NCBI GenBank assembly: GCA_015207585.1
Contig: JADEWQ010000026.1
Span: 1-57,642 of the forward strand
Length of the DNA stretch: 57,642 nucleotides
Origin: Pleurocapsales cyanobacterium LEGE 06147
GTDB taxonomy: Bacteria; Cyanobacteriota; Cyanobacteriia; Cyanobacteriales; Xenococcaceae
Direction of reading: 5' to 3'
A program made the position numbers and the translations under genes. How positions within the stretch are numbered: position 1 is the first letter of the stretch; every line of letters begins with the position of its first letter. The notes below the pieces were generated by a model. The model did not search any database. It worked only from the letters and a program-made list of their open reading frames with translations, and was not told the origin of the DNA. Positions 1-57,642 of this stretch are shown here, in pieces.

Positions 1-123
1 AAGCGGGGAAAAAGCCTACTGTCCAGACGTAAGACGCAGTAATAGAGGACGAAAGAAATCTACTACTGTGCTGTCTGCTGGGTAGGAAGCCTACGGTTAC
101 TCGCAAGAGAACCGCTAGGTACT
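1..123 (+). other. Possible 3' remnant of an unrecognised gene
   Basis: Frame 2 from base 2 reads open for about 27 codons (starting SGEKAYCPDVRR) to a TAG at about 83, then continues open for about ten more codons (EAYGYSQENR) to a second stop. The basic, Ser-rich tail resembles the C-terminal tails of TnpB-type (IS200/IS605) transposon proteins, but that is impression only. It is cut by the window edge and could be non-coding. Confidence 0.2.
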
Positions 124-1401
124 TCACCAAAGCCAATTAGCACGAGTCATCGGTAGATTCCAAACCGCATCCGTTTTGCGATGGAGTAGAGTTTGATAAA
201 TACCCATTTGGTTGTTTTCAAAACCCAGCGCACAGCCGATCAGGTAGATTCTCCAAAGTTGCGCTCGTCTTTCTCCGATTTGGGCTGTAATTTGCTCAAA
301 TGCTGCCTCAAAATTTTCTACCCAACATCGCAAAGTTTTAGCGTAATGCGGTCGCCAGTTATCCACGTCTACAATTTCCCAGCCTGCTGCTTCGGCAGCA
401 TCTAATCGGGTGCTGAGTCGTGTCAGTCGCCCATCGGGAAAGATATAGCGATCGATAAATCGTTCTCCGAGGCTAGTATTTTGCCAGCGATCGCGAGTAG
501 TTATGCCATGATTTAAAAATAATCCATTGGGTTTGAGCGCAGCTAAGACACTTTGGAAATAGATTGGGTAGTTTTGAACGCCGACATGCTCCACCATGCC
601 AATGGAAACAATCTTGTCATAGGTCGGTTCTTTCGGCAGATCGCGGTAGTCTAACAATTCGACTGGGATTTGGTCGCTCAATCCCGCTTCGGCAATCCAG
701 CTTTGATTATAGGCATACTGCTCTTTACTGAGAGTAATGCCGTGAGACTTGACTCCGTAACGAGTTACTGCCCAGCGCATCAATGCTCCCCAGCCACAGC
801 CAATATCCAGCAATCTATCTCCGGGTGAGAGTTTGAGTTTACGGCAAATGCGCTCGAGTTTAGCTTCTTGTGCCTCCTGTAAATTCATTTGGGGATGCTC
901 AAAATAGGCGCAGGAATAGACCATCTGTGGGTCGAGCCAAAGCTTGTAGAAGGCATTTCCGGTATCGTAATGGTGTTGAACCGCAACCCGATCGCGCTCG
1001 CGGCGCGTCTGGAATTGCAACTTCTTCCAAGGAGCATTAGACCTTTGTAAGTTAGGTAAACTCGGAAGCGTGCATGCTGTTAACCAAGCGCGTAGCGATT
1101 GCATCCAATTGATTTTTGCATAAGAATGTTGTTGGATTATGGGAATCACTGGTGCTAAATCCCCTTTAACCTCAATATATCCCTGAAGATAGGCATCCAC
1201 CAGAGCTAACGGATCTTGACTGAGAAACAGAGTTTTCAGAACTCCCGGATGATAGATTTGAAGGGCGATCGTGGGTAAATTATCCTGATTAAAATCCAGT
1301 GTAGTCTGCCCCCAAAAATCAAGATGAAGATGGAGCGGTAAACGATCGAAAACCCGATACAGCCAACGCTGAATTGGTGGAGGAACAGTACAGTTAGTCA
1401 T
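124..1401 (-). CDS. Cyclopropane-fatty-acyl-phospholipid synthase family methyltransferase
   Basis: 425 residues, normal length for the CFA/mycolic-acid synthase family, which transfers a methyl or methylene group from S-adenosylmethionine to unsaturated acyl chains of membrane phospholipids. The SAM-binding motif LLDIGCGWG lies at about 197-205, preceded by the family signature HHYDTGNAFYKLWLDP at about 143-158 and followed by VSIGMVEHVG. The first 130 residues form the usual N-terminal domain of full-length CFA synthases. The gene stands alone: the next gene is 200 bp away and belongs to a metal-transport operon. The exact product (cyclopropane or methyl-branched lipid) cannot be read from sequence. 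The call as a class is firm; the substrate is not. Confidence 0.9.
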   Translation of the reverse strand: MTNCTVPPPIQRWLYRVFDRLPLHLHLDFWGQTTLDFNQDNLPTIALQIYHPGVLKTLFLSQDPLALVDAYLQGYIEVKGDLAPVIPIIQQHSYAKINWMQSLRAWLTACTLPSLPNLQRSNAPWKKLQFQTRRERDRVAVQHHYDTGNAFYKLWLDPQMVYSCAYFEHPQMNLQEAQEAKLERICRKLKLSPGDRLLDIGCGWGALMRWAVTRYGVKSHGITLSKEQYAYNQSWIAEAGLSDQIPVELLDYRDLPKEPTYDKIVSIGMVEHVGVQNYPIYFQSVLAALKPNGLFLNHGITTRDRWQNTSLGERFIDRYIFPDGRLTRLSTRLDAAEAAGWEIVDVDNWRPHYAKTLRCWVENFEAAFEQITAQIGERRAQLWRIYLIGCALGFENNQMGIYQTLLHRKTDAVWNLPMTRANWLW

Positions 1402-1605
1402 TGATTACTTCCTCACTCTAGCGCGAAGAATCCACAAGTCCTCTACAAAGTAATATTGAAGGTTTCTTCCATGATACTAATCCTAAAGATATAGATATGA
1501 GTTTCAAGGCAATCGTCAATGCGATCGATCGCCAATTTGGAATTATCTGGTATTCTACTTACCAACCAATTTATCTCTCTCAATCAGTGTATTAACCTCT
1601 TTACT

Positions 1606-2376
1606 TCACTGATGACGATGGTGAGTAAGAGAATGAGGAACTTCTAGACCATTAGCTTCCATCAAAAGACGATCGCTCATTATGTTTTTGGGAATACCAT
1701 CTGCAACGATTTGTCCCCCACTGAGGAGAATAACGCGATCGCATACTTCTAAGATTAGTTCTAAGTCGTGAGAAGAAATCATAATTGTTTCTTGGGAGGC
1801 TTGCAAGAATTGAATCAGCCTTCTTCTTGCTTGCAAGTCTAAGTTAGCACTAGGTTCGTCATATAAAATAATTTGAGGTTCCATGGCTATTACAGAAGCG
1901 ATCGCCACCATGGATTTTTCCCCACCAGATAGTTGATAGGGAACGCGATCGGCTAAATGGGATACGCCAGTAAGAGATAGAGCTCGATCGACGCGATTAT
2001 CTATTTCCCTTGGCGATAGTCCCATGTTTTCGGGTCCAAAGGCAACATCATCTCTAACAGTAGGACAAAAAAGTTGATCTTCAGGATTTTGGAAAACCAA
2101 GCCAATTTCTGAATAAAATTTTCCTGGTTGCACCAATTTGTCAAACAATTTTATTTCTCCACTAGTTGGCGATAAAACCCCACAAATAGTTAAAAATAGA
2201 GTAGTTTTTCCCGCTCCATTGGCTCCGATTAAACCAACTTTTCCCCCAGAAGAAATCCGCAGATTAATTTCAGTTAGAGTTGAGCGGTTTTGGGCATAGG
2301 CAAAACCCAAATTACTAATCGTAATAGCTGCTGTTTTTATTGTCACTAGTTGAGCCGAGCGTATAATTTCTTTCAT
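1606..2376 (-). CDS. cbiO: ECF cobalt/nickel transporter ATPase CbiO
   Basis: 256-residue ATPase of an energy-coupling-factor transporter. Walker A GANGAGKTT at about 51-59, Q-loop VFQNPEDQLF (typical of ECF ATPases), signature LSGGEK at about 150, Walker B IILYDEPSANLDLQ at about 170 and the switch His in MISSHDLELIL are all present. It overlaps the 3' end of cbiQ by 4 bp (ATGA), so translation is probably coupled. It is the last gene of the minus-strand order lipoprotein, NikL-like, cbiM, cbiQ, cbiO. One CbiO would act as a homodimer. Cobalt and nickel systems share this ATPase, so the metal must be inferred from the other subunits. Confidence 0.95.
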   Translation of the reverse strand: MKEIIRSAQLVTIKTAAITISNLGFAYAQNRSTLTEINLRISSGGKVGLIGANGAGKTTLFLTICGVLSPTSGEIKLFDKLVQPGKFYSEIGLVFQNPEDQLFCPTVRDDVAFGPENMGLSPREIDNRVDRALSLTGVSHLADRVPYQLSGGEKSMVAIASVIAMEPQIILYDEPSANLDLQARRRLIQFLQASQETIMISSHDLELILEVCDRVILLSGGQIVADGIPKNIMSDRLLMEANGLEVPHSLTHHRHQ

Positions 2377-3161
2377 AAAATATTTTCAGGCAATAATACT
2401 TCTGCAACTATTAAGCTCAGAGCAATAATTAAAATTACTGTCGTAGCGAGTAAGTTTTGTTTTTTTGCTTTGAATTGCTTGGATTTTTTAGGTAAACGAT
2501 CTAAGTTATAGCCATAACCTCGTAAAATCATAGCTTGATAAACTCTTTGGGATTTTTCGTAGCTTCGTATTAGTAAACTACCAGCTAATTGAGCAAAAAT
2601 TTTTAAATTGCGACGATTTATATTTTTAGGTTGAAAACCTCGCAATTTCATTGCCCTTTGCATGGTAAAAAGCATTTCCCCTAGTTCTTCCAAATAACGA
2701 TAAGTCAGTATAGTCATATCAACAATTGTCTCGGGTAGTCCCAGAGTACGAATTGCTTTCATTGTATTTAAAAAAGGTGCGGTACCGAACAAAACCAAGC
2801 TGACAGTTAAAATACAAAAAAAACGCACAGAAATTAATAGACTTGTTAGCAAACCTTCCTGTTTTAAGCTCAGCCAACTCCAACTTAGAATTACTGTATT
2901 ACCCGCTACAAAGGGTAGAAAAATCACCACGGCAAGAATAAACAATCCTGGATAACGCAATCGCGATAACAGAAAAGATAAAGGTAAGCCAGATAAAATA
3001 AAAATTATACTAGTAATAACAATTATTATTGGCAATAAAACTAGCTTTTGAATAAAAGCAAAAGCAAAAATTAATCCTAGAAGTCCTACTAACTTATAAC
3101 TTTGTTCCCAGCGATGAATTGGAGAATCTAAATGAGCGTATCGATCGAGAAATAATTTCAT
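2373..3161 (-). CDS. cbiQ: ECF cobalt/nickel transporter transmembrane subunit CbiQ
   Basis: 262-residue T component of an ECF metal transporter. It has several hydrophobic segments (roughly 25-65, 70-90, 110-130, 240-258) and the cytoplasmic coupling helix with the family motifs AMKLRGF (about 172) and AMILRGYGY (about 212), the Arg-Gly motifs that bind the ATPases. Starts 6 bp after the cbiM stop and ends in a 4-bp overlap with cbiO. Membrane protein of the plasma membrane; call firm. Confidence 0.93.
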   Translation of the reverse strand: MKLFLDRYAHLDSPIHRWEQSYKLVGLLGLIFAFAFIQKLVLLPIIIVITSIIFILSGLPLSFLLSRLRYPGLFILAVVIFLPFVAGNTVILSWSWLSLKQEGLLTSLLISVRFFCILTVSLVLFGTAPFLNTMKAIRTLGLPETIVDMTILTYRYLEELGEMLFTMQRAMKLRGFQPKNINRRNLKIFAQLAGSLLIRSYEKSQRVYQAMILRGYGYNLDRLPKKSKQFKAKKQNLLATTVILIIALSLIVAEVLLPENIL

Positions 3162-3167
3162 TATTCA

Positions 3168-3830
3168 TTACTTTAGGAGTTCTGGCTTAACTTTTTCAAT
3201 AAAAGAAATTAGCATAACTGTAAAAATCCCTTCTAGCACCGCTTGAATTCCATACCCTATTAAAGATAAATAAATAGCATTTCTTTCTGTTTGTGCGTCT
3301 ATATCGGGGGATAGATTAGTAATAATAACAACGGTAAAGATAATAGCAGACAAACCCAAAGCACCAGCACCAGCACCAAAAGCCAAAATTTTAGTCCATC
3401 TTTTTTGCTGTTGAGTGGAAAAGCGGTGCGGCAGCACCCGCAAAGCGGGATCGCGCAGTTGAAAAAGATGATAAGCCAATAAAGCTGGTATTCCCATTAC
3501 AACAGCATTAATTCCCAAAGTAGATAAACCTCCGTGCTGGAACAGTGCTGCTTGGAAAAATAAACCGATCGCAATTGCCGGAAAAGCATAATAACCCAAG
3601 ATCGCTCCCATGATGCCATTCAAAACCAAATGAATACTGGTTGGGGGAATGGGTATGTGAATTAAAGAAGCGACAAAAAAAGCTGCGGTTAATAAAGATG
3701 CTTTGGGAATCTTTTCTTGAGGATTGCGCTCGCGGCTAATTTGACGCAGAGAATACCAAGTTACGCCCCCAGTAATGGCATAACCGGCAATAGAGACAGA
3801 TGGAGGAACAAAACCGTCGGGAATATGCAT
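3168..3830 (-). CDS. cbiM: ECF cobalt/nickel transporter substrate-binding subunit CbiM
   Basis: 220 residues. The N-terminal MHIPDGF is the diagnostic CbiM/NikM motif: the free N-terminus and His2 coordinate Co(II) or Ni(II), which fixes the start codon. A second conserved segment, HIPIPPTSIHLVLNGIMG (about 58-75), carries further ligands. Seven or so membrane segments follow. No separate cbiN is present; the accessory role is probably filled by the NikL-like gene just upstream (69-bp gap). A 28-nt hairpin-forming repeat lies in frame at 3427-3454 and encodes part of a hydrophilic loop (DPALRVLPHR); a second copy lies at 47280-47307. Nickel or cobalt cannot be decided, though a NikL-like partner favours nickel. 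Confidence 0.93.
   Translation of the reverse strand: MHIPDGFVPPSVSIAGYAITGGVTWYSLRQISRERNPQEKIPKASLLTAAFFVASLIHIPIPPTSIHLVLNGIMGAILGYYAFPAIAIGLFFQAALFQHGGLSTLGINAVVMGIPALLAYHLFQLRDPALRVLPHRFSTQQQKRWTKILAFGAGAGALGLSAIIFTVVIITNLSPDIDAQTERNAIYLSLIGYGIQAVLEGIFTVMLISFIEKVKPELLK
3427..3454. repeat. Hairpin repeat copy inside cbiM
   Basis: A 28-nt sequence beginning TGCGGCAGCAC, then CCGC-AAA-GCGGG and ending ATCGC. The copy at 47280-47307 matches at 22 of 28 positions. The 5-bp stem differs at one pair that changed on both sides (C:G here, T:A there), and the loop is AAA here, TTT there. It sits in frame within cbiM. Confidence 0.7.
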
Positions 3831-3831
3831 T

Positions 3832-3872
3832 TAATACCAGTTCTCAAAAGTAACAAGAGACTTAGTAAAGGG
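3832..3872. repeat. Repeat shared with 28090-28128 (possible mobile-element end)
   Basis: Starts TAATACCAG and is followed by a 23-nt block (3841-3863, starting TTCTCAAAAGTAAC) identical to 28098-28120, then a diverged tail. It lies in the spacer between the NikL-like gene and cbiM. The copy at 28 kb has a matching inverted end and may be a MITE. Confidence 0.6.
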
Positions 3873-3899
3873 ATAAAAATCACGCATTCAAAGTCAGAA

Positions 3900-4367
3900 C
3901 TAATTTTGTGGTTTGTGGCGAGAGAAAAATAAAGCTGTACCGACAAATCCCCAAACACCGACAGCAGCCATCACTACCTTTTGTAAAGGAGTATAGCCAG
4001 CATCAGCCGACGATCCTGATGCCGTATCCGAAGCTGCATTTTCCTCACCCCAAGGAATGTTAACAATATTGCCGTGTCCTGCTTGACGGACTGTAACATC
4101 CCAATTACCAGGTATAGACGCATCGGGAACAAAGATAAACTTCCCTTCGGAATCCGTTGTTCCTTTAAGCCAGGGAGTAGCCGGATCGTCGGGAGCATAA
4201 ACTATTACCTGGGCATTTGCCATAGGGGTTCCATCATCATAACTAGCTTCAATTTCAACAGCTTGAGTCTGTCGATATTGAACGTGGCTAGCATGAGCTA
4301 AGACTTTCTCCGACCACATCAAGGTGGTAATAGCCAGTAGGGGTAGTAACCAAATCTGCTTGTTCAT
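3900..4367 (-). CDS. NikL-like accessory protein of the ECF nickel/cobalt transporter
   Basis: 155 residues: signal peptide or first membrane helix at about 4-24 (cleavage after VLAHA possible), a soluble extracytoplasmic domain with a carboxypeptidase-regulatory/CNA-B-like fold pattern (YDDGTPMANAQVIVYAPDD, TDSEGKFIFVPD), and a C-terminal helix at about 128-148 ending in basic residues. This two-helix layout with a beta-sandwich between is that of NikL, which replaces NikN/CbiN in some nickel ECF transporters. The N-terminal His pair (HASH) after the signal could bind metal. Position directly upstream of cbiM supports the role. The family assignment is from architecture and context. Confidence 0.7.
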   Translation of the reverse strand: MNKQIWLLPLLAITTLMWSEKVLAHASHVQYRQTQAVEIEASYDDGTPMANAQVIVYAPDDPATPWLKGTTDSEGKFIFVPDASIPGNWDVTVRQAGHGNIVNIPWGEENAASDTASGSSADAGYTPLQKVVMAAVGVWGFVGTALFFSRHKPQN

Positions 4368-4414
4368 AAATTTATTAGTCAGAAGCCAGGAGTTAGGAGT
4401 TAGTTATCAACCAT

Positions 4415-4441
4415 TGACTGATGACTGGTGACTGGTGACTG
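4415..4441. repeat. Heptanucleotide tandem repeat (STRR type)
   Basis: About four copies of TGACTGR in a row. Short tandem repeats of this kind are common in intergenic DNA of cyanobacteria. It fills the spacer between the lipoprotein gene and the NikL-like gene. Confidence 0.7.
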
Positions 4442-4442
4442 T

Positions 4443-5303
4443 TTAACTGTTCACCGAACAATGTCCCTCGCCAACATGACCCAAACCAGCGATCGCTTCC
4501 TGCAAAGTTTGGTAGTCTTGGGGAGATAGTTCTTGTTGTAAAGTGGCTTGGTCTACTTCTAATTTGTCATTTTGGGCTAATGCAGCTAAAGGCTCAAATC
4601 CCAGCGCATCCTGATTGAGGGCATCATCAGCTGGAGCATCAGCCGAACCAAAAATATGGTCAAAATGGAAGGTAGTTTCTACTTCTGCTGTATCTCCTGC
4701 CTGAAGAATACCTTTGCGCTCTTCGCCGACAAACTCCCCACAAACATACTCTAACTCTCGATCCAAGCTAATCAGAAAATCGATTGCCCGATCCTCTCTG
4801 GTAGCCGTACCGTTCATGACAATTGTTCCATCGGCTGCCGGGCTACCTTCTTCTCCCCGTACCATCCTCCAAGTGAGGACATTGTATGCACCAGCAGGGG
4901 CTTCTGTTTGGGTAACGACAATCGGCTCGGCATCTTCATCGCCTTCTGCTAAGTCAACTGTCGTCGGTGTATCTACCAAGACAACTGTTTCTTGAGGCTC
5001 GATTTCGCTGCCTGCTTCGGGGTCAAAAGGAGGTTCGGTTTGGTAAGTCTTTACATCTGCTAAAGTGACGTAGACCCTATCAAAATTAACGCGCCAGCCA
5101 TCTTTTGTTACAAAACCCTGACGAATAAAATCCTCTCCGTTGGCAACCAGAGTCAGAGTTCCTGTTTGGGTTGTTGCTGTTTCTGTCTCGGTCGTATCGG
5201 CTGTGTTGGGTATATTGGGTGTATTAGCTCTCTCACAACCGCTTAAAAAAATTGGAGATAGAGCGATCGCGCTGACTAAAATAATAATTTTCTGCATCAA
5301 CAT
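4443..5303 (-). CDS. Lipoprotein of unknown function at the head of the Ni/Co transport operon
   Basis: 286 residues with a signal peptide and lipobox (LSGC, Cys about 23), so a lipid-anchored extracytoplasmic protein. A Thr-rich linker (about 33-50) is followed by a beta-rich domain: WRVNFDRVYVTLADVKTYQ, VVLVDTPTTVDLAEGD, APAGAYNVLTWRMV. This pattern is like DUF4382-type lipoproteins, but I cannot name the family surely. It has scattered His/Cys in the C-terminal half (EYVCGEF, HFDHIFG, GLGHVGEGHCS) that could bind metal. Its 3' end is 75 bp from the NikL-like gene, so it probably belongs to the same transcript and may capture Ni or Co outside the membrane. An alternative ATG is two codons downstream. 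Confidence 0.7.
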   Translation of the reverse strand: MLMQKIIILVSAIALSPIFLSGCERANTPNIPNTADTTETETATTQTGTLTLVANGEDFIRQGFVTKDGWRVNFDRVYVTLADVKTYQTEPPFDPEAGSEIEPQETVVLVDTPTTVDLAEGDEDAEPIVVTQTEAPAGAYNVLTWRMVRGEEGSPAADGTIVMNGTATREDRAIDFLISLDRELEYVCGEFVGEERKGILQAGDTAEVETTFHFDHIFGSADAPADDALNQDALGFEPLAALAQNDKLEVDQATLQQELSPQDYQTLQEAIAGLGHVGEGHCSVNS

Positions 5304-5453
5304 TAAAATCAGTAGACTAATAATTTTTAGTCTTCTGTATTTTAATTAGCATTTTCAATGCCCCTAGAGGGGATTTTTGGGACTTTATGAAAGTTATTTA
5401 ACCGTATTTTTAGTTCGCCACCTGAAGATATCCGTAATGGCTATCCAAAACAG

Positions 5454-5483
5454 TTGACAGACTTTCTCAAAAAATCTCATACT
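5454..5483 (+). promoter_or_regulatory. Candidate sigma-70 promoter of the bacterioferritin-like gene
   Basis: TTGACA at 5454-5459 and CATACT at 5478-5483, spaced 18 bp, ending 30 bp before the ATG. Pattern match only; no mapped start. Confidence 0.4.
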
Positions 5484-5513
5484 ACCATAGACATATTTTT
5501 TAGCATATAGATT

Positions 5514-5954
5514 ATGAAAGAATTAAATCGCAACAAGACTAACGAATTACTCAATGAAATCATGGAATTTGAGCTAGCAGGAGTTGTCCGCTATACCCAC
5601 TATGCTCTGATGGTTACGGGACCCAATCGCATTCCTATCGTGCAATTTTTTCAAGAACAAGCTAATGAGTCCCTCCTCCACGCTCAACAAGTAGGAGAAA
5701 TACTCACTGGTTTAGAAGGGCATCCTAGCCTCCGGATAGCTCCCATTGAAGAAAGCTACGAACATAATTTGCACGCTATCTTGACCGAAAGCCTTAACCA
5801 TGAAAAAAAAGCCCTAGAATTATACAAACAATTACTCATTACTGTAGAAAACGCTAGTATTTACCTCGAAGAATTTGCTCGCAGCATGATTAAGCAAGAA
5901 GAATTACATAACATAGAAATTAAGAAAATGTTGCGCGATTTTGTCCAATCATAA
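5514..5954 (+). CDS. Bacterioferritin-like ferritin-family protein
   Basis: 146 residues, a four-helix ferritin-like protein. The helices carry the expected carboxylate/His pattern: EFELAGVVRY (about 18-27), EQANESLLHAQQVGE (about 48-62), ESLNHEKKALELY and KQEELHNIEI near the C-terminus. Known relatives store iron or protect against peroxide as multimers. The ExxxH spacing in the second helix differs from the ExxH of classical Bfr, so ferroxidase geometry may differ, and I see no clear haem Met. It is 57 bp upstream of an FTR1 permease on the same strand, so uptake and storage of iron are probably co-expressed; it diverges from the Ni/Co operon. Confidence 0.85.
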   Translation: MKELNRNKTNELLNEIMEFELAGVVRYTHYALMVTGPNRIPIVQFFQEQANESLLHAQQVGEILTGLEGHPSLRIAPIEESYEHNLHAILTESLNHEKKALELYKQLLITVENASIYLEEFARSMIKQEELHNIEIKKMLRDFVQS

Positions 5955-6011
5955 GTTTTTAGAATTTAGAATCAAGCTGTCGTTAATGGCTGATGCCCGA
6001 TAAAATCAGTT

Positions 6012-6944
6012 ATGGATTTTACTTCTGCTTTACCTACTTTTGTCGTTACTCTTCGAGAAGGATTTGAAGCTGCCTTAGTAGTAGGTATTGTCCTTGCCTG
6101 CCTAAAAAAAGCAGGACAAACTCAACTTTATCGCTGGGTTTATCTCGGTATTGGTGGCGGTATCGTTGCTAGCGTTATGGTGGGAGTTCTCCTCGCCAAC
6201 ACGATTCAGGGATTAGAAACAGCAGGTGGATTTTATGCCCCTGTAGTTAAAGAAATATTAGCAGGAATTTTTGGCTTAGTGGCGATCGCCATGCTCAGTT
6301 GGATGCTTCTGTGGATGACTCAGCAAGCTAAATCCGTCAAATCGGAAGTCGAGGGAGTAATTAGCGAAGCTTTAATTGCCAGCGATGGTGCGGGTAAAGC
6401 TATTTTTCTGCTCATTTTTATTGCTGTCTTGCGAGAAGGTTTTGAAACGGTATTATTCATCGTCGCTAAGTTTCAACAAGAGTGGACTTTACCCGCTTTG
6501 GGTGCGGTTGCAGGCTTAACTCTGGCAGCAGTGATGGGAATATTACTTTTTGCTTTGGGAGTAAAAATTAATGTCCGCCTTTTCTTCCAAGTAATGGGCG
6601 TTTTCTTACTCTTAATTGTAGGTGGTTTGGTATTGGGTGTGCTGAAACATTTCGACTCTGCGATCGCTTTACTTTCTCAGTTATCGCCTCAATATGCGAA
6701 CTGGTGTTTTTCCCCTGGCGAATCCTGTATTCTTGGCAGACAAGTCTGGGATGCTTCTACTTTTTTACCAGATAAAGAATTTCCAGGTATTATTCTTAAA
6801 TCCCTCTTTGGTTATCGTCAAATTCTCTATTTAGGACAAGTTATTGCTTATGTATTATTTTTAGGTATGGTTGGCACTGCTTATTTCCGAAGTTTGATGG
6901 GAAAAAGATTTTTTACTGGAAAAGAAACTAAACTGCAGAATTGA
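6012..6944 (+). CDS. FTR1-family high-affinity iron permease
   Basis: 310-residue integral membrane protein with about seven helices. Both diagnostic REGFE motifs are visible, TLREGFEAALVVG (about 13-25) and LREGFETVLF (about 140-149); these REXXE motifs bind ferric iron. A periplasmic loop with two Cys (WCFSPGESCI) precedes the last helix, as in bacterial EfeU. No EfeO or EfeB partner is adjacent. Pairing with the ferritin-like gene 57 bp upstream fits iron uptake. Confidence 0.92.
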   Translation: MDFTSALPTFVVTLREGFEAALVVGIVLACLKKAGQTQLYRWVYLGIGGGIVASVMVGVLLANTIQGLETAGGFYAPVVKEILAGIFGLVAIAMLSWMLLWMTQQAKSVKSEVEGVISEALIASDGAGKAIFLLIFIAVLREGFETVLFIVAKFQQEWTLPALGAVAGLTLAAVMGILLFALGVKINVRLFFQVMGVFLLLIVGGLVLGVLKHFDSAIALLSQLSPQYANWCFSPGESCILGRQVWDASTFLPDKEFPGIILKSLFGYRQILYLGQVIAYVLFLGMVGTAYFRSLMGKRFFTGKETKLQN

Positions 6945-6948
6945 AGTA

Positions 6949-6975
6949 CTCCAATCTGCTTCGCTGAGATTGGAG
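6949..6975 (+). terminator. Hairpin after the FTR1 gene
   Basis: CTCCAATCT (6949-6957) and AGATTGGAG (6967-6975) form a 9-bp stem with a 9-nt loop, 5 bp after the stop codon. There is no U-run, so a terminator role is uncertain. Confidence 0.45.
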
Positions 6976-7206
6976 ATTCCCAATCCTAGCTCAATTCAGA
7001 GACGGTTTTATTCGTTCTCGGAGTTTCCCGCTTCACAGGCTTCTGCCTCTACCAACTAGTTGGTTTTGGTCTTACGATGCCTCCACAGGCAGGAGTCCGC
7101 CTTCCGCAGACCCGTATTACTTTTTTTACTTGGCTACCATATGTTTGGGTTTTTCTTTTACACCAGTGACACAGAGGGTTATCTCAGACTGAGATCGAGG
7201 AGGGGG

Positions 7207-10200
7207 TCAAAGCGTTACACCTTCAAGTTCTTCATCGGTCAACTCATACAACTCTTGTAATTTTTGCAACTTTTCTTCATCTGCTTGCCAAAAACCCCGT
7301 CCGTGCGCTTCTAACATTCGCCCCACAATATTACGGAAAGCTTCCGGATTAGCCTCTCGTAATCTATTTGCCATTGCCTCGTCCAAAGCATATGTGTTTG
7401 CAGCTTGGTCATATACCCAATCATCCCTAAAATTAGCCGTACCACCCCAACCAAGTAAAGCTGTCATGCGCTGGGATATTTCATAAGCACCGCCAGAACC
7501 CTGATTTACCATTGCTTCTGCCCATTTAGGGTTTAATAACTTAGTTCGATATTCCATGCGTAATAAATCTTGCAACTTGCGCGGGGTAGTATCTTTAGAA
7601 AAACTTTCGACAAAAGACGCATCCACTTTCTTGCCACTTTGTTTTTCGGCGGCGAGTTTGAGTCCTCCAGTATTACCGTAATATTCTTGGATGTCAGTTA
7701 ACCCATATTCAACCGAATCGATTTCTTGAACAATTCTTTCGCTAGTTTGCAACAATTGATTTAATACTTCTGGTCTTGCTTGTCCTTTATCCTTACGTCC
7801 GTAACTAAACACATTGCGATTCTTCCAGGTATTTGCCAACTCGTCGCTAGATTCCCAGTTACCATCGACAACTTGGTCATTTACTAAAGAACCGAAATCT
7901 CCTGCGGGATTAGAGAATAGTCGTGCCGTAGCATTCTCAACTCCTCGTGCTTGTAAATCTAAAGCATGCTTGCGGATAAAATTATCCTCTGGAGACTCAT
8001 CTGCTTCTGCCGCCCTTTGAAACAGGTCATCTAATAACTCAATAATATTGACAAAAGTATCGCGGAAAATCCCCGAAAGATTAGTTAACACATCAATGCG
8101 AGGGTGTCCTACTTCTCGAACTGACTTTAATTCGTAACGAACAATTCGTCCAGTTCCCTCCTTGACAGGTTCGGCACCAACTAATTCCAACAAAATCCCC
8201 AAGGACTCACCTTTAGTTTTAATCGCATCCAAACCCCACAACATCACTGCCACAGTTTCGGGATAAGTACCCTTTTCTTCGAGATGTTGGGCAATAATCT
8301 TCTTCCCAATCTCTCTTCCCCTCTCATAAGCAGCAGGCGAAGGCATCCGATAAGGATCTAAAGCATGGATATTCCTACCAGTAGGTAAAACTCCCGTTCC
8401 ATCCCTTAACAAATCCCCCCCAGGCGCAGGAGGAACATACTCCCCATTCAACCCCCTTAACAAATTAGTTAACTCCTCCGTATTTTGAGACAACAAATCC
8501 CTAATCCTCTGCGCCTCGTCTAACTTATCCTCATACCCTTCTATCTTTGCGTCCTTTGCTACGGACTTCAATGGGGCGAAGTGGTTCGCCCCCCAGTCCT
8601 CGCCTTTGCGAGAGACAATCTCATCAATCAAATCCGAAGACAAATCATCCCCAAAATAAGCCTCCAAATAAGACCTCAACTTCTCCTCATCAGGCACTTC
8701 TCCCAAAACATGCAAACCAGAAGAAAACAACCTTTGTTCTAATACCTGCAAATACTCATAAACCTTGACAAAATACTCATTAATCGCCTTCTTACTAAAC
8801 AAACGAGCATTTTCTACATTAAAAGCAATCCCTAGCTTTTCTCCCTCAGTAAACTTACAATCTGCATCCAAACCAGTATCGACAATTTTCTGACAAATAG
8901 CCTCTTTGAGAGCATAATTTTTCTCTGGATCTTCTCGATACTCGGCAATTAACTCTCGCAGTAATATTAATTCTTTATATAAACCAGCCCGACCATAAGG
9001 CGGTACGTTATGAGAAATTAAAACTCCATATCCTCTTCTTTTTGCCAGGATAGATTCAGAAGGATTATTAGCAGCATAAATATAAAGATTAGGCAGATTT
9101 CCTAATAAAATATCCGACCAAGAATAGCCAGTATTTCCTAAAGGCGAACCTGGCAACCATTCAACTGTTCCGTGCATGCCAAAATGCACTACTGCATCGG
9201 CTTGAAACTCATTTTGCAGCCATTTATAAAAAGCAGCATATTGGGGGTGCGGGGTCATATCTTTTTCAAACATTAACCGCATCGGATCGCCAGAGATACC
9301 GAGAGGAGGCTGTACGCCAATCCAAACATTACCGAGTTGAATTCCGCCGATATGGAAATCATCACCATAGGATTTAATTCCCGTTCCCGTCAAAGATTTC
9401 CATTGTTTTTCAATTCTGGTTGTTAATAAATAGCCCAACCATTTCTCTAATGTCTTGACATCAACAACAACTTGTCCTTTACCATCAGTTTTGATGCCAT
9501 CACCATTAAATTTTTCCAAAATTAAACGCAGATCGGCTTCATCAGCTTCTTTAACTTTATTAATTATTTCTTCTCCATCTTCAGGTAGGTCGCCAACTTG
9601 ATAGCCTTGTTCTTTTAAGGCTTGAAGCAATTTAAGCAAACTTTTTGGTACGTTTAATAAAGCAGCAGTTCCAGTTGCACCATATCCGGGAGGAAAACCG
9701 TATAAAATAATAGCAATTTTTCTTTCTGATGGTGGAGTTTGACGCAGTTTTAGCCAATTTTTAATCCTACCAGTAAGTCGTTTTAATCGCTCGGGAATGA
9801 GATAGATATCTTCTCCTACTAAACCCCCTAGAGGTACTGTATCGATCGCCCCATCTAATTCTGGCAAGGCATATAAAACTACGCTTTGTAAACCACCAAT
9901 TCCCTGTCTAGTCCATGAATGAATATCTTGAATCAATAAAGGTGCGGCAACTATATAGGGAACATTTTTAGCAGTTAAAATTTGTTTGGCAACTTCAACT
10001 TGTCTCCCCGCTTCCATAGAACCAGCGGGACCGCCTACTAAAGGAAAGCCGATAGTAGAAACGATCGCATCAACTTTGACGGCATCTTTTGCTAAAGATA
10101 GAGTTGCTTTATTTCCTTTTTCTATTTGTTCTTGTTCGTAAGTAGTGGTCATCCAATCTCTTACAGCTACATGACCTTCTACACCATTAATAAATATTGG

Positions 10201-11001
10201 TAAAGGAATTAATCCTTCTGCTTCAAAATGTTTAATTAATTGAGAAATGTAGGGTTGTTTGGTAATAACGTGCTTGCGATAAAGTAATATACCTACAATC
10301 GGAAATTGGCAATTAGTTACTTTTGACTTTTCTTGATACCACTCTAAATACTCTCGGGGAGAGGTAAAATAACCCTGATAATCTGGATACAATAAACCCA
10401 TATTAGGGGTTTCTATTACTGAAGGAATTTCGCCTACTTGTAGCCCTAAATATGTTTTCGCTAACGTCCAACACATGGCAGCAAAATTGTCTGCGCCGCC
10501 AGCATTCCAATAGCCATAAATAATCAGCCAATTGCGTAAATCTTGGACTTTTTGAGCGGGAATAAATTTAAGGAGTTTGGGACCAGTTTTGAGAAAGCTA
10601 ATATAACCGGCAAGCCTGTCTTCTTCCTTGCCTTTGCTAAACTTGTCGAGGATAAATTTAACGGGTTTGGGCATTCCTTTGGGGCGATCGCCAATAACAA
10701 ATTTACCCAACTGAGTAAGACTCATTAATTCTAAGGCTGACTCGAAGACGAGACGAATGGGAATGTGTTGCACTCTTTGACGCAGCCACATTACCTGATC
10801 GTAATCAAAAACGAGGCTGGCAAAGAAAACATCAGCATCTTGAAGGGCAGCTTCGATAGTTTCGGGAGAAGTGGCAATGTTGCGATCGCTAAATACTCTA
10901 ATATCTAATTCCGGACAACGGGATGTAGCTAATTTGGCTGCTTGACGGTACAGATTAGCGTTAAACGACTCAAAGCCAGCAATCAAGACAATGCGTTTCA
11001 T
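7207..11001 (-). CDS. chlH: Magnesium-chelatase subunit H / CobN-family large chelatase subunit (ChlH homologue)
   Basis: 1264 residues. It matches the ChlH/BchH/CobN family over its whole length: HFGMHGTVEWLPGSPLGN mid-protein, NGEYVPPAPGGDLLRDG, ALDPYRMPSPAAYERG, MLWGLDAIKTKGES and RMTALLGWGGTANFRDDW. The C-terminal half is very ChlH-like. These large subunits bind the porphyrin (protoporphyrin IX or hydrogenobyrinate) and receive Mg or Co with the help of ChlI/ChlD-type AAA+ partners. It is shorter than the usual ~1330-residue ChlH and starts with its own N-terminus (MKRIVLIAGFESFNANLYRQ), so it may be the second ChlH paralogue found in some cyanobacteria, or a cobalt chelatase. The neighbours (Ni/Co import, iron uptake) leave the metal open. 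An in-frame palindrome at 8563-8599 adds an atypical stretch (GEDWGANHFAPLKSVAKD). Confidence 0.88.
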   Translation of the reverse strand: MKRIVLIAGFESFNANLYRQAAKLATSRCPELDIRVFSDRNIATSPETIEAALQDADVFFASLVFDYDQVMWLRQRVQHIPIRLVFESALELMSLTQLGKFVIGDRPKGMPKPVKFILDKFSKGKEEDRLAGYISFLKTGPKLLKFIPAQKVQDLRNWLIIYGYWNAGGADNFAAMCWTLAKTYLGLQVGEIPSVIETPNMGLLYPDYQGYFTSPREYLEWYQEKSKVTNCQFPIVGILLYRKHVITKQPYISQLIKHFEAEGLIPLPIFINGVEGHVAVRDWMTTTYEQEQIEKGNKATLSLAKDAVKVDAIVSTIGFPLVGGPAGSMEAGRQVEVAKQILTAKNVPYIVAAPLLIQDIHSWTRQGIGGLQSVVLYALPELDGAIDTVPLGGLVGEDIYLIPERLKRLTGRIKNWLKLRQTPPSERKIAIILYGFPPGYGATGTAALLNVPKSLLKLLQALKEQGYQVGDLPEDGEEIINKVKEADEADLRLILEKFNGDGIKTDGKGQVVVDVKTLEKWLGYLLTTRIEKQWKSLTGTGIKSYGDDFHIGGIQLGNVWIGVQPPLGISGDPMRLMFEKDMTPHPQYAAFYKWLQNEFQADAVVHFGMHGTVEWLPGSPLGNTGYSWSDILLGNLPNLYIYAANNPSESILAKRRGYGVLISHNVPPYGRAGLYKELILLRELIAEYREDPEKNYALKEAICQKIVDTGLDADCKFTEGEKLGIAFNVENARLFSKKAINEYFVKVYEYLQVLEQRLFSSGLHVLGEVPDEEKLRSYLEAYFGDDLSSDLIDEIVSRKGEDWGANHFAPLKSVAKDAKIEGYEDKLDEAQRIRDLLSQNTEELTNLLRGLNGEYVPPAPGGDLLRDGTGVLPTGRNIHALDPYRMPSPAAYERGREIGKKIIAQHLEEKGTYPETVAVMLWGLDAIKTKGESLGILLELVGAEPVKEGTGRIVRYELKSVREVGHPRIDVLTNLSGIFRDTFVNIIELLDDLFQRAAEADESPEDNFIRKHALDLQARGVENATARLFSNPAGDFGSLVNDQVVDGNWESSDELANTWKNRNVFSYGRKDKGQARPEVLNQLLQTSERIVQEIDSVEYGLTDIQEYYGNTGGLKLAAEKQSGKKVDASFVESFSKDTTPRKLQDLLRMEYRTKLLNPKWAEAMVNQGSGGAYEISQRMTALLGWGGTANFRDDWVYDQAANTYALDEAMANRLREANPEAFRNIVGRMLEAHGRGFWQADEEKLQKLQELYELTDEELEGVTL
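8563..8599. repeat. Nested palindrome inside the chlH homologue
   Basis: GGACT (8563-8567) ... GGGGCGAA-GTGG-TTCGCCCC (8573-8592) ... AGTCC (8595-8599). The 8-bp inner stem has a 4-nt loop and an outer 5-bp stem. It lies inside coding sequence without breaking the frame, at a point where the family shows a variable linker. Confidence 0.65.
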
Positions 11002-11178
11002 ATTTCCAGCTTCTTAAAATTTCTTGATATTCCTACTACGATCCTAAAAGAAATTTTTCAGCGATAGACCGAATGTAAAGTTAGACTGTAAAGATTTTGC
11101 GAGCGCCGATCGCTGTCACTGCATTGATATTCACAAAGTTTAATACTGAGAAATTATTTTAGTTGAAGTGTTTTAGCT

Positions 11179-11508
11179 ATGAATCTGGTATCTTTTGATG
11201 TTTTGATGCAATTATTGCGCGATCGCTCTTTATTTTTAAGTGAAATTGAAGAAGGTAAACAACTAGATAAAAAAATAATTTCTTTATTGCTTTATAGCTC
11301 GGCATTTTTTGCTTTATATGGAACAATTATCGGTTCAACACATGGCTGGTTACAGATGTTATCTTCTGGTTTTAAACTACCAGCTTTATATTTATTAACT
11401 TTATTAATTTGTTTGCCGACTCTTTATTTTTTTGATGTTATTTTTGGTTCACAACGTACTTTTACTCAATATGTAACTCTACTTTTAGCTTCCATGTCGA
11501 TGAATTAA
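11179..11508 (+). pseudogene. Truncated Yip1-like membrane protein (N-terminal part)
   Basis: 109 residues (MNLVSFDVLMQLLRD...) with two membrane segments (about 34-52 and 66-86). It resembles the N-terminal half of a conserved cyanobacterial membrane protein of 200+ residues often annotated as actin-binding WH2 or Yip1-type, from memory. The frame ends abruptly at SMSMN-TAA where relatives continue with more helices. Another frame stays open immediately downstream to 11731, so a deletion plus frameshift is likely. Function unknown. Confidence 0.5.
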
Positions 11509-11731
11509 CAAAAAATAGTCTCATTAATAGTATTGAACTAGAAAAAATTATTAAACACAACCAACAAATCAAAAGCGATCGCTCTCAAATATTTGCCGAT
11601 CTGGAAGAAAATTTAATTCAAGTTTTATCACTAACTGATAATAATAAGATTGGTAGTGAAGCTCAACAACTATTAACAGAAGTTATCCAGATTGGTCTTA
11701 GCGTACATCAGGAAGTAAGAAGCTTGTACTA
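11502..11731 (+). pseudogene. Downstream open frame, possible C-terminal remnant
   Basis: Reads ELTKNSLINSIELEKIIKHN... to VHQEVRSLY-TAA, 76 codons without a stop, beginning inside the end of the preceding frame and shifted relative to it. It has no good start codon or ribosome site of its own. It is helical and charged. It may be the C-terminal tail of the broken membrane protein or of a lost neighbour. Confidence 0.4.
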
Positions 11732-11873
11732 AATAGAGTTATTTTTGTAATCTAAATTTACTCAATTCAAAAAGATGTTAAGAATTGATCTATTTCGGTA
11801 AATAACTAATGATAGTAGTTTCAAAATTAAAAAAATAGGGCTTTTTTTGAAGCTATAGCTATGGAGGATAATT

Positions 11874-13346
11874 ATGGTCACCGCTACAAGACCAGAACAA
11901 AAGGTAAAAATTGGACCGACTAAGCTGCTAATTAACAATGAATGGGTAGAAAGTGTCTCTGGTAAACGGTTTGAGACGATTAATCCCGCTACGGGAGAAG
12001 TCATTTGTGATGTTGCCGAGGCAGATGCAGTCGATGTAGATAAAGCAGTAGAAGCAGCGCGAAAAGCTTTTAATAGTGGTGAATGGCGGCAGTTGTCAGC
12101 TAGAAAGCGTGGAGAATTACTCTACAAACTAGCCGATCTCATTGAAGAAAATAAAGAAGAATTAGCACGACTGGAAACTTTAGACAATGGCAAGCCGCTT
12201 TCTGAGTCACTCAATATAGACTTGCCCTTTGTCATCGAGTGCTATCGCTACTATGCTGGCTGGGCTGATAAAATTCAGGGTAAGACTATTCCGATTAGCG
12301 GTTCTTACTTCTGCTACACCCGTCACGAACCAGTGGGCGTAGTCGGTCAAATTATTCCCTGGAATTTTCCGTTGCTAATGCAAGCCTGGAAACTAGCACC
12401 AGCCTTGGCAGCAGGTAATACCCTGGTTCTCAAAACAGCAGAACAAACTCCTCTATCAGCACTGCGGGTAGGCGAATTAATTTTGGAAGCTGGTTTTCCT
12501 CCCGGTGTGGTTAATATTCTCTCCGGTTATGGACCAACCGCAGGCGCGGCGATCGCCCGTCATATGGATATCGATAAGGTAGCCTTTACTGGTTCGACCG
12601 AAGTAGGACATCTAATTATGGAAGCGGCTGCCAAGAGCAATCTCAAGCGCGTTACCCTCGAATTGGGCGGTAAGAGTCCCAATATCGTCTTTGCCGATGC
12701 CGACCTCGATCTGGCAATCGAAGGTTCTCACCATGCTTTGTTTTTTAACCAAGGTCAGTGTTGCAATGCCGGTTCGCGACTGTTTGTTGAAGAAAAATGC
12801 TACGACGAATTTGTGGCTAAGTCAGTAGAAAAAGCCAAACAACGCAAGGTAGGCGATCCGTTTGCTCCCGATACCAAACAAGGTCCACAAGTAGACCAAG
12901 ACCAGTTCGACAAAATAATGAGCTATATCAAATCGGGAATGCGTCAAGGGGCAAAAATGTTGTGTGGCGGTCATCGGATCGGCGATCGCGGCTATTTTAT
13001 CGAGCCGACAGTCTTCGCTGATGTCCAAGATGAAATGAAAATTGCTCGGGAAGAGATTTTTGGTCCCGTGATGAGCATTATTAAGTTCGGGGATATCGAC
13101 GAGCTTATCGAGCGGGCAAATAAAACGATTTATGGTCTGGCAGCAGGCGTATGGACGAGGGATATTTCTAAAGCACACGCGATCGCTAATAATATTCGCG
13201 CTGGTACTGTCTGGATCAATTGCTACCATGCCTTCGATATTGCCGCACCCTTCGGAGGTTTCAAACAATCTGGAATGGGTCGCGAACTGGGCGAGTATGG
13301 CTTACAACAATACACCGAAGTTAAGACGGTGACGGTGAAACTTTAA
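11874..13346 (+). CDS. NAD(P)-dependent aldehyde dehydrogenase
   Basis: 490 residues, full length for the ALDH superfamily. Cofactor and catalytic motifs are in place: [10 protein letters not shown] (about 164), the catalytic Glu in ELGGKSPN (about 263), the catalytic Cys in [12 protein letters not shown] (about 292-303), and EEIFGPV (about 395). It oxidises an aldehyde to the acid; the sequence is closest in feel to class 1/2 ALDH (betaine or retinal type), but the substrate cannot be fixed. A strong ribosome site GGAGG lies 7 bp before ATG. A monocistronic unit, closed by a terminator at 13395-13436. Confidence 0.93.
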
Positions 13347-13394
13347 ACAAATCTCGTTAATTAACTTTTCTTTTAATTTTAGTCAGTCACTGAG

Positions 13395-13436
13395 ACTTTC
13401 GTTATGGTAGCGCGACATCATGACGAAAGTTTTTTT
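13395..13436 (+). terminator. Rho-independent terminator after the aldehyde dehydrogenase gene
   Basis: ACTTTCGT (13395-13402) pairs with ACGAAAGT (13423-13430), followed directly by six more T. Confidence 0.7.
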
Positions 13437-13472
13437 AGGCATCTCAATTAATTGTCTTATTGCAAATTAGAT

Positions 13473-13507
13473 AAAAAAAATAGGAATGATTAATTATTAA
13501 TCATTCC
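13473..13507 (-). terminator. Rho-independent terminator of ftsH
   Basis: GGAATGATTAAT (13483-13494) and ATTAATCATTCC (13496-13507) form a 12-bp stem. On the minus strand it is followed by TATTTTTTTTAT, a classical U-tract. It ends 22 bp beyond the ftsH stop. Confidence 0.8.
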
Positions 13508-13529
13508 CTAAACATAATAAATTTAAAGA

Positions 13530-15419
13530 CTACAGTTGCGGGACAAACTGTTCTTTTTCCGGTACTTCCGTATACTCGGCGACAATCTGACGAAACTCTT
13601 CGCCGTCAATACTTTCTTTTTCAATTAAAAGATCGACTAAACGGTCGATAACTTCCCGATTTTCGCGAATAAGTTTCCGTGCTAGTAGGTGACCGTACTC
13701 AGCAAGTTGGCGCACTTGCTCGTCAATGCGCGAAGCCACTTCTTCAGAATATTCGGAACGAGACATTAAACCAGCACCGAGGAATACTTCTCCCTCTTGA
13801 CCTCCGAGGGAAACCGGACCTAAATCGCTCATGCCAAAACGAGTTACCATTTGCCGTGCCATTTCAGTTACTTGTTGCAAGTCACCGCCTGCACCCGTAG
13901 TAACTTCATCGTGACCGAAGATTTCTTCTTCCGCCGCTCGACCGCCCATTGCGCCTGCAATTCGTGCCATCAACTGGGCTTTGGTAATCAATCCCTGCTC
14001 TTCATTAGGCATAAACCAAGTCAAACCTTGAGCTTGTCCCCGCGGGATTAAAGTGACTTTTTGAACGGGATCGTGGTCTTTAAGCAAGGTACCCACAATA
14101 GCGTGACCGACTTCGTGGTAGGCAATCAGCCGCTTACTTTTACCATCAACCAGGGGAGTGCCTTCCATACCTGCTACGACGCGATCGACAGCATCGTCGA
14201 TTTCTGGCATGGAAATTGCTTCTTTACGTCTTCTCGCTGTTAAAATTGCCGCTTCGTTGAGCAAGTTGGCTAAATCGGCACCCGTAAAACCAGGAGTACG
14301 ACGAGCGATCGCCTCCAAAGATACTTCGGGAGCTAATTTTTTGTTGCGAGCATGTACTTCTAGAATTTCCAAACGACCTTTGATATCGGGACTGTCAACA
14401 ATGACCTGACGGTCAAAGCGTCCCGGACGCATTAAAGCCGAGTCAAGAACGTCGGGACGGTTAGTTGCCGCAATGATAATAATACCAGTATTGCCTTCAA
14501 AACCATCCATTTCGGTTAAGAGTTGGTTTAGGGTTTGTTCCCGTTCGTCGTTACCGCCGCCGATACCCGCACCCCGTTGACGACCGACTGCATCGATTTC
14601 ATCGATAAAAATTAAACAGGGAGCATTTTCTTTGGCTTTTTTAAACAAGTCTCGGACGCGAGAAGCACCAACCCCAACGAACATCTCGACAAACTCAGAA
14701 CCAGAGATGCTAAAAAAAGGAACTCCAGCTTCCCCGGCGATCGCTTTTGCTAAAAGAGTTTTTCCCGTTCCTGGAGGTCCAATTAATAGTACTCCTTTGG
14801 GAATTTTTGCCCCTACGGCAGTAAAGCGTTCTGGCTGTTTGAGGAAGGTCACGACTTCTTGCAACTCTTCTTTAGCTTCGTCAATTCCAGCTACGTCATC
14901 AAATTTGATCCCCGTCTTCGCTTCCATCTGGAAACGAGCGCGCGATTTGCCAAAACTCATAGCTTGACCGGGACCGCCAGGAATATTGCTAGAGCGACGG
15001 AAAAGAAAGAATAAAGCAGCGATAAGCAAAATGGGAAAGAACAAATTACCTATTAATCCCAAGAGCGCTCCATCGTTACTTGCCGGATGGTAATCGAAGC
15101 TGACATCCGCTTCCCTGAGTTTAGCGATCAAGTTGGGAGAATTGGCAGGTAAATCTACTCTTAATTTCTGTAGTCGATTATCCAGTTCGGGATCAGTTGC
15201 CTGGACAATTGCCGTTCTGCCATTTTCGTACAATTCTACACTAGTCACTCTCCCACTATTGAGATAGTCTAAAAAGCGACCATAAGTCATGCGGGTGCTG
15301 GCAGTATTGTTCCCTAAGCTAGCAGCATTCGGGGATATGGTTCCCTGCCAAAGGAAAAAACCCACCACCAATAGGGGCAATGCCCAGAGTATTATGATTC
15401 TCCAAGAAAATTTTTTCAT
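13530..15419 (-). CDS. ftsH: ATP-dependent zinc metalloprotease FtsH
   Basis: 629 residues. Two N-terminal membrane helices (about 6-24 and 119-140) bracket a lumenal or periplasmic domain. The AAA domain has Walker A GPPGTGKT (214-221), Walker [10 protein letters not shown] (about 268-276) and second-region-of-homology Arg residues (RPGRFDR). The protease domain has the zinc site HEVGH (435-439). Cyanobacteria have several FtsH proteins acting in thylakoid or plasma membrane, for example in D1 turnover; which paralogue this is cannot be decided here. A single gene with its own terminator. Call firm. Confidence 0.96.
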
Positions 15420-15637
15420 AAGCTGAAGCTAAGTTTAAGCAACTATTAAAGAAAGTATTATTGGGGCTATTTGGTTCTATCTAGGTATTTGTCTAGCTTT
15501 TATCGAATTTCAATTGATAGTACTAGTTTAAAGTCGTACATTTAAATTCTTTTTTGTCAAGATGTTTTGCCCTAATTTTGAATTAGCTTAATTAAATTTA
15601 ACGTAATTCTCATCTTGAAAGCAAGCAGGAAAAAACA

Positions 15638-15670
15638 AGCGTGCCTGCTAACAATCGTGATAGGCACGCT
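15638..15670 (-). terminator. Rho-independent terminator of petH
   Basis: AGCGTGCCT (15638-15646) and AGGCACGCT (15662-15670) form a 9-bp stem; reading the minus strand it is followed by TGTTTTTT. It begins about 30 bp beyond the petH stop. Confidence 0.8.
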
Positions 15671-15701
15671 CCTTTAGACTTGAGAGTTAATAATTCAGAA
15701 T

Positions 15702-17613
<1,912 letters not shown>

Positions 17614-18609
17614 ATGACCACTGATCTAGACCGCGTGGTAATTATTGGGGTAGCAGGAGACTCCGGTTGCGGTAAATCAACTTTTTTAAGGCGTTTAGCC
17701 GATTTATTTGGTGAACAATTTATGACAGTCATTTGTTTGGATGACTATCATAGTTTAGATCGCCAAGGTAGAAAAAAAGCAGGAGTTACTGCTCTTAATC
17801 CCAAGGCAAACAACTTTGACCTAATGTACGAGCAAATTAAAGCTCTCAAAGAAGGTAAAGCGATTGACAAACCGATTTACAATCACGAAACGGGAATGAT
17901 AGATCCCCCAGAAAGGATCGAACCCAATAAAGTAATAGTGATTGAGGGACTTCACCCACTGTACGATGAAAGAGTGCGATCGCTAGTAGATTTTAGTGTC
18001 TATCTCGATATCAGCGATGAAGTAAAAATTAAGTGGAAAATCCAGCGAGATATGGCTGAGAGAGGGCACTCTTATGAAGATGTTATCGCCTCAATTAATT
18101 CTAGAAAACCAGATTTTAAAGCATATATCGAACCCCAAAGAGAATACGCAGATGTAGTAATTCAAGTATTACCGACTCAATTAATTGACGATAAAAATAG
18201 CAATCTCCTGCGCGTTCGTCTAATTCAAAAAGAAGGAGTCGAAAACTTCGAGCCAGTTTACTTATTTGATGAAGGTTCGACCATTGATTGGAGACCCTGT
18301 GGACGCAAGCTTACCTGTGCTTATCCCGGTATCAAAATGTTCTATGGACCCGATAGTTTTTACGGTCACGAAGTCTCTATCCTAGAGGTAGATGGTCAAT
18401 TCGATAACTTAGAAGAAATGATTTATATCGAAAGCCATCTGAGCAAAACTGGTACGACCCATTATGGTGAAATGACCGAACTGCTTTTGCAACACAAGGA
18501 TTATCCTGGTTCTAATAACGGTACGGGTTTGTTCCAGGTTTTGGTAGGGTTAAAAATGCGAGAAACCTATGAGAAACTGACTTTAGCCAAAGAACCCGCT
18601 CAAGTCTAG
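17614..18609 (+). CDS. prk: Phosphoribulokinase
   Basis: 331 residues from ATG 17614 (ribosome site AGAGGGA, 3 bp before); an upstream TTG-initiated extension to 17560 is unlikely because family proteins begin about here. It phosphorylates ribulose 5-phosphate to ribulose 1,5-bisphosphate in the Calvin cycle. P-loop GVAGDSGCGKSTF (Cys within it is the known redox-sensitive site), a second Cys in VICLDDYH, and a C-terminal pair (RPCGRKLTCAYPG) are visible. Thiol control with CP12 and thioredoxin is expected from the family. Neighbour of petH, so NADPH production and CO2 fixation genes are adjacent. Confidence 0.96.
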   Translation: MTTDLDRVVIIGVAGDSGCGKSTFLRRLADLFGEQFMTVICLDDYHSLDRQGRKKAGVTALNPKANNFDLMYEQIKALKEGKAIDKPIYNHETGMIDPPERIEPNKVIVIEGLHPLYDERVRSLVDFSVYLDISDEVKIKWKIQRDMAERGHSYEDVIASINSRKPDFKAYIEPQREYADVVIQVLPTQLIDDKNSNLLRVRLIQKEGVENFEPVYLFDEGSTIDWRPCGRKLTCAYPGIKMFYGPDSFYGHEVSILEVDGQFDNLEEMIYIESHLSKTGTTHYGEMTELLLQHKDYPGSNNGTGLFQVLVGLKMRETYEKLTLAKEPAQV

Positions 18610-18650
18610 CTAAATATTTTTAACTCAAATTTCATTACTTGTTTGAGTTT

Positions 18651-18695
18651 CGCGGGAGATTTACCTTGGCTCTCGCGATTTTATTATTTGTGCTA
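18651..18695 (+). terminator. Probable terminator of prk
   Basis: TCGCGGGAGA pairs with TCTCGCGA (one bulge) and is followed by TTTTATTATTT, about 45 bp after the prk stop. Confidence 0.55.
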
Positions 18696-18888
18696 TCTTA
18701 GAAAGGCTGTTTAAATTCACACATTCAGGATTTCGGGTGTTTTTGCTCAAGCAGAAATCCATAGGGGGTTTATTAGCTTCTGCGGCAACTTTATGGCGGC
18801 TAATATGCCATATCAACATTTAGCTTTGCTGTTTTCAGAAGATAGCCCTTCCTGAATGGAGGATAAACCCGAAAAAGGAGAAAAAAAT

Positions 18889-19716
18889 ATGCCAGTTGTT
18901 TCCCTCGCAGAACTGTTAGAGTCTGGGGTTCACTTCGGCCATCAAACCCGTCGTTGGAACCCAAAAATGTCCCCCTATATCTATACCGCTCGTAACGGTG
19001 TTCATATTATTGATTTAGTGCAAACTGCTCAACTGCTCGAAGATGCTTACGATTATATGCGTACGTCTTCAGAAAAAGGCAGAAAAGTTTTGTTTGTAGG
19101 TACAAAACGCCAAGCAGCAGGGATTATTGCTCAAGAAGCCAGTCGTTGCGGATCTTATTATGTCAATCAGCGGTGGTTGGGAGGAATGCTCACCAACTGG
19201 GAAACTATCAAAGGAAGAGTCGAACGACTCAAAGAACTAGAGCATTTAGAAGAAACCGGTAACATTGACAAAAGACCAAAAAAAGAAGGTGCCGTGTTGC
19301 GCCGGGAATTAAACAAACTCCAAAAATATCTCAGCGGAATTAAGCTGATGCGTAAGGTTCCCGATATCGTTGTTATCGTCGACCAGAAAAGGGAACACAA
19401 CGCCATCATGGAATGCCAAAAGCTAGGAATTCCGATTGTTTCTATTCTCGATACTAATTGCGATCCCGAGTTAGTCGATATTCCTATTCCCGCCAATGAC
19501 GATGCTATTCGTTCGATCAAGCTTATCATTGGTAAGTTGGCTGATGCTATCTATGAAGGTCGTCACGGTCAACCGGATACTCAAGAAGATTACGAAGAAT
19601 TTGAAGAAGGAATGGAAGAGACAGACTATTCCGAAGCAGAAGATGAAGAAGAACTTGCCAATTACGCTGAAAGTGACTACGAAGAGTACAACGAAGATGA
19701 AGACAGCGAAGAATAG
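18889..19716 (+). CDS. rpsB: 30S ribosomal protein S2
   Basis: 275 residues from ATG 18889 ([20 protein letters not shown]), preceded by AAAAAGGAG; an in-frame ATG 33 bp upstream is less likely. Core motifs [32 protein letters not shown] and [24 protein letters not shown] are intact. The C-terminus is a long acidic tail (about 40 residues, mostly Glu/Asp) as in other cyanobacterial S2 proteins. First gene of the conserved rpsB-tsf pair. Its 270-bp leader after prk might carry autoregulation, but I cannot define a structure. Confidence 0.96.
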
Positions 19717-19868
19717 AACAGTGCGCGATATTGCACAATATTTTAAGGGCAATTTTAATGGTTGCCTTTGACAATGTGCTGTCTGGTCTGCGGCTTCGGC
19801 CGTCTCGCCCAAATCGAATTAACAAAGCTAATTTGTCATCATCGTTATAGAGACAGGAATTAAAAAAT

Positions 19869-20531
19869 ATGGCGCAAATATCAGCAAAATTGGTTAAAGA
19901 ACTCCGCGAAAAAACTGGTGCGGGGATGATGGACTGCAAAAAGGCACTCGCTGAAAATAATGGCGATATAACTAAAGCCACCGAGTGGCTGCGGCAAAAA
20001 GGGATTGCTTCTGCAGAGAAAAAACAAGGTCGGATAGCGGCAGAAGGATTAATCGACAGTTATATTCACACCGGGGGAAGAATTGGGGTACTCGTCGAAG
20101 TAAACTGTGAAACTGATTTCGTTGCTCGTCGTGAAGAGTTTCATTCTCTAGTACATAATCTTGCCATGCAAATTGCTGCCTGCCCTAACGTCGAATACGT
20201 TAGGGTAGAAGACATACCCCCAGAAGTCGCCCAAAAAGAGAAAGAGATAGAAATGGGTAGGGAAGATTTAGCAGGTAAACCAGACAATATTAAAGAAAAA
20301 ATTGTCCAAGGTCGAATAGATAAAAGACTGAAAGACATTGCCTTGCTGCCTCAACCCTACATACGCGATCAAAGCATCACCGTAGACGAGCTGATTAAAC
20401 AAAGCATCGCTCAATTAGGCGAAAATATTCAAGTGCGTCGTTTTATCCGTTTTGTTTTAGGGGAAGGGATTGAAAAACAAGAAAGTAATTTTGCAGAAGA
20501 AGTAGCTGCTCAGACTGGAAAAAATAATTAG
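19869..20531 (+). CDS. tsf: Translation elongation factor Ts
   Basis: 220 residues, the short EF-Ts form typical of cyanobacteria and chloroplasts. The N-terminal UBA-like domain ([20 protein letters not shown]) is followed by [12 protein letters not shown], the conserved EF-Tu contact region. It exchanges GDP on EF-Tu. 152 bp after rpsB, same strand, and probably co-transcribed. C-terminal sequence [15 protein letters not shown] is normal. Confidence 0.96.
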
Positions 20532-20639
20532 ATCCTTCGGGCAAAAGTAAAAGGTGAGTTAAAATATTAAACCTTGAGCTTTTGCCTTTTTTAGTTTTGC
20601 CTCTAGTTAATGTTCGATTTTATACTTCTGAAGAATTAA

Positions 20640-20950
20640 TGGCGATCTCGCTCAAGCGCGAGGAGTTCGCTCCTTGTAGTCGAGATCGGGCGTATGGGGA
20701 CAAGGACTCGCAGAGCGGCAAAGCTAGCGTGCGTCAAAGATTGACGAAGTCCAAACAGGCAAGGGGCGCGGAGCGACCCCCGCTCCGTCGTCTTACGAGG
20801 GGCTGTCTCTTGAATTCAGTTCAAGAGTGCGGAATGCACCGGGCAGCGGACAGCCGGAACCGAGTTCCGGCTTCCGCCCGGTTTATAAGCCCCGTGGCGG
20901 AGTACCTTCCCGTGGCGGAGTACCTTGGACCTGGCACTGGAGGATGCGAC
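20640..20950. repeat. GC-rich palindromic interspersed element with nested hairpin and tandem duplication
   Basis: Contains CTCTTGAA (20807-20814) with TTCAAGAG (20820-20827). Next is a 54-bp GC-rich block with nested stems (ACCGGGC 20838 with GCCCGGT 20876; AGCCGGAAC 20852 with GTTCCGGCT 20864). It resumes at TTTATAAGCC (20882) and ends in an 18-bp tandem duplication (20891-20908 and 20909-20926, starting CCCGTGGCGG). The flanks match 56080-56132, which lacks the GC-rich block. The open frame across this region is repeat-derived. Confidence 0.7.
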
Positions 20951-21040
20951 AGCACCGCAAAGGTGGGATGGCGCATAAACATAAATAATTTTAGAGACTA
21001 ACATCTTAACATCTAAAACTCAACATCCAAATGGGATAAA

Positions 21041-22015
21041 ATGCCAAGCTCGATTCAACAAATTAAGCAAGATATAGCAAATCTGGAGAAAACTGTAACC
21101 GAAGTTGGTCAGGAACTCCAAAGTTTATACGATCAATACTTGGATCTCTTAAGTCAGTCAGTTCAAAAACAGTTAATACTGGCTAGCTATCAAATTTGTA
21201 CTCAAGTTTATCCCGAGTCATTTCTTCGCTTATCTTTAGATCGACGGCAGAAGCTACAGCGAAACCTTAAAAATTTGGGTAAAGATTTTAAGGTTACTTT
21301 TTGGAATAATTTGGAAAAGAGCGAGCAAGTAGAAGAACGGCAGAATGGTGATATTTTGGAAGAAATGCTCAAAAATTTACCTCTCGTTCCCGAGCAAGCA
21401 GAAGAACAGGAAGATTTATTAAAAGAAAAATTACCAATTGAAGCATCAGAAATACTCGAACAGTCACAAAAGTTAGAAGAACCAACGAAAATCTTTAACG
21501 ATACAGATGAGCTTGACTCCGAAACGAGTGAATTAAAACAACAAGAAAATATTAATTTGCCCAATCCAGAATATTTAATTTTGTGGCAACAAAAAGTAGA
21601 ACGAATAATTAAAAAAACTTTAGACTATACTTCTAAAGAAGCTAATAAATGTCTACAAGAAGTTAATATTATCCCCAGTCATTTACCTACAAAAATTATA
21701 GATGTGGCACTTCAAGCAGAAGAAGCCAGTTCTGGAGGTAATAAATTTAATCAATTGGCTAATATTTTAAATTTGGTAATAGAAACAGAGAAAAAACAAA
21801 AAGCTAAACCAACCAGTGTTACCCCAATTAGTTTATTACGTTTGCGCTTATCGGAAATTGAATTTGCCGATCCGGTTTTGAGTAATCAGCGTTATCAAAT
21901 TCGAGATCTGCTTAAAAAAATAGATAAAATGCGACAACGATATCAAACAAAGAAAAGAGAGTACGCTATTGCTGAAGCAGAAGCTGCTTGGCGTTCTAGT
22001 TGGTATGAAGACTAA
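21041..22015 (+). CDS. Conserved hypothetical coiled-coil protein upstream of recG
   Basis: 324 residues, not recognised as a named family. Predicted mostly helical: an N-terminal coiled coil (about 1-40, QQIKQDIANLEKTVTEVGQE), a middle Glu/Leu-rich stretch (about 100-180) likely disordered, and a C-terminal basic coiled coil (KKIDKMRQRYQTKKREYAIAEAEAAWRSSWYED). No signal peptide or membrane segment, so cytoplasmic. Proteins of this kind sit between tsf and recG in many cyanobacteria, from memory. It has intact length and codon use like its neighbours. Function unknown. Confidence 0.75.
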   Translation: MPSSIQQIKQDIANLEKTVTEVGQELQSLYDQYLDLLSQSVQKQLILASYQICTQVYPESFLRLSLDRRQKLQRNLKNLGKDFKVTFWNNLEKSEQVEERQNGDILEEMLKNLPLVPEQAEEQEDLLKEKLPIEASEILEQSQKLEEPTKIFNDTDELDSETSELKQQENINLPNPEYLILWQQKVERIIKKTLDYTSKEANKCLQEVNIIPSHLPTKIIDVALQAEEASSGGNKFNQLANILNLVIETEKKQKAKPTSVTPISLLRLRLSEIEFADPVLSNQRYQIRDLLKKIDKMRQRYQTKKREYAIAEAEAAWRSSWYED

Positions 22016-22095
22016 AGAATAAACTTCTTACAGAAATCGGGAACAGGGGGCAATGGATAATTGATAATGGATAATTAATAATTATCAATTCTCAA

Positions 22096-22182
22096 GTCAG
22101 CGGTACACTGGAATCGAATTCCAGTGTGGGGCTCACAAGCTGCGGAGGTCTCCTCTGCAGACGGTCCCTTGCCTGCGCTGAC
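22096..22182. repeat. Palindromic interspersed element upstream of recG
   Basis: Outer arms GTCAGCG (22096-22102) and CGCTGAC (22176-22182). Inside them, ACACTGGAAT and ATTCCAGTGT (22105-22127) pair around a 3-nt loop, and CTGCGGAGG...CTGCAG forms a further imperfect stem. The inner stem resembles the one at 33918-33934. Flanking TAATGGATAATT tandem runs are low complexity. Confidence 0.65.
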
Positions 22183-22230
22183 CCCCAGCACTGGGTTGTC
22201 AATTATCAATTTTAAAGCATATTAAGGGAA

Positions 22231-24693
22231 ATGACGGATGAAACACTAGATTGGATAAAGTTGCAAAAGGCACTGGTAATAGAAGCCGAACATGGCTTTA
22301 CCAATCTCATGGGGAGGCAATATCGCTTTAGTGATTTTCTCTGTCTTAGCTTGGGTAAACCGCCTACAGATATACCATTCTCCGAACGTCGTCGTTGGCG
22401 GGAATTGGCAGCTAAATTCTCTTCTTATGGAGAACTAAACCTCAATCAGAGGCAGCACTTGGTTGCCGATACTCGTCGTTTTCTACATCAGCAACAACTA
22501 GCTATTACTGCACCAACCTCACTGCCTCAGCCAAAGTTACCCCCCACTACGCCGCTAACTTCTTCTCCTTCTCAAAGTCTATTCGGTCGTCCTATCCTAT
22601 TAGAGCAATCCCTCGGTCAGATCGTAGATATTGGGCGTAAAAGTTCGTATTTAGAACGTTTGGGATTATATACAGTCAACGATTTATTATTTTATTATCC
22701 TCGCGATCACCTCAATTATGCTCGTCAGGTTAATATTGCCCATCTAGTAGCAGGAGAAACGGTTACTCTCATCGGTACGATTAAGAGTTGTAAATGCTTT
22801 AGCAGTCCCAAAAATAAGAAACTGACTATCTTTGAATTAGTTTTGCGCGATTCTACCGGACAAATCAAGCTCAATCATTTTTTTACAGGAAATCGCTACA
22901 GCAATCGTGGCTGGCAAGAAAAATATAAGCGTCAATATCCCGTCGGTTCTTTAGTAGCTGCTTCTGGATTGGTTAAACAAAATAAGTATGGCTTAACTCT
23001 AGAAAAACCAGAAATAGAAGTTTTAGATAGCCCGGGAGCAAGTATAGAGTCAATCAAAGTGGGGCGGATACTGCCAGTATATACTTTAAGCGAGGGAGTG
23101 CCCGCCGATGTAGTCAGAAAAGCAGTTATCGCTGTCTTAGCAGCTGCAGAACAACTTAAAGACCCTTTACCAGCTAGTTTGCGCAGACAGTACGGTTTAG
23201 TTAGGTTAAAAGAAGCGATCGCTAACATTCATTTTCCTGCTGACGAAGATAAGCTTTCTCATGCTAGACGCAGACTAGTCTTCGATGAATTTTTCTATCT
23301 TCAGTTAGGATTTTTGCAACGCCGACAACAACTGCGCCAAACCCAACAAAGTGCTAGTTTTGCCCCTAGAGGACAACTGATAGAACAATTTCAGCAATTA
23401 TTACCTTTTCAACTGACTAACGCTCAGCAGCGCGTAATTAATGACATTCTCCGAGACTTACAATCCTCTACCCCCATGAATCGCCTGATCCAAGGGGATG
23501 TAGGTTCGGGCAAAACAGTAGTAGCTGTACTGGCTATTCTTGCTGCCATTCAATCTGGTTATCAAGCAGCATTAATGGCACCGACAGAGGTACTGGCAGA
23601 ACAGCACTATCGAAAGTTAGTCAGTTGGTTTAATCTGTTACATCTGCCTGTAGAATTACTGACTGGTTCGACCAAGATTTCTAAACGGCGGGAGATCCAC
23701 GCCCAATTAGAAACAGGCGAATTACCCTTATTAGTGGGAACTCATGCCTTAATTCAAGACCCCGTGAATTTTCAAAGATTGGGTTTAGTTGTTATTGACG
23801 AACAACACCGTTTTGGCGTGCAACAGAGAGCGCGCTTGCTTGCCAAAGGACAATCTCCTCATGTCCTGACGATGACGGCTACCCCCATTCCCCGTACCCT
23901 CGCCCTTACCTTACACGGAGATTTAGATGTTAGTCAAATCGATGAGTTACCCCCAGGCAGACAAGCAATCGAAACCAAGGTTGTCACTAGTAAACAACGC
24001 CCTCAAGTTTACGAGCTCATTCGTCGCGAAATCGCTCAAGGAAGACAGACTTATATTATCTTTCCCTTGATTGAAGAATCAGAAAAACTGGATGTCCGCG
24101 CCGCCGTTGAAGAACATAAACGACTCTCAGAAGTAATTTTTCCAGAGTTCCAGATAGGATTGCTTCACGGTCGCATGAATTCAATTGAAAAAGACACGGC
24201 GTTGAATGCTTTTCGCGGCAATAAAACTCAAATAATTGTATCCACGACAGTGATTGAAGTAGGGGTAGACGTACCTAATGCGACGGTCATGTTAATTGAA
24301 AATTCGGAACGTTTTGGTTTATCCCAACTACATCAACTCAGAGGTCGTGTCGGTCGTGGCAGCTACAAATCTTATTGTTTTCTGATGAGTAGCAGTAAAA
24401 ATCTAGATGCCAAACAACGCCTGAGGGTATTAGAACAGTCTCAAGATGGTTTTTTTATCTCCGAAATGGACATGCGCTTTCGCGGCCCGGGAGAGGTTTT
24501 GGGAACTCGGCAGTCTGGATTGCCGGATTTTGCCTTGGCTAGTTTAGTAGAAGACCAAGAAGTATTAAATTTAGCCAGAGAAGCAGCAGAAAAAATTATC
24601 TTAGCCGATGCTACTCTTCAAAGTATGCCTTCTCTAAAAAAAGAATTACACGCGCGTTATCAAAAGATGTTGGGAGGCGATATTTTAACTTGA
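22231..24693 (+). CDS. recG: ATP-dependent DNA helicase RecG
   Basis: 820 residues, full length with the N-terminal extension usual in cyanobacteria. A wedge (OB) domain at about 180-280 is followed by the helicase core: GDVGSGKT (Walker A, about 424), DEQHRFG (motif II), TMTATPIPRTLAL (motif III), and VIEVGVDVPNATVM with QLRGRVGRG (motifs V-VI). It remodels stalled replication forks and Holliday junctions. Follows rpsB-tsf and a coiled-coil gene in the order known from other cyanobacteria. Confidence 0.95.
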   Translation: MTDETLDWIKLQKALVIEAEHGFTNLMGRQYRFSDFLCLSLGKPPTDIPFSERRRWRELAAKFSSYGELNLNQRQHLVADTRRFLHQQQLAITAPTSLPQPKLPPTTPLTSSPSQSLFGRPILLEQSLGQIVDIGRKSSYLERLGLYTVNDLLFYYPRDHLNYARQVNIAHLVAGETVTLIGTIKSCKCFSSPKNKKLTIFELVLRDSTGQIKLNHFFTGNRYSNRGWQEKYKRQYPVGSLVAASGLVKQNKYGLTLEKPEIEVLDSPGASIESIKVGRILPVYTLSEGVPADVVRKAVIAVLAAAEQLKDPLPASLRRQYGLVRLKEAIANIHFPADEDKLSHARRRLVFDEFFYLQLGFLQRRQQLRQTQQSASFAPRGQLIEQFQQLLPFQLTNAQQRVINDILRDLQSSTPMNRLIQGDVGSGKTVVAVLAILAAIQSGYQAALMAPTEVLAEQHYRKLVSWFNLLHLPVELLTGSTKISKRREIHAQLETGELPLLVGTHALIQDPVNFQRLGLVVIDEQHRFGVQQRARLLAKGQSPHVLTMTATPIPRTLALTLHGDLDVSQIDELPPGRQAIETKVVTSKQRPQVYELIRREIAQGRQTYIIFPLIEESEKLDVRAAVEEHKRLSEVIFPEFQIGLLHGRMNSIEKDTALNAFRGNKTQIIVSTTVIEVGVDVPNATVMLIENSERFGLSQLHQLRGRVGRGSYKSYCFLMSSSKNLDAKQRLRVLEQSQDGFFISEMDMRFRGPGEVLGTRQSGLPDFALASLVEDQEVLNLAREAAEKIILADATLQSMPSLKKELHARYQKMLGGDILT

Positions 24694-24710
24694 GCAATAT
24701 TGGTATCTTT

Positions 24711-25088
24711 ATGCTCACTGACCGGGCGACTTTTTACGCAAACCCTTTTTTTATTCAAAAGCTCCAGCGTCAAATTGCAGCACTGAAAAGGGAACAAGAT
24801 GCGGGGGCTTGGGAGTAAATTACTGCTACACTCGAAGGACTCGAAGGCTTGCAACTGATTTATGAGGAAATGCAGACGAGTTTGGAGGTAACCGAGGTCG
24901 TTGGGGAGGAGCTTCTCTAGCAGAATCAGCGAGTCACCGCAGGTTATCGCAAATAATACGACCTGTTTCACTCTTCGCCGATCGCCTACTTGGTCACCGA
25001 TGCCAATGGGCTATAGAACAAGCTGGCTCAACCGACCGAGTGGATTAAGATGGTGGCTCAATTGGCTGGACGGAGGAGAGAGTTTTGA
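24711..25088 (+). pseudogene. Decayed PAS-domain sensor fragment with four in-frame stops
   Basis: One frame from ATG 24711 reads FIQKLQRQIAALKREQ..., EGLEGLQLIYEEMQTSL, QNQRVTAGY and YDLFHSSPIAYLVTDANG: a coiled coil then the start of a PAS domain, typical of sensor kinases and regulators. It is interrupted by TAA 24816, TAG 24918, TAA 24954 and TAG 25014, with no frameshift, and ends at TGA 25086. At least two stops (24816 and 24918) look like C-to-T changes of Gln codons. It is non-functional by inspection. Confidence 0.75.
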
Positions 25089-25168
25089 GTTCTCAGTTTT
25101 GAGTTCTGAATTAAGGTCTGTTCAACTCAAAATTCAAAACTTTTTATTGTTATTGAGGAGAGTCAGGT

Positions 25169-25321
25169 ATGACGACCGCATCTGAAACCTCAAATACCTT
25201 GCCTGAAACAATTTTTGCGGGGGGTGGTGCGATGAGAGCCTTGATGCGAGCACACAACTGGTCGCCAACTCCATTGGGTTCAGTTGAGAACTGGGCACAG
25301 AGTGGAAGACATATACTATAG
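25169..25321 (+). pseudogene. N-terminal stub of a GAF/PAS hybrid histidine kinase
   Basis: From ATG 25169 (ribosome site GAGGAGAG) the frame reads MTTASETSNTLPETIFAGGG, then MRALMRAHNWSPTPLGSVENWAQS before a TAG at 25319. The motif W-S-x-T-P-L-G-x-V-E-x-W-x-Q-S is the familiar N-terminal signature of large PAS/GAF hybrid sensor kinases, normally followed by hundreds of residues. Here the reading frame ends after 50 codons. Probably the remains of the operon partner of the PAS fragment upstream. Confidence 0.65.
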
Positions 25322-25481
25322 AAATTGACATCGATCTCTAAGGTTAAAATTTTATTGCGTAGCAAGATTAGCAACCAGATGAAAATATAAACTCAGTGAA
25401 AGAACTGCGCTTTTTGGGCGAAAACTTGCTTCCTTTACCCAGCGCATTCAAGAAAGATTAGTTATTTAAGAAAACAAATTT

Positions 25482-26075
25482 ATGGCTTACTACTGGTTTA
25501 AAGCATTTCATCTCATTGGCGTGGTGGTTTGGTTCGCAGGATTATTCTATTTAGTACGTTTGTTTGTTTATCATGCCGAAGCCGCTCAAGAACCAGAACC
25601 AGCGCAAACGATTTTAAAAAAACAATACGAATTAATGGAAAAACGCCTCTACAATATCATTACCACGCCTGGGATGATTTTAACAGTGGCAATGGCAATC
25701 GGCTTAATTTCCACCGAACCGGAAATTCTCAAATCTGGTTGGCTGCATATTAAACTGGCTTTTGTGCTCCTTCTTATTGGCTATCATCATTTCTGCAAAC
25801 GGATAATGAAGCAATTAGCCAAAGGTGAATGTAAGTGGACGGGACAGCAGTTTAGAGCCTTAAATGAAGCTCCCACCGTTTTGTTAGTGGTAATTGTTCT
25901 ATTGGCAGTATTTAAAAATAATCTTCCTTTAGACTTGACAACTTGGCTGATTGTTGCTCTAGTTATTGCTATGGCAGCCAGCATTCAACTCTATGCCAAA
26001 AAACGCAAGCAAAACAAAGAAAAGCAACTACAAACAAACCAGGAACCAGAATTAGCTTCAACTTCAGTTGAATAA
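25482..26075 (+). CDS. hemJ: Protoporphyrinogen IX oxidase HemJ
   Basis: 197 residues, the usual length, with four membrane helices. Conserved HemJ residues are visible: His10 in FKAFHLIGVVVWFAGLFYL, the Arg in MEKRLYNIITTPGM, Trp-Leu-His in GWLHIKLAF, and YHHFCKRIMKQL. HemJ is the oxidase that turns protoporphyrinogen IX into protoporphyrin IX, the substrate of Mg chelatase and ferrochelatase. The C-terminal tail is hydrophilic and Lys/Gln-rich. A stand-alone gene, closed by a strong hairpin. Call firm. Confidence 0.93.
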   Translation: MAYYWFKAFHLIGVVVWFAGLFYLVRLFVYHAEAAQEPEPAQTILKKQYELMEKRLYNIITTPGMILTVAMAIGLISTEPEILKSGWLHIKLAFVLLLIGYHHFCKRIMKQLAKGECKWTGQQFRALNEAPTVLLVVIVLLAVFKNNLPLDLTTWLIVALVIAMAASIQLYAKKRKQNKEKQLQTNQEPELASTSVE

Positions 26076-26094
26076 GTTTTAACAGTATTCGGTT

Positions 26095-26138
26095 ACCAGC
26101 GATCGGCTATTATTTTTTACCTTTTACCGATCGCTGGT
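26095..26138 (+). terminator. Strong hairpin after hemJ
   Basis: ACCAGCGATCGG (26095-26106) pairs with CCGATCGCTGGT (26127-26138), a 12-bp stem with a T-rich loop. No U-run follows. Confidence 0.5.
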
Positions 26139-26628
26139 GACTGTTCGCTGTATAGATGACGCTCAAATATTCGCGACAAATGGGGCATCGCTTCTTTCCC
26201 TATTTCCTGTACTCTGTCCCCTATTCCCTGTTCCCTTTCTATAAATGGGGATGAGGCAAGCAAATTAGTATTTTGAAGGTACGCGCTGCATCGTACAATA
26301 TAAAACATAATGCAAAAGCGTTGATACAGACGTTATTGCAAGCCATCGACTCTCTTAATTACTTTGGCTAGAGAGATCGAGTCGCTTCCTTAGATAATTC
26401 GTCAAAAAACCGCTCTTAATCCCTTGGACTGTCAGGAACAACCGAGTAACTGATTTTCTCAGTTTATTGAGCCGAGATCGCCATGATGGTTACGAAGCTC
26501 CCAAAATATCCAAACATAAAAATATATCAACACTTTGAAAGCGATCGCCTCCTGTCAGATCTGGTCAGTAACTTTCAATCGCTCGCTTGGGGTTGGCATT
26601 ATAGCTGCTTCTTGAGGTTTTGGTTGGC
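26139..26628. other. Intergenic region upstream of the P450 gene
   Basis: About 490 bp with low-complexity CCCTATTC/CCCTGTTC-type repeats (about 26195-26240). I see no gene or clear RNA in it. Confidence 0.4.
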
Positions 26629-27978
26629 ATGAAATTACCTATTGGTCTTCAGACACCGTCTTTGCTGCAAACGCTTCATTTGATCGCCCAGCCTACCGAA
26701 TTTCTGGCTAACTGTTTCCATCGCTATGGAGACACTTTCACCTTACGGGCACTTGGCTTAAATTCTTCGCCAGTGGTTTTTTTTAGCAGCCCCCAGGCAA
26801 TACAAGATCTCTTTACTTTGCCTGCAGAGAAATTTGACTTTGCTAAAGCGACTCACGTATTCCAACCGTTGATGGGGAACCATTCTGTGATTTTACAGCA
26901 AGGGCGATCGCACCAGCGTCAGCGACAGTTATTATTACCTCCCTTTCATGGCACTCGTCTGAAGGCATATGGTCAACTTATTTGCCAGATTACTGAGGAA
27001 GTAATAGCACATTGGAAACCAAATACAACTATTTCAATTCATCACTACATGCCGGATATTACCCTGCAAATCATCTTGCGAGTTGTATTTGGGATCGAGC
27101 CTGGAGAACGTTACCGAAGGCTAAAAGAACTGCTCAGTTCACTAATGGAAGATATAACGACTCCCTGGTACTCTAGCCTGTTTTTCTTCCCTCCCCTACA
27201 GATAGATTTAGGTGCCTGGAGTCCGTGGGGACATTTTCTGCGTCGCAGACAGAAAATTGATGACCTAATCTATGCCGAGATTAAGCAAAGACGGGTTGAA
27301 GCTGACGATTCTCGCCAAGATATCCTCACTATGCTAATGTCGGCTCGCGACGAAAACGGACAGCCGATGACAGACATTGAATTGCGCGATCAGTTAGTCT
27401 CATTGCTGCTACTAGGCTACGAAACTACAGCTGCTGCCTTAACGTGGGCTTTTTATTTGATTCACTCCTCACCAGAGGTACTTGAAAAATTGCTACAGGA
27501 ACTAGATAAGCTAAATGGAGTGCTAGTTCCAGAAGTAATTGCTCGGCTACCCTACCTCGGTGCAGTTTGCTCTGAAACGCTGCGAATTTATCCAATTGGA
27601 TTGATTTGTGTACCTAGAATGGTCAAGAATGAGCCGTTGCAGGTGGGGAACTACAAGTTTGATGTGGGGACAATCTTAGTTCCCTGTATTTACTTAGCCC
27701 ATCGGCAAAAACAAGTTTACCCAGAACCAGAACAATTTAAGCCAGAACGTTTTTTGGAAAACAAATTTTCGCCCTATGAGTATTTTCCTTTTGGTGGCGG
27801 CAGTCGCGGCTGCACAGGGGCAACGTTTTCTATGTATGAAATGAAATTAGTGCTAGCTACGATTCTTTCGCGCTTTCGGCTGTCACTGGCAAATAAGAAA
27901 CCCGTTCGACCAGTGCGTCGTGGAATTACCATTGTTCCTTCAGGCAACGTTCCAATGGTAGTTACCAACAAGTTCTAG
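26629..27978 (+). CDS. Cytochrome P450 (CYP110-like)
   Basis: 449 residues from ATG 26629 (a TTG three codons earlier is in frame). Haem-thiolate loop FPFGGGSRGCTGATFSMYEMK with the axial Cys at about 397, I-helix oxygen-activation motif LLGYETTAAALTW, and K-helix ExxR (SETLRIYP) are intact. The N-terminus (MKLPIGLQTPSLLQTLHLIA) without a membrane anchor fits cyanobacterial CYP110-type soluble P450s, some of which oxidise fatty acids or terpenes. No terpene synthase or ferredoxin gene is adjacent, so the substrate is unknown. Confidence 0.92.
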   Translation: MKLPIGLQTPSLLQTLHLIAQPTEFLANCFHRYGDTFTLRALGLNSSPVVFFSSPQAIQDLFTLPAEKFDFAKATHVFQPLMGNHSVILQQGRSHQRQRQLLLPPFHGTRLKAYGQLICQITEEVIAHWKPNTTISIHHYMPDITLQIILRVVFGIEPGERYRRLKELLSSLMEDITTPWYSSLFFFPPLQIDLGAWSPWGHFLRRRQKIDDLIYAEIKQRRVEADDSRQDILTMLMSARDENGQPMTDIELRDQLVSLLLLGYETTAAALTWAFYLIHSSPEVLEKLLQELDKLNGVLVPEVIARLPYLGAVCSETLRIYPIGLICVPRMVKNEPLQVGNYKFDVGTILVPCIYLAHRQKQVYPEPEQFKPERFLENKFSPYEYFPFGGGSRGCTGATFSMYEMKLVLATILSRFRLSLANKKPVRPVRRGITIVPSGNVPMVVTNKF

Positions 27979-28089
27979 GGGTTTATAGTTACTAATTTTG
28001 TAGATAAACATCTACTCAAGCTTTATAAGGTTTAAATCCTTAATGGCTAACTACGAGCCTCTCTATCCAGTTTTCTCTAATTAATAAAT

Positions 28090-28212
28090 AAGACCAATTC
28101 TCAAAAGTAACAAGAGACTTCGTAGAGGTTTAGAGGTCAGGATAGACAACCTATCTAGCATTTTGAGCTACTGTTTCTTTGAGCTAGCTATTTTTGAGAA
28201 ACAGTATTAGAT
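28090..28212. mobile_element. Candidate MITE-like element
   Basis: The left end (28090-28128) shares a 23-nt identical block with 3841-3863. The right end, read in reverse (28212 to about 28188), gives AATACTGTTTCTCAAAAATA, which resembles the left end AAGACCAATTCTCAAAAGTA (14 of 20). About 120 bp without coding potential, between the P450 gene and the pntB terminator. AT-rich flanks (ATA/TTA) could be target duplications. Confidence 0.45.
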
Positions 28213-28232
28213 CGAGTTCGCTTAAATATTTG

Positions 28233-28281
28233 ACAAAAAAATGGCTTGCTTGGAGAGTTATAAAACCCTTTCAAACAAGCC
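28233..28281 (-). terminator. Rho-independent terminator of pntB
   Basis: On the minus strand GGCTTGTTTG pairs with CAAGCAAGCC (one G-U pair) around an 18-nt loop, followed by ATTTTTTTG. Ends about 30 bp after the pntB stop. Confidence 0.75.
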
Positions 28282-28310
28282 TAAATTTTAACTATATACT
28301 TCGACTTGAC

Positions 28311-29756
28311 TTAAACTTTGGCTAATTCTTTTTCTTTGGTGACTGAAGAGCCAGCACTCATCAACTCCGATAATTTACTCAAAATTGAACTGACATTTTG
28401 CTTGGCATCACCAAAGAGCATCAGGGTATTGTCTTTGTAGAACAATGGGTTGTCTACTCCTGCATAGCCACTAGCTAAACTACGCTTCATGACAACTACC
28501 GTATTTGCTTTCCAGACTTCCATAACTGGCATGCCAGCGATGGGACTATCGGGATCTTCCAAGGCACTCGGATTAACTGTATCGTTTGCCCCAATTACTA
28601 ACACTACATCCGTCTCAGAAAAATCTTCATTGATTTCATCCATTTCTAGAACTATGTCGTAAGGAACCTTTGCCTCAGCCAAAAGTACATTCATATGTCC
28701 TGGCATTCTTCCCGCTACTGGATGGATACCAAAACGGACTTGGATACCGCGATCGCGCAAAATTTTAGTAATATCCGAGACAGCATGCTGTGCCTGGGCT
28801 ACTGCCATACCGTAACCGGGTACTATAATTACGCTGCTGGCATTGCTGAGGAGTTCTGCCGTTTCTTCTACGTTGGTAGCGGTAGCTTTACCTGAAGGTT
28901 GTTGCTCGCCTTTGGCGGCAGATGCATTAGTTCCTTCGCCAAAACCGCCCAAGATAACGCTAATAAAGGAGCGGTTCATTGCCTTACACATAATGTAGCT
29001 GAGGATCGCCCCACTACTGCCGACAAGTGCTCCAGTAATAATTAGAAGGTCGTTGGAGAGCATAAAACCAGCGGCAGCAGCAGCCCATCCGGAATAGCTA
29101 TTGAGCATTGAGATCACGACGGGCATATCAGCCCCACCGATCGCCATAACGAGGTGAACGCCCAAAACACAGGCGATTGCTGTCATCATTAGCAGTGGTT
29201 GGAGTCCATCGGCTGTCCCCATGAACTGTACGCCCAAACCTATACAAGCTACTAGCATGGCAATATTGAGCAGATGACGGGCGGGTAAAAGTAGCGGTTT
29301 ACTGCTAATCGATCCCCGCAGTTTACCAAAAGCAATAATCGAACCAGTAAAAGTAACCGCACCGATGAAGACACCGAGATAAATTTCTAATTGATGGATA
29401 GTGGCTTCTGCCCCAACTAGGGAGCTTTCGGGCTTAAGATAGCTAGCAACGCCGACTAAGACGGCAGCCAAGCCAACAAAACTGTGAAGTATTGCCACCA
29501 ATTCTGGCATGGAAGTCATCGCTACCCGCGCGGCGACAATTGAGCCAATAATTGCTCCCGGAACGATAACAGCGATCAGAGTACCGTAAGCCGTTACTTG
29601 AGGACTGAGGGCAGTAGCCACAAAAGCGATCGCCATGCCAGCGATCCCGTAGAGATTTCCTCTACGAGCACTTTCCTGGTTAGATAAACCTCCCAGACTG
29701 AGAATAAACAAGGCACTTGCCGCTATATAGGCGACGGTTACTAAATTATTTGTCAT
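28311..29756 (-). CDS. pntB: NAD(P) transhydrogenase subunit beta
   Basis: 481 residues. About eight to nine membrane helices (dII) are followed by the NADP-binding domain III ([84 protein letters not shown]). With PntA it couples proton movement across the membrane to hydride transfer between NADH and NADP+. Lies 18 bp after pntA on the same strand: one operon. Call firm. Confidence 0.96.
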
Positions 29757-29774
29757 CTGTTCTTTGTCCTTTAA

Positions 29775-31385
29775 TTACTTCTGAAACATCTTCAGCATTC
29801 TTTGGGTGACGAGAAAGCCACCAGAAATATTAATCGTTCCTACGAGAATGGCGATCGCGCCCAGAATAGTTGTAGGAGAATTTAGAGGACCCGAAATCTG
29901 TAACATCCCGCCAATAATGATGATCCCGCTAATCGCATTAGTAACGCTCATCAATGGAGTGTGCAAAGCAGGAGAAACGTTCCAAATCACTTGCCAACCG
30001 ACAAAACAAGCCAAAACAAACACGATAAAGTGAGAGAGAAAAGAGGAAGGCGCACCGATTCCTATTCCTACTAAAGCTAAACCAGCTAGTACGAGCCACA
30101 ATAAGCCTTTGTTTCCCCCTGCTTGTTGAGCTTCTTCGGGTGCCATAGCCTTTGTTGCTGCGGGCTTAGATGCAGATGGAGAGGGTGTTGGTGCGGGGTT
30201 GCTCGGCTTCGGTGGGGGCCAAGTTACTTTGCCTTCGTGTAACACTAAAGCCCCACGAACCACTTCATCTTCATAATCAATTTTGTAATCTTCCGCCCCA
30301 CCCATATCTTTGAGCAGATGCCACAGATTAGTGCCGTAAAGTTGACTGGACTGAGCAGCCATACGACTCGGTAAATCCGTTAGACCGACAATAGTAACGC
30401 CTCGATAGCGATAAATTTCCCCAGGTTTTGTTACTTCACAATTACCACCTTGTTCTGCTGCCAAATCCACAATTACAGAACCTTCTTGCATGGATTCGAC
30501 CATTTCTTTGGTAATTAACTTGGGAGCGGGTTTACCTGGGATCAAGGCAGTAGTGATGATAATATCTACTTCTTTGGCTTGCTCGGCAAACAAAGCCATC
30601 TCTGCCTCAATAAACTCTTTACTCATGGTTTTGGCGTAACCGCCTTCTCCGGAGCCATCTTCTGCAAAGCTCAATTCCAGAAACTCTGCTCCCAGACTCT
30701 CTACCTGCTCTTTCACTACCGGACGAGTATCGAAAGCGCGGACAATTGCGCCTAAACTTCTAGCGGCTCCAATTGCTGCCAGTCCAGCTACTCCAGCCCC
30801 GATCACTAATACTTTTGCAGGATGTACTTTTCCTGCCGCCGTGATCTGTCCGGTGAAGAAACGACCAAATTGATTGGCAGCTTCTACTACTGCCCGATAT
30901 CCAGCAATATTAGCCATGGAACTGAGGGCATCCATTTTCTGGGCGCGACTGATCCGTGGCACTGCATCCATTGCCAGCACTGTAGCGTTGCGTTGAGCTA
31001 GTTTTTCTAATAATTCCTGATTTTGAGCAGGCCAAATAAAACTAATCAGCGTGCCACCTTCAGGCATTAATTCCACTTCTCCCAATTCGGGAGGACGAAC
31101 CTTCAGAACAATGTCTGCTTCAGTCCACAAAGCTCGAGCATCGGGAACAATCTTGCATCCTGCTAACCTGTAGGCATCGTCAGAAAAGTTAGCTGCTTCT
31201 CCTGCTCCTGCTTCTATTAATACTTCAAAGCCTAGCTTTTGTAGCTTTTTAACAGTATCGGGTGTAGCGGCTACGCGACATTCATTAGGATATACTTCTT
31301 TAAGTATTCCAATTTTACGAAGACATTTCTGCTCTTGTATTGGTTGTTCGCTGCTTTCAACCTCTCTGGCAACGGTTACTGTCAT
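29775..31385 (-). CDS. pntA: NAD(P) transhydrogenase subunit alpha (undivided)
   Basis: 536 residues. The NAD(H)-binding domain I is at about 20-390 ([50 protein letters not shown]). A Pro/Ala-rich linker follows (about 398-425), then four hydrophobic helices (about 430-530) of the alpha membrane part. In many bacteria the alpha subunit is split into PntAA and PntAB; here both are one chain. It heads the pntA-pntB operon and diverges from ndhA, with 618 bp between. Confidence 0.95.
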
Positions 31386-32003
31386 ACACTCTCCTTAATA
31401 AGCGAACTACACAAAGACACAAAAATCGCCTTATCAGCAATTTTTTGACTGACAGATTCTTCTTGACAGTTTCGAGGAAGGTTACTCAAGTTCGATTCCA
31501 ACAAACTGACTCCTTGGTAGAAGGAGAAGTAGGTTCGCTCTGTATTCTTCGTTTTGTGTTTGAGAGAAGAGAAGAATCGAGAAACCCTCCGTAGATGCTA
31601 GTAGAAATCTGTCACTGACCTATTGGTTGCTGATAATGGCGTAAAACCAATAATTTTTTTACTTGCCTTGATTGACATCCTAAGCTGAATTTCGCCGGTC
31701 ATTTTTAGATCTTTAACTTATCTTATGAATTGTTTAATTTCTCTTATCATTTATCCGGAAATTTTGCCTCTATTTGCTTTTCTCTAGCTTCCTTAATCAA
31801 AAAGATAAAAAGAACTTACCGACAGATATACGAGGTTAACTTCCCAACAGCGATATACTAAGCATTGGGTGAGATTGTAAAAAAATCTTCACGAAGTTAC
31901 ACGAAGTCAGAAGTCAAAGAAGTTGTGCCGACAATGCGCGGCAACTAACAGCGATCGCCAAGACTAGATAAAAGGTTAAATAAACCCAACACTCTAGACA
32001 AAT
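31386..32003. other. Intergenic region between divergent pntA and ndhA
   Basis: 618 bp, AT-rich. It must hold both promoters, but none can be assigned by eye. A stretch near 31490 has a T-loop-like GTTCGATTCC, but no cloverleaf can be drawn. No gene is called. Confidence 0.4.
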
Positions 32004-33122
32004 ATGAACTCAGGAATTGATTTACAAGGAAGTTTAATCGATACTCTCAAAGATTTTGGCTTACCCCCTGGGGTAGCTAAAGCAATCTGGTTACCTTTAC
32101 CGATGCTGTTGATGATTATTGGGGCAACAGTTGGGGTGTTGGTAGTAGTTTGGTTGGAGAGAAAAATTTCTGCTGCTGCCCAACAACGTATAGGTCCCGA
32201 ATTTACTGGACCATTGGGGGTACTACAACCAGTTGCTGATGGCATGAAGCTTGTTTTTAAAGAAGATGTAGTTCCAGCTAGATCCGATCGCTGGTTATTT
32301 ACTCTAGGACCGATAGTAGTAGTAATTCCGGTATTTTTGTCTTATTTAATCGTTCCCTTCGGACAAAATTTGGTCATCACAGATTTGAATGTGGGCATTT
32401 TCTTGTGGATTGCCCTTTCCAGTATTGCCCCCATCGGTTTGTTGATGTCCGGTTATGCTTCTAACAATAAATATTCTCTGTTGGGGGGATTGCGGGCAGC
32501 AGCCCAGTCTATTAGCTATGAAATTCCTCTAGCTTTCTCGGTACTGGCGATCGCCATGATGTCTAATAGCCTCAGCACCATTGACATCGTCGAACAACAA
32601 TCTGGTTACGGTATTCTCGGCTGGAATCTTTGGCGACAACCAGTAGGCTTTATTATTTTCTGGATTGCAGCTTTGGCAGAATGCGAACGTCTCCCCTTTG
32701 ACCTGCCCGAAGCTGAAGAAGAATTGGTCGCTGGCTATCAAACAGAATACGCTGGCATGAAATTTGGTTTATTTTATCTCGGTTCTTACGTTAACTTAGT
32801 TCTTTCTGCCCTCATTTTTGCCATTCTCTATCTCGGAGGCTGGGAATTTCCCATTCCCTTGGAACGTCTGGCTGGATGGCTGGGAGTAAGCGAAACTACC
32901 CCCTGGTTACAAATTGTCACTGCTTCGTTGGGTATAGTCATGACCTTGCTGAAAGCATACTTCCTTGTCTTCATTGCTATTTTGCTGCGCTGGACAGTTC
33001 CTCGGGTGAGAATTGACCAATTGCTCAATCTCGGTTGGAAGTTCCTCCTACCAGTATCTCTTGCCAACTTGCTGATCACTGCTGCCCTCAAACTAGCTTT
33101 TCCAGTTGCTTTTGGCGGTTAG
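32004..33122 (+). CDS. ndhA: NAD(P)H-quinone oxidoreductase subunit 1
   Basis: 372 residues, eight to nine membrane helices. Conserved complex I ND1 segments: [61 protein letters not shown] and [21 protein letters not shown]. NdhA forms the quinone entry region at the membrane/arm junction of cyanobacterial NDH-1. First gene of the ndhA-I-G-E cluster in its usual order. Confidence 0.97.
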
Positions 33123-33236
33123 TTAGCAGAGATAGGGTTGTATTTGTTAGATATGAAGTAGAGCAGGTGTGAGCTATCGCTCGACAATTATCTGACTCAA
33201 CAGCAATGATGAATGAATAAATAAGAGACCAAAGAT

Positions 33237-33836
33237 ATGTTCAATATACTAAAGCAAGTTCAAGATTACGCTAAAGAAAGTGTTCAAGCAGCTAAATATA
33301 TCGGTCAAGGACTATCCGTTACCTTTGACCATATGCGACGCAGACCCGTTACAGTCCAATATCCTTATGAAAAGCTGATCCCCTCCGAACGTTATCGGGG
33401 CAGAATTCACTTTGAGTTTGACAAATGTATTTCTTGCGAAGTCTGCGTTCGAGTATGTCCGATCAACTTGCCCGTAGTAGATTGGAAATTCGATAAAGCA
33501 GCGAAAAAGAAAAAACTCAATCACTACAGCATCGATTTTGGAGTTTGTATTTTCTGCGGTAACTGTGTCGAATACTGTCCGACTAATTGTCTTTCGATGA
33601 CGGAAGAATACGAACTATCTGCTTATGACCGTCACGAACTCAACTACGATAACGTTGCTTTAGGACGTTTACCTTACAAAGTTACCCAAGATCCAATGGT
33701 TGCGCCAATGCGCGAACTAGGTTATTTACCTAAAGGAGTAATAGATCCCCACGATTTACCGTCTGGTTCTCAACGAGCTGGTAAGCGTCCCGAAGAAATA
33801 ATCGAGGAGATGGAAAAGGCTAGCAGTGACCAGTGA
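33237..33836 (+). CDS. ndhI: NAD(P)H-quinone oxidoreductase subunit I (2x[4Fe-4S])
   Basis: 199 residues. Two ferredoxin-type cluster motifs, [12 protein letters not shown] (about 64-75) and [12 protein letters not shown] (about 103-114), carry the last two [4Fe-4S] centres leading to the quinone. An amphipathic N-terminal helix precedes them. 114 bp after ndhA. Confidence 0.97.
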
Positions 33837-33837
33837 G

Positions 33838-33870
33838 TAGTAACCAGTTACCAGTTACCAATTATTAGGT
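33838..33870. repeat. Short tandem repeat in ndhI-ndhG spacer
   Basis: Runs of AACCAGTT / ACCAGTT units directly after the ndhI stop; STRR-type. Confidence 0.5.
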
Positions 33871-33902
33871 GTTAGATAGATTATTATTTAACCGCGGAAG
33901 GC

Positions 33903-33947
33903 GGTGGCAGGCAAGTGCTGGAATCAAATTCCAGCGACCCTGCCACC
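33903..33947. repeat. Nested palindrome between ndhI and ndhG
   Basis: Outer arms GGTGGCAGG (33903-33911) and CCTGCCACC (33939-33947), inner arms CTGGAAT (33918-33924) and ATTCCAG (33928-33934) around CAA. In RNA this would make a long hairpin inside the ndh operon, a possible site of RNA processing or attenuation. No U-run follows. Confidence 0.65.
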
Positions 33948-34025
33948 TAATACCTAATACCTGTTCACTGACTTTAACCTTTTTCCAATCTTAGTCCTAA
34001 ATAATTATAGAGGAGAGCATCAAAA

Positions 34026-34652
34026 GTGACTTTAGCTGAGGGCGTACAAATAGTCTCGTTTGGTATTTTAGCTGTGATGGTGTTAGGGTCAGCTTTGGGA
34101 GTAGTGCTGTTAACTAATATTGTTTATTCAGCTTTTTTATTAGGAGGAGTATTTATTAGCATTGCTGGTTTATACGTCCTACTTAATGCTGAATTTGTCG
34201 CTGCTGCCCAGGTTTTAATCTATGTGGGTGCGGTTAACGTATTAATTTTGTTTGCCATCATGCTGGTGAATAAACGAGAGGATTTTTCGAGTATTCCTCG
34301 TCGTTGGATTCGTCAAGGAGCAACTGGGATCGTCTGTTTTGGTTTATTTGCTTTATTAGGAACAATGATTTTGATTACTCCCTGGAGTCTCGCTCCTACT
34401 TCATCAGCAGTAATCGAAAATTCAATTGTAGAAATTGGCAAACACTTTTTTAGCGACTTTTTATTGCCGTTCGAGTTGGCTTCTGTCTTACTGTTAATGG
34501 CAATGGTAGGAGCAATTATACTAGCACGTCGCGATATTATTCCCGAAGTGGCGATCGCCAAAGAAAGAGAAATTGTTTCTACTAGCCTGACTTTACCAGA
34601 ACGTCCCCGCGAAATAGCTTCCATTGGCAGTAGTCCTACTAAAGAGCAATAA
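34026..34652 (+). CDS. ndhG: NAD(P)H-quinone oxidoreductase subunit 6
   Basis: 208 residues with five membrane helices. ND6 signature EFVAAAQVLIYVGAVNVLILFAIMLV is present. The start is GTG 34026, set by AGAGGAGAG 7 bp upstream. The last ~40 residues are hydrophilic. Third gene of the cluster. Confidence 0.95.
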   Translation: MTLAEGVQIVSFGILAVMVLGSALGVVLLTNIVYSAFLLGGVFISIAGLYVLLNAEFVAAAQVLIYVGAVNVLILFAIMLVNKREDFSSIPRRWIRQGATGIVCFGLFALLGTMILITPWSLAPTSSAVIENSIVEIGKHFFSDFLLPFELASVLLLMAMVGAIILARRDIIPEVAIAKEREIVSTSLTLPERPREIASIGSSPTKEQ

Positions 34653-34695
34653 ATCTCTAAAATTACCAATTATCGATTAACTGAGGATTATCAAA

Positions 34696-35001
34696 GTGCA
34701 ACTTCAATATTGTCTAATATTAGCCGCCGCTCTGTTTTGCATTGGTATTTATGGCTTAATTACCAGCCGTAATGCCGTGCGCGTACTGATGTCAATTGAA
34801 TTAATGCTGAATGCAGTTAACCTCAATCTCATGGGTTTCTCTAATTTTTTAGACCCTAGCGCAATTAAAGGACAAATATTTACTATATTTGTAATTACTG
34901 TAGCAGCAGCAGAAGCGGCCGTTGGTTTGGCTATTATCTTGGCTATTTACCGCAACCGCGAAACTGTCGATATGGAGCAGTTTAATTTGCTGAAGTGGTA
35001 G
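34696..35001 (+). CDS. ndhE: NAD(P)H-quinone oxidoreductase subunit 4L
   Basis: 101 residues, three helices, ND4L-type ([29 protein letters not shown] with the conserved membrane Glu; [17 protein letters not shown] with the second). The start is GTG 34696 with GAGGA upstream. Last gene of ndhA-I-G-E, followed by a terminator. Confidence 0.96.
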
Positions 35002-35017
35002 AAGAGCGATCGCCATA

Positions 35018-35050
35018 GGGTGGCTATATCCACCCATACTTTATTTTTTT
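35018..35050 (+). terminator. Terminator after ndhE
   Basis: GGGTGG (35018-35023) pairs with CCACCC (35030-35035), followed by ATACTTTATTTTTTT. Confidence 0.75.
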
Positions 35051-35080
35051 GAAGAGAAGTCCCCTCGATCTTTTTCCCAG

Positions 35081-35502
35081 TCAGGGTAAATCTTCAACCC
35101 AACACAGATGAGCAAACAACATATCAGAAGTAAGAGCATTATAAAATCTTCTATCTGCCGTCACCATTTGGCATTTATTAATAACCGCTAATGACAAATA
35201 AACACAATCATAAACTGCTTGTTCAACTCTTACTGCAATTGTTAATGCCATCGATATTAAAGGCAAAGAGAATAGATCGACAAAGGTAATCCAACAAGTG
35301 CCTCTAAATCATTGTTAGCCTCTTCTAAAGTCATCTCACCCCGTCGCACCCGTTTCCAAAAAATATTGCCAATTTCGGGGAAGAAGAAGTCAGGAATTAT
35401 TAATTCATAATTATTTTTTCTTAAACGTAATGCTGCTTCTGAATGTATTTCAGGTAATATCCACTTAATTGCTACATTGGCATCGACAACAAATTTGCTC
35501 AA
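35081..35502 (-). pseudogene. VapC-type PIN-domain toxin, frameshifted
   Basis: Two frames together make one PIN-domain ribonuclease. Frame 1 (from 35502) reads MSKFVVDANVAIKWILPE through LEALVGLPLSIYSL and then hits a stop at 35257. Frame 2 (from about 35266) continues PLISMALTIAVRVEQAVYDCVYLSLA and TADRRFYNAL to 35081. All four expected acidic residues (VVDAN, PEIGN, YDCVY, TADRRF) are present when joined. One missing base near 35266 explains the break. It is a recent lesion or a sequencing error; there is no obvious slippery heptamer. The start overlaps the upstream antitoxin stop (ATGA). Confidence 0.8.
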
Positions 35503-35795
35503 CGACTTCTATCCTCGCGTAGCAGTTCCGTACTATCGCTAAAAATTTTACCCTCATGACGCTGACGTGCAGCCTCAATTTTTGCCCATGCTTGTGAGAA
35601 TGAGGACACGTGGCTATCTTCGTACGGGAGTCCATGAGATTTTGATTCGGTTTGTTGCTCGACTATAGCAGTAGATGCAACTTGTTCTAAGATTGCTTTG
35701 ATTTCATCTTCTAAACTGCGGTTATGTTGTTGAGCTAAAATCTGTAATCTTTCCAAGACTACGGGATTAATATTTTCGAGTAAAAGTTGATTCAT
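35499..35795 (-). CDS. VapB/FitA-like antitoxin
   Basis: 98 residues from ATG 35795 (AGGAAA upstream); an alternative in-frame start lies at 35876. The N-terminal 40 residues (MNQLLLENINPVVLERLQIL, then AQQHNRSLEDEIKAILEQV) match the FitA-like ribbon-helix-helix DNA-binding domain. The rest (about 50-98) is the disordered toxin-binding tail. It overlaps vapC by 4 bp. It would repress its own promoter and block the PIN toxin. With the toxin frameshifted, it may be an orphan. Confidence 0.75.
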   Translation of the reverse strand: MNQLLLENINPVVLERLQILAQQHNRSLEDEIKAILEQVASTAIVEQQTESKSHGLPYEDSHVSSFSQAWAKIEAARQRHEGKIFSDSTELLREDRSR

Positions 35796-36018
35796 CTGTA
35801 TTTTATTTCCTGACTCTATTAAAACTTTAACTTCTGCGATCGCTTCTTTTTGTGCTCTTACCAAAGAAAAAGGCAAGTTATCAAAAGGAATAGTTTTATT
35901 TCAAGACCGAATAGCTTAAAGAACAGACGTAGAGTTATCTCATGCTTTATGTATGGCTACTCTCCAAAAAATGCGGCTTATTTATAAATTGAATAGCTTA
36001 GACTAATTGCTCTTAGTT

Positions 36019-36051
36019 AGGTTTTAGACAAACTAAGTTTGTCTAAAACCT
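36019..36051. terminator. Perfect 16-bp inverted repeat after mnmA
   Basis: AGGTTTTAGACAAACT and AGTTTGTCTAAAACCT flank a single A. It lies 22 bp beyond the mnmA stop (minus strand). The U-tract is poor on that strand, so it could instead be a bidirectional terminator with vapB or a binding site. Confidence 0.5.
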
Positions 36052-36073
36052 GTTTATTTCTTGTAAACTACTT

Positions 36074-37129
36074 TCAAGCTTCTTGTTCGATAATACCGCC
36101 ACCAAGTAGTACTTCTCCGTCGTACCAAACCGCAGCTTGACCGGGAGTAATACCAAACTGGTACTCGTCAAATACTAAGCGAACCCGAGAATTTTCCAGA
36201 GGAATAATATTAACTGGTACGGGTTGAGAACGGTAACGAACTTGTACTTCTGCACGAATAGGTACCTTTGGTTCGGGAATGGATACCCAGTTGACTCTTG
36301 CCACACTGCATTCCAAACGACCTCCCGCAGTACGATTACCCACGATGACCCGATTCATCACCGGATCGAGTTTTACTACATAAAGGGGTTCAGCTGCCGC
36401 AACGCCCAAACCTCGCCGTTGTCCAATAGTGTAGTGATGAATACCTTGGTGTTTACCTAAGATATTGCCTTCTAAATCAACAATATCCCCTTCTTTTGGG
36501 CTGATGTATCGATCCAAAAACTTACGCATCGAGCCATGAGCTTCAATCAAACATAAATCCTGACTTTCCGGCTTATCAGCAGTTTTTAAACCCAATTCAG
36601 CAGCAATACGCCTGGTTTCTTCTTTTGTTTGATTTCCCAAAGGAAAGAGCGAACCCGATAACAATTCTTGGGTCAAGTCGTATAAAAAATACGATTGGTC
36701 TTTCTTACGGTCTATTGCCCGTAACAATTGGTAACGACCGTTTACGTCATCGTAATGAATCCGGGCATAATGACCCGTAGCAATTTTATCGCTCCCCAAT
36801 TTTTCTCGACCATAGTGCAACATCGGACCAAACTTTACCGTACGATTGCATTGAGAACAAGGCAGAGGAGTAGTTCCCGATTCATAACCCGAGATGAGAT
36901 AGTCAACAATATTTTGTTGAAATAATTCCCGAGTATCGACAATATGATGAGAAATACCTAATTGCTCGCATATTCTAGCCGCATCGACCATCCCTTCCGA
37001 ACAGCACTGACCTTTACCCTTCATTAACCAAAGGGTAAGACCAATTACTCCATATCCTTGATGGTAGAGAGTGGCAGCAGCAACCGAACTATCTACGCCG
37101 CCAGATAAGCCGACAACGACTTTATTCAT
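36074..37129 (-). CDS. mnmA: tRNA-specific 2-thiouridylase MnmA
   Basis: 351 residues. The PP-loop [15 protein letters not shown] at the N-terminus binds ATP; the catalytic Cys pair is in [15 protein letters not shown] (about 94-108) and [13 protein letters not shown] (about 195). The C-terminal beta-barrel ([39 protein letters not shown]) binds tRNA. It makes 2-thiouridine at wobble position 34 of Lys, Glu and Gln tRNAs. Stand-alone gene. Confidence 0.96.
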
Positions 37130-37204
37130 GGGAACTAAAATGGAAATATTAACTTCACAAAAAATTAAGGATGTTTTTTTTATAGTAAATTAGCTCTAAT
37201 TATT

Positions 37205-37750
37205 ATGACAACAAAACCTATATTTCTCAATCAATTTCATCAATACTTAGCTGCTGTATCCTCCTTATTTTCTATGCCTCCAGCAGTTAGCTCGATTATT
37301 TGGTTCCTAATTTTTCTAGGAGGATTTTTTAGTCTGATTTCCTTTATTCCTATTAAAGCTCAAGATACCCACCTCATTATAGAAGATCTACCCCCACCTC
37401 CTCCCGTCTCTTCTTCCAATCGTGCCTTGAGAACTAGATATCATCAGCTAAGACAACCCTCTCTTCAGCCTCCTACCTATCAAGATAGTCCAGAACAAAG
37501 AGAATATAACTTCCGTGCGCCTGACGACCTAACCACTCCTAGTGAATTACCTGCCTCTCGCAGTTACCGAGTAGAAGTTTTTGGCAATAGCGAAACTCTA
37601 TTAAATCGAGTCCGCAATATAGAACCAACAGCTTTCCGTAAGGGAGATGTAATTCAAGTGGGTATTTTTAGCGAACAACAGAATGCAGAAGCAATTTTGC
37701 GCAAGCTAGCGTTAGAAGGATTATGGGCGCGAATTGTAGTCAACGAGTAG
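37205..37750 (+). CDS. Membrane-anchored SPOR-domain protein
   Basis: 181 residues: one membrane helix at about 26-48, a Pro/Ser/Arg-rich extracytoplasmic linker (about 60-120), and a C-terminal stretch of about 60 residues (YRVEVFGNSETLLNRVRNIE, then VIQVGIFSEQQNAEAILRKL, WARIVV) that fits the SPOR/RNP fold. SPOR domains bind denuded peptidoglycan at division sites. No partner gene is adjacent: mnmA is divergent. The family call rests on the pattern only. Confidence 0.65.
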   Translation: MTTKPIFLNQFHQYLAAVSSLFSMPPAVSSIIWFLIFLGGFFSLISFIPIKAQDTHLIIEDLPPPPPVSSSNRALRTRYHQLRQPSLQPPTYQDSPEQREYNFRAPDDLTTPSELPASRSYRVEVFGNSETLLNRVRNIEPTAFRKGDVIQVGIFSEQQNAEAILRKLALEGLWARIVVNE

Positions 37751-37903
37751 CAATTTAAGCAGCCATTATGCCGTCACTTCTTAAAAATTTAAGCTCATCC
37801 CCAACAACAGCGGGGGATTTCGCGTCATTAGTCATTAGAATAGACTTCTTGCATGAATCAAGCGATCGCATTCGGTGGCTAACCCATCAGAATTAAGGTT
37901 GCT

Positions 37904-38165
37904 TTACCCTTGCATTTCAATCACACCCATCATGCCCAGATCTTCGCGATCGAGAATGTGGCAGTGATAGACCGTCTTACCAGTGAAGTCTTTAAAGGAA
38001 TCCCAATCCGTACCATTTCATTTCTAGTATGGTGTTCGTATTGGTCGATAAGCTCTGAGACTGCCCAGAAGAGGCACGCCGAGTCAAGTGAAAACCACCC
38101 AGGGTAGAGGCACCAAGCGTCACTAGAAATCGTCTACGACTGAAAAATTGCATAGATTTGAGCAT
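37904..38165 (-). pseudogene. Multicopper oxidase reduced to N- and C-terminal ends
   Basis: The 5' part (ATG 38165 or 38153) encodes a Tat signal, SRRRFLVTLGASTLGGF, and about 25 more residues. Then, in another frame, the 3' part reads DFTGKTVYHCHILDREDLGMMGVIEM to TAA 37904. That is the C-terminal copper site of multicopper oxidases (CotA/CueO type). The usual third His of HCHxxxH is Arg here. Several hundred codons between the two ends are missing. The locus is the last unit of the copper island operon. Confidence 0.8.
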
Positions 38166-38257
38166 AGATTTGACGTTTTTCACTTCCCGGTGCAAATAGT
38201 GTCCAGATTTTATAGTGCTGGTATCCGCCAATGCCAAACCTCTACGACATTGCGGGG

Positions 38258-38794
38258 TTACGAATGTTCGGCAAAAGTAGCCGTGTTGCCATCCTCAGTA
38301 AACGAGAAGACGGTGTAAGTTTCCACATACCCACCCGATTCCATCCCCGGAGAGCCGATCGGCATCCCAGGTACCGCAAGACCCGCCACAGCAGGCTTTT
38401 CAGCCAGTAAACGCTGGATATCCTCTACCGGAACATGACCTTCAATCACATAGCCCGCCACAACTGCCGTATGGCAAGTTGCCAGGTTTTCGGGAATATC
38501 ATACTGCTGTTTCACGGACTCCAAGTTCTCAGTGACGTTATCTTTCACCTGAAACCCTGCTGCCTCTAAATGATCGATCCATAACCCACAACAGCCGCAG
38601 TTCGGACTCCGAAAAACGGTGATTTCGTTGGCTAATACCGTCTGTTCACCTGACCTATCATTTACAGTTGAAACCTTGGGAGCTTGGTGGGTAACTTGGG
38701 TAGAGGACGTATTGGCAAAAAACGACAAAGACAAGCCGATCGCCGCTACCACCACCCCAGATCCCGCGAATACCATCCAGATTTTTTTGCTCAT
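38258..38794 (-). CDS. DUF411 metal-binding protein
   Basis: 178 residues from ATG 38794, chosen because it overlaps the stop of the upstream gene (ATGA) with GAGGAG 9 bp ahead. One N-terminal membrane helix or uncleaved signal (about 3-24). The DUF411 domain shows FRSPNCGCCGLWIDHLEAAGF (CGCC) and LATCHTAVVAGYVIEGHVP, then LAVPGMPIGSPGME with Met residues. DUF411 proteins occur in copper and silver resistance clusters as periplasmic metal binders. A second, decayed DUF411 copy lies at 42713-42815. Part of the minus-strand island operon. Confidence 0.88.
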   Translation of the reverse strand: MSKKIWMVFAGSGVVVAAIGLSLSFFANTSSTQVTHQAPKVSTVNDRSGEQTVLANEITVFRSPNCGCCGLWIDHLEAAGFQVKDNVTENLESVKQQYDIPENLATCHTAVVAGYVIEGHVPVEDIQRLLAEKPAVAGLAVPGMPIGSPGMESGGYVETYTVFSFTEDGNTATFAEHS

Positions 38795-39801
38795 TGATTG
38801 ACTCCTCGATCTACTGCCTGCCAACCCCGACCCGCATCACGGCTGAGCCACAGCTTGCCATCACTGCTGACGGCATAAACCTGTTGCGGATTGGACGGAT
38901 TAATCGTAACGATCGCATCCGTAATGCCTTCCTGGACAAGCTGCCAAGTCTCACCGGCATCCTCAGTCTTAAACACGCCTGCTTGCGTGCCAGCATATAA
39001 GGTTTTGAAGTTTTCCGGATCGGCCGCCAGACTATAAACCCGCTGATTCTCTGGCAAGCCTGCATTGGGTAGCTTATCCCAACCACAGAAGCAATCCGGG
39101 CTTTTCGTCACGCCTGTGTCTAGTCCAGCATAGAGCCAAATGCCACCCATGCCAGTAGGATACCCCACCGATGCCAGACTCCTAATTTCTCGATCTTTGG
39201 GACCATCGCTGACCCGCTGCCACGATTCGCCCGCATCTGCACTGCGGTATAACCCATCACTCAAGACCCAAGCATAGAGCTTATTAGAATCGTTCGCATC
39301 GATCGCCAAGGCTTCGATCGAATCGCCGCTGAGTCCTTCGGTTTTTGTCTCCCAAGTCGTGCCCCCATCTGTGCTTTTAATCACTGCTAGTCCATGTCCG
39401 GTGGCATACATGACTGGTGGATTTTTAGGGTCAATTGCAATCGAGGTGACATTGGCTCGCGGTTGACTTTTCGGAATATTGTCGATCGCCGTCCAAGTCC
39501 TACCACCATCTCGACTGCGGTAAATCGGGCGTGCTCCCAGAAAAAGCTCGTTGGTTTCTGGGTGAATGGCTAACGCATGGACATGCCCCCCGAAAGGACT
39601 GGCTTCCGTACTTTCGGCTTGGTTTTGAAGTAAGGCGGCTGATTCTGAGGGGACAGCCGTTGGGAGTTGAGTGGGGGACTGATTCGCTCGGATTAACCAT
39701 CCGCCTAACCCACCAATGAGGAGAACACCAAGTCCGGCAGCGGTGAGTACTCTTACTTTTGTTGGGTTGAATGTTCGCTGGCTTGAATCGGGCTGTTCCA
39801 T
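38791..39801 (-). CDS. BNR/sortilin-like beta-propeller protein (F510_1955-type)
   Basis: 336 residues from ATG 39801 (a TTG seven codons earlier is in frame). N-terminal membrane helix (about 18-38), then repeated Asp-box/BNR units: YRSRDGGRTWTAIDN, VIKSTDGGTTWETKTEGL, LYRSADAGESWQRVSDGP, VFKTEDAGETWQLVQEGI and LWLSRDAGRGWQAVDRG, giving a beta-propeller. Such proteins are annotated as glycosyl hydrolase-like and are found in heavy-metal clusters; catalysis is unproven. A CFCGW motif is notable. Coupled by ATGA to the DUF411 gene. Confidence 0.82.
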   Translation of the reverse strand: MEQPDSSQRTFNPTKVRVLTAAGLGVLLIGGLGGWLIRANQSPTQLPTAVPSESAALLQNQAESTEASPFGGHVHALAIHPETNELFLGARPIYRSRDGGRTWTAIDNIPKSQPRANVTSIAIDPKNPPVMYATGHGLAVIKSTDGGTTWETKTEGLSGDSIEALAIDANDSNKLYAWVLSDGLYRSADAGESWQRVSDGPKDREIRSLASVGYPTGMGGIWLYAGLDTGVTKSPDCFCGWDKLPNAGLPENQRVYSLAADPENFKTLYAGTQAGVFKTEDAGETWQLVQEGITDAIVTINPSNPQQVYAVSSDGKLWLSRDAGRGWQAVDRGVNQ

Positions 39802-39928
39802 AACTTTGATTTCTTTTCTCAAAGGCTATCTGAATGATTGAGCTATCTGAATTGAGTCGTTTGGCTGTCTACTCTGCTCATCAGGGCATGCACGATGTGT
39901 CAAGGGAGCTAATCTCACTCGGCACGAT

Positions 39929-40327
39929 TCACTCCTTGAGATTACGATCTGCCTTAGGTGAAGAACTGCTGAACAATTGCTGTTCAGACTGTTCTAAGGT
40001 ATCGATCTGGCGGGCGATCGCATCTTGCTGCGTCTGCAACTGCTGGAGATGTTCTCGCAATTGAGCCAGTTGCTCGTCCCGGCTAAGCGATGTATTGGCA
40101 GGTAACAAAGATCCGTGTGATGAAGCAGACATTGAATCCTTGTCCATTCGGTTCATCATCCCCATCATCAGAAACATTGAAAGCGGACAGGCTGCTAGCA
40201 ACAGCAGTGGTAATGCACTCAGCGTCAGTTGCGGTACTAACACAGCAATTGCAATACCGACGGCTACCAGCCCCACCAACACTCTCCAGTCAAAACACAT
40301 GCCAAGGAAATTGACTTTTGTTTTCAT
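39929..40327 (-). CDS. Small DUF2933-type membrane protein of the metal island
   Basis: 132 residues. Two helices at about 12-32 and 36-56, starting FDWRVLVGLVAVGIAIAVLVP, as in DUF2933 proteins of copper clusters. Next comes a Met-rich turn (FLMMGMMNRMDKDSM) and a C-terminal coiled coil (LAQLREHLQQLQTQQDAIARQ). The Met-rich segment could bind Cu(I). Function unknown; second gene of the minus-strand operon. Confidence 0.75.
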   Translation of the reverse strand: MKTKVNFLGMCFDWRVLVGLVAVGIAIAVLVPQLTLSALPLLLLAACPLSMFLMMGMMNRMDKDSMSASSHGSLLPANTSLSRDEQLAQLREHLQQLQTQQDAIARQIDTLEQSEQQLFSSSSPKADRNLKE

Positions 40328-40358
40328 CGTGTTGCTCTTGTCTAAGATAGGAAAGATC

Positions 40359-40685
40359 TTATTGTCTTGGCATTTGATTTATCATGTCCTGTCCTGAAGG
40401 GTTGTTCTGCTGCTCCATCATCCCAGACATATCATCATTGCCCATCATGTTGTGCATCATGCTCATCATGGAGTTGCACTGAGCAATCATTTGCCTCATT
40501 TGTTCTTCTGTTGGGGCTGTCTGCACTCGATCTCCATCAGAAGGCGTTGCCGGCTGCCTTTGGGCAATGGTGGAGGTTGTTTGGTTGTGCTCATGGGCGA
40601 TCGCCGGAAGTACGGTGACTCCCAACAGGGCTAAACCAGCCACAATTCCACGGGTAATGATTCGAGTACGTTTCATAGTATCCAT
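40359..40685 (-). CDS. Met-rich periplasmic peptide, probable copper binder
   Basis: 108 residues. Signal peptide (about 1-30, cleavage near AIAHEH), a linker with Gln/Thr/Pro, then CNSMMSMMHNMMGNDDMSGM and further Met. Clustered MxxM and MM with His and Cys is the usual pattern for extracytoplasmic Cu(I)/Ag(I) binding. A second ATG three codons in is equally possible. First gene behind the MerR-type promoter, so probably the most strongly induced product. Confidence 0.75.
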   Translation of the reverse strand: MDTMKRTRIITRGIVAGLALLGVTVLPAIAHEHNQTTSTIAQRQPATPSDGDRVQTAPTEEQMRQMIAQCNSMMSMMHNMMGNDDMSGMMEQQNNPSGQDMINQMPRQ

Positions 40686-40731
40686 CCAATTTTTAATCAG
40701 CAGTTTGTCAACATCTCGATGACTATTGCCA

Positions 40732-40762
40732 TGTTAAAGTCTCTAGTTCGCTATAGAGTCAA
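40732..40762 (-). promoter_or_regulatory. MerR-type promoter/operator of the copper island operon
   Basis: On the minus strand: TTGACT (40762-40757), a 19-bp spacer containing the dyad CTATAG...CTAGAG, and TTAACA (40737-40732). The overlong 19-bp spacer with a central dyad is the hallmark of promoters activated by MerR-family metal sensors. It ends about 50 bp before the Met-rich peptide gene. Confidence 0.75.
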
Positions 40763-40906
40763 GTCATCGACAATATTTTCTTACTACTCTTTGATCGCTT
40801 GCTTCGCTTGCAACTTCTGTCAGAAAGCTCACTCGCTAATAGCAAAAGTCCAGTTCAATGGACTGAACCCCTTCCCCAGTCTTCTTTAGAGGACTTTCGT
40901 TTTGAG

Positions 40907-40926
40907 CCAGGAAATTGATTTCCTGG
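40907..40926. repeat. 9-bp inverted repeat in the metal-island control region
   Basis: CCAGGAAAT and ATTTCCTGG, two bases apart, between the two MerR-type sites. Structure only; role unknown. Confidence 0.4.
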
Positions 40927-40994
40927 TGAAGATTGAGGCAAGTGGAAGATTTGTCAGTCAATCAGATTTGAATCTTTTGGACGTGGCTACTAAT

Positions 40995-41017
40995 CATAGT
41001 CAGCTATAGAGTTTAAA
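40995..41017 (+). promoter_or_regulatory. Second MerR-type dyad, upstream of the merR gene
   Basis: CATAG-TCAG-CTATAGAG followed by TTTAAA, about 45 bp before the regulator ATG. It shares the half-site CTCTATAGC with the site at 40732-40762. The -35 is weak. Probably an autoregulatory operator. Confidence 0.45.
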
Positions 41018-41063
41018 CTGGAAGTGCAGTGGGGCAATTTGCTCCAAATTCACTGGGACTGCC

Positions 41064-41540
41064 ATGAGAAGACTGAATGAAAACCGATCCCCAGAAAAAC
41101 TGCTCAAGATTGGGGAGTTAGCAGAGCAGACGGGTGTGGCAGTGGGAACTATTCGCTATTATGAGACCTTGGGATTGATTGAACCAACCCACAGAAGCGA
41201 AAGTGGCTACCGCTACTACACCACTGATGCGGTTAAGCGCGTGCAGTTTATCAAAAAAGCGCAATCTCTCCAGTTTTCCCTGTCTGAGATTCAGCAGATT
41301 TTGGGCGTTCGGCATCAAGGCGATCCGGCTTGCCCATTGGTGCGAGGCCTATTGAACCGAAAAATTGCTGAGTTGGACGCGCAACTCGATCGCATCAAGA
41401 CGCTCAAGGTCGAGCTAGAAGCATATCGCGATCGCTGGGCAGATCGTCCGCTCGATGATCCAGACAGCCGAGAGCTTTGCAGCATGATTGAAGAAGTCGC
41501 TGAACATGCACTATCCAGCGATCGCTCTAGAAGCTCTTAA
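41064..41540 (+). CDS. MerR-family heavy-metal-responsive regulator
   Basis: 158 residues. Winged-helix domain LLKIGELAEQTGVAVGTIRYYETLGLIEP and SGYRYYTTDAVKRVQFIKKA, a dimerisation helix (about 95-125), and candidate ligand Cys in GDPACPLVRGLL and SRELCSMIEEV. The C-terminal half fits the CadR/PbrR/ZntR branch better than CueR, but the gene faces a copper-type operon, so the inducer is unsettled. Divergent from the operon, with MerR-type sites in the 378-bp spacer. Confidence 0.88.
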   Translation: MRRLNENRSPEKLLKIGELAEQTGVAVGTIRYYETLGLIEPTHRSESGYRYYTTDAVKRVQFIKKAQSLQFSLSEIQQILGVRHQGDPACPLVRGLLNRKIAELDAQLDRIKTLKVELEAYRDRWADRPLDDPDSRELCSMIEEVAEHALSSDRSRSS

Positions 41541-41568
41541 GCATATCCTGCTATAGGTAGGTGTTGAT

Positions 41569-42255
41569 ATGAAAAATGAAGAAATGGGAACATTAACACG
41601 GTCGAAAGCAGAATCAAAACTCCAGCAGTCTCCAGACTGGTACCAGCGGATATTTGCCTGGATTATGGCTCATGGTACAGCTAAGTATGAGGCTGAAATG
41701 AGCGATCGCAAGCAAGCTTTGTTTGCTGACTTGCACGGCAATGTATTGGAGATTGGACCTGGTACTGGACCTAATTTGCGCTATTATCCATCTGACATTC
41801 ATTGGATTGGGATTGAGCCAAACCCGTTTATGGACTTCTATCTCAAACAGGAAGCAGACCGACTGGGACTAAAAATTGATATTCACCGGGATACTGCTGA
41901 ATGTTTAGAGGTGGGAGATAACAGCATGGATGCAGTCGTTAGCACGCTTGTCCTCTGCTCTGTAGATAATCTGGAGAGAACCTTACAAGAGATTCTGAGA
42001 GTCCTGAAGCCAGGTGGACGCTTTTACTTTCTTGAGCACGTTGCTGCTCCTAAACAAACATGGCTGCGACGAGTACAACACTGGATTCGTCCTGCCTGGA
42101 AGATACTAGGTGATGGTTGCCATCCCGATCGCGAAACCTGGATTGCTTTAGAGAATGCAGGATTTGAACGAGTTGAGTATCAGCATTTTCGCGCTCCAGT
42201 CCCCGCAATTGTCAGTCCCCAAATTATCGGTGTAGCACTTAAGCGAGGGAATTAA
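41569..42255 (+). CDS. Class I SAM-dependent methyltransferase
   Basis: 228 residues. SAM motif NVLEIGPGTGPNLRYYP (about 58-74), acidic motif II IGIEPNPFMD, and STLVLCSVDN, then ILRVLKPGGRFYFLEHVAAP. Closest in feel to UbiE/METTL7-type methyltransferases; small-molecule or thiol substrate likely. 28 bp after merR on the same strand, so likely co-regulated by metal. Substrate unknown. Confidence 0.85.
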   Translation: MKNEEMGTLTRSKAESKLQQSPDWYQRIFAWIMAHGTAKYEAEMSDRKQALFADLHGNVLEIGPGTGPNLRYYPSDIHWIGIEPNPFMDFYLKQEADRLGLKIDIHRDTAECLEVGDNSMDAVVSTLVLCSVDNLERTLQEILRVLKPGGRFYFLEHVAAPKQTWLRRVQHWIRPAWKILGDGCHPDRETWIALENAGFERVEYQHFRAPVPAIVSPQIIGVALKRGN

Positions 42256-42337
42256 GTTCACCATCTAATTCGCTCAGGATGCATTCAGATATTCTGCTAC
42301 CTATTGATGGAGGTTAACGTTTGACATAAACTCTTGA

Positions 42338-42589
42338 ATAACACTACGAACATTCTTCTAAACAGCAAAACCCTTGAGGGTTATTGACTTCACAACCACA
42401 GCGTTTGGCTTTGACATGACCTGTAATGGAGGCGATCGCACTACTGCTCTGTTAAGTTTTGGATGAATGCCATATTTACTCACCTTTTCACGGCATTTAT
42501 TTAGTAGCACATCCTTCGCGCAGATCCCATATCTGTATATCACAGTTGTCACAAGCAAGCTCTCTCACTAACTTAACGGTTTCATCGCA
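42338..42589 (-). pseudogene. Decayed thioredoxin-like gene and Cys-rich tail
   Basis: One frame reads LLCDETVKLVRELACDNCDI, then IWDLREGC, and the next frame continues [20 protein letters not shown]: the pattern of a glutaredoxin/thioredoxin-like protein of metal islands, broken by frameshift and stops. A third frame ends [22 protein letters not shown], resembling the Cys-rich ends of iron-sulfur metallochaperones. The CxxC motif is already lost. Not functional as read. Confidence 0.55.
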
Positions 42590-42712
42590 TAAGAGGTTGA
42601 TTTATGAAACATGTTTTGATTCCTCATTCAACTCGGATGATGTCTCTAAGTCCAAACCAGTTGTATTTACGAATAGTCAAAGGAAGCCCTACTAACAGAA
42701 TTAAAAGAACGA

Positions 42713-42815
42713 TTGAAACAGCGATCGCTGTATGGCAAGTCGCCAGTTTTTCGGGAATGGCGTACTGACTTTTAACTGAGGCGAGATCTTCAGTAACCTT
42801 GTCTTTGAATCTGCT
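42713..42815 (-). pseudogene. Fragment of a second DUF411 gene
   Basis: Reads FKDKVTEDLASVKSQYAIPE and KLATCHTAIA; this aligns with FQVKDNVTENLESVKQQYDIPENLATCHTAV of the intact DUF411 protein at 38258-38794. The DNA is also visibly similar. Both ends are missing. Confidence 0.75.
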
Positions 42816-42960
42816 GGAGTTGAACCTGCTGTACCGCCTGACGGATAAACTCTGGCGGAATGTTGACGGCTGCCCCAGCTTGAATTAATTCTTATAACGA
42901 GTATCCCTGCGCTTCTTGAGCATATAAGCGGGCGGCACGGGCAGGGGCGATCGCTTCAGG
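42816..42960 (-). pseudogene. Unidentified gene fragment with one stop
   Basis: Reads PEAIAPARAARLYAQEAQGY, a TAA, then ELIQAGAAVNIPPEFIRQAV and QQVQLQQ, before running out of frame into the DUF411 fragment. It looks like real, recently coding DNA. Family not recognised. Confidence 0.45.
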
Positions 42961-43234
42961 AATTCGGGAATCTGAATCGTTCCTAGCATGGTCTGAATTC
43001 CGAAAATGGATGGGAGGAATGTCTGTTAAAACAAGAATTTCCTATGCATTAAATCCATCCTAAACTCTCCACTTAACTGTAGAGTGTAGAGTAAAGTTAA
43101 ATACTTGTAGCCAAGGGAGCTATCTTACCCGACACGGCTCACTCATTTCGATACTACGGTAGATATAATTCTCATATTCGATCTAACCTGTAATTTATAA
43201 CCTATACCCATACTCTAAATACTTTATTAGTAAA

Positions 43235-44764
43235 ATGCTTGAGCAGATAGTAGTTTCTGCCGAACAGATGCGTCAGATTGAGGAGCGCGTTTTTGCTGCG
43301 GGAATGCCAGTACCAGCATTAATGGAGAAAGCCGCAGGACTCTGTGCCAATCGGATTAAAACACTCTATCCTCTTTCTAAGCTGTTAAAAGTAGGGATTT
43401 TAGTCGGTCCCGGTCATAATGGCGGCGATGCTTTAGTAGTTGCCCGGGAATTAAAATTAGCTGGTTATCAAGTGATGGTTTGCCGTCTCATTGCCAAGCT
43501 AAAAGAATTAACCGCAAACCATGCCGCTTATGCTAAAAGTTTAGGTATTCCCTTTCATGAAGAAATAGAGCCATTACAAGATTGCGAATTAATAGTTGAT
43601 GGTTTGTTTGGTTTTGGTTTGACGCGATCGCTCTCGGGTAAAATTGCCGAAGCAGTGAATAAGCTCAATAGTTGGTGGCAACCTGTAGTTAGTATTGACA
43701 TCCCTTCAGGTATACATACAGATACGGGAGAAGTTTTAGGAACTGCTGTCCGCGCTACCCATACCCTCTGTTTGGGTTTGTGGAAACGAGCTTTTTTCCA
43801 AGACCAAGCTTTAGCTTATATTGGCAAAGCCGAATGCCTCGATTGGGGAATTCCCTCTCACGCTGTCCGAGCAATTATTCCCGAACCCGTACCAATTCGG
43901 CAAATGAGCGAAGCAACAGCACGGCAGTGTTTACCTCTACCTCGTCCCGTCGTTACCCATAAGTATAAACAGGGGCACTTGCTCGTTATTGCTGGTTCCA
44001 ATCGCTATGCAGGAGGAGTAATTTTAACTGCTTTAGGAGCAAGAGGGAGTGGAGTCGGAATGTTATCGGTAGCCGTTCCAGAATCCCTCAAACCAATACT
44101 AGTTAATCATTTACCAGAAGCCTTGATTATTGGCTGCCCCGAAACCGAAGAAGGTGCGATCGCCCAATTGCCTCCTTTGGCAGCAGATTTTAGTAACTTC
44201 GATGTCATCGCCTGCGGACCTGGTTTGACTCTAGAGGCAAAGCCAGTATTAGAAAAAGTCCTTACTGCAGAGTGTCCTCTGGTTCTGGATGCGGATGGTT
44301 TAAATATTCTGGCACGACTAGATACTATCCCTACTCTCTCCCAAAGGTCGGCACCAACAGTTTTAACTCCTCATCTAGGCGAATTTAAACGTCTTTTTCC
44401 AGAGATAGAAAATCCTAATGGCGATCGCATTACTGCAGCCCAAACAGCTGCTCAACAAAGCCGGGCAATTATTTTGTTTAAAGGGTCGAGAACGGTAATA
44501 GCTCATCCCGATGGTTCTGTTTGGCTCATTCCTGCCAGTACACCAGCTTTAGCTCGTGGAGGTACTGGAGACATACTCACTGGCTTAATAGGAGGCTTGA
44601 TGGGACAGAAAGTCGGCTCTCAAGAAACCTTAACAGAGACAGTTGCTACTGCTGCGTGGTGGCATGCTCGAGCAGCTCTTTTAGCCGCTCGCGAAAGAAC
44701 CGAATTAGGAGTAGATGCTTTTACGTTGTCTCAGTATTTAGTTTCATCGTTAGATCTTATTTAA
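43235..44764 (+). CDS. nnr: Bifunctional NAD(P)H-hydrate repair enzyme Nnr
   Basis: 509 residues, the two-domain form. The N-terminal epimerase (YjeF_N; VGILVGPGHNGGDALVVARE, about 70-85) and the C-terminal ADP-dependent dehydratase (YjeF_C; LLVIAGSNRYAGGVILTALG, LVLDADGLNIL, ARGGTGDILTGLIGGLMGQ) are intact. It repairs damaged NADHX and NADPHX. Stand-alone gene. Confidence 0.95.
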   Translation: MLEQIVVSAEQMRQIEERVFAAGMPVPALMEKAAGLCANRIKTLYPLSKLLKVGILVGPGHNGGDALVVARELKLAGYQVMVCRLIAKLKELTANHAAYAKSLGIPFHEEIEPLQDCELIVDGLFGFGLTRSLSGKIAEAVNKLNSWWQPVVSIDIPSGIHTDTGEVLGTAVRATHTLCLGLWKRAFFQDQALAYIGKAECLDWGIPSHAVRAIIPEPVPIRQMSEATARQCLPLPRPVVTHKYKQGHLLVIAGSNRYAGGVILTALGARGSGVGMLSVAVPESLKPILVNHLPEALIIGCPETEEGAIAQLPPLAADFSNFDVIACGPGLTLEAKPVLEKVLTAECPLVLDADGLNILARLDTIPTLSQRSAPTVLTPHLGEFKRLFPEIENPNGDRITAAQTAAQQSRAIILFKGSRTVIAHPDGSVWLIPASTPALARGGTGDILTGLIGGLMGQKVGSQETLTETVATAAWWHARAALLAARERTELGVDAFTLSQYLVSSLDLI

Positions 44765-44799
44765 CTAGCAGAACGCGGCGTAATTTTAAGTTAGTAGGG

Positions 44800-44815
44800 A
44801 CGTAGCATGCTACGT
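44800..44815. repeat. 16-bp perfect palindrome after nnr
   Basis: ACGTAGCATGCTACGT. This sequence is often seen as an interspersed cyanobacterial repeat (GGGACGTAGCATGCTACGTCCC), here with a changed right end. Confidence 0.5.
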
Positions 44816-44831
44816 ACGTACACCGAGTCAC

Positions 44832-45320
44832 TCAACTGTTGACTGGTGACTGTTCCTGGTTAATTGGATCGCAGCGAATTTCGATTAAAAACCCATCGGG
44901 ATCGTAAAAATAAATACCTCTTCCGGTAGGACGAGTGACGGGACCGTGGTCAATTTGTATTTTATTTTGTTTGAGCACTTCAACTGCTCGATCGAATAAT
45001 TGAGGAGCGATATCGAAAGCTAAATGGTTGGCACGAGTAAAAGCCTTTTGGGGATCGGAATCGGGTGGCAATAAATCTGGTTCCCAAAATAGATCGATAA
45101 CAGTACCGTCAGGCGTAACAAAATTAGCTACTTTTCCTTCGGCTACTAGCTTAGTTAAGGTTTTAGGAATTTCTTCTCCGGTCAGTTCATGTAATCCTAA
45201 AATGTTGCCATAAAAGTATCGGGAAACCCCCATATCTTTGACATTTAAAGCAATATGATGCACCCGTCGCAAATTTCCTGGCGCAAGACAAATTGGCTGA
45301 GCTTCTTGGCTGAGAGTCAT
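44832..45320 (-). CDS. VOC-family protein (glyoxalase/dioxygenase fold)
   Basis: 162 residues from the ATG at 45320 (a GTG-initiated form reaches 45371). Two beta-alpha-beta-beta-beta modules: RRVHHIALNVKDMGVSRYFYGNILGL with metal His, NHLAFDI with the second His, and DPDGFLIEIRC with the Glu. The substrate cannot be told; glyoxalase I, fosfomycin resistance and dioxygenase members share the fold. The start is uncertain because no strong ribosome site is seen. Confidence 0.8.
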   Translation of the reverse strand: MTLSQEAQPICLAPGNLRRVHHIALNVKDMGVSRYFYGNILGLHELTGEEIPKTLTKLVAEGKVANFVTPDGTVIDLFWEPDLLPPDSDPQKAFTRANHLAFDIAPQLFDRAVEVLKQNKIQIDHGPVTRPTGRGIYFYDPDGFLIEIRCDPINQEQSPVNS

Positions 45321-45371
45321 GTTAGTAAATTTGGATTTAGAAGTACAAAATGAATCGTAAGCTACACTCAA

Positions 45372-45714
45372 AAATGTAACGGTTATTTATCTTATCTGTG
45401 CGAGCAAGAACCTATCTAGTTTCTAAGTAAGTGAGTGTAAATAAATATCAAACCAAGATGAAATGGTAGGTTTTAGGTTCTGGGGTTGGCTGTTCCCTGT
45501 TCCCTATTACCTCTGGTCATCATTTTCTATTAAATTTAACCGACCTACTTAATATTAAGTTTATGCCCGCAAAGCTTGTTTCTTTCTAGTCTCGTTAACT
45601 GAAAAAGGAACCAAGTAAATCTATGTGTTATGACTGAAGTGCGATCGCATCTATAACCATTTAATAGAATAACAATGTTCGTTCTTTAACAATCGTTAAC
45701 TACGACGACGCTGA
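45372..45714. other. Intergenic region before the Ser/Thr kinase gene
   Basis: 343 bp with short CCCTGTTCCCTATTACC-type low-complexity repeat near 45490. I see no gene or strong signal. Confidence 0.4.
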
Positions 45715-47259
45715 ATGAAGTCAATTATTGGAACGGTATTACGGGAGCGGTATTATATAGCCCAAGAATTGGGTAGAGGAGGCTTCAGTATTACTTATTT
45801 AGCAGAAGATAGAGATTTACCCGGTCATCCTCGCTGTATTGTCAAGCGACTGCAGCCACAACTGGGAACTCATGTGCTGGGACGAAATTCTCGCTCCTGG
45901 CAAAGTGCTCAAAAAAGATTTATCACCGAAGCCGTTACTTTACAAAGATTGGGTAAACATCCACAAATACCTCAGTTATTGGCTTATTTTGAAGAAAATA
46001 AAGAGTTTTATTTGGTTCAAGAATTTATTGATGGAGAAAATTTAGAGCAAGAAGTAAAACAACATCTTTTGAGTGAAACCCAAGCGATCGCTTTGTTGCA
46101 AGAGGTACTCAAAATTTTAGATTTCGTGCATCAACAAAATGTTATTCACCGAGATATCAAACCGTCTAATCTTATTCGCAGAAGCAACGACGGCAAGATA
46201 TTTTTGATTGACTTCGGTGCTGTAAAAGATATTACTTTACCGCCAGAACTACAAAAGTCAGCTAATTCTACCAAAATTATCGGTACGCAAGGCTATATGC
46301 CTCCAGAACAACTCGAAGGTAATCCCAATATTACTAGCGACCTCTATGCTTTGGGTAAAACAGCAATTTATGCTTTGACCGGACAACTACCACCAGACCA
46401 AGGAAATTCGCAAACCATAGAATTAAATAACGATCGGACTTTGCCACAAGAAGAAACGACAATCAATATGCTGACACAAATTAGTCCAAGACTAAGCAAT
46501 ATTTTGAATAAAATGGTATGTTATCGCTATCAAGAACGTTACCAGTCAGCGATTGAGGTCTTGACAGACCTCGAACGAGAACAAAATTTCATTACTCTTC
46601 CTCCCCCTTTTTTGGTTAGTCCTCCTTATGTTCCTAATGAACAGTTTGAGTCAATCTTTCAACGCCCCAAGCAGCCGCGAAAGAAAAGTAAGTTTATTCT
46701 TTGGTTGGTGTTGATTTTGCCTTTTCTTGGTGCCTTACTAACTATAATCATAGGCATTAATAAAAATAGATATCAAGGATTTTTGCCTTATACCAATAAC
46801 AATTATCATATTCAAATTAAATATCCTGAAAATTGGACTGTTCGAGAGTTAGAAGACCCGATTACTGGAGAAGTAGTCGTGTTTAGTTCTCCTAAAGAAA
46901 GTGGCTCGGATATTTTTCAAGAAAAAGTATTTATAACTGTTGAAAAATTGCCTAACGATATAACAAATTTAGATGAATATAGTACGAGAATTATTAGTGG
47001 AACGATCGCCAACAAAGATACAACAATTAGTGTTTACAATCAAAAAGAATCCAGATTATCTCGTCAACCAGCTCGTACATTAGTCTATTCGAGAAGCTCG
47101 GGTAATCTTAATCTCCGGCAAAAGGAGGTATTTACTTTTCATAATGACCAAGCATATATTATTACTTATTCAGCAGAAAGAGCAAAATATTCTAAGTTTT
47201 TGAATGAAGTTAAGAAAATGATCGAATCATTTAGAATCGATACTCCTCCTCAATCTTAA
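45715..47259 (+). CDS. Serine/threonine protein kinase with C-terminal extracytoplasmic domain
   Basis: 514 residues. A Hanks-type kinase at about 12-285: GRGGFSITYLAED (Gly loop), Lys44 in CIVKRLQ, VIHRDIKPSNLI (catalytic loop), IDFGAVKD (DFG), and GTQGYMPPEQ (activation segment). One membrane helix at about 330-350 follows a basic patch (RPKQPRKKSK). The external part (about 358-510) has YHIQIKYPENWTVRELEDPI and resembles PsbP/DcrB-type folds. Typical of cyanobacterial SpkB/SpkD-like families. Ligand and targets unknown. Confidence 0.9.
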   Translation: MKSIIGTVLRERYYIAQELGRGGFSITYLAEDRDLPGHPRCIVKRLQPQLGTHVLGRNSRSWQSAQKRFITEAVTLQRLGKHPQIPQLLAYFEENKEFYLVQEFIDGENLEQEVKQHLLSETQAIALLQEVLKILDFVHQQNVIHRDIKPSNLIRRSNDGKIFLIDFGAVKDITLPPELQKSANSTKIIGTQGYMPPEQLEGNPNITSDLYALGKTAIYALTGQLPPDQGNSQTIELNNDRTLPQEETTINMLTQISPRLSNILNKMVCYRYQERYQSAIEVLTDLEREQNFITLPPPFLVSPPYVPNEQFESIFQRPKQPRKKSKFILWLVLILPFLGALLTIIIGINKNRYQGFLPYTNNNYHIQIKYPENWTVRELEDPITGEVVVFSSPKESGSDIFQEKVFITVEKLPNDITNLDEYSTRIISGTIANKDTTISVYNQKESRLSRQPARTLVYSRSSGNLNLRQKEVFTFHNDQAYIITYSAERAKYSKFLNEVKKMIESFRIDTPPQS

Positions 47260-47279
47260 ATTTTGTCCAAGCTCAGCGA

Positions 47280-47307
47280 TGCGGCAGCACTCGCTTTGCG
47301 AGACCGC
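47280..47307. repeat. Second copy of the 28-nt hairpin repeat
   Basis: Starts TGCGGCAGCAC, then TCGC-TTT-GCGAG, ending ACCGC. See the copy in cbiM at 3427-3454. The SDR remnant stops matching its family exactly where this repeat begins. Confidence 0.7.
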
Positions 47308-47418
47308 TACTTTAATGCCCGCGTTAAGAAAAAAACGGGCGATCGCTTTACCAATACCTTGACCTCCACCCGTTACTATCGCTACTTTATTGGCAAAACT
47401 AGACAATTGAATCTCCAT
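47308..47418 (-). pseudogene. N-terminal remnant of a short-chain dehydrogenase/reductase
   Basis: From ATG 47418: MEIQLSSFANKVAIVTGGGQ, then GIGKAIARFFLNAGIKVA, the Rossmann motif TGxxxGIG of SDR enzymes. After this the frame runs into a hairpin repeat and ends at 47227 without any further SDR feature, so only about 37 codons of the original gene remain. It begins 10 bp after the coaR stop. Confidence 0.75.
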
Positions 47419-47428
47419 CAAATACAAT

Positions 47429-48547
47429 TTACTGAGTTAGATAACAGTGACAATCTGGTTTTTCTAGCAGAGATTGAGCTAGAGCATTGAAAGCTGTTGT
47501 TGCTAGTAAGCCACCGCCGATAGTGCTAAAGGTGGTAATAAAAGGAACGCTAGAGTGCATCAACAGGCGCTTGGCTGCGGGAGCATGACTAAAGCCAATA
47601 GGCATCCCAATGACTAAAGCTGGTTTTAATAACTCTTTTTCAATTGCTTGGCAAACTGAGATCAGCACTGAAGGAGCATAGCCGACAACTACAATACAGC
47701 CAGGAGTTAATTGCTCGAATCTTTTCTGCCAAGATTGATGATGCCAAAATTCTTGTTCTGCCTCTGCAGCAGTAGTGATGTGAGGATTATCAATTAGAGT
47801 ATCTACCTGACATCCTAAATGGGCAAGTCGGGGATAATCCAAAGCAGCAGCGATCGCCCCAACGTCTGTCACTACCTGACAACCCGATTTAAGACTATCG
47901 CGGGCAACAGCAATTGCTCCGGGACTAATTTTAACGAAATTGACTAAGCTGACATCGCCGCAAGCCAATACTAACTTAGATAGTAGATCGATTTCTATTT
48001 CCGAGCGGTCTGATAAATTCGGTAAAAGCTGTTGCAAAGATTCTTGAAATTCTTCTGGATGAGCAGGTGCAGCCGCATCGAGAGCACTCCATAAAGAGTC
48101 TATTTGTTCGTCTTGTAAAGACTCGACGTGTTTGGTTTCTACTTCTAACAGTTTCAGTTGGGCGATCGCTTCTGCCTGGATACTCTGACAATGGCGATCG
48201 CGCCCTAATAATCCTTCCAAAGCCGATGCTGTCTGGCGCAGTCTGGTAATCTGTTGAATAATCGAACGATACTGCTGTTGGAGTTGAGCGATTAGAGTAT
48301 CGGTTGCGGCTTCATCGGTTTCGGTTTCTAGTAATTTGCGAATGTGTTCTAATTGAAATCCCTGTTGTTTGAGAGCGACAATTCTGCGCAGATATTGGAC
48401 GTGCTTTTCGGTATAGAGGCGATAATTACTGGGCGATCGCACCGCTTCTGGGAGCAATCCTAGCTGATGATAATGCCTCACCATGCGCGGTGTTATGTTT
48501 CCGCTTACTGTTTCTGTTAATTTTTTGATTGTTAAATATTCAATCAT
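47429..48547 (-). CDS. coaR: Cobalt-responsive MerR-family regulator CoaR
   Basis: 372 residues. An N-terminal MerR winged helix (about 3-70; ITPRMVRHYHQLGLLPEA) with a dimer helix, fused to a precorrin-8X methylmutase (CbiC/CobH)-like domain (about 180-355; LACGDVSLVNFVKISPGAIA, VVVGYAPSVLISVCQAIE, PALVIGMPIGFSHAPAAK). The C-terminal Cys-His-Cys (residues 366-368) is the cobalt ligand motif known from Synechocystis CoaR. Divergent from the CoaT efflux ATPase, with a HicAB remnant now in between. It should activate coaT in excess Co(II). Confidence 0.93.
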   Translation of the reverse strand: MIEYLTIKKLTETVSGNITPRMVRHYHQLGLLPEAVRSPSNYRLYTEKHVQYLRRIVALKQQGFQLEHIRKLLETETDEAATDTLIAQLQQQYRSIIQQITRLRQTASALEGLLGRDRHCQSIQAEAIAQLKLLEVETKHVESLQDEQIDSLWSALDAAAPAHPEEFQESLQQLLPNLSDRSEIEIDLLSKLVLACGDVSLVNFVKISPGAIAVARDSLKSGCQVVTDVGAIAAALDYPRLAHLGCQVDTLIDNPHITTAAEAEQEFWHHQSWQKRFEQLTPGCIVVVGYAPSVLISVCQAIEKELLKPALVIGMPIGFSHAPAAKRLLMHSSVPFITTFSTIGGGLLATTAFNALAQSLLEKPDCHCYLTQ

Positions 48548-48569
48548 TGTCTAATCTTAATATTAAAAA

Positions 48570-48929
48570 TTAATTATACTCGCGAGCTAATTTCTGGGCT
48601 ACTAAAGCATTGAGAGATATACCAGCTTTAGCAGCTTCTATTGATAATGCTCGGTGAATCCGTTTATCAATTCGTATATTGAACGTACCGCTATATTCTT
48701 TCCTCGAAGGTGCGATCGGTATTTCTTCTCCATCTTGAACATAGCATTCTTTCATTCCTTCCCATGCCTCGTACAGTTCATCTAGTGCAATTTCTGGAGT
48801 ATCCCCAAAGGCGGAAACATTAGGCATTTCGACGAAATGGGCAAGCCAATCTCCATCCTCATCACGATAGAGGTTAATGCTATAGCCATCCCAGTCATAA
48901 TTTTTAGGTCTACTAATTTTCTGTGTCAT
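48570..48929 (-). CDS. hicB: HicB-family antitoxin
   Basis: 119 residues from ATG 48929. The N-terminal partial RNase H-like domain (YDWDGYSINLYRDEDGDWLA, HFVEMPNVSAFGDTPEIALD) and C-terminal ribbon-helix-helix (YSGTFNIRIDKRIHRALSIE, AAKAGISLNALVAQKLAREY) are intact. The gene is in frame with the HicA remnant: no stop codon lies between them, so a fused product from an upstream start is possible. HicB would repress its own promoter, probably at the palindrome 49143-49162. Confidence 0.82.
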   Translation of the reverse strand: MTQKISRPKNYDWDGYSINLYRDEDGDWLAHFVEMPNVSAFGDTPEIALDELYEAWEGMKECYVQDGEEIPIAPSRKEYSGTFNIRIDKRIHRALSIEAAKAGISLNALVAQKLAREYN

Positions 48930-49140
48930 ATTGTCATATTGTTCTAAAAATTGTCTTACTTGATAAGCTTTCGCTTTTCCATCTTTCATTGGCTGAATAG
49001 AAAGACGGTATCGAGTAGGCGAATACCAACCTCGTTGTCGCTTAAATTCCCATCCACACAAAGATATAAGCGTCTCAAATTCAGAAAAGCTTAATCCTTG
49101 AGGATTTCTTCTTGCTTTCTCTAAGAGCTTTTCTTGTCAT
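48930..49140 (-). pseudogene. hicA: HicA toxin remnant, fused in frame to hicB
   Basis: Frame reads QEKLLEKARRNPQGLSFSEF, then ETLISLCGWEFKRQRG-WYSP and IQPMKDGKAKAYQVRQFLEQ, matching HicA proteins. Two lesions: the ATG at 49140 is out of frame with the body (one base lost within the first three codons), and the Gly-Ser-His segment carrying the catalytic His is missing between RQRG and WYSP. The HicA end has no stop and continues into hicB. The toxin should be inactive. Confidence 0.75.
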
Positions 49141-49142
49141 AA

Positions 49143-49162
49143 TGCAACTGTATACAGTTGCA
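49143..49162. promoter_or_regulatory. 20-bp perfect palindrome, probable HicB operator
   Basis: TGCAACTGTATACAGTTGCA, 3 bp upstream of the hicA ATG position on the minus strand. Position and symmetry fit an operator for the HicB ribbon-helix-helix dimer. Confidence 0.65.
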
Positions 49163-49203
49163 CATTAATGGTCAACCCAAAAATTTCCAGTTTCTGTTTC
49201 CTC

Positions 49204-49235
49204 TTGACTTTAACATCAATGTCAAGGTTTAGGCT
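49204..49235 (+). promoter_or_regulatory. CoaR-type promoter of coaT
   Basis: TTGACT (49204-49209), 20-bp spacer, TAGGCT (49230-49235). A dyad, CTTGAC...GTCAAG (49203-49226), lies across the -35 and spacer. The stretched spacer fits a MerR-family activator, and the 20-bp spacing agrees with the known coaT promoter design. 27 bp before the coaT ATG. Confidence 0.7.
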
Positions 49236-49262
49236 GAGGGAGTAGTCAGATTTGCTCGAACG

Positions 49263-51185
49263 ATGACTTCCCCTTCCTTTTTCAAATTCTCTTTCCCTCA
49301 ACTACTACAAAAACACCCAGATGCCTTGGCTGCTGCAGTTTGTGCTCTCCTCGTCTTGTTTGGTTGGCTGTGCCTTCACCTCGGCTGGATTGGTGTTGCG
49401 TTGTTAATTTTGCCAGTTGCTTATGTCATTGGAGGTTACGAAAGTACTAAAGAAGGATTGACAACTCTAATAGAAGAGAAGGAGTTAGACGTTGACCTAC
49501 TGATGATTGTGGCAGCTTTAGGGGCGGCGGGTTTGGGTTTGTGGCAACGGGATTACTTCTTAATTATTGATGGGGCAGTATTAATACTCATTTTTGCTAT
49601 TAGCGGTGCGCTAGAAAGTTTTGCCATGCAGCGCACGGAGAAAAATATTCGCTCCCTGATGGCAGTTACCCCAGATACCGCCAGAGTTATTGTCAATGGT
49701 GGAGAACAAGAAATTTCGATCGCTAAGTTACAGATAGGGGATCTCGTCTTAGTCAAGCCAGGTGAATTAATTCCCGTTGATGGAATGATTCTAGAAGGCA
49801 ATAGCAGTGTCAACCAAGCTACCATCACCGGAGAGTCTATCCCTGTAGATAAGAAGACAGGGGATGAAGTCTTTGCCGGAACCCTCAATGGCAATGGCGT
49901 GTTGAAACTGAAAGTGCATCAGCCACCAGAAAGCAGCTTGATTCAAAGAATAATTCGTTTAGTCGAACAAGCACAAACCGAAGCACCTCCGTCCCAACAG
50001 TTTATCGAAAGGTTCGAGCGAGGTTATGCCAGAGTTATTGTCTTGGTAGGATTACTGTTGATGATTCTGCCCCCTTTATGGTTGGGATGGAATTGGGAAA
50101 CGACTATTTATCGAGCATTAATTTTTCTGGTAGTAGCTTCTCCCTGTGCTTTGATAGCTTCGATCATGCCTACCTTACTTTCAGGAATTGCTAGAGGAGC
50201 AAGGGAAGGCATTTTATATAAAAATGGAGCACAGTTAGAGAAAATGGGAAAAGTTAGGGCGATCGCTTTTGATAAAACTGGTACTCTGACTGCGGGAAAA
50301 TTACAAGTTACCGAAGTTATCCCCGTTGCAGGTTATTCAGAAAACCAAGTATTACAATTAGCTGCCGCCTTAGAATCTTGTTCCGAACATCCTATTGGAG
50401 AAGCGATCGCTCAAGCTGCTAGAGAGAAAAATTTATCCTGGCAAGAGGCTGTTAATGTCCAAGCCGAAGTAGGACAAGGAATTATCGGTGAAGTAGCAGG
50501 GAAAAAGGTTTTGGTTGGAAAAGCTGCTTTTATTAGTCATAAAGTCTCTCATCTTCCATCAGAACTGGTAAAAATTAGCGATCGCCTCGATAAAATTAAT
50601 ACTCTCGTCTGGGTAGCGCAAACGGACAAAGTTATTGGCTTAATTGCCGTAGCCGATACTATTCGACCGGAATCGGCGAGGTTAATCAAACAATTAAAAC
50701 AACTGGATATCGAACAGATAGTTCTGCTGACAGGGGATAATCAGCGTACTGCTAATAGTGTTGCCCAATCCCTTGGCATAGATGAGGTTTATGCAGAAGT
50801 TCTGCCAGAAGATAAATTAACAGTTATCAAACATCTCAAGCAAAAGTACCAAAATGTGGCCATGGTAGGAGATGGCATTAACGATGCACCCGCACTAGCT
50901 GCTGCTACAGTAGGGATTGCTATGGGTGGTGCTGGCAACGATGTTGCCTTAGAAACTGCCGATATCGTTTTGATGAGCGATCGCTTAGAAAAATTAGCTA
51001 TAGCAATTAGCCTGGGACGTAGAGCTAATTCTATTGTCAAGCAAAATATTACTTTTGCCCTTTCTTTTATTTGTCTGTTGTTAACAGCCAACTTTGCAGG
51101 TACTATTAATATGCCCTTGGGAGTAATCGGACATGAAGGATCTACAGTTTTGGTGATATTGAGCGGTTTGCGTCTGCTTAGGTAA
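49263..51185 (+). CDS. coaT: Cobalt-exporting P1B-type ATPase CoaT
   Basis: 640 residues, the short P1B-4 type without an N-terminal heavy-metal domain. Transmembrane metal motif VVASPCALIAS (SPC), phosphorylation site FDKTGTLTAGK, SEHPIGEAIA (HP motif), GDGINDAPALAAATVGIAMG, and HEGSTVLVILSGLRL in the last helix (HEGxT), all characteristic of Co(II)/Zn exporters of this subgroup. Divergent from coaR, with a CoaR-type promoter just upstream. Confidence 0.93.
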   Translation: MTSPSFFKFSFPQLLQKHPDALAAAVCALLVLFGWLCLHLGWIGVALLILPVAYVIGGYESTKEGLTTLIEEKELDVDLLMIVAALGAAGLGLWQRDYFLIIDGAVLILIFAISGALESFAMQRTEKNIRSLMAVTPDTARVIVNGGEQEISIAKLQIGDLVLVKPGELIPVDGMILEGNSSVNQATITGESIPVDKKTGDEVFAGTLNGNGVLKLKVHQPPESSLIQRIIRLVEQAQTEAPPSQQFIERFERGYARVIVLVGLLLMILPPLWLGWNWETTIYRALIFLVVASPCALIASIMPTLLSGIARGAREGILYKNGAQLEKMGKVRAIAFDKTGTLTAGKLQVTEVIPVAGYSENQVLQLAAALESCSEHPIGEAIAQAAREKNLSWQEAVNVQAEVGQGIIGEVAGKKVLVGKAAFISHKVSHLPSELVKISDRLDKINTLVWVAQTDKVIGLIAVADTIRPESARLIKQLKQLDIEQIVLLTGDNQRTANSVAQSLGIDEVYAEVLPEDKLTVIKHLKQKYQNVAMVGDGINDAPALAAATVGIAMGGAGNDVALETADIVLMSDRLEKLAIAISLGRRANSIVKQNITFALSFICLLLTANFAGTINMPLGVIGHEGSTVLVILSGLRLLR

Positions 51186-51456
51186 GATGCTTACTTTCTA
51201 AAGATACACTGCCCGACTTTATTGAGAGTGTTTCTAACAAAAGTTGTACGGCGGTCAACGTTTAAAAAGTCATGAAAAAAGTTACCCATGACTAAAAACC
51301 AGAAGTATGCTTAGAAAACCAAAGCGTCATAAGAATCATTAGCCTTCTGTTATTAATATTTTTAAAAATTACCTATCTTAAGTGAGATGACAATCGAGCA
51401 AAATCATTATGCAATAGGAATAAGTAACTGAATAAAAAAATTAGGATTGTTTGCCT

Positions 51457-52674
51457 ATGAGTTTATTATCTAAAGCTGAATTTAAAAACTTGGTAGAAGA
51501 AAATCGTAAACCTTGTATTTCTATTTACATGCCTGCAGAAAAAGCAGGTCAATCTACTAGACAAAATCCGATTCGTTTTAAAAATTTACTGCGAGAAGCT
51601 GAAGCAAACTTAGACGAGCGCGGTTTCGATAAGAGAGCATTAGATAGCCAACTTCAAGCAGCCAAAGAATTAATAGATGATTATAATTTTTGGCAGCATC
51701 AAGATGAAAGTTTAGCATTATTTATTGCACCTGAAACTTTGTCCTACTATCGCCTGCCTCATAGTTTTGAGGAATTAGCGGTAGTTGGCGATCGCTTTCA
51801 GCTCAAACCTTTATTACCTCTAATCACCCGAGATAGTAAATTCTATTTATTAACACTGGCACAAAATCAACTCCAAATGTTTGAAGGATCTCCTTATAGC
51901 ATTCATAAAATAGATTTGCCTGAAGAAGTTCCATCTAGTCTAGCAGAAGCACTCAAATACGAAGATCCCGAAAAACAACTGAGGTTTCACAGCGGTGATG
52001 CTGCTCGAACTCCTACTGTCTCCAGTCGAGGATTGGGAACGACTGACAATAAACCCATTTATCATGGTCAGGGAGTAGGTACGACTGATAACAAGGATGA
52101 GATTCAACGTTACTTTCAACAAGTAGATAAAGGCTTACAAACCCTGCTCAAAGAAGAAAATGCTCCCCTAGTACTGGCAGGAGTAGAATATCTGTTGCCT
52201 ATTTATCGAGAAGTTAACTCTTATCCTCATCTACTTGAAGAAGGTATCTCTGGCAATCCAGAAAACGTAGAACCAGAAGAACTGCATCGGCAAGCTTGGC
52301 AGATTCTTCAACCCTACTTGCAGCAAGCTCGACAGGAAGCAGTAAGTCAATATCAACAATTGGTCGGTACGGGACAGGCTAGTTCTCAGTTGGAGCAAAT
52401 TATTCCTGCTGCCTATTATGGACAGATTGACACCCTATTTGTTACTACAAGCGTACAGCATTGGGGTAAGTTCGCTCCCCAAACCAATCATCTAGAAATT
52501 CATTCCCAAGCAGAAAAAGATGACGTGGACTTACTAAATTTTGCTGCCATTCATACTTTTTTACAAGGCGGTACGGTCTATGTAGTAGAAGCCGAACAAA
52601 TGCCGGAAGAGGCACCCACCGCAGCTATTTTCCGATATCCCCTTACTGGTTCTCAAGCTAGTCAAGTAACTTAG
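51457..52674 (+). CDS. baeRF-family (release-factor-like) protein
   Basis: 405 residues from ATG 51457 (a TTG two codons upstream is in frame). N-terminal LSKAEFKNLVEENRKPCISI and YMPAEKAGQSTRQNPIRFKN, then FIAPETLSYYRLPHSFEELA and RDSKFYLLTLAQNQLQMFEG match the bacterial archaeo-eukaryotic release-factor (baeRF) domain. A middle insert GLGTTDNKPIYHGQ-GVGTTDNK (repeat of GTTDNK) and LEQIIPAAYYGQIDTLFVTT follow. Related proteins may act at stalled ribosomes or in stress; not characterised here. No operon partner. Confidence 0.8.
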   Translation: MSLLSKAEFKNLVEENRKPCISIYMPAEKAGQSTRQNPIRFKNLLREAEANLDERGFDKRALDSQLQAAKELIDDYNFWQHQDESLALFIAPETLSYYRLPHSFEELAVVGDRFQLKPLLPLITRDSKFYLLTLAQNQLQMFEGSPYSIHKIDLPEEVPSSLAEALKYEDPEKQLRFHSGDAARTPTVSSRGLGTTDNKPIYHGQGVGTTDNKDEIQRYFQQVDKGLQTLLKEENAPLVLAGVEYLLPIYREVNSYPHLLEEGISGNPENVEPEELHRQAWQILQPYLQQARQEAVSQYQQLVGTGQASSQLEQIIPAAYYGQIDTLFVTTSVQHWGKFAPQTNHLEIHSQAEKDDVDLLNFAAIHTFLQGGTVYVVEAEQMPEEAPTAAIFRYPLTGSQASQVT

Positions 52675-53441
52675 ATAAATAAATTAAACCTTTGTAAGAG
52701 GCTTTTTAAAAGTTTGGGTAAGGTTTTGGTTAGTTCTGAGGAATCTTTAAAACTTAACTGCCTGTACTGAGATAGATCGAACGGAAAATCTCCAGTTAAG
52801 TCCGGACGTTCCATCCACAACAGCAACATTTGTCCTGCATTTTTACTATCTATGGCATACCCAATTTCCACACAAACATTAGAATTAAGGAGAAAATGAG
52901 ATTTATTGTCTCCTGGAAAGCTGGCGATAGGTGTTCCATCGGCAATATATAATAAGCTTTTGCGGATTTTCCGTAATTGACTGCTGCTGAGGCGGAGAGG
53001 CGAATCGCTAGGACGGGGAGCAACTTCAACAGTAAGAGGAAGACGCGATCGCTCGTTTAACTTATCCAATCCTTCATTCAAAGTAGTAATTATAGCTTCT
53101 GTGGCAGCAGGATATTCTGTTTGGGGACTAAAGTAAACGATCGGTTCTAGTCCCACCGTACTGTCTTGCTTGGTGAAATATATTTCTTGAGAAACTAAAT
53201 CGATATTGGAGATAACATAACTACCACTTCCTTCAATATAAAACTCGACCGTTTCTCCTTCAAGATAAAGAGCAAACCAATCAGAAGTTTCTACCGTTTG
53301 GCGATCGTCTAAAAAATCCGCTCGTAAGCCAGATTTGAGCAAACTATTTCTGCTTAAACGCAGATGACAGGGTTTTTTTACGATCTCTTTAATAGGTTCG
53401 TATTGCTCTAAATACCAGGCTTTGAGTGCGATAATTGCCAT
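52671..53441 (-). CDS. Conserved cyanobacterial protein of unknown function
   Basis: 256 residues from ATG 53441; an upstream in-frame start at 53507 would overlap the preceding gene. It starts MAIIALKAWYLEQYEPIKEI and contains GETVEFYIEGSGSYVISNID, then LVSQEIYFTKQDSTVG and LNERSRLPLTVEVAPRPSDS. I recognise the style from cyanobacterial genomes but cannot name a family. Beta-rich, no signal peptide or membrane helix. Its stop overlaps that of the convergent baeRF gene by 4 bp. Possibly co-transcribed with the Mo-nitrogenase C-terminal-domain gene upstream. Confidence 0.75.
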   Translation of the reverse strand: MAIIALKAWYLEQYEPIKEIVKKPCHLRLSRNSLLKSGLRADFLDDRQTVETSDWFALYLEGETVEFYIEGSGSYVISNIDLVSQEIYFTKQDSTVGLEPIVYFSPQTEYPAATEAIITTLNEGLDKLNERSRLPLTVEVAPRPSDSPLRLSSSQLRKIRKSLLYIADGTPIASFPGDNKSHFLLNSNVCVEIGYAIDSKNAGQMLLLWMERPDLTGDFPFDLSQYRQLSFKDSSELTKTLPKLLKSLLQRFNLFI

Positions 53442-53500
53442 AATGCTCGATGCGAGACAAGGTTTTCCTTGCCACGGGTGAAGTGTAGTAAGTATGGATT

Positions 53501-53869
53501 TTAACAATAACAGCTTACATCTTCACCACATTTATCTGCTAGATAGCAAAGAGCACGGAAACGCAAGGCAACTACTTCGTTATAGAGAGGATTGAGCTTA
53601 CATAGAGGGGGAATATGAAGGATAGTACGTCCAAATAGTTGAACTTTGCGTTCAAAAGGACATTGAGTGGGGATCAATTGGCAGATGCGGTGAGCCAAAA
53701 TGCGATCGCGCACTTCGATGTTATCGAGCCAATTACGCAAAGGACTTAGTAAATCGATTTCAAGCTGAATAAATCGTTTTGGTGGTGCAGTCTTTTCTTC
53801 TTTATGTTGATTATTGTTAATCCAACTACTCAAAACGATTTTATTTGCTGTATAATGTTTTACATTCAT
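53501..53869 (-). CDS. Mo-dependent nitrogenase C-terminal domain protein
   Basis: 122 residues. The conserved domain (about 40-120) reads LLSPLRNWLDNIEVRDRILA, then HRICQLIPTQCPFERKVQLF, GRTILHIPPLCKLNPLYNEV, and RFRALCYLADKCGEDVSCYC, with many Cys. Despite the family name, it is widespread in non-diazotrophic cyanobacteria and its role is unknown. No nif gene is near. The spaced Cys residues could bind a metal or cluster. 59 bp from the next gene. Confidence 0.85.
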   Translation of the reverse strand: MNVKHYTANKIVLSSWINNNQHKEEKTAPPKRFIQLEIDLLSPLRNWLDNIEVRDRILAHRICQLIPTQCPFERKVQLFGRTILHIPPLCKLNPLYNEVVALRFRALCYLADKCGEDVSCYC

Positions 53870-54638
53870 GAGCCTTAATTTAATTTTCAGTTGGCGGGGT
53901 TGCTTCTCTTGATGGCTACCCCCATCAATTGATTACGTTCGATAGTTATCATTCATGCTCCTATCTGACAAGACAGATAATATACTAGCAAAGTTCCAAA
54001 TTTGCTGGTATTTGAGATTGCGGCAGCAGTGTCGATCTAATCATTAAAATAATTTTTCTCTTCGTAAACGCGAGTAAATTAGAGCCGGGTAAAGGCTTTA
54101 CTTGGCTATAATCCTGTCCGATACTTAAAGACAATGACATGAGCGATAATACTGAATCTGCGTGAAGTTTAGTTCAAGATTGAGCAAAAATTTGGTGGGT
54201 TTATGGATTAGATAAATTCGGCTTGTCTTAAGATAACAATTAATTCTTTTTGCTGTTGCTTAATTAGATTAGATAAAAATAAAAACACAATTAAGCTTCT
54301 CCATACTTATAGTTACAGAAAGGCTAAAATCTCTTCATCTATAACCGTGGGAGCAAGTTAAAGTATGTCAACACCACCTTATTTTGTGTCGGCAGTAATG
54401 TCATTTGCTCTTTGTTGATTATTTAGCAAAGGGTAATCTCTAATATTTTTACTAGATTAATTGCCATTTACCTTTTTGTCCACAGTGATAATTAGTCAAC
54501 TTAACTAGGTTGTTGATGTGTATTAGAGCTACCAGTTAATAGTATAACGCTCCTCATTCTCAAGTCGCACGGGAATTCGGTAGCAAATATTACTCGATCG
54601 CCAATTGAACGATTAACTTGTCTGCTTTGGTAGATTCG
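53870..54638. other. Intergenic region, no gene seen
   Basis: 769 bp of AT-rich DNA with stops in all frames and no strong repeat. A short TGCGGCAGCA at about 54023 matches the 5' end of the 28-nt hairpin repeat but lacks the stem. Confidence 0.4.
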
Positions 54639-56001
54639 TTATTTAAGATTGTTCCGATTATCACAAACGTAGGCTTGATGCTGTTGGATGAATTCTTTCT
54701 GCGGCAGAGTGAAGTAAAAACTCGAGCCTCGATCTGGTTGAGATTCTACCCAAATGCTTCCGCCGTGACGTTCCACAATTTTTTGACAGATAGCTAAACC
54801 CACTCCCGTACCCGGATATTCCTCTAAACTCTGTAAGCGCTGAAAAATTTGAAAAATCTTCTCTTGATATTGCGGCTCAATTCCTATGCCATTATCTTTT
54901 ACTGTTATTAGCCAGTGCTGCTGCTGAGATTGAGCCTTAATTTCAATGTGGGGAGTATTATCTTTGCCGCAAAATTTAATTCCATTGCTAATTAGATTGT
55001 GGAATAGTCGATCGATTTCCCTGGGATTTGCTTGAACTGTAGGTAGTCGATCGATTTTAATTCTTGCCTTACTTTCTTTAATACTTGCTTCTAAATCTCT
55101 CAGTACATTGCTAATTACGTCTTGAAGATCGACAGATATCCAAGTCTGTTCGTTTTTTCCAGCGCGGCAATAGGCAAGTAAATCTTTTATTTAATTTATC
55201 TCGGTACTCCTGCGCCAGCAGTTCAGCAAACATTTTGATCGATCGCAGAGGAGCTTGCAAATCGTGGGAGACTACATAAGCAAATTTTTCTAATTCTTGG
55301 TTAGAGCAAACTAAATCGGCATTAATTTTTTTGAGCTGGTTGTTAGTGTAAACTAATTCAGCAGTACGTTCGGCTATCTTTTGCTCTAATTCCTGATTTG
55401 CTTGCTGTAGCAGCTGCTGCGATCGCTCCAATTGAGTCTCTGTTTGCTGACGAATACGAATCTCTTGCTCTAGCTGTTCATTTTGCGCTTGTAAATGTTC
55501 CCGCATCCGCCGCAATGTCAGATGGGTTTTGAGGCGTGCAATTACTTCTCCTTGTTCGATTGGTTTAGTTATATAATCAACACCGCCTAACTCAAATCCC
55601 TTAAGTATATTTTCCGTATTGTCTAAAGCTGTCATAAACAGGATAGGAATATCTTTAGTTTTGCGATTCCCCTTTAACTTACGGCAGACTTCAAACCCAT
55701 CCATCCCAGGCATGAGAATATCGAGCAGAATAATGTCGGGTTCTGCATATTCTGCTTTAGCTAATGCACTTACTCCATCTTGAGCAACTAAAACAGTAAA
55801 ACCAACAGATTGTAGAGTGACAAATAATATTTCTAGATTGTAGATAATATCATCCACAATCAACACTACGTCGGCACGAAGAGTGTCATCTGATTTAGAA
55901 TTATGTGCTGCATTAATTACTTCAGTTATTGTCTGATGAACTGCAGGACTCTGGAGATAGCTAGAAGTACTTGTAAACTTATTATCTCGGCTACCATTCA
56001 T
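54639..56001 (-). pseudogene. Hybrid response regulator / histidine kinase broken by an internal deletion
   Basis: The 5' part (from ATG 56001) encodes a receiver domain (about 44-160; VLIVDDIIYNLEILF, IILLDILMPGMDGFEV with the phospho-Asp, ILFMTALDN, DYITKPI), a coiled coil (about 165-225), and the H-box FAYVVSHDLQAPLRSIKMFA. It then frameshifts near 55190 and ends at 55111. In another frame IKDLLAYCRAGKNEQTWISV leads into an intact HATPase: FHNLISNGIKF (N box), DNGIGIEP (G1), GTGVGLAI (G2), then YFTLPQKEF, stop 54639. About 25 residues of the dimerisation helix are missing at the join. Kinase output is probably lost; a free receiver could remain. Confidence 0.8.
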
Positions 56002-56079
56002 TATTTCGGTACTTGAATAGATATTAACAGACCTGATTTTGACCGACGCTTACAGCAGTCTCTATTAACAAGAGGTTTT

Positions 56080-56132
56080 CTCTTGAATTTAATTCAAGAG
56101 TTTATAAACCACATGAAGGAGTAATTCCGTGT
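56080..56132. repeat. Simple copy of the palindromic element at 20.8 kb
   Basis: CTCTTGAAT (56080-56088) and ATTCAAGAG (56092-56100) pair around a 3-nt loop, followed by TTTATAAACCACATGAAGGA and GTAATTCCGTG. It matches 20807-20827 plus 20882-20912 but has no GC-rich insert between. Confidence 0.65.
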
Positions 56133-56477
56133 CTTTTTACCCATGAAAAATAATATTAATAAAAATATTATTGCCTAGATAATAAATGTTAAATTAGTTA
56201 GACAAGCAAAACCATAATAAATTTATGACCAAAATAAATTCCATTTATTGTCTCAGTTTAATTAAATTTTGCTCGAGCTAAATCAGTTATTTTACGGATT
56301 TATTTTAGATTAATTTGTACGCTAATTCAGCTAATAAGCGAAAAACTGAATTGTTCCCGTATTAATACCGCTCTCGATCGTATAATTTATGTCTGTAAGT
56401 TTTTAGATTTTGAATTATTAATTAATTATTTTTTTATAAACTAGATTTTTATCTGTAAATTCCGTAAGTTATCTTCA
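56133..56477. other. Intergenic region before menC, no gene seen
   Basis: 345 bp, very AT-rich (runs of TAATTAATTA). No coding sequence or clear structure. Confidence 0.4.
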
Positions 56478-57476
56478 TCATTTCTTCAACCAATGCTCGA
56501 CACCAAAACCAACAGCACGATGAGGATTACCTAATTCGACAGCCAATTTGAGGACAGCCGATCGACCAATTTGCGTTTCGAAAACAGAAGAAAAAACTGC
56601 ATCCAAAAGATGCTGCTGGCAAAATTGACGAAGACGACTAGGAGAACCAGCGATCGCTGCCTTAATAACAAAAATTCCCCGCCATCCTCGCTCATAACAG
56701 TTTGCCAACTGTCTCAAATTAGCTACCGATTCATCTAAAGCTAAAGGTGTAACATAATCCTTACTCAACCCCAGCATCGTCTCCAATTGCCGAGGAGGTA
56801 AAGGTTGTTCGAGAAATTCGACGATAGCAATTCTCTCAGCAACCTCAAGCCAAGTTCGTGCCTTCTCTACAGTTAATCCTCCGTTAGCATCTAATCTTAA
56901 TTTTGCTTTTGCTGGTAATATTCGAGTTAGTTGCTGCAAGATGGCGATTTCTTCTTCCAGGGGTTTAACACCAATTTTCCATTTAAAAGTAATTGGGGAA
57001 TGGAAAATGGAGAATGGACGCTCGGATTCTGCTAAATTAGAAACCGATAAAGAATCACAAGTATTGTTGATATTTTTTAACAAAGTTCGGCAAATATCTA
57101 AAGCCGTTGCTCCTGCCGGTAGCAAATAACTGTAATTTAGAGATTTAAAAGTATCTTCTCCTTTGTTTTGTGGCTTTAACTCTGCTAAAGCCGATTCAAA
57201 ACCAAACTGACAAGCAGGTAAAACATCTTCAATAGTAGCAATGGTTGCTCTGGTCACACTTTTTCCTAGCTGACGACAAAACTCTAGTGCTTGCGCCATC
57301 GTCTCCGAACCAAACCAGGGAACGGGAGCAATTTCTCCTTTACCGACTCTACCAGCTCGATCGCTAAGACTAATAATAATCCCTTCGCGTATTTGCCAAA
57401 TACCATGACTAGTACGCAAGGGTTGACAGAATTGATATCGATAAGGACGAAATTGGAATTTGTAGCGATCGCTCAT
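56478..57476 (-). CDS. menC: o-Succinylbenzoate synthase
   Basis: 332 residues, enolase superfamily. N-terminal cap domain (YQFCQPLRTSHGIWQIREGI), then the barrel with FKWKIGVK (KxK, catalytic Lys), LRLDANGGL (Asp), IVEFLEQPLPP (Glu), LALDESV (Asp) and FVIKAAI (Lys). It dehydrates SHCHC to o-succinylbenzoate in phylloquinone synthesis, needed for photosystem I in cyanobacteria. Start ATG 57476. It may follow the gene cut at the window end on the same strand. Confidence 0.93.
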   Translation of the reverse strand: MSDRYKFQFRPYRYQFCQPLRTSHGIWQIREGIIISLSDRAGRVGKGEIAPVPWFGSETMAQALEFCRQLGKSVTRATIATIEDVLPACQFGFESALAELKPQNKGEDTFKSLNYSYLLPAGATALDICRTLLKNINNTCDSLSVSNLAESERPFSIFHSPITFKWKIGVKPLEEEIAILQQLTRILPAKAKLRLDANGGLTVEKARTWLEVAERIAIVEFLEQPLPPRQLETMLGLSKDYVTPLALDESVANLRQLANCYERGWRGIFVIKAAIAGSPSRLRQFCQQHLLDAVFSSVFETQIGRSAVLKLAVELGNPHRAVGFGVEHWLKK

Positions 57477-57552
57477 TAATCATCGGTAACTAGATTAACG
57501 TTTGCTATTCACCATTACCTATTAGTGACAAGTTAAGCGTGAAAGCTAGTTG

Positions 57553-57642
57553 TCAAGAGGGAAAAGGAGATAAATCGAGAGGTAGTTTGGCTCGTTTCGG
57601 GCGAGGGGATTTAACTATCCCCAAATCGCGATTTTCAGGTAC
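57553..57642 (-). CDS. 3' end of a gene cut by the window edge
   Basis: Open frame entering from the right edge: VPENRDLGIVKSPRPKRAKL, then PLDLSPFPS-TGA (stop 57553-57555). Basic, Pro-rich tail; family not recognisable. It could be a men gene by position only. Confidence 0.35.
   Translation of the reverse strand, partial: VPENRDLGIVKSPRPKRAKLPLDLSPFPS

Follow-up and report, generated by a model that had tools for sequence, protein, structure and literature searches.

HIP1 is a palindrome that is abundant in cyanobacteria. SDR5 is said, in work by Elhai from 2008, to belong to a size class of 21 to 27 nt, to show compensatory changes in its stem, and to nest in other repeats. According to passages of PMC4390886, SDR5 of Nostoc enters HIP1 at an exact point, separating its third nucleotide from its fourth. 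REP and REPIN elements with RAYT transposases are short, palindromic, and dispersed, and sometimes lie in ORFs, as outlined in parts of PMC3116915 and PMC3733652, and sections of the latter describe a tag, GTAG or CGTC, at the base of the REP hairpin. The RPE of Rickettsia are palindromic repeats that are kept in frame in protein-coding genes (sections of PMC10969869 and PMC3733652).

The window analyzed here is a stretch of 57,642 nt from Pleurocapsales cyanobacterium LEGE 06147 (contig JADEWQ010000026.1, assembly GCA_015207585.1), and it carries a hairpin repeat, designated element A, which is read as part of CbiM in one copy. As far as SDR5 is described in the passages mentioned, element A resembles it in the HIP1 site and in the geometry of insertion. 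The 24- or 25-nt size, the covariation of the stem (at one pair), and the nesting in repeats also agree with what is reportedly typical of SDR5. The host group is different, and the A family also occurs in Stanieria and in a Xenococcaceae metagenome-assembled genome (MAG). In contrast to REP and REPIN, element A has no GTAG or CGTC tag, has a fixed HIP1 target, and lies mainly inside ORFs. It is like RPE in being a palindromic insertion found in frame in many unrelated genes, whereas RPE, in the sections cited above, are about 150 bp long with a conserved peptide and element A is 24 nt long with a fixed 8-bp target. Element A is filed as a new SDR5-like family, with the likeness resting on site and geometry. 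The kind is thus already known; the family, the host, and the evidence from length and reading frame are added here. Judging from sequence comparison, element A is very probably a very small SDR5-like dispersed element that has multiplied in this lineage through exact integration at HIP1. A mobile DNA of about 24 nt would be one of the smallest yet described. With more than 120 copies mapped, a considerable share of which correspond to unoccupied sites in relatives, the family can be studied in a host other than Nostoc, and the idea that HIP1 acts as a landing site becomes open to test.

Structure and copy number of the repeat

The initial annotation described a 28-nt repeat at 3427-3454 and 47280-47307 as a small mobile or structure-selected repeat that can enter genes in frame. 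This reading is supported and withstood both of the tests proposed to refute it, but it missed the HIP1 target and the likeness to SDR5. Both copies are present at these positions, and none of 100 dinucleotide shuffles of the window yielded two matches within 3 mismatches. The 28-nt match is real, but the true repeat is 32 nt long (Table 1), and the bases GCGG/GCGA upstream of the 28-nt start are also conserved in the 95 copies described below. The change of one stem pair from C:G to T:A with pairing retained was described correctly. The other differences had been given as the loop and one flanking base; the loop and the end (ATCGC/ACCGC) do differ, but so does the fourth base of the 32-nt unit (G/A).

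Table 1. Features of the window that carry or adjoin element A
Feature	Position	Strand	Remarks
cbiM, 220 aa	3168..3830	-	Element read antisense as DPALRVLPHR, 8 of these residues extra to relatives
Full 32-nt element in cbiM	3423..3454	+	Borders from 95 copies; empty site in relatives
HIP1 part GCG	3423..3425	+	
24-nt insert	3426..3449	+	
HIP1 part ATCGC	3450..3454	+	
Hairpin CCCGC-AAA-GCGGG	3437..3449	+	3' side of insert; second pair 3438:3448 (C:G) covaries across copies
Degenerate copy-like sequence TGCGACAGCACCGCAAAGGTGGGATGGC	20945..20972	+	
63-aa reading, gene remnant	47227..47418	-	Start matches PF00106; spans second copy
Second 32-nt copy	47276..47307	+	T:A stem pair; ends GCGAT...ACCGC; outside ORFs of at least 150 aa

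The whole genome (6,229,790 bases in 244 contigs) was searched with three patterns, each with its reversed form as the control. One pattern gave 75 exact matches, a second gave 95 matches with at most 1 mismatch, and a strict pattern with free loop length gave 98; each of the reversed controls gave 0. The initial annotation had proposed a search for further copies, and element A is present in at least 122 copies, comprising 95 with a 3-nt loop and 27 with other loops. Alignment of the 95 copies with a 3-nt loop gave the full unit, GCG[RTGCGGCAGCACYCGCnnnGCGRG]ATCGC. Once the inner 24 nt are removed, the outer GCG and ATCGC join to form HIP1, GCGATCGC, and the insert separates its bases 3 and 4 (GCG^ATCGC). 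The borders of the unit are abrupt, with near-random base choice beyond the 32 nt in the 95 copies. A few copies have the ends GCGAT...ACCGC, as would result if the cut lay two bases farther on.

Two lengths of the insert predominate. Among the 98 strict-pattern copies, the loop is 3 nt long in 71 and 4 nt in 24, and loops of 2, 6, and 24 nt occur once each. The 3-nt loop belongs to the 24-nt form and the 4-nt loop to the 25-nt form, so that the insert is 24 or 25 nt long in 95 of the 98 copies and 23, 27, or 45 nt in the remaining three. The copy with the 24-nt loop (L344; contig C30, 17370-17415) lies in an open frame of 282 codons. Its loop, a multiple of three in length, possibly contains a second insert.

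Covariation of the stem

The most variable position of the stem changes in pairs, being C:G in 66 of the 95 copies, T:A in 22, and otherwise composed in 7, and the maximum number of T:A pairs in 2000 shuffles was 12. The other stem pairs hardly vary, and the support from covariation rests on one stem pair because only that pair varies often. At this pair the covariation bears out the notion of a structure-selected repeat. When single copies were folded, competing structures appeared and the drawn hairpin was not the sole minimum. Given that paired changes preserve the stem, copying may proceed via a folded single strand, either of DNA or of RNA.

The loop sequence is free, with AAA in 33 of the 95 copies, TGC in 18, TTT in 17, and ten others. 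Some loops occur in reverse-complement pairs (ATTC/GAAT, AAA/TTT, TGT/ACA, and GAA/TTC), as if the hairpin can flip; TGC (18 copies), TCC (6), and TAC (5) are without a reverse-complement partner among the 95 copies.

The two host loci in the window

The protein that contains the first copy matches the cobalt transporter CbiM (NF004906, 283 bits), in agreement with the initial annotation. In total, 29 loci of relatives were fetched and 19 were aligned, of which 18 cover the site; the distant or fragmentary loci L110 to L119 were excluded. In 17 of the 18, nine columns are missing at the site, eight of which correspond to the 24-nt insert. The CbiM loop, which had been proposed for comparison with relatives, is thus shorter in all but one of them. 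The remaining relative (L099) carries its own, unrelated residues there. In another (L098), the DNA exactly at the insertion point is intact HIP1. On this comparison, CbiM has gained eight residues. Of the solved CbiM relatives 4m5b, 4m58, and 5x3x, two gave matches that end before the insert, and the third match is too weak there to place the insert.

The second copy was said to mark the break of a short-chain dehydrogenase (SDR) gene. The gene is indeed cut short near the repeat: residues 11 to 55 of the 63-aa reading match PF00106 (E 5e-8), the reading stays open through the repeat (residues 38 to 48), and a stop follows 15 codons beyond, where the reading overlaps the end of the ORF at 45715-47259. 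The exact break point is not fixed, because the PF00106 match runs across the repeat, and one truncated SDR gene does not show that the repeat caused the truncation.

Empty sites in relatives

Copies were counted as in-gene when they lay in an ORF of at least 150 aa, which is a rule of length and not of annotation, and ORFs that continued beyond the edge of the stretch were treated as open. By this rule, 63 of the 95 copies are in genes. Twelve were not segmented, namely the CbiM copy and 11 located fewer than 45 residues from where an ORF ends, and 51 segments were made from the others. Of these, 48 were searched against two relatives, G233 and G086, with at most the best 30 loci taken per search, and the last 3 (L086, L087, and L089) were compared only with loci fetched for other segments. 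A usable alignment across the site was obtained for 37 of the 51 segments; 2 of the 14 others never entered the genome search.

The net difference in length is exactly 8 aa in 20 of the 37 aligned copies. It is 9 aa in 4, 0 in 4, and 5 in 3, and 3, 10, 11, 13, 15, and 16 aa occur once each, so that the 17 deviating cases comprise 4 with no gap, 9 with 9 to 16 aa, and 4 with 3 to 5 aa. In the three cases with 13 to 16 aa (L025, L034, and L050), another repeat, B, adjoins element A; others among the deviating cases are poor alignments or paralogues. Some of the best hits may be paralogues, as in kinases, WD repeats, and peptide synthetases. A clear case is L042, in which VIKQDLG-GAAALAER-DRFSVYIP stands against VIKQDLGDRFVVYIP and the DNA of the relative reads GGCGATCGC. 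The 8-aa difference is seen in each of four hosts, hisC, glucokinase, lnt, and D-aminoacyl-tRNA deacylase. L056, a lipoyl/2-oxoacid dehydrogenase acyltransferase, also holds a copy, and its one relative shows no difference in length. Of the 37 best hits, 9 carry an intact HIP1 at the site, compared with 1 of 68 flanking control windows (Fisher p = 3e-4), and the exact sequence is absent there in the other 28; in any hit, among the matches listed, it is found at the site for 12 of the 37. These empty sites back the description of the repeat as small and mobile, with mobility deduced from the comparison of empty and filled sites.

Insert length and reading frame

The copies with a 3-nt loop hardly avoid genes, since the 63 of 95 in ORFs of at least 150 aa compare with 614 of 818 HIP1 sites (p = 0.08) and with 75% of 2000 random positions. 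Of the 63, 36 are in sense and 27 in antisense orientation, and many unrelated genes carry copies in frame. The two insert lengths differ strongly in this respect: 53 of 71 inserts of 24 nt lie in ORFs of at least 150 aa, versus 1 of 24 inserts of 25 nt (p = 6e-10). As a frameshift itself destroys an ORF, this count could be circular, and each element was therefore replaced by HIP1 in silico. The difference persisted, with 52 of 71 versus 3 of 24 in ORFs (p = 3e-7). Two of the 25-nt copies (L227 and L329) joined an ORF only after the replacement, at distances of 17 and 31 codons from the first start of that ORF, and L337, the third, is two codons away from where its ORF ends. The 24- and 25-nt copies thus form a natural experiment, which points to selection on the reading frame after insertion.

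The frame of the HIP1 site is biased as well. Phases 1, 2, and 0 account for 44, 13, and 6 in-gene copies, versus 214, 75, and 325 plain HIP1 sites in 854 kb (p = 4e-10). Phase 1 (xGC GAT CGC) is preferred, and phase 0, the commonest frame of plain HIP1, is rare among the in-gene copies. The preferred frame gives GAAAPAKRDR or DPALRVLPHR, and the avoided frame gives AVRQHPQSGIA or AIPLCGCCRTA; all six readings of the 24-nt form occur open. The length and frame bias uphold the proposal that the repeat can enter genes in frame.

Distribution in other genomes

Of 290 other genomes in the order, 2 gave an exact-pattern match to element A, with one copy each, and diverged copies would escape this pattern. 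Xenococcaceae MAG MO_188.B32 and unicellular cyanobacterium SU2 contain one full 32-nt unit each. A-like matches were absent from 394 kb of the relatives' loci (at most 7 substitutions) and from 300 kb of Nostoc plasmids (at most 9 substitutions), and viral contigs gave 0 matches to one exact pattern.

Possible routes of insertion and copying

Sequence comparison shows that 24 nt are inserted at HIP1 (GCG^ATCGC) in both orientations relative to genes and in coding as well as non-coding DNA. The 24-nt form, which consists of whole codons and is open in all six readings, persists within genes as an 8-residue insert, and the 25-nt form would shift the frame and lies almost exclusively outside genes. 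Selection would remove those insertions that disrupt the frame or yield an unfavorable peptide. The agent of copying may be a transposase acting in trans or the repair of breaks with HIP1 as the template. Profile searches of the genome gave 14 matches to PF01797 (Y1) and 9 to RVT_1, and no gene was tied to element A. Among the RVT_1 (reverse transcriptase) loci, L317 and L319 look by eye like proteins of group II introns.

It is possible, but rather doubtful, that HIP1-templated repair accounts for the spread without a transposase, with a break mended from a copy of the element and GCG and ATCGC acting as short homology. A, B, and E, which differ in sequence, each add 24 nt at HIP1, the occurrence of both orientations is what a palindromic target would give, and no element-specific mover was found among the profile matches. 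However, homologies of 3 and 5 nt are very short, repair of this kind would require neither the hairpin nor its covariation, and plain HIP1, which is by proportion about 50 times commoner than the element (817 sites in 854 kb), would be the likelier donor.

Mobilization of a REP-like element in trans by a Y1 (HUH) transposase is unlikely. A hairpin and a short target are what Y1 enzymes use. Two of the 14 PF01797 matches (C183 and C206) lie about 0.7 kb from a copy of element A, and another (C165) is close to a degenerate match, but about 0.4 of the 14 would be expected by chance within 1 kb of a copy, against which two is a weak signal. Four of the 14 are ORFs of 134 to 138 aa, the size of IS200/IS605 transposases, and several others are truncated. 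Moreover, the consensus of element A contains no GTAG or CGTC tag, and REPs are mostly intergenic in the account given in parts of PMC3733652, whereas about two-thirds of the 95 copies lie in ORFs.

A functional signal kept by selection, such as a terminator, an RNA stabilizer, or a methylation or recombination site, would also retain its stem through paired changes. This explanation is highly improbable, as the copies occupy unrelated genes in both orientations and are nearly confined to this lineage, and a scan of the window against Rfam at gathering thresholds returned no family. A chance product of base composition, which HIP1-rich genomes might favor through their GCG and CGC words, is refuted by the 75 exact matches in 6.2 Mb, compared with 0 for the reversed pattern. 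Precise insertion of an SDR5-like element into HIP1, followed by selection on the reading frame, is the reading adopted here.

Neighboring repeats

Several other repeats of this genome adjoin HIP1. Repeat B, GCGAGAGGTTCGCTCC-N6-TCGCGATCGC, ends in HIP1 and has 28 matches in the genome (L210 to L237), and a B-like copy also occurs at position 20658 of the window. Repeat D, GCGRTCTCGCCnnnGGCGAGGCRCTGCGC, is a hairpin with a 3-nt loop that adjoins HIP1 and has 19 matches (L238 to L256). According to the tags assigned by script, the HIP1 at the end of B is intact in 8 of 28 places and filled by element A in 6, and that at D is intact in 6 of 19 and holds A in 3. On visual inspection, an A with a different loop length occupies 2 further B places and 2 further D places, and a third insert, E, is present at 6 B places. 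The typical form of E is GCG[GTCAGCTTCGCTGCGCCCTTGGCG]ATCGC, with two hairpins and 24 nt within HIP1, and it occurs at seven distinct places (L047, L213, L217, L220, L228, L260, and L328). Within the sequences compared, the added length is 24 nt in all 6 B places with an exact ending and in all 7 E places, in searches whose patterns permitted other lengths; a corresponding pattern for D gave 0 matches.

A tentative extension is that any 24-nt hairpin flanked by the parts of HIP1 might spread in this genome, with HIP1 serving as a general docking site for micro-insertions of codon size. If so, peptides of 8 residues would be added steadily to working proteins, selection on the frame would follow, and A, B, and E would build on each other. 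In 854 kb, GCG and ATCGC are separated by 24 nt in 61 cases, compared with an average of 36.8 over all other spacings between 3 and 60. Element A accounts for 14 of the 61 and E for 2, and the spacing spectrum adds little to the idea of multiple families. Nostoc plasmid sequence gave no clear spacing peak in 100 kb and 300 kb.

Three copies of a 33-nt repeat that ends in HIP1, GCGATGGC...CCGGAGGYGATCGC, occur in 300 kb of Nostoc plasmids (L258, L300, and L301). They have 0, 6, and 7 mismatches, the end of the third is altered, and the insert is 25 nt long, which is not a multiple of three. Each copy lies between genes as judged from incomplete gene tables. In the LEGE 06147 genome, a near-perfect palindrome, about TAGGGACGTAGCATGCTACGTCCCTA, is also repeated, at 44795-44818 of the window and at six further loci (L019, L023, L028, L036, L072, and L074).
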